Below, piece by piece: positions 1-31,973 of a stretch of 31,973 nucleotides of DNA (its first letter is position 1; each line of letters opens with the position of its first letter). Position numbers and translations under genes: made by a program. The notes beneath the pieces were generated by a model. That model was not told the DNA's origin. It did no database searches and worked only from the letters and a program-made list of their open reading frames with translations. Origin of the DNA: a virus; IMG/VR virus record IMGVR_UViG_3300039106_000562, positions 1-31,973 of that record, one strand, 5' to 3'.

Positions 1-96
1 ACATTTTAACAATGTGATCTACAGCTACGGCAAGGCAGATTCATCTGCTACAACCTACAATGACAACGACTTCCGTTGGGGTAATTCTGTATTGAG
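1..96. repeat. Terminal direct repeat, left copy (genome closes to a circle)
   Basis: These 96 bases are identical to the last 96 bases of the window (31878-31973). A reading frame running off the right end continues in frame from the left end, so the two copies are the same locus read twice. The usual cause is a circular or circularly permuted molecule assembled with an overlap. A true short terminal repeat cannot be excluded. Confidence 0.97.
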
Positions 97-904
97 TTTA
101 TTTGACATGGCAGGTGCCACAGCTGACAGCACTGTGACAGGTTCAAGATCAGCAGCCATTAGAGGTATAGCTGTTTCCACAGGTTACAAAAATTCAGGTG
201 GTGGAACCAAAACCACACCTAACCAAGTGGGATTAACTGCTTTTAACGAAATACAAGAAGGACACGGTGGTGACCTCACAGTGGTCAATCAAATGGGAGC
301 AAGAGTGGGCAATGCTGTGCGAGCCAACACAGGAGAATACAGCAGAATCACCAACTCAATTGGATATATCGCAGACACAATAAGCACAGCAGGCACAGGA
401 GCCAACAATACCAATAGATTTGTTACCAATGAATATGGTTTCTATGATGCTCCTACCACAGCCAGCAGTTTGATCACCAATCACTATGGTTACTATGTTC
501 ACACAGGTTCATCAGCAACCAACAAGTATGCTTTCTATTCAGCAGATGATACCTATCAATCAAGAATAGGAACTTTAGAAAGATATCTTGAAAAAATCAA
601 TGCTCTAACATCCAGCTCCACTATCACTGTGGATGCTGACCTTGCACCAGTGCATAAAGTGACACTGGCAATCAACACACAGTTTGGTATTGCCAATCTT
701 TCCACAGGTCAAACAGTGACTCTGATCATTGTGCAAGATGCCACAGGATCAAGAACAGCCACATTCACATCAGACACTTCCACAGCAGTAAAATTTGCAG
801 GAGGAACACCTGCTTTAACCACAACGGCCAATGCCATTGACATTGTGACCATATTCAACGATGGCACGAACCTATATGGCAATATAGCCAAAGCCTACGC
901 ATAA
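1..904 (+). CDS. Tail-fibre protein, C-terminal part (5' end lies at 30946)
   Basis: This is the 3' part of a gene that begins at 30946 and crosses the circular junction. Codons here start at base 2. Joined over 31877/1 the gene encodes about 611 residues. The visible part is rich in Thr, Ser, Ala, Asn and Gly with short beta-strand-like repeats, typical of trimeric tail fibres. The last ~125 residues (from about base 523) closely match the C-terminus of the neighbouring 801-aa fibre (28486-30891): both contain IGTLERYLEKINALTSSSTI, LAPVH, TGSRTATF and VFNDGTN. This shared block is probably a trimerisation or tip domain. The GTG at 14 could be mistaken for a start but is internal (NNVIYSYGK). 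A good Shine-Dalgarno for the next gene follows 13 bases after the stop. Which receptor it binds cannot be told. Confidence 0.85.
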   Translation, partial: HFNNVIYSYGKADSSATTYNDNDFRWGNSVLSLFDMAGATADSTVTGSRSAAIRGIAVSTGYKNSGGGTKTTPNQVGLTAFNEIQEGHGGDLTVVNQMGARVGNAVRANTGEYSRITNSIGYIADTISTAGTGANNTNRFVTNEYGFYDAPTTASSLITNHYGYYVHTGSSATNKYAFYSADDTYQSRIGTLERYLEKINALTSSSTITVDADLAPVHKVTLAINTQFGIANLSTGQTVTLIIVQDATGSRTATFTSDTSTAVKFAGGTPALTTTANAIDIVTIFNDGTNLYGNIAKAYA

Positions 905-916
905 GGAGATATAAAA

Positions 917-1828
917 ATGCCTTTGGGATTTGGAAAATCAGTTTTGACAGCATCATCGTCAGCGATTACCACAGCCTATGCTTTCCATGGTCCCAACTAT
1001 TCAGCGGCAAATACCTCTCAAGCCAGTTTTAACGTCACAATGACGAATAGATTTGCTGATGCTTCAGCTCTCAGTATTGTATATTGGTTTAGACTTAAGG
1101 CAGTTGCAGAAGTAGAATCCGGAGATGAATCATGTATGATGACTTATTATGATTCTGATGATACTGGTGGAGGACAACTTAGAATAGCCTACGCATCTGG
1201 AGGAGCATCTTACATACAGATGAATTTATACAATGGTGATACCAATATTATTATACGAAGTCGTGCTACCGGAGATTATGATACATCAGCAGAATTTTTA
1301 AGCAATTTATTTGATGGTCAATGGCACTGTCTAATGACTGCAATAGATATGGCCACCGGTGCCAATAGAAAAATGTATATCGATGGTGTGAATGTCACAT
1401 CAGGCATTGGCAACAATTCGGTTGTGGATACCGGAACTTCTGCCACCAAACCTGATTTAGATGATGTGCGATATGTTGTGTTGAGGTATAATCCTAGCAA
1501 TTTTAACAGCAGTGCCTACACTGCCAATCAAGAGTTTTGTGGAGATACTGGACCCATTTGGATCTATGACAGCTATCTAGATTTTACATCTTCCACAGTG
1601 AGAGATTATTTTTATAAATCTGCCAACACAGATGGTTTTGTAAACGGAGGCACTGCAGGCACTTCAGGTGGAGCCACACAACCAAAATTATATCTTTATC
1701 ACAATGGAACCACTCTAGTAAATGGTGGATCATTGAACAACACCATCAATACTGCAACCATTAACAGTGGCACAATAGCTGTGATACCAAACACTGAAGG
1801 ACCAGGATCTGGTCATACAAGGACATAA
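917..1828 (+). CDS. LamG/concanavalin-like tail-associated protein
   Basis: This encodes 303 aa with a strong AAGGAG ribosome-binding site just upstream. Residues of about 45-240 look like a LamG/concanavalin-type lectin sandwich: alternating strands, then FDGQWHCLMTAIDMATG and RKMYIDGVNV, the usual 'W-x-H ... YIDG' signature of these jelly rolls, and later GPIWIYDSYLDF. Such domains in phage fibre-region proteins bind glycans or decorate the tail or capsid. The C-terminus is Thr/Gly/Asn-rich with no membrane segment. It lies directly after the second fibre gene and before a run of small structural-type genes, so a role in host recognition is the natural inference. The lectin-fold call rests on motif pattern only. 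No catalytic residues are evident. Confidence 0.6.
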   Translation: MPLGFGKSVLTASSSAITTAYAFHGPNYSAANTSQASFNVTMTNRFADASALSIVYWFRLKAVAEVESGDESCMMTYYDSDDTGGGQLRIAYASGGASYIQMNLYNGDTNIIIRSRATGDYDTSAEFLSNLFDGQWHCLMTAIDMATGANRKMYIDGVNVTSGIGNNSVVDTGTSATKPDLDDVRYVVLRYNPSNFNSSAYTANQEFCGDTGPIWIYDSYLDFTSSTVRDYFYKSANTDGFVNGGTAGTSGGATQPKLYLYHNGTTLVNGGSLNNTINTATINSGTIAVIPNTEGPGSGHTRT

Positions 1829-1831
1829 AAT

Positions 1832-2005
1832 ATGTGGAGAATACATTGGAAATTTGAAGAATATTACACCTTTGATACTCAACAAGAATTAATTGATTGG
1901 GTTAATCTCACTGCTGGTGTGGATAAATGGAGAAATTATCCTTTTAAAATAGAAGAACAAATTGGTGGAGAATGGACTGCACCATCGATTAAAACTCGTT
2001 TTTAA
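1832..2005 (+). CDS. Small hypothetical protein (57 aa)
   Basis: An ATG three bases after the previous stop opens a 57-codon frame beginning MWRIHWKFEEYYTF and ending PSIKTRF. It is rich in Trp, Tyr and acidic residues, with no signal or membrane segment. No Shine-Dalgarno is obvious, so translation would rely on coupling to the upstream gene. It fills the gap between two structural genes on the same strand. I do not recognise the family. Its compact, aromatic composition looks protein-like rather than random. Confidence 0.55.
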   Translation: MWRIHWKFEEYYTFDTQQELIDWVNLTAGVDKWRNYPFKIEEQIGGEWTAPSIKTRF

Positions 2006-2078
2006 AATTAAATAAGTTATTATATTGTATATTGAGTATATTGTATAAATAAAACAGTTAATTAACAAGGAGACAACA
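2006..2078 (+). promoter_or_regulatory. AT-rich spacer with possible promoter, then RBS
   Basis: This 73-base gap is almost pure A+T (TATTATATTGTATATTGAG), unlike its neighbours. It contains TATAAATA at 2044-2051, the same octamer as the T4 late -10 element. No matching -35 is clear. A strong Shine-Dalgarno (AAGGAG) precedes the ATG at 2079. It could be an internal late promoter, but the evidence is only composition and one short motif. Confidence 0.25.
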
Positions 2079-2543
2079 ATGTCTGACGCGGCATCGAATT
2101 ATTTAGAAAACAAATTATTAGACCATACATTAAGATATGGCACATCACCTTACACTGGTGCCAGCACAGTTTATTGTGCTCTATTTTCAGGCACAGCAGC
2201 CACAGTAAAAACAGCTCTAGAGTCAGGCACATCAGCTGCCACTGTTGGTAACTGGGGATATTATGAGATTAACAATGGAACCTATTCAAGACAAGCCATC
2301 ACTTTTGGTTCTGCGGCATCATCTGGATCTATATCCAACACAGCCACAGTGACATTTCCTGTTGCCACTGCTGATTACAATAACACAGCGGCTTCTGGTA
2401 ACACAGTGACCTGTCTTGCTATTATGGATAATTCTACTGGTGGAAACTGTCTTTTCTACGGTGAACTTACAGTGTCTAAGCAGGTTAGCTCCGGTGACCA
2501 ATTCACAATCTCATCATCTAATTTAACTATTCAATTAGCATAA
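2079..2543 (+). CDS. Putative tail-fibre/virion accessory protein (Gp80-like family)
   Basis: This encodes 154 aa with a clear AAGGAG ribosome-binding site. The start MSDAASNYLENKLLDH followed by TVYCALFSG, then Tyr/Ser/Thr-rich strands (GTYSRQAITFG, ATVTFPVA, LAIMDNSTGGNCLFYGEL, GDQFTISSSNLTIQLA), follows a pattern common in phages: an N-terminal helix 'N..E..LLDH' then 'Y.gLf....' and an all-beta body. Such proteins are usually annotated as phage tail or virion proteins of unknown exact role. There are no membrane or enzymatic motifs. It sits between the fibre block and a large structural protein, matching a virion role. The family name is from memory of the pattern and is moderate in certainty. 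Confidence 0.5.
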   Translation: MSDAASNYLENKLLDHTLRYGTSPYTGASTVYCALFSGTAATVKTALESGTSAATVGNWGYYEINNGTYSRQAITFGSAASSGSISNTATVTFPVATADYNNTAASGNTVTCLAIMDNSTGGNCLFYGELTVSKQVSSGDQFTISSSNLTIQLA

Positions 2544-2555
2544 GGAGTAATCCTT

Positions 2556-4598
2556 ATGAGCACGTTTGGAATATTAAACCAAATCGTAAATTATTCTCAA
2601 TCTAGTTGGCCATATGGTGACTTACCTACGGTAACAGCAGGCACCAAAGTTGAAACTACAAAAACAATTAATAGTCAAAATGGTAATAGTTGGAACTTAT
2701 CCACAAGAACTGTAACATTAAGTGATACTAACAAACATAGCAATTATCTAACTTTTCCTTTTTCTATAACAGAATTTTTAAAAACAAGTCCTAATGGATT
2801 ATCTGCATCACAATGCTATGGACTTGTTAGAGAAATATATTATAGATTAAATGCAAGTTTCACAAGACCTGGAGGAGTTACTGTAAATCAATATTGGGAA
2901 ATTGGACCATCTATATGGGATGCTGAAATAACTGAACCTAGAGTGAGTCAAGCAGAATCACCAATATATTTTACACCATGGACAAATACCTATGTCAGTG
3001 GCATAACCAATTTACAACCTACCGGATCTAGCAATCAAGGAACTATTAGACAGACTTTTTATAAAACCGGTAATAATGTTATTGCATTTACTAACAATTA
3101 TGAAAGTTTTCCAAACTTTGGTGTTAGCACAACCACAGAAGGTCCACAATATGCAGGATTTAATGATTTTGATTATGTATATATAAAAGTTTGGTTAGAA
3201 TCTTCTAGAACATCAGGATCAGGAGCATATTCTTTTGATGTTACAGTAAATGGGGAAGTTTATCAAAATATACCATCTTCTGCAACTACACTTTTTACAT
3301 TGGGTTGGGTTGGTAAAAATTATAATATTGATGGATTAAATGGAGATACTTTGAATCCATTAACAAATTCTTTTTCAATAACTGGTATTGTAACAAATTA
3401 TAAAAATGCTTCTTGTAATATACAAACAGATTTTTCTTTATCTGAAAATAGTGTATCTGTTATTACAGGAGTAGAAAAAACATTAGAAAACAGTTTTTCT
3501 TTATCAGCCGAGGCTAAAATAAATCGTTTTGCTACCATATCACTGAGCACACAGGCAGATTTTTCAGCCACTACATTCAATTTTCGATTTGCTGATCCAT
3601 TGTCTTTACAATCGGATTATTCTTTGTCTTCTGCAGGAGGTATAATTAGAAATCTATCTTCTGGGTTAATTCTATCCACTGATACTGATTTTACACAAAC
3701 AGCTGGATTGATCTATGACATTTCTGTAGATTACACTTGGGATGATTTTGCTATCGATGGCAAATTTACAGATAATCTATTGGCTGGAGGAATACAATAC
3801 ACTTGGGATGGCGTGGATTATTATAACTGGGGAACGTGGCCTAATGATAATTGGGAACAAACAGATATTAGTTGGGATGAATGGCCCAGCGATACTTGGA
3901 ATGGATCAGAAAGAATTGTCACAGAATTCAATACGCAGAATACTGGTAATGCCAAACGAGGAGGTATTGGTAATCTATTATCAACCACTGCTTTATCGGA
4001 GAATGCAGCCAAATTAAAAACAGGAGCATCCACGTTAATTTCAGAATTCTTATGTGATGGTAGTCCTTCCGGTAAAATGGGCGGTTCCAGCACCATGGTA
4101 TCAGACTTTATTGTAAATTCTTTTGCCAACTATATTATTAACAATGCACAGAACATCGATGGTGCTTTCAATGCCACTCTGTTGGCCAATTACATTGCCA
4201 AATTTTTATGGAGTGCAAGGAGCGATTTCAATCTAGACATTACACCTACGTTTAAACCCGGTGGTGTTACCAACGCACAATGTATTGCTGTGGTAGATGC
4301 ACTGGCGAATTACAAGATCAATAATCCTCAAAACATAGAAAGTGCATTTGATCCCGAATTCACAGCAAGATTGTTTTTTACCACCGATCCTTACCAAATA
4401 TATCGAGTATTACAAGAAACACGACAGATATTTGTGGATGCGGAATCTCGTGGTATAGAAATACCCGAAGAGATTAGATTAAATAGCATACCGGCAGAAA
4501 ACAGAGACTGGTTAGTGCCGCAAGAAACAAGGAATATGAAGTTAAGGATACCACCTATGGTAGATAGAACTACAACACCTAAAGTGAGAAGAGAATAA
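2556..4598 (+). CDS. Large structural protein with Trp-rich and repeated segments
   Basis: This encodes 680 aa preceded by an AAGGAG site. Three zones can be seen. Residues of about 1-280 are Ser/Thr/Asn/Tyr-rich beta-like sequence. Residues of about 280-390 hold imperfect repeats around a D/E-F/Y-SLS or LSTQADFS core. Residues of about 390-450 are strikingly Trp-rich (YTWDDF, YNWGTWPNDNWEQ, DEWPSDTW). Further on, two copies of ANYxINNxQNIxxAF occur about 60 residues apart, and the tail carries ETRQIF, IPAENRDWLVPQETR and ends in basic residues. The first part of the DNA is more A+T-rich than the last, suggesting mosaic origin. I know no function for it. Its place before the adaptor and terminase genes suggests a fibre, baseplate or decoration protein. 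Confidence 0.5.
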   Translation: MSTFGILNQIVNYSQSSWPYGDLPTVTAGTKVETTKTINSQNGNSWNLSTRTVTLSDTNKHSNYLTFPFSITEFLKTSPNGLSASQCYGLVREIYYRLNASFTRPGGVTVNQYWEIGPSIWDAEITEPRVSQAESPIYFTPWTNTYVSGITNLQPTGSSNQGTIRQTFYKTGNNVIAFTNNYESFPNFGVSTTTEGPQYAGFNDFDYVYIKVWLESSRTSGSGAYSFDVTVNGEVYQNIPSSATTLFTLGWVGKNYNIDGLNGDTLNPLTNSFSITGIVTNYKNASCNIQTDFSLSENSVSVITGVEKTLENSFSLSAEAKINRFATISLSTQADFSATTFNFRFADPLSLQSDYSLSSAGGIIRNLSSGLILSTDTDFTQTAGLIYDISVDYTWDDFAIDGKFTDNLLAGGIQYTWDGVDYYNWGTWPNDNWEQTDISWDEWPSDTWNGSERIVTEFNTQNTGNAKRGGIGNLLSTTALSENAAKLKTGASTLISEFLCDGSPSGKMGGSSTMVSDFIVNSFANYIINNAQNIDGAFNATLLANYIAKFLWSARSDFNLDITPTFKPGGVTNAQCIAVVDALANYKINNPQNIESAFDPEFTARLFFTTDPYQIYRVLQETRQIFVDAESRGIEIPEEIRLNSIPAENRDWLVPQETRNMKLRIPPMVDRTTTPKVRRE

Positions 4599-4942
4599 TG
4601 TCAAATTTAACAGGATTTCAAAGAGATAACGCAGGATTATACATTGTGAAAGATCCACAAGCCAATGTTCAATATGGTTTGGATTGGAGTGATTGGTTGC
4701 AGACAGGACACACAATTTCATCAGCAGTGGTGACTATACAAACTATATCTGGTGATGCAAGTCCTCTAGCACACCCAACCAATGCTGCCACAGATGTGGT
4801 GGTAACCAATCCTGTGGTGAATATAAGATTACACAACGGCACAGTGGGCAACATCTACAACATAAGATGTAAAATTACAACCAGCTATGGTGATGTGGAT
4901 GCTCGACATTTCCGCATTGTGGTAAAAAACAAGGTATTATAA
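4598..4942 (+). CDS. Fibre-tail adaptor-like small structural protein
   Basis: This encodes 114 aa and overlaps the previous stop (TAATG), so it is translationally coupled. The sequence has YGLDWSDWLQTGHTISSAVV, then an Ig-like pattern of strands (TNPVVNIRLHNGTVGNIYNIRCKITTSYGD, HFRIVVK). The 'D-W-S-x-W-L-x-x-G-x-x-I' opening and the 'G..G..Y.i...i.ts.G..d.r...i.V' ending are typical of a widespread phage family described as fibre-tail adaptor or head/tail accessory proteins. It probably forms a beta-sandwich in the virion. There are no enzymatic motifs. Family assignment is from the pattern. The exact position in the particle is unknown. Confidence 0.5.
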   Translation: MSNLTGFQRDNAGLYIVKDPQANVQYGLDWSDWLQTGHTISSAVVTIQTISGDASPLAHPTNAATDVVVTNPVVNIRLHNGTVGNIYNIRCKITTSYGDVDARHFRIVVKNKVL

Positions 4943-5256
4943 TGGCACAAATAGAAAAAAAATCTTATAAACTAGATGTGGATTTGATTGCCAAATTAGC
5001 TTCTATCATGTGTTCCTATGAAGAAATTGCCATGATAATGAACACGTCAGTGGACAATTTAAAAAAGAGATACAAAGACATTATTGAAAAAGGCCGAGCA
5101 GAAGGTAAAAAATCATTACGTAGAAAACAAATGGAAGTGGCCTTAGAAAAAGGTGATGTTCGTATGTTAATATTCTTAGGGAAAAATTATTTGTCACAGC
5201 ATGATACGCCTACTGACACAGAAAGTCAAGAACCTCTACCTTGGCCCAATGAATAG
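4942..5256 (+). CDS. terS: Putative terminase small subunit (HTH protein)
   Basis: This encodes 104 aa and overlaps the previous stop by one base. Residues of about 12-45 form a likely helix-turn-helix (VDLIAKLASIMCSYEEIAMIMNTSVDNLKKRY), followed by a Lys/Arg-rich helix (RAEGKKSLRRKQMEVALEKGD) and a 'MLIFLGKNYLSQ' segment. Many small terminase subunits show this order of an HTH followed by 'R..q...A..gd..mliwLGK..LGQ'. It lies immediately before the large terminase gene, where TerS is expected. TerS recognises the packaging site and hands DNA to TerL. Context plus the C-terminal motif make this a good call, although sequence conservation in TerS is low. Confidence 0.75.
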   Translation: MAQIEKKSYKLDVDLIAKLASIMCSYEEIAMIMNTSVDNLKKRYKDIIEKGRAEGKKSLRRKQMEVALEKGDVRMLIFLGKNYLSQHDTPTDTESQEPLPWPNE

Positions 5257-5258
5257 AT

Positions 5259-6512
5259 ATGAAATTATCAGAGCCACAACAACAAGTAGCCAACGATCCA
5301 GCTAGATTCAAAGTAGCTGTATGTGGAAGAAGATTTGGCAAAACCACACTTGCAATCCGAGAAATTTGTTATGAAGCAAGGAATCCCAATAGATTATGCT
5401 GGCTAGTTTTGCCTTCTTATAGACAAGCGAAACAGATTGCTTGGGTGCAAATCAAAAAAATATTACAAGATCTAAGATGGATCAAAAAAGTCAATGAAGC
5501 AGAATTAACTCTGTATCTTAAAAATGGTTCAAGAATCTGTCTTCGAGGAGCAGACAATGCAGATTCATTACGAGGTGTGGGTTTAAATTTCCTTGTGATG
5601 GATGAGTGTGCAGATATTGATGAGACTGCTTGGACTGCAATTCTAAGACCCACTCTATCAGACACCAAAGGCAGAGCACTGTTTTGTGGCACACCCAAAG
5701 GTATGAATTGGTTCTATGATCTATATCAACAGGGACAGAACAGCACCAATCCTGAGTGGAAGAGTTGGCAGTTTACCACACTACAAGGTGGTTGGGTTGA
5801 TGCTCACGAAATTGAACAAGCAAAAAAAGATCTTGATTCAAAAACCTTTAGACAGGAATTCGAGGCTACCTGGGAAACCTATTCAGGCATAGTGTATTAT
5901 GGATTTGATGTGCAAAACAATGTTAAAAACTTTGTGGTTCCAGAAGATATTACCACATATCATATCGGCATAGATTTTAACTTGGATCCCATGTCGGCAG
6001 TGGTTGCCTATATTAAAAATGACATTCTATACGTGTTTGATGAGATACAGATATGGAGTTCCAACACAGATGAGTTAGCAGAAGAGATTCACAACAGATA
6101 TCACAATAAAAAGATCTTTGCTTATCCAGATCCATCAGCAAGAGCAAGAAGAACCAGTTCAGCACGAAGAACCGATGCCAATATATTACAAAATGCTGGT
6201 TTTCTTACCAAGATGCCCACTCGACACATGAGCATCAGAGATAGAATGAATTCAGTGAATTCCAAACTGTGTAATGCTTCGGGTTTAAGAGGAGTGATTA
6301 TTAATCCTAAATGTAAAAATCTAATAAGTAGTTTATCAAAACAAACGTTCAAGGAGGGCACAGTGTTACCAGACAAAACTCAAGGATTTGACCACATGAA
6401 TGATGCCCTAGGTTACATGGTCAGTTTTTTATACCCAATCGTGAGAATAGTGGAGCATGAAGCACCACAAAGATACACAGTGCAAACAGGAGTAAACAAT
6501 GGCAGAATTTAG
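5259..6512 (+). CDS. terL: Terminase large subunit (packaging ATPase/nuclease)
   Basis: This encodes 417 aa. The ATPase half has a Walker A CGRRFGKT (residues 22-29), a Walker B FLVMDE (111-116, catalytic Glu at 116) and the coupling motif LFCGTPKG (141-148). The nuclease half has the RNase H-like acidic residues in GIDF (Asp239), FDE (Asp261/Glu262) and GFDHMNDALGY (Asp378, Asp382). The protein drives DNA into the procapsid at the portal vertex and cuts the concatemer. Its length of ~420 aa is normal for a compact siphovirus TerL. It is followed by the portal gene with a 14-base overlap. All key residues appear intact. Confidence 0.95.
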   Translation: MKLSEPQQQVANDPARFKVAVCGRRFGKTTLAIREICYEARNPNRLCWLVLPSYRQAKQIAWVQIKKILQDLRWIKKVNEAELTLYLKNGSRICLRGADNADSLRGVGLNFLVMDECADIDETAWTAILRPTLSDTKGRALFCGTPKGMNWFYDLYQQGQNSTNPEWKSWQFTTLQGGWVDAHEIEQAKKDLDSKTFRQEFEATWETYSGIVYYGFDVQNNVKNFVVPEDITTYHIGIDFNLDPMSAVVAYIKNDILYVFDEIQIWSSNTDELAEEIHNRYHNKKIFAYPDPSARARRTSSARRTDANILQNAGFLTKMPTRHMSIRDRMNSVNSKLCNASGLRGVIINPKCKNLISSLSKQTFKEGTVLPDKTQGFDHMNDALGYMVSFLYPIVRIVEHEAPQRYTVQTGVNNGRI

Positions 6513-8049
6513 TTCAGTAAACGGTGGCAGAGAATTGGGCGGTTTTAATGCTCAAGGATTAACCACTCATCCAGAATATCAAAATTATATCAGACGTTGG
6601 GAATTCCTAATTAGAAGTTACCTTGGTGGTATTGAATATAGATTCGGCAATTATCTAACCAAATATGTTATGGAAAGTTCTGGAGAATATATCTCTAGAA
6701 TTGCACAGACTCCATTGGATAACCATTGTAAATCAGTGGTGCATATTTTCAATTCATTCTTATTTAGAACTGAACCAGACCGAGATTTTGGTTCCATGGA
6801 AGGTATGCCAGAATTAGAATCATTCTTAGAAGATGCAGACCTTGAAGGAAGAACTTGGGATTCGTTTATGAAAGATGTAAACATTTTAAGTTCTGTCTAC
6901 GGTTCAGTTTTATGTCTTGTTGATAAATCAGATGTCAATGTGGGCACAAGAGCCGAAGAACTTGAACAGGGACTAAGGCCCTATGTAAGCATTTATACTC
7001 CAGAAAACATTTTAGATTGGTCATTCACTCGATTGCCAAGTGGTCTATATGAATGCAGTTATGTAAAATTATTAGAAAGAGAAATGCGAGCAGACAATGT
7101 AAACGTTCAATTCTATGTAAGAACTATTACTAAAGACACTATCACAATTGAATCATATGAACCTAATAAAAAGAATGCTCTCAATGTTGTAGAAGTAAAA
7201 CCTAACAACATAGGCAAGGTGCCTGTGGTTTGGGTGTATGCACAAAGATCCCCTGCTAGAGGAATTGGTGTGTCAGATATCGGTGACATAGCAGATATGC
7301 AGAATGGTATCTACAATGAATTATCAGAGATTGAAGCCACTATAAGACTATCAGGACATCCTTCTTTAGTTAAAACTGTCGATTGCCAAGCATCAGCAGG
7401 AGCAGGTGCTATCATTAATATGCCTAATGATCTTGATCCGGGTCTAAGACCATCATTGTTACAACCATCAGGACAATCCATAGATTCAATATTGAATTCT
7501 GTTAAAAGCAAAATTGAAGCCATTGATAGAATGGCATTCTTAGGTTCCATGAGAGCCATAGAAACACGAGCGATGTCTGGTGTGGCTCTACAAACTGAAA
7601 TGCTTCAGTTAGATGTAAAATTAAATGAAAAAGCAAGAAATTTAGAATTAGCAGAAGAACAAATTTGGAGATTATTTGCTCGTTGGATGAACATGACATT
7701 TGATGGAGAGATCAAATATCCTACACAGTTCCAAGTGAGAGATAGAAACTATGAAATGGATCTATTAAAAAAAGCCGCTGATTCTAATCCAGCAGATCCA
7801 AGAGTTAAAGCCGCAATTGATATGAAAATATTAGATATGTTGGATCTTGATGAAGATGAAATTACAGCATTAAAAAATCCAAACCTATTAGACATTAACA
7901 ATGTTCCAGAAGTGGAAGATGAAGAAGAAATTAAAGAAGAACCCAAAATGATGATAGATTCAGTTACAGGACAACAAAAAACAGTTTCCGATCCAGACGA
8001 ATTAAGACAATTGGTAAAAGACGGTTGGGTAGAAAGAGATGAGGGATAA
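6499..8049 (+). CDS. Portal protein
   Basis: This encodes 516 aa and overlaps the end of terL by 14 bases. The order TerS-TerL-portal and the length fit. The N-terminal half has HPEYQNYIRRWEFLIRSYLGG and repeated aromatic/acidic helices. The centre has GKVPVVWVYAQRSPARGIGVSDIGDIADMQNGIYNELSEIE, a portal hallmark (the 'P.v.v......iG.Sdi.di..lq...N....'). Next come ETRAMSGVALQTEMLQLD and a long coiled-coil helix (KLNEKARNLELAEEQIWRLF). The C-terminus is acidic. It forms the dodecameric DNA channel at one capsid vertex. It resembles the portals of marine siphoviruses more than the HK97 or lambda types, but that is an impression. Confidence 0.88.
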   Translation: MAEFSSVNGGRELGGFNAQGLTTHPEYQNYIRRWEFLIRSYLGGIEYRFGNYLTKYVMESSGEYISRIAQTPLDNHCKSVVHIFNSFLFRTEPDRDFGSMEGMPELESFLEDADLEGRTWDSFMKDVNILSSVYGSVLCLVDKSDVNVGTRAEELEQGLRPYVSIYTPENILDWSFTRLPSGLYECSYVKLLEREMRADNVNVQFYVRTITKDTITIESYEPNKKNALNVVEVKPNNIGKVPVVWVYAQRSPARGIGVSDIGDIADMQNGIYNELSEIEATIRLSGHPSLVKTVDCQASAGAGAIINMPNDLDPGLRPSLLQPSGQSIDSILNSVKSKIEAIDRMAFLGSMRAIETRAMSGVALQTEMLQLDVKLNEKARNLELAEEQIWRLFARWMNMTFDGEIKYPTQFQVRDRNYEMDLLKKAADSNPADPRVKAAIDMKILDMLDLDEDEITALKNPNLLDINNVPEVEDEEEIKEEPKMMIDSVTGQQKTVSDPDELRQLVKDGWVERDEG

Positions 8050-8174
8050 TGCCAGTTCATAAAACCAAGGGTGGATACAAATGGGGTCGTTCAGGCAAGA
8101 CCTATCCTACTAAAAAACAAGCAATGAAACAAGCCCGTGCAATCTATGCGAGCGGCGGGTATAAAAAAAAGTAA
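8049..8174 (+). CDS. Small basic phage protein (41 aa)
   Basis: The ATG overlaps the portal stop (TAATG) and opens a 41-codon frame starting MPVHKTKGGYKWGRSGKTYP and ending ARAIYASGGYKKK. Nearly a third of the residues are Lys or Arg. The pattern 'KGGYKWG.SGK.YPTK..A..Q.RAIYASG' is one I recognise from many tailed phages, where it occurs as a tiny free protein near the capsid genes or as a tail on larger head proteins. Its role is not known. The stop codon again overlaps the next start, so it belongs to the same translational chain. Confidence 0.8.
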   Translation: MPVHKTKGGYKWGRSGKTYPTKKQAMKQARAIYASGGYKKK

Positions 8175-8551
8175 TGGAACCAAAACTGGTGCACAAGCAC
8201 CTTTTGATTCGCGCTCTAGTTGATCAGGCTCCTGATAAAAACTTTGATTTAGATTCAGCATTACAAGATCTTGTAACCAGAATTGACATGAAAATATTAG
8301 CGGGTCCTTTCACTGCTTATTGTCCCAATGAAGGTAATGTGGGTTGGTCAGGCACTTGTATTATAGAAACATCTCACATCGCAATACATTGTTGGAATGA
8401 GCCTAAACCCAATGTAATACAATTAGACGTATATTCCTGTAAAGCATTAGATATCAATGAAGTTACTGATTGGTTAAATGAATATTTTGGTATTATGATG
8501 ATGGATTACAAGTTTTTAGACCGAGAGAACGGTTTCGAATATATACTGTAA
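8174..8551 (+). CDS. speD: SpeD-like pyruvoyl-dependent decarboxylase (S-adenosylmethionine decarboxylase family)
   Basis: This encodes 125 aa, the usual length of the short bacterial/archaeal class of S-adenosylmethionine decarboxylase proenzymes. The core ETSHIAIHCWNE (residues 65-76) followed by QLDVYSC (83-88) matches the family's E-S-H-x-S-I-H-T-W-P-E ... D-x-F-T-C block. In these enzymes the chain cleaves itself before the first Ser, which becomes the pyruvoyl cofactor. That Ser is Ser67 here, with catalytic His72 and Cys88 kept. The residue before Ser is Thr66 instead of the usual Glu, and Pro of HTWPE is Asn. It is embedded between portal and scaffold genes. It probably acts in host polyamine metabolism. 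Related phage and bacterial homologues are known to have become ornithine or arginine decarboxylases, so the substrate is open. Confidence 0.82.
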   Translation: MEPKLVHKHLLIRALVDQAPDKNFDLDSALQDLVTRIDMKILAGPFTAYCPNEGNVGWSGTCIIETSHIAIHCWNEPKPNVIQLDVYSCKALDINEVTDWLNEYFGIMMMDYKFLDRENGFEYIL

Positions 8552-8823
8552 TGCCTATAAGAAAAATGTATAGACTGCCGGTTGAATCCAGCAGGCATAT
8601 ACAGATTCAAAATTTATACAATGAATATCTTCTTCAGTTCAGCAAATGTATGGCTGATCCCAGTCGTATATCTGCTCAGCGAGCAAGGAAAGCTCTGTTA
8701 AAATTAAAAACAGCCGCCCATGCTCGAGCCAAAGAGATGCTGGAACTGTATGCTCCCACAAAGAATGTGGGCAAAGAACCAGTGAACATGGATCACAAAA
8801 AGAAAGACCTCAATGTATCTTAA
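8551..8823 (+). CDS. Small basic helical phage protein
   Basis: This encodes 90 aa and overlaps the previous stop by one base. It is basic and predicted to be almost all helix: HIQIQNLYNEYLLQFSKCM, then SAQRARKALLKLKTAAHARAKEMLELY. The 'RARKAL..L...A..RR.E' helix recalls small proteins found in the same place in many marine phages, which are sometimes annotated as histone-like because of their charge. DNA binding or a scaffold-type role are both possible. It overlaps the next gene by 11 bases, so it is part of the same operon. Function unknown. Confidence 0.6.
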   Translation: MPIRKMYRLPVESSRHIQIQNLYNEYLLQFSKCMADPSRISAQRARKALLKLKTAAHARAKEMLELYAPTKNVGKEPVNMDHKKKDLNVS

Positions 8824-9463
8824 TGCCAACATACCACTGATAGAATGTTATGTGAGAGGCAATTACCTAAGAGATCAAAGAGACTCACATGACAAATATT
8901 TTTGGTGTGTGGTGTTTGGAGTGTGTTCCACTCCCAAGCAGGCACCTCTGTTTCATTTTGTTATGGAAGATGGAGGCATATGGTGGAGAGCACCTATATC
9001 AGCATTCTGTCAATCAGAGAGTGTGAAAGAACAACCTCTCAACGAATTGGTGCTGTGGGATTCATTCTCTTACAACATAGCAGTGACCACATTCCATCAA
9101 CTGGCAGGTGCCAAGATGAGATTTACAACCAGAGACAAGCAACAGCAGGAAGGCAGATATCTATTCACACTGGATTGGACAGAAGGTGACTTCAATGAAT
9201 TGAATTATGGTTATGCGAGCAAACCCGATCAACACAAATGCGGACACGTGATAGCATTGGACTCAGGCAATTATGCCATACAGCCCAACAACAGATGCAG
9301 GGTATTTGATTCTAACATGGGCACAGATCTCAATCAACCACCCTTGATTGATAGACTGGTCAATACACATCATTGGTCAGTAGAGGATCAACCTCGTTGG
9401 ACCACGGATGAAAAAGAAGTGGGTCAATACGACTACGATTACAGAGACACAGAAAAAAAGTAA
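8813..9463 (+). CDS. Conserved hypothetical phage protein (216 aa)
   Basis: This encodes 216 aa, overlapping the previous gene by 11 bases. It begins MYLNANIPLIECYVRGNYL and has CVVFGVCS, APLFHFVMEDGGIWWRAPISAFC and LDWTEGDFNELNYGYASKPDQHKCGHVIALDSGNYAIQPNNR. The C-terminus is acidic and ends in a charged tail. I recall proteins with the same opening and the 'FHF..EdGg.wWR.Pi.afc' segment next to portal and scaffold genes of marine phages. No function is known to me. No signal peptide, membrane segment or standard catalytic triad is visible. A capsid maturation protease is otherwise missing here, but I see no protease motif that would justify that call. Confidence 0.65.
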   Translation: MYLNANIPLIECYVRGNYLRDQRDSHDKYFWCVVFGVCSTPKQAPLFHFVMEDGGIWWRAPISAFCQSESVKEQPLNELVLWDSFSYNIAVTTFHQLAGAKMRFTTRDKQQQEGRYLFTLDWTEGDFNELNYGYASKPDQHKCGHVIALDSGNYAIQPNNRCRVFDSNMGTDLNQPPLIDRLVNTHHWSVEDQPRWTTDEKEVGQYDYDYRDTEKK

Positions 9464-9470
9464 ATAAAGG

Positions 9471-9674
9471 ATGAATCGTTTTGAACGCACTCTCCTTAAA
9501 AGAATAGATGCAATTACTAAAAAATCCATTCTGCTTCAACGACAAATATCCAAGAACAAAAAACGAAGACTTTGCATTGAGAACATCATGCTGTGGGCCA
9601 AATTGATCACAGTGATTGGATCCTTATTACTGGTGCTGTGGAGCATTAGCACGTCTTTTTTCAACATACGATAA
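9471..9674 (+). CDS. Small single-span membrane protein
   Basis: This encodes 67 aa. The N-terminal 38 residues are strongly basic (RTLLKRIDAITKK, ISKNKKRR). A hydrophobic segment follows at about 42-62 (MLWAKLITVIGSLLLVLWSI), with a short tail. By the positive-inside rule the basic N-terminus should stay in the cytoplasm. The size and single span would suit a pinholin or a morphogenesis factor, and no other holin candidate exists in the genome, but there is no direct evidence. An AAAGG sits immediately before the ATG, unusually close. It precedes the scaffold and capsid pair. Confidence 0.6.
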   Translation: MNRFERTLLKRIDAITKKSILLQRQISKNKKRRLCIENIMLWAKLITVIGSLLLVLWSISTSFFNIR

Positions 9675-9739
9675 TCACTGCTAAATAGTTGCATCGAGGG
9701 GCCTATCCTACCCTTGTAAACAACAAATGGAGGACTACG

Positions 9740-10450
9740 ATGAGTCAAACGACATCGCAAGCCAATACTGAAGGTGTTCTTGAGGCACCAAAGGAAGGCT
9801 CTAAAAATACGGCTCAAGAAGCTGAATCAACCAGAGTCTACACACAAGCGGAATTGGATGCTATTGCGGCAGAAGTTAGAAGAAAAGCTGAAGCCAAGAT
9901 TGCAAAAAAATACGAAAATGTAGATGTTGAGCATTATCGATCGCTGACGCAGAAAGAGGAAGAACTCCGAATTCAGCAAGCGAAAGAAAAGGGTGAGTTT
10001 GAAAAGATCCTGAAGGAACAAGCTGAAAAAGCTAACCAGAAGATCTCTACTTTAACTCAGGAACTGACTAAAATCAAGGTGGATGGCACATTGTTAAATG
10101 CGGCATCAACTAAGAAAGCTATCAATCCAGATCAAGTTGTAAGACTTGTTCGAGATCAAGTTAGAATGTCAGAAGCCGGTGAAGTTGAAGTGTTAGATCC
10201 TAAAACAGGACGAACAAGATACACCGAAGGCGGTGACCCTATGTCGATAGATGGATTGGTTTCAACATTCTTGAAAGAAAATCCTCATTTCGTCACAGCG
10301 GGACCATCCGGTGGTGGATCTCAGTCAAACACATCAAGTAATGCTAAAGCAACCGACGTTGATATCAGCAAATTGGATCTTAATGATCCGAAGCAAAGAG
10401 CCTTATACAAGGAGTTAAGAGCGAAGAGATATCCTCGCATTAACATATAA
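9740..10450 (+). CDS. Capsid scaffold protein
   Basis: This encodes 236 aa, starting at the ATG that follows a GGAGG site (9729-9733). An upstream TTG at 9689 is in frame but lacks support. The N-terminal part is Ser/Thr/Glu-rich, then a long charged coiled coil runs over about residues 38-125 (AIAAEVRRKAEAKIAKKYE, KEEELRIQQAKEKGEFEKIL). A Gly/Ser/Asn linker follows, and then a basic C-terminus (LYKELRAKRYPRINI). Scaffolding proteins have just this design: a helical rod with a positive C-terminal capsid-binding tail. It lies directly before the major capsid gene. It would guide procapsid assembly and be lost before DNA entry. Confidence 0.85.
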   Translation: MSQTTSQANTEGVLEAPKEGSKNTAQEAESTRVYTQAELDAIAAEVRRKAEAKIAKKYENVDVEHYRSLTQKEEELRIQQAKEKGEFEKILKEQAEKANQKISTLTQELTKIKVDGTLLNAASTKKAINPDQVVRLVRDQVRMSEAGEVEVLDPKTGRTRYTEGGDPMSIDGLVSTFLKENPHFVTAGPSGGGSQSNTSSNAKATDVDISKLDLNDPKQRALYKELRAKRYPRINI

Positions 10451-10481
10451 GGACGATAACCAACAATAGGAGTTTTGTATC

Positions 10482-11360
10482 ATGGCAACCCCAGAATTAC
10501 AAACAGCAGACACGGCTCTCTTAACGAATATATTACAAGAAGCAGTGTTCACAGCACAAGAAAAGTCAATCGCAGGAAGTTTATTTTCTGTGTATGACAT
10601 GACAAGTATCCCAGGCTTAACAGCTCAGATACCTGTATATCCATCAATATCTGCAACAGCACCAGGTCAAACAGTTGACCTTGATGACACAGCAGTAGCG
10701 GTGGGCAACATCACAATCTCAGCATCAGAAATTGGTGCGAGAATCGACGTATCAGACCTTTTAGCAGAATCAACTGCTAGAAATATGGGATCTGATGTGG
10801 GACAAATGTTAGGATCTGCAATCGCTGAAAAAATCGATGTAGATGCTTTCGGTATTTTCACTGAAGCGGCAATTACTACTAACGTAGTGGGAACCAGCAC
10901 AGGTGAAATCACACCAGAAACTATCCTTCAAGCTGTCTACAAACTTAGAAACGTTAATGCACCAACTGATGCATCAGGTGATTACTTTGCAGTATTACAC
11001 CCAGGTCAAGCATTTAACCTTGCTAAAGTTTTAACACAAGCAGGATATGCGGCTTCGGCTGCTCCTCACGTTTCAGACGCAGGTAATCTTTTATTATCTT
11101 CATCTGCATACGTGGGTAGACTTTTCAACGTGAAAATCTTCCAATCTACATCGATTGCGGCAGATTCAGCTAACGGTGCTTTCGGAGCAGTATTTTCTCC
11201 AATGGCAGCGGCACACGTGTTGAAAAGAAATCTGAGATTAGAGACGCAACGAAATGCTTCTTTAAGATCAACGGAATATGTGGCCACCACTGCAAGAGGA
11301 AATGGGATTTTAAAAGAATCTTATGCTTGTTTAGTAAGAGGCGACAAATTAATTAATTAA
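10482..11360 (+). CDS. Major capsid protein
   Basis: This encodes 292 aa with an AGGAG site. It follows the scaffold gene and has features of HK97-fold capsid proteins: an N-arm, a helix pair ending IPGLTAQIPVYPS, the TAVAVGNITISASEIGARIDVSDLL beta region, a long spine-like helix (GSDVGQMLGSAIAEKIDVDAFGIF), then the P- and A-domain-like segment (DYFAVLHPGQAFNLAKVL, LLLSSSAYVGRLFNVKIFQS), and a C-terminal RSTEYVATTARGNGILKESY. The residues 'a.lhP.q...L......' are typical. No cleavable delta domain or protease is apparent, so the separate scaffold probably suffices. Codon use is the most even of the window, as expected of a highly made protein. A terminator follows. Confidence 0.9.
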   Translation: MATPELQTADTALLTNILQEAVFTAQEKSIAGSLFSVYDMTSIPGLTAQIPVYPSISATAPGQTVDLDDTAVAVGNITISASEIGARIDVSDLLAESTARNMGSDVGQMLGSAIAEKIDVDAFGIFTEAAITTNVVGTSTGEITPETILQAVYKLRNVNAPTDASGDYFAVLHPGQAFNLAKVLTQAGYAASAAPHVSDAGNLLLSSSAYVGRLFNVKIFQSTSIAADSANGAFGAVFSPMAAAHVLKRNLRLETQRNASLRSTEYVATTARGNGILKESYACLVRGDKLIN

Positions 11361-11395
11361 ATCAATTTATTGATTTTATTAGTTTGACAATGATC

Positions 11396-11415
11396 GAGGC
11401 CCTTAATTGGGCCTC
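11396..11415. terminator. Hairpin terminator after the capsid gene, possibly bidirectional
   Basis: GAGGCCC at 11396-11402 pairs perfectly with GGGCCTC at 11409-11415 across a 6-base loop. The plus-strand 3' flank is pyrimidine-rich (CTTCATTTTA). It lies 35 bases after the capsid stop and two bases before the stop of the minus-strand HNH gene, so the same stem could end both transcripts. The plus-strand U tract is imperfect. Confidence 0.75.
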
Positions 11416-11417
11416 CT

Positions 11418-11858
11418 TCATTTTAGCCAAGACCAAGTTTGGCCTAATCTTATTCTAGATACTGTTGCTACATCTACATTGTATTGTTCAGCAATGTATT
11501 TTCTTTTTCTTTTATCTTGTCTAATTAATTTTATATCTAGTTCTGTTAGTTTAGATATACCTTTTTTATTTTTTGCTTGTCTTTTTTTTTGAATCATATC
11601 TTGCATATTATCTTTTTGTGTTCCTTCAAATAAATGATCTGGTCTTACACATTTAGGATTATCACAAACATGACAAACGTAGATATCTTTGGGTAATTTT
11701 TTATTATGCACATATTCATAGATCCATCGATGAGCTCTATAAACTTTATGTTGTCCTAGAGAAAAATTTCCATAACCTTGTGAATTTAGACTTCTCGTCC
11801 ATTCCCAACAATTATTTGTTTTATTTACGTATTTCCAAAATTTGTCTATTTCAGCCAT
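11418..11858 (-). CDS. HNH homing-type endonuclease with C-terminal HTH
   Basis: This encodes 146 aa from the ATG at 11858. A further in-frame ATG at 11867 is too close to the -10 box to be inside the transcript. The fold is seen as CWEW (17-20), a helix with RAHRW, then HVCDNPKCVRPDHLFEGT (63-80), DNMQDM, and a basic helix-turn-helix at about 115-138 (KYIAEQYNVDVATVSRIRLG). This is the standard layout of phage HNH_3 endonucleases with a DNA-targeting HTH. It is on the strand opposite to the capsid and tail genes and has its own promoter, a lone mobile unit. The DNA is markedly A+T-rich compared with neighbours, which supports transfer. The catalytic His residues appear intact. Confidence 0.9.
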   Translation of the reverse strand: MAEIDKFWKYVNKTNNCWEWTRSLNSQGYGNFSLGQHKVYRAHRWIYEYVHNKKLPKDIYVCHVCDNPKCVRPDHLFEGTQKDNMQDMIQKKRQAKNKKGISKLTELDIKLIRQDKRKRKYIAEQYNVDVATVSRIRLGQTWSWLK

Positions 11859-11868
11859 ATTAATCATT

Positions 11869-11897
11869 ATTATAGCATGATTTGTAAAAACTGTAAA
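11869..11897 (-). promoter_or_regulatory. Sigma70-like promoter for the HNH gene
   Basis: Read on the minus strand: TTTACA (11897-11892), a 17-base spacer, then TATAAT (11874-11869) with an extended TGC before it. The predicted start of transcription is about 11862, only some 4 bases before the ATG at 11858, so the mRNA is nearly leaderless and has no Shine-Dalgarno. Confidence 0.7.
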
Positions 11898-11898
11898 T

Positions 11899-12432
11899 AT
11901 GATCATGACACACTGCCTAGTTTGGTTCAATGGACCTTCTGCTCTAAATTTACACACAACCTTACCACCACAATCTAACGAAATAGGTTGCAATTATATC
12001 AGACAACATCGACCGGTCAATCGAGTGGTGGTGTTTGACAGATCCTTAAGACCTTCTATAGCAATAGAATCTGGTGTGGAATACTATGGTTGCAATGGAC
12101 AGAAAGAATTACCCACATGGCAAGAAGTGCATTATACCACACTGGATCAACCACATAATAGTGGTTTATTGGCAGTGCGATTGGCAATGAATTTAAAGTT
12201 TTCTACCATCTATATACTGGGCTGTGATTGGGGCGATAGTAATCACAGCATATTTGATGCACAGTATAAAAAAACTCAACTCATAAACAAAATGACCAAT
12301 TCCTCCAAGCAACTGTTGGAGCGATGGGGCAGACAACACAGCATAGTTTTGGTGGGAAATAATCCAGCCGGTATTCGCATTCATAATATCACCACCAATC
12401 ATTTGATTGACACACTCACAACCGCTAAATAA
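11899..12432 (+). CDS. Rossmann-like protein, possibly GT42/DUF115-like
   Basis: This encodes up to 177 aa. The ATG at 11899 is used here, but the in-frame ATG at 11905 (MTHCLVWFNGPS) may be the real start. It opens with a strand and a loop, WFNGPSALN, then IGCNYIRQHRPVNRVVVFDR, and later NSGLLAVRLAMNLKFSTIYILGCDWG. This order (G-P-S-L loop, 'N.......d.v...D', then 'SG..A...A...g...IYL.G.D') is seen in sialyltransferase-like GT42 and DUF115/MptE-like proteins. I infer a nucleotide-sugar-binding type fold, but no catalytic residues can be assigned. It lies between the HNH gene and the first connector gene and begins only 40 bases from the HNH start. Confidence 0.45.
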   Translation: MIMTHCLVWFNGPSALNLHTTLPPQSNEIGCNYIRQHRPVNRVVVFDRSLRPSIAIESGVEYYGCNGQKELPTWQEVHYTTLDQPHNSGLLAVRLAMNLKFSTIYILGCDWGDSNHSIFDAQYKKTQLINKMTNSSKQLLERWGRQHSIVLVGNNPAGIRIHNITTNHLIDTLTTAK

Positions 12433-12434
12433 TG

Positions 12435-12455
12435 TTACCAAGAAGGACTTGGTAA
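12435..12455 (+). other. Perfect hairpin between genes
   Basis: TTACCAAG (12435-12442) and CTTGGTAA (12448-12455) form an 8-bp perfect stem with a 5-base loop, two bases after the 177-aa gene's stop. It is followed by a run of A rather than T, so it is not a normal intrinsic terminator on either strand. It may be an RNA-processing or mRNA-stability element in the late transcript, or a partial terminator. Confidence 0.5.
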
Positions 12456-12487
12456 AAAAATTAATTAATTGAAGGTAGGACCTCTAT

Positions 12488-12937
12488 ATGTCACAATTTG
12501 CTAACGATGACAATCTCATCGAATACGAACCACAGATAAAAGAATTTGGTATACAAAGTTTTTCTGATTTGCATGAAAAAACTTATGATGATATCATACG
12601 TTTATTGAATATTGAGTGGTTTCCCACAGCAGAATACGGCAAGTATGACATCACAATCATTGGAGCAAAAACTAAATTGTCTCCAAGTCGATTAACCACA
12701 TCACAGTTTACCAGAGCCGCGTGTTATCACGTGCTGGCTTATTACATCTATCCGAAGTTATCTTCATGGGCGGTTGAAGGGGATTCTTTCAGAGAAAAGA
12801 TGCGATATTACAAAGAAAAATTCAGAGAAGAATTTGAATTAATATTGAAATCAGGTGTTGAATACGATGTGGACAGTTCAGGAACCATATCAGATTCAGA
12901 GAGACAGCCTTTCAATTTCGGTAGATTGGTGAGATAA
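12488..12937 (+). CDS. Head-tail connector protein with EF-hand-like loop
   Basis: This encodes 149 aa with GGTAGGA upstream as a possible ribosome-binding site. The N-terminal helical half (FGIQSFSDLHEKTYDDIIRLL) and the centre (LTTSQFTRAACYHVLAYYIYPKLS, SFREKMRYYKEKFREEFELIL) match the all-helical head-completion/adaptor proteins that sit under the portal (gp15/gp6 type). Near the C-terminus is DVDSSGTISDSE, a textbook 12-residue EF-hand calcium loop (D-x-D-x-S-G-x-I-x-x-x-E). It overlaps the next gene by one base. The adaptor role comes from order and helix pattern. The calcium-binding point is a motif observation only. Confidence 0.7.
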   Translation: MSQFANDDNLIEYEPQIKEFGIQSFSDLHEKTYDDIIRLLNIEWFPTAEYGKYDITIIGAKTKLSPSRLTTSQFTRAACYHVLAYYIYPKLSSWAVEGDSFREKMRYYKEKFREEFELILKSGVEYDVDSSGTISDSERQPFNFGRLVR

Positions 12938-13374
12938 TGTCCGCAAGAGAAAACATTGCCATTAACATGGTCGAGCAATTGATCAACATGACTGATCCAG
13001 CACCAGGATTGGTAAGCCGCAAGTATTTTGATGTTACCAAATTGGCCATCACACAATTTCCAGCAATATTATTAATCACTGCCAATGAATCCAGAGAAGA
13101 TGTTTCCATGGATCTAAGACAGGGAGTGATACAGTATCAATTGAGATGCTATCTTAGAGGCACAGAATTAGACACTCTTCGTAATGAATTAATAGAAAGA
13201 ATAGAAGAAACTTTAGAAACTCAACGAGGCAGAAACGTGAGCTTAACTTCAGGCAACATCCACAATGTGACCACTCGAGTAGCGAATATAGAATTGGTCA
13301 CCAGAGAATTGCCTTTAGCGGAAGTGGTAGTGACTGTGGAAATTACATACACTTATAAAAAAGGAGTAGTATAA
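12937..13374 (+). CDS. Tail terminator/minor tail-completion protein
   Basis: This encodes 145 aa, with its start overlapping the previous stop by one base. It has an alpha-beta layout: helix AINMVEQLINM, strand FPAILLITANES, strand VIQYQLRCYLRG, helix LDTLRNELIERIEETLE, and a closing pair of strands (ELPLAEVVVTVEITYTYKK). That order, ending in a '..v.i.Y.Y' strand, is seen in tail terminator proteins such as gpU and the SPP1 gp17 group, which cap the growing tail at its head end. It lies between connector and major tail genes, as expected. Sequence identity to a named member cannot be claimed. Confidence 0.6.
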   Translation: MSARENIAINMVEQLINMTDPAPGLVSRKYFDVTKLAITQFPAILLITANESREDVSMDLRQGVIQYQLRCYLRGTELDTLRNELIERIEETLETQRGRNVSLTSGNIHNVTTRVANIELVTRELPLAEVVVTVEITYTYKKGVV

Positions 13375-13529
13375 TGAATTCTGTAAAAAAGAATAATGAT
13401 GGGCACACATCATTCGAGGATAGGCCGAAAAGAAACTATGGTATTACAAAATTGTATTATCATATGACTGCTCGTGCTGAAGTAATAAAATCTTCACAGG
13501 TGCCTGTGAATAACAAGGAGGCCAAATAA
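13374..13529 (+). CDS. Small hypothetical protein (51 aa)
   Basis: The start overlaps the preceding stop and the stop overlaps the next start (TAATG at both ends). It encodes 51 aa, MNSVKKNNDGHTSFEDRPKR at the start and VPVNNKEAK at the end, basic and hydrophilic. The GGAGG in its last codons is the ribosome-binding site of the major tail gene. The double overlap supports real translation. It may serve mainly to couple the flanking genes. No family recognised. Confidence 0.6.
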   Translation: MNSVKKNNDGHTSFEDRPKRNYGITKLYYHMTARAEVIKSSQVPVNNKEAK

Positions 13530-13954
13530 TGGCAACAAATACAACAACATACACAGGAGAGTCTGGAGTATTCAAATTTTCTGATACTGCTTCTTCTGCT
13601 GTGTCAGTAGCCAGTGTTAGAACTTTCTCTATAGAGCAAGAAACACAGGCAATCGAAACATCTGTAATGGGATCAGGATCAAGAGCATATCTTCCAGGAC
13701 TTAAACAGTTCTCAGGATCTGCAGATCTTTATTTTAGAGATGACAATCAAGGACAAGTAAATTTGTTCAATGCAATCGGTGGCGACAATGGTGCGACTAC
13801 AATCGAACTATACCCATCTGGTGAAACTACTGGAATCAAACTTTCAGGAACAGTTATCATAACAGCTCACTCTATCACAACAAACTTTGATGGTATGGTG
13901 GAATGTTCAGTATCTTTCCAAGGTTCTGGTGCATTAACAAGAACAAGTCTATAA
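13529..13954 (+). CDS. Major tail protein
   Basis: This encodes 141 aa with a strong GGAGG site, consistent with high expression. It is almost wholly beta: TYTGESGVFKFS, SVASVRTFSIEQETQ, IETSVMGSGSRAYLPGLKQFSGSADLYFRDD and LSGTVIITAHSITTNFDGMVECSVSFQGSG. The 'v..w.......et....gs..r.y..gl...sgs...y.d' pattern is characteristic of siphovirus tube proteins. It stands between the tail terminator and the gp10-like/chaperone genes. The ~140-aa size is that of a minimal tube subunit with no extra Ig domain. It would stack as hexamers along the tape measure. Confidence 0.85.
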   Translation: MATNTTTYTGESGVFKFSDTASSAVSVASVRTFSIEQETQAIETSVMGSGSRAYLPGLKQFSGSADLYFRDDNQGQVNLFNAIGGDNGATTIELYPSGETTGIKLSGTVIITAHSITTNFDGMVECSVSFQGSGALTRTSL

Positions 13955-13955
13955 T

Positions 13956-14264
13956 ATGGTTGAAGTGGTTATTAAATTTGACTCTAAAAGAATGGTCAAT
14001 GATATAAACAAAACAGTCAATCAGGAAAAAACTGAATTGGTTGCAGATTTATATAATACTATTCGAAGAAGAAGTCCTGTTAGGAGCGGTAAGTTTAAAC
14101 GTTCTTGGACACAGACTGTCACTACAAATAGAGCCAATATTCGTAACCCACAACCATATTCTCAACGATTGGAGGAAGGACACAGCCCTCAAGCACCGCT
14201 TGGAGTTGTGGGACCTGCAGTAGTTGAGGTAATCAAACGACGACAAACAATTAGGAGAAAATAA
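13956..14264 (+). CDS. HK97 gp10-like tail-completion protein
   Basis: This encodes 102 aa and starts two bases after the tail tube gene's stop. It contains IRRRSPVRSGKFKRSWTQTV followed by NPQPYSQRLEEGHSPQAPLGVVGPAV. This is the HK97 gp10-like signature: 'tPv.tG.L..sw', then an 'N..pYa..lE.G.s.qap.g' loop. These proteins form a ring at the head-tail neck. In most phages this gene lies before the major tail gene. Here it is immediately after it, a minor rearrangement. Basic C-terminus. Good confidence from motifs. Confidence 0.8.
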   Translation: MVEVVIKFDSKRMVNDINKTVNQEKTELVADLYNTIRRRSPVRSGKFKRSWTQTVTTNRANIRNPQPYSQRLEEGHSPQAPLGVVGPAVVEVIKRRQTIRRK

Positions 14265-14266
14265 AA

Positions 14267-14611
14267 ATGACAATACAAGACAAAATAAGCCAACACTATC
14301 AAAAAAGTATCTCTGGTGAATTAGAAAAATATCACTGTGAAGAATGGAGCACTGACATCTATTTCAGAACCACTCATTCTTTCAAAGACGAAACAAAAAT
14401 TGTAGAGTTGGCTTCTAAGGGACAGGTTGTTGAAGCATTGGTTGAAACTGTTTTGGTAAAAAGCAGAGATGCCAGTGGAAAAAGACTGTTTACTGAAGCG
14501 GACAGATTTAAATTGATGAATGAAGCAGATCCAGCAGTTATTATTAAAATATCTACTGCGATCAACAATGCTAAGATTCAATCAACACCGGATCTAATCG
14601 CAAAGGAATAG
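14267..14611 (+). CDS. Tail assembly chaperone (gpG-like)
   Basis: This encodes 114 aa. It sits between the tail tube/neck genes and the tape measure, and its acidic helical C-terminal half (RLFTEADRFKLMNEADPAVIIKISTAI) resembles gpG-type chaperones. An N-terminal beta portion (WSTDIYFRTTHSFKDETKIVELASKGQVVEALVETVLV) is also typical ('v..Ltl...V...l........'). The reading frame overlaps a second open frame in the -1 register at 14575-14611, see next entry. It would coat the tape measure protein before tail tube polymerisation. Confidence 0.75.
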   Translation: MTIQDKISQHYQKSISGELEKYHCEEWSTDIYFRTTHSFKDETKIVELASKGQVVEALVETVLVKSRDASGKRLFTEADRFKLMNEADPAVIIKISTAINNAKIQSTPDLIAKE

Positions 14612-14799
14612 CAGCCGACGGTGAATTAAGATTCATCATAATGCTGGCTGATAGACTAAAAAAATCTATCGAGGAAGTTATGATGATGACAGCGTTGGAA
14701 ATACAGATGTGGGCCGGATACATCACATTAGAGAATGAGGAGCAGAGAAAAACTATGAATGCTTCAAAAAACAAAAGCAACCAAGCGAGGGGTAGATAA
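14575..14799 (+). CDS. gpT-like extension, probably made by -1 frameshift
   Basis: This frame is open from 14575 and stops at 14799, where the tape-measure ATG overlaps it (TAATG). It is in the -1 register relative to the upstream gpG-like gene. Its product ADGELRFIIMLADRLK ... TALEIQMWAGYITLE has the 'E...W..Y' helix typical of the T part of gpGT. The frames overlap only over 14575-14611. The best slippery candidate is A-AAG-GAA at 14602-14608, in which Lys tRNA can re-pair with AAA. It is not a strong heptamer. The fusion would be about 177 aa. An ATG at 14641 lacks a good Shine-Dalgarno, so independent initiation seems less likely. Confidence 0.65.
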   Translation, partial: DSINTGSNRKGIAADGELRFIIMLADRLKKSIEEVMMMTALEIQMWAGYITLENEEQRKTMNASKNKSNQARGR

Positions 14800-16562
14800 T
14801 GGCTGGTTATAATTTTGATTTAAACCTTATTATTAAAGGATTAGGTGGAGTAACTCAATTAAGCAATTCACTTAATCGTTTAGAAAAACAAGGGGCTAGC
14901 CTAAGCAATACTTTTAGAATAGTTAGAGCCGCATTGGTTGCTTTTGGTGGAACTCAAATTATTGGAAGAGTCATAGAATTAGAAAAAGCCACTGAAAGAA
15001 TTCGATTATCCTTAAATGCTCTTACAGGCAGTGTGGGCAGAGGCAATCAAGCCTATCAAGAAGCCGCTAAATTTTCAGCACAGTATGGTTTTGAATTAGA
15101 TAAAACATTAAAAGCCACGCAAGGTCTATTATTAGCAGGCACAGATATAAACCAAATTCCAGGTATCATGCAGATGTTGGGTGGAGCCGCAAGATCCACA
15201 GGCACAGACATTGATTCATTAGCAGAAGAATTTATAAAATTAAAAACTACAGGTGCAGCCAGCGCCAAAACATTGGGTCCGTTATTAGAACAATATCTTG
15301 GCAAGGTAGTTTATGATGTTATTAAAGAAAATGGTGATTTATCCATAGCATATTTTCAAAAATTAGGTCCAAAATTAGGAGATGCTTTATCCAGCGGAAC
15401 TGGTGGAATGACTCAAGCACTGAATGACTTAACACAACAATTTGACAAATTTATTCAAGCATTACTAGGAACAGACAACGCAGAAAAAATAGATTTCTTT
15501 GCCAAAGCACTGGGCAGATTAACTGAGCAGATGTATGCTTTCAAAATAGCAATAGGTGCCGCATTAATATTGTTAGGTGGGCCAGTAGGATGGATTGCAG
15601 GATTAACAACAATGGGTTTAGGATTCTTCGATTTGTATCATTCGATGAAAGGGTCCACAACAGAGATTAAAAATCTTAAAGAACAATTAGACGAGTCTAA
15701 AAAAAGTATGACTGAATTAAATGGTGGTGTTTCACCTTTAATTTCATCAATAGGACAATTAAATTCTAAGTTTCAAGAAGCACCAATATTAATATCAGCA
15801 ACCACAGCTGAAATGATCAAAATGTCTAGTTCAACCAAAGCCATCAATGATCAGATGTTGGCTATGAAAATTTCTATTGGCACTACATTGGACGAAATAA
15901 ACAAACAGTTCAGCACCATGAACATCTTAACAGATGTGTTAAAATCAGGATTTAATAATATTAGTAGTGCTGCCACTCAAGCCTTTACAGGTATTATACG
16001 AGGCACAATGAGTGCTCGAGATGCTGGCAGAATGCTGGGTGATGCTATTGTTAATGAATTGATATCAGCATTTGTTAGATTATTCATTGTGGGGCCAATT
16101 ATGGCTTTTATAGCAGATCAGTTAGGAATGATTATAAAAACTGATGAAGACACAGCTCGAGCAGTGGAAAGAACGAACAGAGCATTACAGAAACAAATTG
16201 GTTTGAGATTGCTTTTAATGGCATTAGGACTTGCAAAAGGTGGACCAGTGCAAGAGGGTGGACAACCAGAAGCAAGAGCAACAGGTGGACCAACTGCTGG
16301 TAATATGCCATATCTTGTGGGCGAAAGAGGACCAGAATTATTCGTGCCAAGTTCTAATGGTAATATAATTCCCAACGATAAATTAAACATGGGAGAAGGC
16401 AGTTCTTATGGTATGTCTTCACCTGGTAATATGAATGTTACTTTTAACATTAACACAGTGGATGCTAGAGGATTTGATCAATTATTAACCACAAGACAGG
16501 ATTTAATTGTGGGCATGATCAATCGAGCATTGACCGAAAGAGGCAAAAGGAGTTTAGTATAA
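14799..16562 (+). CDS. Tail tape measure protein
   Basis: This encodes 587 aa. Residues 1-170 are amphipathic helix with Gly-rich hinges. Two hydrophobic spans follow, at about 246-280 (AIGAALILLGGPVGWIAGLT) and 422-445 (FVRLFIVGPIMAFIADQLG). The C-terminus has the hallmark MPYLVGERGPELFVPS, which occurs near the end of many tape measure proteins, then NGNIIPN. The hydrophobic spans are expected to cross the host membrane during DNA delivery. By the usual ~1.5 angstrom per residue rule the tail would be around 90 nm. It is the last step of the chaperone/tape cassette, preceded by the frameshift gene. Confidence 0.92.
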   Translation: MAGYNFDLNLIIKGLGGVTQLSNSLNRLEKQGASLSNTFRIVRAALVAFGGTQIIGRVIELEKATERIRLSLNALTGSVGRGNQAYQEAAKFSAQYGFELDKTLKATQGLLLAGTDINQIPGIMQMLGGAARSTGTDIDSLAEEFIKLKTTGAASAKTLGPLLEQYLGKVVYDVIKENGDLSIAYFQKLGPKLGDALSSGTGGMTQALNDLTQQFDKFIQALLGTDNAEKIDFFAKALGRLTEQMYAFKIAIGAALILLGGPVGWIAGLTTMGLGFFDLYHSMKGSTTEIKNLKEQLDESKKSMTELNGGVSPLISSIGQLNSKFQEAPILISATTAEMIKMSSSTKAINDQMLAMKISIGTTLDEINKQFSTMNILTDVLKSGFNNISSAATQAFTGIIRGTMSARDAGRMLGDAIVNELISAFVRLFIVGPIMAFIADQLGMIIKTDEDTARAVERTNRALQKQIGLRLLLMALGLAKGGPVQEGGQPEARATGGPTAGNMPYLVGERGPELFVPSSNGNIIPNDKLNMGEGSSYGMSSPGNMNVTFNINTVDARGFDQLLTTRQDLIVGMINRALTERGKRSLV

Positions 16563-16563
16563 T

Positions 16564-17151
16564 ATGAGCGGAACATTTCCCACAGCAGGTTTTAGCACAC
16601 TGGATTTTCAAAGCAACAACAATAGTAAAATTACCACCAGCATGAGTGGTAGAACTCAAAGAATTAAGACAGGTGCTCAGTATTGGAGTTTTAAATTACA
16701 GAGTCCTGCTCTATCTCGAGCAGATTTTTTTGCTCAATATAGTTTTGTGGTTCAACAGGATGGTCAGGTGGGTTCATTCACAATCGTTCCACCGGTAATC
16801 AGTTCTACCAGAGGCACTGCCACAGGCACCGTGACTGTGAATGCCACTGTGGCCGCAGGACAATCCACTTGTAATTCTGCAGGAGGTTCAGGAACTCTTA
16901 AAAAAGGAGATCTAATCAAGTTTTCCAATCATGACAAAGTTTATATGTTGACTGCAGATGTGGATCTAGACAGTTCCACTGTGGATACTTTAAGTTTTTA
17001 TCCAGCATTGACCACAGGTATTACTAACACAACCACAGTGACTTATAGCAGTGTGCCTTTTACAGTTTATTTTGATTCTGATAATTTAAGTTATACTTCT
17101 AATGTGGATGGCACTTATCGATATCAGATCAATTGTAATGAGGAAATCTAA
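16564..17151 (+). CDS. Distal tail protein
   Basis: This encodes 195 aa, nearly all beta, starting two bases after the tape measure stop. The N-terminus PTAGFSTLDFQSNNNS and RTQRIKTGAQYWSFKLQSPALSRADFFAQYSFVVQQDGQVGSFTIVPP is a familiar opening of tail proteins encoded just after the tape measure in marine siphoviruses. A strand-rich insert (TATGTVTVNATVAAGQST) and a C-terminal VDGTYRYQINCNEE complete it. It probably forms part of the ring joining tube and tip, in place of lambda gpM/gpL. No enzymatic residues. It overlaps the next ATG by one base. Confidence 0.6.
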   Translation: MSGTFPTAGFSTLDFQSNNNSKITTSMSGRTQRIKTGAQYWSFKLQSPALSRADFFAQYSFVVQQDGQVGSFTIVPPVISSTRGTATGTVTVNATVAAGQSTCNSAGGSGTLKKGDLIKFSNHDKVYMLTADVDLDSSTVDTLSFYPALTTGITNTTTVTYSSVPFTVYFDSDNLSYTSNVDGTYRYQINCNEEI

Positions 17152-17732
17152 TGTCAAGGAATATAGGAGCAGGTCTTCAAACCAAATTAGAGGCTCGCAC
17201 AGTATTTCTTGCAGATCTAATTGAATTACATTTAAACACTCCTCTGTATTTTACCACAACAAATATTAATTTGACTTATAACAGTCCCACATCTGTGGAT
17301 TCCAGTGCCACTGTATTTTTAGCACAGGGACAGTTCCTTCAATATGGTGAAGTGGTTGAGAGTGCAGATTTACGAGTGGGCACTTTAGAATTAACTTTTA
17401 CAGCAGTGGACAGCACCATGGTAGCAGTGGTTCTCAACAATGATTACATTGATAAAAGAGTTGTGATATATCGTGCTGTGTTGGGATCAGATTATTCTTT
17501 CACCAGCAACGATGTGTTCATGGTATTTGATGGTTTTGTGACAGGATATAATATCACAGAAGAACAGAATTCAGCCACTCTTGTGCTGACTTGTTCTAGC
17601 CAATTTGCAGACTTTGAAAGAACCAATGGTAGAAGAAGCAATCCTTCTTCACAAAATCTTTATTTTCCTAATGATCGTGGTATGGACTTTAGTCCGCAGA
17701 TTGTTAAGGATATCAAATGGGGCAGGAACTAA
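17151..17732 (+). CDS. DUF2163-like tail tip-proximal protein
   Basis: This encodes 193 aa, overlapping the previous stop by one base. It opens with MSRNIGAGLQTKLEARTVFLADLIELHLNTPLYFTT and has strands YGEVVESADLRVGTLELTFTAVD and VVIYRAVLGSDY. It also contains VFMVFDGFVTGYNITEEQ, and ends at DFERTNGRRSNPSSQNLYFP. This matches the 'tail fibre/DUF2163' set: 'l...lk....lavlveL.......y.T....', 'f.G.i.g..' and then 'd..r..grr.n...q...'. Such proteins lie between distal tail and J-like tip genes. The final residues (DIKWGRN) overlap the next start. Good position, moderate sequence evidence. Confidence 0.7.
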   Translation: MSRNIGAGLQTKLEARTVFLADLIELHLNTPLYFTTTNINLTYNSPTSVDSSATVFLAQGQFLQYGEVVESADLRVGTLELTFTAVDSTMVAVVLNNDYIDKRVVIYRAVLGSDYSFTSNDVFMVFDGFVTGYNITEEQNSATLVLTCSSQFADFERTNGRRSNPSSQNLYFPNDRGMDFSPQIVKDIKWGRN

Positions 17733-18190
17733 TGAAAACATTTAGATTTTTAGATAAAAATGATATACAACCTATGTTGGATCTTGCTTATAAATTTGTC
17801 TATGAGCGAGGATTAGCTGGCACTGATTTTGATAAAACCACATATAATTTTACAGTAAAGAATTGGTTCGTAGATGCGGCCATACATCCACTGGGCACTT
17901 TTATCAATGATGAATTGATTGGTTTTGCCATGTTGGTGAATGATCGAGTGTTCTATAATAATCGACATCGAGTATCTGTGGATCTTGTTTATGTTTTGCC
18001 TGAATATAGATCAGCACAATATTATCAAGAATTATTAGATTGTATTTTTGTTATGTGTTCACAAATGGGAGTTGAGGTAGTGAGAACATCTGCTATCAAT
18101 TATGTGTTGGATCATGATGAACAACAGGGTATAATGTATAGAAATGGTTTTAAACAAACAGATGCAATTTGGGAGAGAGATGCAGGTTAG
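17732..18190 (+). CDS. GNAT-family acetyltransferase-like protein (first of a tandem pair)
   Basis: This encodes 152 aa from the ATG at 17732, whose A is the last base of the preceding stop. An in-frame ATG at 17717 would add five residues. The fold reads as GNAT: FRFLDKNDIQPMLDLAYKF helix, GTFINDELIGFAMLVNDRVF hairpin, then SVDLVYVLPEYRSAQYYQEL as the strand-turn-helix that normally holds the Q/R-x-x-G-x-G/A acetyl-CoA loop. Here the loop is YRSAQYY, lacking Gly, so cofactor binding is doubtful. MGVEVVRTSAINY and YRNGFKQTDAIWERD close the fold. It lies inside the tail-tip operon, where a tail-assembly peptidase or a K/I-like gene is usual. Target unknown. It could be a virion component. Confidence 0.7.
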   Translation: MKTFRFLDKNDIQPMLDLAYKFVYERGLAGTDFDKTTYNFTVKNWFVDAAIHPLGTFINDELIGFAMLVNDRVFYNNRHRVSVDLVYVLPEYRSAQYYQELLDCIFVMCSQMGVEVVRTSAINYVLDHDEQQGIMYRNGFKQTDAIWERDAG

Positions 18191-18635
18191 ACGATTGGTT
18201 CGAGAAGATCTGCCAGCACTACTGGAGATGAATCAAAAACAAATAGAAGAGAGTAGATTTCCACATTTAAAAGTCAATGTGACGAAAATGCGTAATTGGT
18301 ATCTTAATTTTATAAACAATCCTCGCAGTGCAGTATTTGTATTAATAGATGATGACAATCAATTGGCTGGTGCGGCCGCAGTAGGTTCAGATCAATTCTT
18401 TTGGAATTATCATACCTACGTGATGGATTATTTCTTTTATCTTTATCCAGAATATAGACGAGGATTAAATGCAAAATTATTATATGATGCAATCTATCAT
18501 TGGGCTGTGGAAATTAAGGCCATTGAGATACAATTGAGTTATGCTTATGGAGATAATCCAGAACGATTGAATCGTTTTTATAGTTTTATGGGATATGAAA
18601 AAATAGGTGAGCACTATCTTAGGGAGGTGATATAA
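18180..18635 (+). CDS. GNAT-family acetyltransferase-like protein (second of a tandem pair)
   Basis: This encodes 151 aa from the ATG at 18180, overlapping the first GNAT by 11 bases. The upstream in-frame ATG at 18144 lies inside the other gene. It starts with the standard GNAT opening MQVRRLVREDLPALLEMNQ, then AVFVLIDDDNQLAGAAAVGSDQF, MDYFFYLYPEYRRGLNAKLL and IQLSYAYGDNPERLNRFYSFMGYEKIG. The motif A loop PEYRRGLNAKLL keeps Arg and Gly, so acetyl-CoA binding is more plausible than in its partner. Only short pieces are shared with the first copy, so if they arose by duplication they have diverged far. It overlaps the J-like gene start by one base. Confidence 0.75.
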   Translation: MQVRRLVREDLPALLEMNQKQIEESRFPHLKVNVTKMRNWYLNFINNPRSAVFVLIDDDNQLAGAAAVGSDQFFWNYHTYVMDYFFYLYPEYRRGLNAKLLYDAIYHWAVEIKAIEIQLSYAYGDNPERLNRFYSFMGYEKIGEHYLREVI

Positions 18636-20497
18636 TGGGTTGGGTCAAAAAACACGTGGTTAAACCAATAACAAACTTTTTTACTGGTGTCATTAGAGGT
18701 ATAACCAGTGTATTCACAGGCAGTTTTGGATTGGATTTTGATGCTCCAGATTACAGTGCCAATTCAGCTGAAAGTATTCAAGGTGTGTTGGTCAATAAAG
18801 ATTCTGCCATTGCAGATATACCTGTGGTTTATGGCACAAGACCAGTGGGAGGTATTCGAGTATTTGTATCCACAGGATCGGGCAGTAATGAATATCTATA
18901 TGTGGCCTATGTGTTGAGTGAAGGACAGGTAAATGGTTATACAAAATTATTAATTGATGACAACGTGGTCACTGTGGGAGATTATTCACACGGTGTAAGA
19001 TCATTTGCCACATCAGGACAATATGCCAGTGAATCTAGATTGGAAGTGCAATTCTTTGATGGCAGAGATGATCAGATATCATCTACTCTGTTGCAAGAAG
19101 CACCGGGCTGGACCACAGATCACAAGTTGAGTGGATTGGCCTACATCGCTTGTAAATTTCGTTGGAAGAAAATTGAAAGCAATGATGATGCCAACAACAA
19201 TCCATATGGTGGTGGTGTGCCAAGAATTGTGGTCACCGTGCAGGGTAAAAAGATATTCAATGCTACCACACTGGGATCCACAGGATCTCCACATGACACT
19301 GCTTATGCCTCGGAAACTGCGGTGTTCAGCAACAATCCTGTGAATGTATTATTAGATTATATGAGGAACAGTCGTTACGGTAAAGGATTACAAAATGATT
19401 ATTTTGATTGGGATAGTTTTAAAACAGCGGCCACTCTTTGTGATCAAGTTATCAGTTACACAGACAGCACCACAGGCAAAGCATTCACAGCTGATGCAGT
19501 TATAGACACAGGACAGAGTTTAATGGACAACGTAAAATTGATATTGACTTCTTTCCGAGGCATCATGCCTTATCAACAGGGCAAATATGTGTTAAAGATT
19601 GAGCATGGTGGTGATGACACAGATATCACTGCTACACCTTCAGATCCGGCTGTGGTATTCACTGCTACCGATGATACCATGGTAGGAGGTATTTCTATCA
19701 CAGGAGATTCCAAGCAGACTCGTTGTAATCGAGCTCGTATAACATACGTGGATTCATTCAGTGATTATCAACCCAACGAGGTAATATGGCCCGAAGAAGG
19801 ATCTGCGGATGACACAGCTTATCTTGCCGCAGATGGTGTGAGATTGGAAAAAAGCATAACACTAACCATGACAGCCAGTCGCGAACAGGCTCTACAATAT
19901 GCTCAAGTATTTGTAAAAAGAAGTCGTAATGCCAAGCAGATTTCCATTGCTACTAACATGGCAGGATCCAACATGACAGTGGGTGATCTATTTAGAGTGA
20001 TCAATACTCGATTGGGATTAGATGGTATATTTCGTATCACAGATATTCGTATCAATGAAGAGAGTGATATTTTAGTGGGTGGCTTTGAACATCAACCTTC
20101 GGCCTATGCTGTGAATGCCAAAGATGCAGATATTACTCGTCCCACATTAAGTTTACCCAATCCAGAATTGGTGGTGGCTCCTACCTCAGTCACAGTGGCC
20201 TCGGGTGCTGCCGAAGATGTGTTTTATGGCACAGGATATGTGGAATCAGATGCCACAATCAAAAGATTAAATGTAACTTGGACTGCTACCACAGATCCTT
20301 TTGTGAGAGATTATGTGATTGAATACAAGAAGAGCACAGATTCTGTTTACACCATTGCTGGATTCACCACAAGAACACAATTCTATGTCACACCGGTTAC
20401 ACTGGGCACCATTTACAACGTGCGAGTGGCCGCTCGTAATGAATTAAACAACAGAAGTGCCTTTGCCAGTGCATCACCACACACGGTAATTGCATAA
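18635..20497 (+). CDS. J-like tail tip / host-specificity protein
   Basis: This encodes 620 aa. The N-terminus GWVKKHVVKPITNFFTGVI is a hydrophobic helix followed by a long beta-rich body: IADIPVVYGTRPVGGIRVFVSTGS, YVAYVLSEGQVNGYTKLLID, FRWKK, GVPRIVVTVQGKK, LLDYMRNSRYGKGL, SLMDNVKLILTSFRGIMPY and QTRCNRARITYVDSFSDYQPNEV. These are signatures of J-like tip attachment proteins (the 'pviYG.r..gG.....' and 'L.dym.n.rYG.gl' blocks). A C-terminal fibronectin III-type domain (about 527-617: LNVTWTATTDPFVRDYVIEY and YNVRVAARNE) ends it. It forms the tail tip that first meets the receptor. It is shorter than lambda J (1132 aa). Confidence 0.85.
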   Translation: MGWVKKHVVKPITNFFTGVIRGITSVFTGSFGLDFDAPDYSANSAESIQGVLVNKDSAIADIPVVYGTRPVGGIRVFVSTGSGSNEYLYVAYVLSEGQVNGYTKLLIDDNVVTVGDYSHGVRSFATSGQYASESRLEVQFFDGRDDQISSTLLQEAPGWTTDHKLSGLAYIACKFRWKKIESNDDANNNPYGGGVPRIVVTVQGKKIFNATTLGSTGSPHDTAYASETAVFSNNPVNVLLDYMRNSRYGKGLQNDYFDWDSFKTAATLCDQVISYTDSTTGKAFTADAVIDTGQSLMDNVKLILTSFRGIMPYQQGKYVLKIEHGGDDTDITATPSDPAVVFTATDDTMVGGISITGDSKQTRCNRARITYVDSFSDYQPNEVIWPEEGSADDTAYLAADGVRLEKSITLTMTASREQALQYAQVFVKRSRNAKQISIATNMAGSNMTVGDLFRVINTRLGLDGIFRITDIRINEESDILVGGFEHQPSAYAVNAKDADITRPTLSLPNPELVVAPTSVTVASGAAEDVFYGTGYVESDATIKRLNVTWTATTDPFVRDYVIEYKKSTDSVYTIAGFTTRTQFYVTPVTLGTIYNVRVAARNELNNRSAFASASPHTVIA

Positions 20498-20817
20498 TGA
20501 ATCCTCGAAAATTTTATAGTATCTTAGAGGGCTTGGGAGAATTCCATTGTGTCAACGATCTACGTAGAATTAGATTCAAGAATAAAAAGAAATTAACCAA
20601 GAGCGAAAAGCACAGCCTAGGTGCCACTTTGGGTCATTATGGTGCTTGTTTAAATGGTAGTCATCATCACTGTGACTTTGAGTTAAAAAAGGGCATCGAG
20701 AAAGTGGTAATCTATTATTGGAAAACCGTAGAACGAGATGGCGAGCGGTTTAGAGTGCGAGGCAATCAGCCCATGAAGAACTTTGGTCGCGGAAGACCAC
20801 CAGCAAAACAATCCTAA
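20497..20817 (+). CDS. Basic hypothetical protein, last gene of the late operon
   Basis: This encodes 106 aa, start overlapping the J-like stop by one base. It is strongly basic (KNKKKLTKSEKHS) and has a His/Cys-containing stretch (GACLNGSHHHCDFELKKG), a strand pair IEKVVIYYWKTVERDGERFRVRG and a tail GRGRPPAKQS that resembles an AT-hook core (GRP-like flanked by basics). No known family came to mind. As it is the last gene before a terminator-like stem, it could be a regulator of late genes or a host-interaction factor. Confidence 0.6.
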   Translation: MNPRKFYSILEGLGEFHCVNDLRRIRFKNKKKLTKSEKHSLGATLGHYGACLNGSHHHCDFELKKGIEKVVIYYWKTVERDGERFRVRGNQPMKNFGRGRPPAKQS

Positions 20818-20823
20818 GATCGC

Positions 20824-20872
20824 GAGCGAGCACGGAGAACTTCGCAATGACACGAAGTGGGAATGCTCGCTC
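20824..20872 (+). terminator. Long two-tier stem-loop at the end of the late operon
   Basis: GAGCGAGCA (20824-20832) pairs with TGCTCGCTC (20864-20872). Inside, ACTTCG (20839-20844) pairs with CGAAGT (20853-20858) around an 8-base loop. It starts 6 bases after the last late stop. The 3' flank (ACAGTTATTTAAATG) has few T, so it may need help to terminate or may protect the mRNA 3' end. The stem is the strongest in the convergent gap. Confidence 0.6.
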
Positions 20873-20901
20873 ACAGTTATTTAAATGAAATTTTGGTAAA
20901 G

Positions 20902-20957
20902 GGTAGCAGGCTTAAAGGATCATCATATGGCTATAACAGACTAGAAAACCTGCTACC
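20902..20957. other. Second stem-loop in the convergent intergenic gap
   Basis: GGTAGCAGG (20902-20910) and CCTGCTACC (20949-20957) pair perfectly over 9 bp with a 38-base loop. It lies between the late operon end (20817) and the stop of the minus-strand gene (21004). It may be a terminator or a small structured RNA. No ORF of use lies inside. Confidence 0.5.
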
Positions 20958-21003
20958 ACTAATATTTATCTCTGTATCTATTTTATTGTAAAAAAAGTGA
21001 GTG

Positions 21004-21429
21004 TTATTTCCAACGGCTATTCACAGCATCTTGCAGTTCTGTCCAACAGGATTCTGCCACTGCTTGTGCGTAATCTTCATAGTGTCCTGCATAATGCCCT
21101 GCACCTTTGGAATCTGTGTAGAATCCTTCTCTGTTGCGTGTCCACCATCGTCTATCTTTATAAGAATGCACATCTCCGTAATCCACAGCACGTTTGATTG
21201 GAATGTAAATTTTGCGATCTTCTAGATAAACGTATTCTAATTCTTTTAGAGAAACAGTGGCACCTCGAAATTGTGCTCCATCCCAGTGATCCAACCATTC
21301 TGAATAGTTACGAGGATCTGTGTCACTCCACCACACAGCACAATGATATCGTAATGATCTCTCTCCTTTTAACACAGTGTCGTGCCGAGTAAGATACACA
21401 TCCGGAGAATCTATAGTATAATATGGCAT
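21004..21429 (-). CDS. Hypothetical protein, minus-strand isolated gene (141 aa)
   Basis: This encodes 141 aa from the ATG at 21429. It is rich in Trp, Tyr, Asp and Arg: SLRYHCAVWWSDTDPRNYSEWLDHWD, LEYVYLEDRKIYIPIKRAVDYGDVHSYKDRRWWTRNREGFY and GHYAGHYEDYAQAVAESCWTELQ. No signal peptide or membrane segment. I do not recognise a family. A promoter with a TATAAT box sits 8 bases upstream of the ATG, so the mRNA is nearly leaderless. As a single gene on the opposite strand with its own promoter it looks like a moron-type accessory gene, and may act in the host early. Confidence 0.75.
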   Translation of the reverse strand: MPYYTIDSPDVYLTRHDTVLKGERSLRYHCAVWWSDTDPRNYSEWLDHWDGAQFRGATVSLKELEYVYLEDRKIYIPIKRAVDYGDVHSYKDRRWWTRNREGFYTDSKGAGHYAGHYEDYAQAVAESCWTELQDAVNSRWK

Positions 21430-21437
21430 ATGATTAA

Positions 21438-21466
21438 ATTATAACAATACCACCGCAAAGAAGCAA
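21438..21466 (-). promoter_or_regulatory. Extended -10 promoter of the 141-aa gene
   Basis: On the minus strand: TTGCTT (21466-21461), a 17-base spacer, TATAAT (21443-21438) preceded by TGT, giving an extended TGnTATAAT. The ATG lies 8 bases after the box, so the transcript would start about 2 bases before it. No Shine-Dalgarno is possible in so short a leader. Confidence 0.65.
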
Positions 21467-21478
21467 CCAGAATCGTTT

Positions 21479-21507
21479 TTGATCAGAAATAGCCCAAATA
21501 ATAAAAT
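21479..21507 (+). promoter_or_regulatory. Possible promoter for the structured-RNA region
   Basis: TTGATC (21479-21484), 17 bases, then TAAAAT (21502-21507). It faces away from the minus-strand gene's promoter and would start a transcript at about 21514 into the gene-free stretch rich in stem-loops. The -35 keeps TTGA and the -10 keeps five of six positions. There is no extended TG. Moderate match only. Confidence 0.4.
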
Positions 21508-21622
21508 AATAGAAAACTCCGCATTAATAAGAAATCAGTATCCATGGATGTATGAAATTTAATATTATCCATGGTGAGTATTTCTTATTATTATCCATCA
21601 TGTGTGTTTCTTATTAACAACC

Positions 21623-21689
21623 ATCTTTGCGATACCACTGCGATGGTGTGAGTGGTATTAAAGAATCTTTGCGATACCACTGCGATGGT
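21623..21689 (+). repeat. Two 25-base direct repeats, 42 bases apart
   Basis: The 25-mer ATCTTTGCGATACCACTGCG plus ATGGT occurs at 21623-21647 and again, exactly, at 21665-21689. The second copy is in ATACCACTGCGATGGTAT, a 6-bp inverted repeat with a 6-base loop. They lie at the start of the structured region, where TTAATAAGAAA (21524-21534) and its complement TTTCTTATTAA (21607-21617) also form a long-range pair. Confidence 0.85.
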
Positions 21690-22189
21690 ATGTGTAAAAA
21701 AGAGTGGCATTGTATATTAGATATCATCTCCTCATTATCAGTTTGGCCAAGAGAACTTTTAGCAAGTTCTCAGTGAGATTCACAACATCAATCTATTATG
21801 GTTAAGGGTTTGCATATCTAACCAACCTGTTAAGGGAGACCACTTCCGTCTTTTTACACAGCAGGTGAATTGCCGAACTTGAAGTTATAGTGTAAAAAGT
21901 ATGATGCACAAAAGTTTCCAAAGTGCATCAACATTACTGCTCATTTGTTTATACAGTCCTTGCCTAACTGTGTCGCTCTACAACCATTGCTGATCAATCT
22001 GAGGGTGATCTAAACTCTTGGTAAAGGTTGTCCAAAGGTATTGCCTAAAAGAGAAATTTATTGTGCCTGTTCTAGCCTAATCACAAATATATATGACTTG
22101 ACCCAAAAAGAGCAACCTTTTTTGAGTCCGACATTAAATATTCATGTGCGGGACTTCAAACTGGCATAGTTTAATACACCCCGTATATC

Positions 22190-22243
22190 GGCTCCATCGT
22201 AACGTTCTCCCGCAAGTGGAACTTTATAAAGAACGATGGAGCC
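22190..22243 (+). other. 11-bp perfect stem ending the non-coding region
   Basis: GGCTCCATCGT (22190-22200) pairs with ACGATGGAGCC (22233-22243). Inside, GTTC/GAAC pairs may extend or compete. Its right arm ends 10 bases before the ATG at 22254. It might be a 3' boundary of the RNA, a terminator without U tract, or a control element for translation of the next operon. Eleven acceptor pairs rule out a tRNA. Confidence 0.65.
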
Positions 22244-22253
22244 ACTCGAACTT

Positions 22254-22397
22254 ATGGACCCATTGTATAGAATATTATTAGAACAGTTGCTGAAGGGCAT
22301 TCAAGAGCGTAAAATTACCTATGGCACCGATCCTGTGATGATGGCCATACTAAAGGTTGCAGAAGACAGCATAGAACAGAGATTACAGAATGGATAA
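22254..22397 (+). CDS. Small hypothetical protein (47 aa)
   Basis: The ATG at 22254 opens a 47-codon frame: MDPLYRILLEQLLKGIQERK at the start and EDSIEQRLQNG at the end. It is mostly amphipathic helix. The Shine-Dalgarno candidate (GGAG at 22238) is 12 bases away and lies in the preceding stem, so opening of the stem may control translation. It is the first gene of a co-directional run and overlaps the next candidate start. No family recognised. Confidence 0.6.
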   Translation: MDPLYRILLEQLLKGIQERKITYGTDPVMMAILKVAEDSIEQRLQNG

Positions 22398-22560
22398 GAT
22401 CAGCACCACTCATAACTGGGATCGAGTGATACAATTAAGAGAACGAGAATTCTACAGAGATTACAACAGGAAATATGGGCAAGATAATAGATCTAAATCA
22501 ATATCGAAACCACAGACGCCAACAACAACGACAGTTGGCAAAGTCAGCAGAACGAGCTAG
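22390..22560 (+). CDS. Possible small protein overlapping its neighbours (56 aa)
   Basis: The ATG at 22390 overlaps the 47-aa gene's stop (ATGGATAA) and opens a frame of 56 codons, MDKISTTHNWDRVIQLRERE then FYRDYNRKYGQDNRS. It bridges the gap to the 88-aa gene and then overlaps that gene by 86 bases in another frame, ending in low-complexity TPTTTT. The first 30 residues look protein-like and otherwise nothing fills the gap. The overlap makes it uncertain whether the whole frame is used. Confidence 0.4.
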   Translation: MDKISTTHNWDRVIQLREREFYRDYNRKYGQDNRSKSISKPQTPTTTTVGKVSRTS

Positions 22561-22741
22561 AAGATCTGCCGGTTTTGACTTTGGCATCCGAGCATTCCGC
22601 ATCATGCAGGAAGAGATGGGATCAGATCGTGATCCTCGTGCGGTATATTATGCACTGGCTCGCATGAGTCTAGCAGAGCTGAGACGATCAGGATTCACTC
22701 ACCAAGAGATACAACAATTAATTTCGGACATAGAACTATGA
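22475..22741 (+). CDS. Small helical hypothetical protein (88 aa)
   Basis: This encodes 88 aa, with AGGA upstream. It begins MGKIIDLNQYRNHRRQQQRQ, a motif I recall at the start of short proteins of unknown role in phage and bacteria, followed by a basic helix (LAKSAERARRSAG) and helical region ALARMSLAELRRSGFTHQEIQQLI. The C-terminal half could be a degenerate HTH. It overlaps the next gene by 4 bases (ATGA). The Gln/Arg-rich N-terminus could bind nucleic acid. Confidence 0.65.
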   Translation: MGKIIDLNQYRNHRRQQQRQLAKSAERARRSAGFDFGIRAFRIMQEEMGSDRDPRAVYYALARMSLAELRRSGFTHQEIQQLISDIEL

Positions 22742-23250
22742 TGTTTAGAAAATTAACCAGCAATTGGATACCACAAAGACCCCACACCGGTCAATTGCTA
22801 CAACAATATACCGAAGAGGGAGCGGATCGAGGCATTCGTTACTGGAGCATGGCACAGGATCATGTGCTGTGGCACTTGATAAAACCTGCGAGACGAGATA
22901 GATGGAGCATGAGTCTCATGACCATTAATACCTCTATACCACCACACACCGATTCAGATGTTCGCACAGTGGTGAATTGTTATGGTGACACAGCGGATGC
23001 TGTGACTCATTTCCACTCTCAACGACAACAAACTTTAACACAGCGACAGGTGCGTAATCAAACCACAGGACATCTATACGATCCCCGAGAATTGACGATA
23101 TCAGCAGAATTCACAGCCAGAGCAGGAGAACATTGGATACTGGCTGTGGATCACATTCACAGTGTGACCACACGAATAGAGGCGGAAAGATGGGCCATAT
23201 GCCTATCCACAGATCAACCCATCGAACAAGCAGAACAGGATTTGGTATAA
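22738..23250 (+). CDS. 2OG-Fe(II) oxygenase-like protein
   Basis: This encodes 170 aa from ATG 22738, overlapping the preceding stop (ATGA). It shows the pattern of a small 2-oxoglutarate/iron dioxygenase jelly roll: SIPPHTDSDVRTVVNCYG (His70-x-Asp72, the first iron ligands), a beta region DAVTHFHSQR, then RAGEHWILAVDHIHSVTTR (His141, third ligand) and a basic residue ten positions later (Arg151) that could bind the 2-oxoglutarate carboxylate. The same HxD...H...R arrangement occurs in Asp/Asn hydroxylase- and prolyl hydroxylase-like enzymes. The substrate cannot be read from the sequence. A FkbM methyltransferase follows nearby, perhaps another modification enzyme. Confidence 0.5.
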   Translation: MMFRKLTSNWIPQRPHTGQLLQQYTEEGADRGIRYWSMAQDHVLWHLIKPARRDRWSMSLMTINTSIPPHTDSDVRTVVNCYGDTADAVTHFHSQRQQTLTQRQVRNQTTGHLYDPRELTISAEFTARAGEHWILAVDHIHSVTTRIEAERWAICLSTDQPIEQAEQDLV

Positions 23251-23417
23251 TGAATGCACTCTATCTAGCTTCATTGCAACGATTATTAGAGGTCATAGCA
23301 GAAGAACAAAAAAAAGACCCATCAGCGGATATGCAGATGATTTTGGATATTGCTCGCCGAACCATACAGGATCGTATTAACCTACACCCCCATCTGCCAC
23401 AGTGGAGAAAAGAATAA
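23250..23417 (+). CDS. Small hypothetical protein (55 aa)
   Basis: The ATG at 23250 overlaps the previous stop (TAATG) and gives 55 aa. A longer in-frame version from 23133 would overlap the oxygenase gene deeply and is less likely. It begins MNALYLASLQRLLEVIAEEQ and continues as an amphipathic helix pair. It resembles a small helical bundle. No family recognised. It is coupled to the FkbM gene two bases on. Confidence 0.6.
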   Translation: MNALYLASLQRLLEVIAEEQKKDPSADMQMILDIARRTIQDRINLHPHLPQWRKE

Positions 23418-23418
23418 T

Positions 23419-24063
23419 ATGAAACGAATAGGCGGCTGGTATATGCCCACAGAAGAAAATACCATCCAGGCCGACATGACGGAGGATGCCTATCAAAAGC
23501 AACAACAGACAGAATTTCTAAATATTGTATTACAGCATCACTCAGGAGGTGCGGCAGTGGATGTGGGAGCTCACATAGGATTGTGGAGTCGCCGTCTTGC
23601 AGAATGTTTTGATCATGTGTATGCTTATGAACCCATAAAAGAATTAGCAGAGTGTTATCGTCGAAATATGACAAAAAACAATTATCACCTACGAGAAATA
23701 GGATTGAGTGATCGAGCAGGCACACTGTCCATACTGTATGATGCCACAGCATCGGGCAATAGTCACATCAGCTCGGAGAACTCGGCACATTCACGCAGTA
23801 TTCCTGTGGAAACTCTGGATCAGCAGGCGTTGCCCACAATATCATATATTAAAATAGATGCAGAAGGTTGGGAATTGCCCATTCTAAAAGGAGCTCGAAA
23901 TATTATGGAAAGAGATCATCCTTTCATCAGTGTGGAAGCCAAGAACACAGTGTTGCGGCGATTGGGACAAAACAAACAGGATCTACATCAGTATTTGGAA
24001 TCTCAAGGATACAGGAGACTGCACAAAGTGGCCAACGATGTGCTGTATGGATATCATGGATAA
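23419..24063 (+). CDS. FkbM-family methyltransferase
   Basis: This encodes 214 aa from ATG 23419. The SAM-binding motif I is VDVGAHIGLW (47-56), motif II is YAYEPIKE (68-75) with Glu71 at the ribose position, NYHLREIGLSDRAGTLSI is the usual 'n..v...alsd..g...l' strand, and YIKIDAEGWELPILKGA (143-159) is the FkbM fingerprint (ID.EG.E..vL.Ga). FkbM enzymes methylate sugar hydroxyls or other small molecules. Such genes occur in many phages, and targets may be virion glycans or host surface. It lies in the accessory block after a 2OG-like gene and overlaps the zinc-ribbon gene by 8 bases. Confidence 0.92.
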   Translation: MKRIGGWYMPTEENTIQADMTEDAYQKQQQTEFLNIVLQHHSGGAAVDVGAHIGLWSRRLAECFDHVYAYEPIKELAECYRRNMTKNNYHLREIGLSDRAGTLSILYDATASGNSHISSENSAHSRSIPVETLDQQALPTISYIKIDAEGWELPILKGARNIMERDHPFISVEAKNTVLRRLGQNKQDLHQYLESQGYRRLHKVANDVLYGYHG

Positions 24064-24217
24064 CTGTCCTCAATGTTCTTTACCAAATACCACACTGCAA
24101 TGGCACGAGACTGCAGGAAGATTTGTGTGCCTAGGATGTTATACCAATAGAAGAGCAGAACAAACGAAGATAGAGCAACAGTGGCTAAAAAACAATCCTG
24201 TTAAGCCCTTGAAATAG
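24056..24217 (+). CDS. Zinc-ribbon small protein (53 aa)
   Basis: The ATG at 24056 overlaps the FkbM stop (ATGGATAA). An ATG at 24047 is also in frame. The product opens MDNCPQCSLPNTTLQWHE and continues GRFVCLGCYTNRRAEQ, with two Cys pairs (C-P-Q-C and C-L-G-C) some 20 residues apart, the layout of a zinc ribbon that binds nucleic acid or protein. The C-terminus is charged helix and tail. It may be a transcription regulator. No exact family known. Confidence 0.75.
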   Translation: MDNCPQCSLPNTTLQWHETAGRFVCLGCYTNRRAEQTKIEQQWLKNNPVKPLK

Positions 24218-24233
24218 AACACTTTTTTCCTGG

Positions 24234-24309
24234 TTGACGTATTTGTAATATCTGTTAAAATTAGCAAATAGAAAATATAATCTATAACAACAGTAATCTT
24301 TTAAGGAGG
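24234..24309 (+). promoter_or_regulatory. Promoter and strong RBS of the AAA+ unit
   Basis: TTGACG (24234-24239), 16 bases, TAAAAT (24256-24261) with an extended TGT before the -10. A transcript would start near 24268 and have a ~49-base leader holding AAGGAGG (24303-24309), ideal spacing to the ATG at 24317. This unit thus differs from the leaderless units elsewhere. A TATAAT at 24276-24281 lacks a good -35. Confidence 0.7.
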
Positions 24310-24316
24310 ATGAAAA

Positions 24317-25183
24317 ATGCAATTAAATCAATTTGTTATACCTAAATCTGATAGGGTAATAACACCCACACAATTAAAACAAAGAGAAAAAGAAATAACA
24401 TCATTTTGTAAAAATCAAATGGATACCATATATGATAGGGTATGTGGATTTACAAAAAATTTAGATTCAAGCAAAGGTATTGCGGTGCTGGGCCCCCCTG
24501 GTATTGGTAAATCAGAGACAGTGGAAAAAGCATTGAATGATTCCAAAGCCAGTTGGGAATCCTTTAAAGGAGCTAATCTTAGTGCCATTGGATTCTATTA
24601 TACTCTATTTTTTAATAGAAATCCACATAGAATTATTTGCCTAGATGATTTTGATCTTGTCTATAATTCTCAAGCCACAACTATTTTAACTCTATTAAAA
24701 GCCGCCACAGAAAACACTTATAAACCTAGGGTAATAAAATGGACCAAACAACCCACAAGTTATATGATAGAAAACAAGATACCTAATACTTTTGAATTTT
24801 GGGGTAATATCATTTGGATAACCAACGAATCACCGGAAACGATATTAAAAACTAAAAAATTAAGAACTCATATGGCACCGCTGGTAGGACCAGGAGGAAG
24901 ATTAAGTCCTATCGTGCTGGATTGGGACAAAGAGAAGAAATATCACTGGACTCGATATCTCATAGATCAATATGATATATTGGGCAAGAACTGCATGAAG
25001 AAAAAAGGTGGATATTCAAAAAAAATCCAAAAAATGGTGTTGGATTTCTTCCACACAGATTATGACAATCTGTTGGACATAACTCCAAGATTTGCCACAA
25101 ACATCGCAGATGACATATTAAATTATCCCAAGTCTTGGAAAACCAAGGCATTCCAAGTCAATTCCTTCGTTTGGGGAGACTAA
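24317..25183 (+). CDS. AAA+ P-loop ATPase, candidate replication or DNA-handling factor
   Basis: This encodes 288 aa. The Walker A motif is GPPGIGKS (59-66), the Walker B ICLDDFD (107-113), and a sensor-1-type Asn stands at the end of IIWITN (165-170). The N-terminal half is basic and helical. The C-terminus has long helical segments (KYHWTRYLIDQYDIL, KKIQKMVLDFF). The order P-loop, hhhhDD, hhhhTN is AAA+. No fused nuclease or helicase domain is present. It could be a helicase loader, replication initiator or DNA-transposition-type ATPase. No viral polymerase exists, so it would recruit host machinery. It has its own promoter and is followed 11 bases later by an HTH protein gene. Confidence 0.8.
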   Translation: MQLNQFVIPKSDRVITPTQLKQREKEITSFCKNQMDTIYDRVCGFTKNLDSSKGIAVLGPPGIGKSETVEKALNDSKASWESFKGANLSAIGFYYTLFFNRNPHRIICLDDFDLVYNSQATTILTLLKAATENTYKPRVIKWTKQPTSYMIENKIPNTFEFWGNIIWITNESPETILKTKKLRTHMAPLVGPGGRLSPIVLDWDKEKKYHWTRYLIDQYDILGKNCMKKKGGYSKKIQKMVLDFFHTDYDNLLDITPRFATNIADDILNYPKSWKTKAFQVNSFVWGD

Positions 25184-25194
25184 TCACAGCGTCT

Positions 25195-26049
25195 ATGTCT
25201 CGTAAAAATACTGTCCCTACAGGTAATCATTCACTGATACCTGCAGATCTCAATCTAAAAACTATCTATAAACCAGTTATGTCTGCTCAGCATCGAGACA
25301 AAATTCGTCAAAAATCCAAACAATGGCACGAAGAGAACAAAACACAGTTCATCGATTCTATATTCAATTCCAGCAGGGCTCGACTAAAACCCAGCGATTA
25401 TCGCGACATTGTGGATGCCTGCCTAGGACCACACAGAGGAATGGAAAATAGAAAAAAGATAGCACGGAAATATGCAATATCAGTGGAGCACGTGGCAGCC
25501 ATAGAGAAGGGCATCGATGGCCTGCATCACGTGGGAGAAGCATACTATCATGATCGATTGCGACTGTGGCACGAACTGTATGACACTGAAATTGTGTTAA
25601 GAAGTCCGGGCAATGACCTATTAAGTTTTTATGATCAGCAGTTCCAATCACAGACCAACAGAGGTCTTATACCACCTTCGGCAATATATCGAGCTCGTTT
25701 TAACATAGTGTGGGAACCCTGCAATCAAAAAATATTCAAAGGTCCTTCCAAAACTGGAAGAAAAATAATTGATTTGTTTCAAACATACGAAAACATAAAA
25801 AACAACAATCTTGCCAAAAAACGATACAACGAAAAGTTCATTTGGTTGGTAAATCATCCACATAAGGAATATCGAGTCACAGGATACAAAAACATTGTTC
25901 AATTGCTACACAAACATGGTCTTAGTTGGAAAATGATAGGGTATGGTTCCAAACACGGAGGAACACACAAAACGGGCACTAGAAACGTGCAAGGCATGAG
26001 TTGGAATGGACGCAGTGCTGGGTGGAGTTGGATAGTCAAAAGAGCATAG
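25195..26049 (+). CDS. HTH protein, possible replication or regulatory partner of the AAA+ ATPase
   Basis: This encodes 284 aa from ATG 25195 (MSRKNTVPTG). A TTG at 25135 is in frame but would overlap the ATPase gene. Residues of about 86-107 look like a helix-turn-helix (RKKIARKYAISVEHVAAIEKG), preceded by a basic helix (HRDKIRQKSKQWHEENKTQF). The C-terminal half is basic (KKRYNEKFIWLVNHPHKEYR, KNIVQLLHKHGLSWKMIGYG) and ends RSAGWSWIVKRA. I do not recognise the family. Its place between an AAA+ ATPase and an iteron-like region suggests an origin- or operator-binding protein. A Shine-Dalgarno is weak, so coupling to the ATPase gene is probable. Confidence 0.6.
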   Translation: MSRKNTVPTGNHSLIPADLNLKTIYKPVMSAQHRDKIRQKSKQWHEENKTQFIDSIFNSSRARLKPSDYRDIVDACLGPHRGMENRKKIARKYAISVEHVAAIEKGIDGLHHVGEAYYHDRLRLWHELYDTEIVLRSPGNDLLSFYDQQFQSQTNRGLIPPSAIYRARFNIVWEPCNQKIFKGPSKTGRKIIDLFQTYENIKNNNLAKKRYNEKFIWLVNHPHKEYRVTGYKNIVQLLHKHGLSWKMIGYGSKHGGTHKTGTRNVQGMSWNGRSAGWSWIVKRA

Positions 26050-26228
26050 CAAACACAGTGAATTACACGAGTATTTGAGCAGGATTGAACCCGTGTAGAG
26101 AGCGGTTTAAACGGTGTATAAGACCTTTACAACGGTGGAGATAAGTTTACAGGTATAAAGGCTTGCACTCGGTAATACACCCCTTGTGTCACTCTACTTC
26201 AAAACCACAAAATATATACCCATTTCCC

Positions 26229-26331
26229 GCCGCAAGCCACCGCTAATCCACTCTACCACCACCATTCACCCACCAATCTGAGCCAGGATAGAGCACCCTA
26301 GGGGCCGCAGGCCACCGCTAAGTCATTGTTC
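26229..26331 (+). repeat. Direct repeats of GCCGCARGCCACCGCTAA
   Basis: The 18-mer GCCGCAAGCCACCGCTAA at 26229-26246 recurs with one change (A to G) at 26314-26331, 85 bases on. The core CCACCGC appears a third time at 26353-26359 inside the CCGCGG hairpin. Such spaced repeats are what an initiator or regulator would bind. Confidence 0.75.
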
Positions 26332-26469
26332 TAGAACACTTTTCCACCAATTCCACCGCGGATACAACTTGTAATTGTTCCCGCGGCCTCAGTGATGGCT
26401 ATAGGGTGGCCACACCGTGTGAATGGTAACATAGAGGTTGACACAGTGTTCAGAGTCGGGAGCCGGGGG

Positions 26470-26499
26470 TGTAGGCCTACGTAGGCCTATAGGCCTACA
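26470..26499. repeat. Three tandem TAGGCCTA palindromes (iteron-like)
   Basis: TAGGCCTA occurs at 26472-26479, 26482-26489 and 26490-26497. The outer copies extend to a 10-bp perfect inverted pair, TGTAGGCCTA (26470-26479) with TAGGCCTACA (26490-26499). Repeats of a symmetric 8-mer on one face of the helix suggest a dimeric DNA-binding protein site or an origin iteron. Confidence 0.8.
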
Positions 26500-26846
26500 A
26501 CCTACAGTTGTATAAAGGAACAGAGCGGATCTTATCCTACTCTTCCATGTGGCTGACTATTCCTATCTGGATCTTTGTGCACCATATGAACCATTAGGGA
26601 TGGTGGGGGTGGTGGTGGAGGTTGACTCAGGATGGTGAGAGAAAGATTCACCATGGTGGAGGTGGGTGGTGAAAAGGTTTTTACTTTGGTAAAGGGTGCC
26701 CCCGTCCTTTTGGTGGCTATGGTTTTGCATAGTGTTTATAATTTTTTCTATAGAATTGGGGTAATATAAATATTGAGTATAACCAACCTCCCCACTGCTC
26801 CAATTTTTCGTCAAGCAAAACCAGACACCTTAAATATTCCGAGCAC

Positions 26847-26866
26847 CCAGCACTCCCTGCTGGAGT
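26847..26866. other. Mutually exclusive hairpins
   Basis: CCAGCA (26847-26852) pairs with TGCTGG (26858-26863), loop 5. But ACTCC (26852-26856) also pairs with GGAGT (26862-26866), loop 5. Both cannot form together. This is the pattern of a switch, but they lie upstream of the promoter at 26951, so they could also act as a DNA cruciform or a leftover terminator. Confidence 0.4.
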
Positions 26867-26950
26867 TCTAGCCTCTGGCCCGGAGGGCTCTCAGGGCATC
26901 CAATCGCCTGACTCAAAAATTTTCTCCTTAAAAAACCAGAGTGTCGGAGA

Positions 26951-26978
26951 TTGACACAGTGCAGGATCGTGCTATAAT
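26951..26978 (+). promoter_or_regulatory. Near-consensus sigma70 promoter abutting the start codon
   Basis: TTGACA (26951-26956), 16 bases, TATAAT (26973-26978), with TGC before the -10 (extended). Six bases separate the box from the ATG at 26985, so transcription should start at or next to the A of that ATG, giving a leaderless mRNA. It is the best promoter in the genome. The 11-mer TTGACACAGTG that holds this -35 also occurs at 26438-26448 without a -10. Confidence 0.85.
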
Positions 26979-26984
26979 TGTTAT

Positions 26985-27368
26985 ATGACCAAAAATTATT
27001 GCCGCAGTTTGCCAGAGTTCAGACAGCAACAATTGATCAAGATGGCTCGCCACCACGTGATCAAGGCTCTGGAGGCCTATGCCCAATCAGCCGCACACAC
27101 CTGGGATATCCTGCAGGGCAAATGGCACCTGGCACAGCAGATACACAAGGTCAAACAGCGAGCGATCCTGCAGTTCAGCAAGGAACTGTCACAACAGGGG
27201 TTCGCTCCACCACTGGACCGTGACATGGCCCAGGTGATCGCCAAGCAGACCCGTGCATGGTTGCGACGACAAGACTCAGTGTGGGGTCTCACCACACGCA
27301 CTTTGACCCATATTGGTCCCAGTGATGTGCCAGCCACCGTGGTAAACTATTTCATCACAGACTCTTGA
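26985..27368 (+). CDS. Basic helical hypothetical protein, leaderless early-type gene (127 aa)
   Basis: This encodes 127 aa. The ATG lies at the predicted transcription start. The product is mainly helical and basic: RHHVIKALEAYAQSAAHTW, KWHLAQQIHKVKQRAILQFS, and MAQVIAKQTRAWLRRQDSVWG, with Trp, Gln and His. No membrane segment. No family recognised. Its codon choice is more G+C-rich than the late genes. A strong promoter and lack of a Shine-Dalgarno suggest early, high-level transcription with leaderless initiation. A small host-takeover or DNA-binding protein is plausible, unproven. Confidence 0.75.
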   Translation: MTKNYCRSLPEFRQQQLIKMARHHVIKALEAYAQSAAHTWDILQGKWHLAQQIHKVKQRAILQFSKELSQQGFAPPLDRDMAQVIAKQTRAWLRRQDSVWGLTTRTLTHIGPSDVPATVVNYFITDS

Positions 27369-27393
27369 TCAGGGGCGGATTTCTGTATATACT
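27365..27393 (+). promoter_or_regulatory. Second promoter close to a start codon
   Basis: TTGATC (27365-27370), 17 bases, TATACT (27388-27393), overlapping the stop of the 127-aa gene. The transcript would begin near 27400, 6 bases before the ATG at 27406. TATAAATA (27393-27400) overlaps, so the exact -10 is uncertain. Confidence 0.5.
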
Positions 27394-27405
27394 ATAAATA
27401 CTCGG

Positions 27406-27900
27406 ATGAAAACTATAAAAATTAAACGCACGGGCGGGCCGTTGCCCGGCACACCATCACCACTGCGGGGCCGACCCTCACCATTGAGAGGCAGGTCATT
27501 CCCCAAACGATGGACTTCAGGTCCTGACCCAGATCATCACCGATTGTGGAGAGGATTTCTGCTGGCGAGGAATCAAGCTCGTTATTGGAGACAGGCTTGG
27601 TCAGTCACTTGGGAAGTCTACAGAGACACTCTATTGCCGCATAAGGACCGTCTAGGCCGCGGCAGAGATGCATACAATTTGGGTAGAAGAGACAGAACCC
27701 TGCCTTGGACCAATGACAATGTAATCGCTGTTCGCAGGAGTGATGTGGTCACGGCTCGCAAAGCCGGACACAGAACCTATCTACCACCACACGAGTTGGA
27801 GCGTAGACGAGAGGCCATGGAACAATACAAACTGCGAGGATACAAGGGCAAGAGATGGAGAAGATATGATGACAAGGACACAGACAATGACAAAAAATAA
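27406..27900 (+). CDS. Very basic hypothetical phage protein with AT-hook-like repeat
   Basis: This encodes 164 aa from ATG 27406, with a predicted leader of about 6 bases and no good Shine-Dalgarno. The N-terminus has a tandem PSPLRGRPSPLRGRSFPKR, resembling AT-hook DNA-binding cores (R-G-R-P). The middle WRGFLLARNQARYWRQAWSV and 'HKDRLGRGRDAYNLGRRDRTLPWTNDNVIAVRRSD' resemble a family I recall from other phages (helix, 'RGR...l.R.d....W..dNv....R'), of unknown role. That core looks like a worn HNH-type endonuclease fold but the His residues are not clear. C-terminus is Lys/Arg/Asp-rich. Confidence 0.65.
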   Translation: MKTIKIKRTGGPLPGTPSPLRGRPSPLRGRSFPKRWTSGPDPDHHRLWRGFLLARNQARYWRQAWSVTWEVYRDTLLPHKDRLGRGRDAYNLGRRDRTLPWTNDNVIAVRRSDVVTARKAGHRTYLPPHELERRREAMEQYKLRGYKGKRWRRYDDKDTDNDKK

Positions 27901-28255
27901 AAGAAAAGCACGCAGACCCGATCCAGTGGCCAATCCCACAGCCAGGATCTACATCACAGGCATAGGACCCGAACTGCCATCATCTAGCAATCCAGGTTCT
28001 TTCTATCATGAGCTGTCAGTGGACATTGGTGAGTTGGGAAAATTGCAGGGCGGAAGAAGTTTCATAGACCCTGTGATGGACAACTGGGACACAGCACAAT
28101 GGGCACACAGAGTGATGTTGCTACAGGATGGTTATACACTGGTGGGCACAGGAGTTACTCGACAGACACCACGTGGAGATGAATATTTAGATGTGGATCA
28201 TTTTGAACCCACAGACGTGTTGGATGCCGCAGGCAGAAGCATACTAAATCAGTGA
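27887..28255 (+). CDS. Hypothetical protein (122 aa)
   Basis: The start at 27887 (MTKNKRKARRP) overlaps the previous gene by 14 bases. In-frame ATGs at 27866 and 27869 are alternatives, the first having GGAG 5 bases upstream. The basic N-terminus is followed by PTARIYITGIGPELPS and SFYHELSVDIGELGKLQGG. Then come FIDPVMDNWDTAQWAHRVML, GYTLVGTGVTRQTPRGDEYLDVDHFEPTDV and an acidic tail. It is strand-rich and contains no recognised motif. No family known. It overlaps the following GTG-start gene by 4 bases. Confidence 0.6.
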   Translation: MTKNKRKARRPDPVANPTARIYITGIGPELPSSSNPGSFYHELSVDIGELGKLQGGRSFIDPVMDNWDTAQWAHRVMLLQDGYTLVGTGVTRQTPRGDEYLDVDHFEPTDVLDAAGRSILNQ

Positions 28256-28455
28256 AAACCCATCAGCACCAATTGGTCACAGATCATCGCACACTGCCCA
28301 CTGACATTTTAAATCATTTGGGCATAGAAAATCCCTACACTGTGGAGACTGTGTATGATCCTGAGGGTGGTTGGAGGATCGCAGTGGTCACAGCAGAAGG
28401 TAATCATCTCATCATCTGTGATGAAAAAGTCGGCATTGTGACCGTGTATCGCTAA
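28252..28455 (+). CDS. Small hypothetical protein with GTG start (67 aa)
   Basis: The start is GTG at 28252, overlapping the previous stop (GTGA). The product has LVTDHRTLPTDILNHLGIENP, then VYDPEGGWRIAVVTAEGNHLIICDEKVGIVTVYR, a compact beta-rich domain. The overlap suggests coupling. No family is recognised. It is the last gene before the fibre block. Confidence 0.6.
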   Translation: MKTHQHQLVTDHRTLPTDILNHLGIENPYTVETVYDPEGGWRIAVVTAEGNHLIICDEKVGIVTVYR

Positions 28456-28485
28456 ATATTGGCATACAAAATTTTGGAGAAATAA

Positions 28486-30891
28486 GTGCCCAATCGCGCC
28501 AAGCTAACCACACGAGGTATATCCACCAGCACAGTCAGCACAGACACACTGCCCAAAAGTGCGGCATTGACGAACAACGAGCTGGATAGTAATTTTTTAA
28601 ATTTAAGAGATCAGTCATTCAGTATTGTGGGTGATGACAGCACAGGCATAGATATCAAGGCAGGAGACACAATAAAATTTGCAGGTGCAGGTGGAGCCAC
28701 AATTACAGCCTCTGGCAGCACTATCACAGTTTCAGCCAGTGCTACAGGAGCTAACACATTCAGCACCATAGCAGTGGCAGGACAATCCAATGTGGTGGCA
28801 GACACAACCACAGATACTTTAACACTGGCAGCCGGCACAGGTATAACATTGACCACCAATGCAACCACAGATACTATCACTATTACATCTTCTGCATCTA
28901 CAGGTGATCTGTCATTCGCAGGCACCACAATCTCAACCACTGGAACAACTATTGGTCTTCAAGGCTCAAGTGGTGGCACAACCGATCTTGTGTTTCGAGA
29001 CATCCTGGCCTATGACAACACCTATCATGGCGGAATTGGACCCAGTGATTATATCAGCACCGGAGGCATAATCAATGCAATCACTTGTGAAGGAGATTTA
29101 TTGTTGGGAGCAGGATACACCAATCAAGCCGGCACAGAAGACAGCACCAATAACATCGTGTTGGATGCCAGAATCACTCGATTGTATGGTGATGATACAC
29201 AAGCAATTTTAACCACAGCACAAGATAAAGATTTAGTGTTGAGTTGTTTTGATCTCAATGATCTTCACGATGATCGCGAACCTTTTATTAAATTGCACGG
29301 CCAACCATTTGCCACCACAGGCAGATATGGAGATATTGAATTAAAACCAGCAAGGAATCAGGATGATGGTTCTGCTTTAACTCCTGATGGTGCTGTGATA
29401 TTAGATGAATTATATGTGAGACAAACCACAATATCAGCACAAACAACAAATCAATCCATTTCAATATTGCCCAATGGCACAGGAAATATTATTTTAGATA
29501 TTCATACCTGGCCCAACACAGATGGTTCCAATGGTCAAGTATTGACTACCGATGGTGCAGGTGTTCTCAGTTGGACCACTGTGAGTGGAGGAAGTGGCAG
29601 CACAGGTGATCTTGTGATCACAGGAACCACTATATCAGCAGGCACAACCAATGCAGATATCACATTATCAAGCACAGGCACAGGTAATCTAAATGTGGAC
29701 ATGGATACCCTAAGAATTGGAGATAGTAATACAGATGCCACAATCACTACCAATGGCACAGGAGATTTAATACTATCCACAAATAATACATTGGCCAATT
29801 CGCCTTCAATTACTATTGGTGATACCACAGCAGGTAATATTCAAATCAAACCCGCACTGGGAGCATCTGTGAATACCACATTTGATCAAGGTAGAATTAG
29901 AATTGGAATCAACGACTGGGATGGTGTAGTATTTGCTAAAGGAGCAGGAGCAGTAAGAAATAGATATCTCAATTCCGGATCATTCAGTCACACAGGTTTA
30001 AGAACCTATGATCTTCCCACTGCCACCACAAGACATTATGGTGCAACATTTGGATTGGGAACCACACTGGCAGGAGCATCCAATCTAGGCAACACCAATT
30101 CATCATTTAGAGCTCTACAAGCAGAATCACATCTGGATCTTGCAGGCATAAGTGCCACTTATGCTGGATTAGATTCATCGGTGGCCAATTACACAGGACA
30201 GGCAGTGGGATTTTCTGGACAGGCCTACGTTAAAAATTTAACAGCTACCACAGCCACAAACCCTGAAGCCACAGGCATATCATCATTCCTTCAAATTGGT
30301 GATTCTACCAATGACTTGGGCAATATCACTGTGACCAACTCTGTAAATTTTACAGGATACACTTCTGTGCAGGCAGCCACGGGCAGAACCACCACGGTGA
30401 CCAATGCCATGGGATTTGTCCACACAGGCACACGAGCCACAGGAGCAGGAACAGAAATTATTACCAATGAATATGCTTTCCGAGTGTTGGACAACTCACA
30501 GGCCACTAACAAATATGCTTTCTATGCTGACAATGATACCTATCTATCACGCATCGGCACACTGGAACGATATCTTGAAAAAATCAATGCACTAACATCC
30601 AGTTCCACCATCACAGTGGACTGCGATCTTGCACCGGTGCATACAGTAACACTGGCAATCAACACTGACTTCTTTTTGACGAATTTAAGCACAGGACAGA
30701 CCATTACTCTTATTATCACACAAGATGGCACAGGATCAAGAACTGCCACATTCAGCACTGCCACATCGGGTGCTGTTAAATTTGCAGGTGGATCTAAAAC
30801 ACTCAGCACTGCTGCCAGTTCAATTGACGTGGTAACTGTATTCAACGATGGCACTAATTACATTGGAACTCTATCGAAAGCATTTGCATAA
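28486..30891 (+). CDS. Tail-fibre protein 1
   Basis: This encodes 801 aa from a GTG start with GGAG 6 bases upstream. It is Thr, Ser, Ala, Gly and Asn-rich with long runs of 6-8-residue strands (ITITSSASTGDLSFAGTTIS and the like), typical of beta-helical or triple-helical fibres. Two blocks are shared with the neighbouring fibre (30946 on). One is N-terminal: VGDDSTG, TIAVAGQS, VVAD and TNATTDTITI near residues 50-130. The other is at the C-terminus: IGTLERYLEKINALTSSSTI onwards. This is therefore a paralogue pair, and swapping of the middle part may vary the receptor. No chaperone or autoprotease motif (such as S74) is seen. Confidence 0.85.
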   Translation: MPNRAKLTTRGISTSTVSTDTLPKSAALTNNELDSNFLNLRDQSFSIVGDDSTGIDIKAGDTIKFAGAGGATITASGSTITVSASATGANTFSTIAVAGQSNVVADTTTDTLTLAAGTGITLTTNATTDTITITSSASTGDLSFAGTTISTTGTTIGLQGSSGGTTDLVFRDILAYDNTYHGGIGPSDYISTGGIINAITCEGDLLLGAGYTNQAGTEDSTNNIVLDARITRLYGDDTQAILTTAQDKDLVLSCFDLNDLHDDREPFIKLHGQPFATTGRYGDIELKPARNQDDGSALTPDGAVILDELYVRQTTISAQTTNQSISILPNGTGNIILDIHTWPNTDGSNGQVLTTDGAGVLSWTTVSGGSGSTGDLVITGTTISAGTTNADITLSSTGTGNLNVDMDTLRIGDSNTDATITTNGTGDLILSTNNTLANSPSITIGDTTAGNIQIKPALGASVNTTFDQGRIRIGINDWDGVVFAKGAGAVRNRYLNSGSFSHTGLRTYDLPTATTRHYGATFGLGTTLAGASNLGNTNSSFRALQAESHLDLAGISATYAGLDSSVANYTGQAVGFSGQAYVKNLTATTATNPEATGISSFLQIGDSTNDLGNITVTNSVNFTGYTSVQAATGRTTTVTNAMGFVHTGTRATGAGTEIITNEYAFRVLDNSQATNKYAFYADNDTYLSRIGTLERYLEKINALTSSSTITVDCDLAPVHTVTLAINTDFFLTNLSTGQTITLIITQDGTGSRTATFSTATSGAVKFAGGSKTLSTAASSIDVVTVFNDGTNYIGTLSKAFA

Positions 30892-30945
30892 CATTATGTT
30901 TAATAATCGAACAAATCAATTAAATAACACAAAGGAAACTATTAA

Positions 30946-31973
30946 ATGACCACTTGGCCCACAACCAAAGCAACAACCACATATTTAGATCAAGGCACAG
31001 ATTCGCCGCGATTAGCAAGACCGGAATTGAAACAAAACGTGGATAATGTCAATGACATTATCGATATGTTTAATATAGCCAGTCCTACCAATAACCAAAT
31101 TTTAAAATACAGCACAGCATCAGGAAGATTTGAATTAGCCACAGATACATCTTCAGGTATAACTTTAGTGGGAGATGATTCTACAGGCACTCTAATATCA
31201 GATGGAGAAACATTCAAGATTGCAGGAGCAGGCAACATAACCACAGCAGTTTCTGGAGATACCATAACCATCACTGGCACAGAAGCACAAAGCATATTTC
31301 AAACCATAGCAGTGGCAGGTCAAAGCTCAGTGGTAGCAGACACAGCCACAGATACTCTAACATTAGCCGCTGGTAGCAATATTTCAATTACAACCAATGC
31401 AACCACAGACACTATCACTATCGCAGGCACAGATACCAACACTACCTATTCTATATCAGCAGAGACAGTGTCTGGTGGTGCTAATTTAAGATTAACAGAT
31501 TCAGCCGCAGGAACAGATGATGTTAAAATTGCTGGTGGAACGAATGTTACAGTAACAAGAACAGATGCCAATACAATTACTATTGCCGCGGCAGCCACAG
31601 GTATTGCTTCTGTATCAGCAGATACTGACCCAACACTGGGTGGTAATTTAAAAGTGGGTGGATATAAGATTACATCCACATCTAATGGTAACATTGTGAT
31701 AGAACCCAATGGCACCGGTGAAGTAATATTGGGTGATGATTTTACCGCAGCCAATCTAGACAATTACACCAACACCAGCAACTCTTTTCCAGCATTTGGT
31801 GATGCAGCCACTATAAAAGGCAATTTAATGTTTACCAGCAATCTTGCTGTGCCCAACATAACACAATTTTCTGAAAGACATTTTAACAATGTGATCTACA
31901 GCTACGGCAAGGCAGATTCATCTGCTACAACCTACAATGACAACGACTTCCGTTGGGGTAATTCTGTATTGAG
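30946..31973 (+). CDS. Tail-fibre protein 2, N-terminal part (continues at 1-904)
   Basis: The ATG at 30946 follows AAAGGA. The frame runs to the window end and continues into bases 1-904, giving about 611 aa in total. The N-terminal part (PTTKATTTYLDQGTDSPRLAR and LKQNVDNVNDIIDMF) resembles fibre N-termini that dock to the tail. Then comes the VGDDSTG...TIAVAGQS...TNATTDTITI block shared with fibre 1, and strand-rich Thr/Asn/Gly repeats follow. The two genes appear to have arisen from one, with conserved ends and different middles. No other domain can be named. Confidence 0.85.
   Translation, partial: MTTWPTTKATTTYLDQGTDSPRLARPELKQNVDNVNDIIDMFNIASPTNNQILKYSTASGRFELATDTSSGITLVGDDSTGTLISDGETFKIAGAGNITTAVSGDTITITGTEAQSIFQTIAVAGQSSVVADTATDTLTLAAGSNISITTNATTDTITIAGTDTNTTYSISAETVSGGANLRLTDSAAGTDDVKIAGGTNVTVTRTDANTITIAAAATGIASVSADTDPTLGGNLKVGGYKITSTSNGNIVIEPNGTGEVILGDDFTAANLDNYTNTSNSFPAFGDAATIKGNLMFTSNLAVPNITQFSERHFNNVIYSYGKADSSATTYNDNDFRWGNSVL
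31878..31973. repeat. Terminal direct repeat, right copy
   Basis: These 96 bases equal bases 1-96 exactly. They are the overlap by which the sequence closes. The non-redundant genome is 31,877 bases. Confidence 0.97.

Follow-up and report, generated by a model that had tools for sequence, protein, structure and literature searches.

Organization of the locus beyond the tail operon

The window, i.e., the whole stretch of DNA analysed here, is a viral record of 31,973 bases with siphovirus-like genes for terminase, portal, major head protein, tape measure and tail fibre J, the last of these at 18635-20497, and a hairpin-rich region (21479-22250) lies directly beyond the end of the tail operon. 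No tRNA was detected in the 32-kb window with ARAGORN. Given that the closest isolates by J protein are pelagiphages (33-35% identity), a SAR11-type host is likely for this phage, and phages of its group probably infect SAR11-like bacteria. Siblings were obtained from IMG/VR by flanking-protein identity (L003, 92%; L004, 83%; L005, 75%). The features of the locus, in window coordinates, are:

20823-20985, minus strand: element A, a structured RNA of two hairpins, flanked by the end of the tail operon and the leftward gene
21004-21429, minus strand: small leftward gene (ORF of 141 aa) downstream of the slot, with the same ORF in L003
21480-21717, no strand assigned: hairpin array with two 31-nt repeats (at 21623 and 21665), 93% identical in L003; the 3' part of the leftward unit if transcribed
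21718-22073, minus strand: body of the exchangeable cargo slot (slot counted from 22083), gene-free in the window and without alignment to L003
21751-21771, 21850-21899, 21902-21930 and 21980-22030, minus strand: slot-body stems, all inside 21718-22073
22043-22083, minus strand: leader with three AGGC boxes starting at 22078, 22068 and 22046 (spacing 10 and 22)
22088-22115, minus strand: promoter-like element TTGCTC-N16-TATATA, conserved in L003, L004, L005 and, by sequence, L100
22133-22142, plus strand: TAAATAT box upstream of element B, invariant in seven aligned relatives
22146-22186, plus strand: element B hairpin 1, GTGCGGG/CCCGTAT with inner AAACT/AGTTT, which covaries
22190-22243, plus strand: element B hairpin 2, whose 11-bp stem carries the conserved loop GTTCTCYYGCAAGT..CTTTATAAAG and which immediately precedes a small rightward ORF

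An earlier note had proposed 21479-22250 as a candidate for a single large ornate RNA packed with stem-loops. Every stem that it named was found in the sequence, and the packing is real: the region holds eight perfect inverted repeats with arms of at least 8, compared with 0.73 expected from dinucleotide shuffles (loops up to 50), a count reached in 0 of 100 shuffles, and three with arms of at least 10 where 0.03 were expected. The 831-nt region also exceeded shuffles in stability, on the plus strand (z -4.65) as well as on the minus strand (z -3.87). This stability is uneven along the region, the excess being located in the array 21480-21717 (z about -3; -3.2 plus and -2.9 minus) and in 22130-22250 (z about -3), so that the whole-region value of -4.65 is carried by the two ends. 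The core, 21718-22074 (357 bases), is home to most of the listed hairpins and gave z -1.0 on the plus strand and +0.1 on the minus strand; it contains three perfect stems of at least 8, with 0.27 expected. As the note had also stated, no credible gene is present: there is no ORF of at least 60 aa between 21430 and 22235, and none of the small ORFs (20-53 aa) inside the region is convincing. The TTGATC-N17-TAAAAT motif at 21479, described in the note as promoter-like and pointing into the region, does exist but is one of 12 such matches where 5.3 were expected. Within the array, the 31-nt direct repeats (21623-21695) are 94% alike at a spacing of 42, which is in frame with a 39-aa leftward ORF (21591-21710) common to the window and L003. 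A hidden protein from this ORF was judged unlikely; the ORF is kept in L003 but lacks an evident ribosome-binding site.

Alignment to L003 led us to drop the single ornate RNA, since this sibling replaces the middle of the region and keeps both ends. The hairpin-rich region is instead a composite of element B, a leftward promoter-like element, an exchangeable slot and the hairpin array. The Rfam 15 families, GOLLD and ROOL included, were reached neither in the window nor in the relatives searched; up to E=5, 21380-22480 gave only chance snoRNA/sRNA matches. Membership in GOLLD or ROOL, which the note had considered, found no covariance-model match at gathering score in the window, and in the absence of any Rfam 15 match the elements are not assigned to either. 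Thus, structured RNA new to Rfam is present at this locus, but not as one ornate plus-strand molecule.

The covariation that the note had called for in homologues was found inside the region in element B, which contains its last hairpin (the 11-bp final stem), and in no other part. Element B is kept in L003, L004, L005 and L100, and in the latter three it occurs without the rest of the region. Its stems differ around the constant loop (GGCTCCATCGT/ACGATGGAGCC, GGACCTGTGCG/CGCACAGGTCC and GGGCTTGTGTG/CACACAGGCCC), and hairpin 1 reads GTGTTCG/CGAACAC in L100 and CGTTGGG/CCCAACG in L005. With both hairpins counted, 89 of 90 cells were paired and 13 of 18 pairs were changed on both sides (0/1000 shuffles), a tally that leans towards structure since the arms were located in each sequence by eye; a plain MAFFT alignment, in which the stems of L005 and L100 are misplaced, gave 3 pairs (97/500 shuffles). 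The wobbles point to the plus strand, with six G-U to none. Element B is very probably a real RNA structure and, as it precedes the small rightward ORF at 22236-22397, probably the 5' leader of the rightward genes; the TAAATAT box is a possible rightward promoter element. This 53-aa ORF (plus strand) follows directly after element B and is nearly identical in L003.

Outside the hairpin-rich region, element A was highly stable on the minus strand (z -7.4; in a second run -7.6, versus -3.8 on the plus strand), 8 of its 22 pairs showed changes on both sides (0/500 shuffles), and its wobbles favoured the minus strand by 4 to 0. It had no match in Rfam and none by BLAST among phage records. The product of the adjoining 141-aa leftward gene had no Pfam or PHROG match.

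An exchangeable slot, probably read leftward

Comparison with L003 defined the borders of the slot sharply. Identity of the two sequences is 91.6% over 18001-21717 and 90.3% from 22074 onward, and between these limits 356 window bases are replaced in L003 by 537 unrelated bases. The L003 slot has a shorter leftward ORF followed by a gene-free stretch. In L004 and L005, leftward ORFs of about 233 and 224 aa, which belong to no known family, start right after the conserved promoter-like element. The L003 swap together with these ORFs indicates that the slot is read leftward, opposite to the promoter-like motif of the earlier note, and by sequence comparison we regard the middle of the hairpin region as a slot exchanged between close relatives. 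The window's slot body (21718-22073) had no homologue among phage records or the fetched loci. L006 and the matches L099 and L102 were set aside as chance matches or unrelated phages. The isolates HTVC202P, HTVC112P, HTVC026P and DSL-LC06 lack the slot, their genes continuing in one direction there. The gene-free part of the sibling's slot (L003 3800-4060) contains a long hairpin, GACGGCTAT../..ATAGCCGTC. This slot was also tried as a member of RNA family M, described below, and gave no match.

The promoter-like element at 22088-22115 has a -35 that matches the consensus poorly (3/6), and the CAAAAAG/CTTTTTTG hairpin listed in the earlier note overlaps it.

RNA families M and P and the AGGC leader

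The slots of two other relatives, L026 and L036, contain gene-free sequence, and this was the source of family M. The family was assembled from a 17-base conserved string, followed by a second pattern and a profile, and comprises nine distinct sequences (L100, L101 (= L026), L036, L103, L104, L105, L120, L106 and L123); a third pattern, in the 3' core, retrieved nine contigs, all already in the set, and no bacterial genome contig. With a length of about 300 nt, the RNA begins with a leader and is located like the window's slot. Its core has a P1 stem with loop AAAGAAC, a pseudoknot around AGGACATAAA..ATAAAC and a 3' ACGTTCTG. The P1 stem varies (GGUGU/GCACC, GGGUU/GACCC, GGACU/GGUCC), while in all nine sequences AGAAC of the loop has its complement in an invariant GUUCU close to the 3' end. 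The pseudoknot encloses AGGACAUAAA and AUAAAC, with stems GAGAC/GUCUC, GACAC/GUGUC and GGGAU/AUCCC. An alignment made without fitting to the structure gave changes on both sides for 15 of 43 pairs (0/500 shuffles; no more than 6 with the partners slid). These numbers are support rather than probabilities, as the structure was derived from the same sequences, which are few and in part related. A covariance model of the core recovered all members (E 3e-28 to 8e-42) and found no other convincing match in 31 loci. Tail fibre J genes adjoin family M in its contigs, and the RNA lies upstream of different genes, in both orientations relative to the tail operon. TTGACA..TATAAT stands upstream of it in L104 and L105, at the position matching the window's promoter-like element.

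Family P, a conserved plus-strand RNA about 300-550 nt long, is found behind the same tail gene in L027, L031, L035, L045 and L049, of which the following loci, all downstream of tail genes, were delimited:

L027, 3640-4210
L031, 9049-9640
L045, 6180-6540
L049, 6820-7400

Here 16 of 47 local pairs were changed on both sides (0/500 shuffles), and AGGC boxes are also present. Family P was additionally found in two contigs of metagenome-assembled genomes, L136 (about 7060-6700, minus) and L137 (about 6573-6250, minus), which are myophage DNA binned with Pelagibacter and Marinimicrobia; given that both carry T4-like portal and baseplate genes, the family crosses phage morphotypes. Neither M nor P had a BLAST match among phage records, and neither was found in the corresponding stretches of the four isolates named above or in the myophage HTVC008M. 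The earlier note's suggestion of a new class is supported by M and P, which covary strongly at the homologous place outside the window; this support does not extend to the window's own slot body. With elements A and B, the two families make four structured RNA elements absent from Rfam 15, each backed by compensatory changes (0/500 or 0/1000 shuffles) in small sequence sets.

The window is connected to these families by its leader. The minus strand of 22103-22040 matches the family M leader (nhmmer, E=3.6e-7), with 80% identity to L026 over 71 bases, and across the leaders the AGGC boxes are spaced at 10-12 and 21-24 bases. Among the 12 permutations of its letters, the triple arrangement is the commonest, with 13 distinct places in 1.1 Mb, one of them in the window; seven of the 13 places are starts of M, P or the window unit, and the other six lie elsewhere, mostly in GC-rich sequence. 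One further locus found with the leader pattern, L131, was a false match in coding sequence (a tail-fibre-like ORF). In L100 a family M body occurs together with the promoter-like element and element B of the window. This combination, taken with the leader match, suggests that the window slot most likely makes a leftward RNA; as proposed for AGGC-leader RNAs, a gene-free unit resembling a transcript has the triple box at its 5' end, and the promoter plus AGGC-box leader of family M are both there. The body is a different matter. The model of the M 3' core (R1, filters off) gave at best 7.1 bits in the window, at AT-rich ends only, the whole-RNA M profile matched the window in the leader only, and the P profile, with core GAAATGCGGC..CGACAGGTGAATC, lists no window match (nhmmer). 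Membership of the window body in M or P is ruled out by the M model and the P profile, and judging from these comparisons the window unit is a member of neither family but carries their leader. In related phages the slot alternates between a small protein gene and a member of new non-coding RNA families with a common start signal.

Interpretation of the window slot

Our preferred reading, to which we give a probability of roughly 0.55, is that the window slot holds a leftward, accessory phage non-coding RNA as its cargo. The slot would be a small accessory-gene site with the tail operon on one side and the following rightward operon on the other, at which the promoter-like element (22115-22088) may fire leftward. 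In some relatives this element would read a protein gene; in the window it would produce a non-coding RNA with an AGGC-box leader, from about 22083 through 21718 and perhaps to about 21480, before the 141-aa gene. Such an RNA may fold, bind host or phage factors and act in trans in the infected cell, a role that seems the most likely one because the slot cargo is exchangeable and family M lies beside various genes in both orientations. The phased AGGC boxes would then be a likely common docking or control site of the RNA set, with element B as a separate plus-strand RNA leader of the rightward genes. Set against the accessory RNA are a slot body for which no homologue was found, a fold no more stable than shuffles and the weak -35. 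More tentatively, one promoter-proximal AGGC leader may have been fused to exchangeable, unrelated RNA bodies (M, P and the window type) that are swapped at one slot like accessory protein genes; if true, this modular leader-plus-body set would be the RNA counterpart of anti-defence or moron islands.

The same leftward transcript could be read differently, with 22083-21430 serving the 141-aa gene as a long, structured cis-regulatory 5' leader instead of forming a free RNA. That gene, likewise leftward, begins at 21429 and is retained in L003, L026 and L036 too have small leftward ORFs past the M RNA, and a long leader would look alike; yet an unrelated body stands between promoter-like element and gene in L003, which would be odd for the cis-regulator of a conserved gene, and family M precedes different genes in both orientations relative to the tail operon, leaving this a minor possibility. 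A core derived from a decayed cargo gene, or made of neutral filler from slot recombination, with incidental hairpins, would accord with the swap between siblings, the MFE z near 0 and the missing homologue. We consider this unlikely in view of the core's perfect stems (8-10 bp), the intact leader common to RNA families and the lack of any trace of a reading frame.

Action of the inverted repeats at the DNA level, as operators, recombination or exchange sites or cruciforms, is improbable. The box spacings do approximate one and two helical turns, so that the boxes could be an operator common to the units, and the exchange boundaries with L003 are sharp; the one-sided wobbles of B and A are what is expected for RNA, however, and the stems of M and P covary. 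The single ornate plus-strand RNA over 21479-22250, already disfavoured, is by now very improbable: its promoter-like motif at 21479 and the whole-region stability speak for it, but a 91% sibling retains both ends with a different middle, the conserved promoter-like element and leader within the region face the other way, L004, L005 and L100 keep element B as an independent unit, and Rfam gave no match.

GOLLD and ROOL form homo-oligomeric RNA cages, and phage-encoded structured RNAs of unknown function such as these are an open puzzle. If the RNAs described here are expressed, they offer a natural swap series in which one phage backbone carries an RNA, a protein or another RNA, and which would make the function of such RNAs directly testable. 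GOLLD, often longer than 800 nt with a conserved 3' half and often near tRNA islands, is likewise a phage-encoded structured RNA of unknown role, also in lake and marine samples (PMC12286853); our units are 100-550 nt, have no covariance match to it and lie in a window free of tRNAs. ROOL is phage-encoded and pseudoknotted, has no known protein partner and is also often near tRNA islands (PMC12286853), whereas family M, again without a covariance match, is about 300 nt with its own pseudoknot and an AGGC leader. The manA and wcaG motifs are structured RNA elements in cyanophages and so resemble ours as structured RNA in marine phages beside accessory genes (PMC2864571), but their Rfam models gave no match, M and P lie beside tail genes and look like free RNAs, and element B alone has the placement of a cis-acting leader. 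Phage moron or accessory slots share the exchangeable unit, its own promoter and the position between structural gene modules; the difference is that here the cargo alternates between small proteins and structured RNA.

Two further stretches were observed. At 26050-26984 the window again lacks a convincing rightward ORF for more than 900 bases. Behind a leftward ORF in the slot of L033, a distant relative, lies a gene-free, hairpin-rich stretch (3636-3981) that may be a further RNA type.
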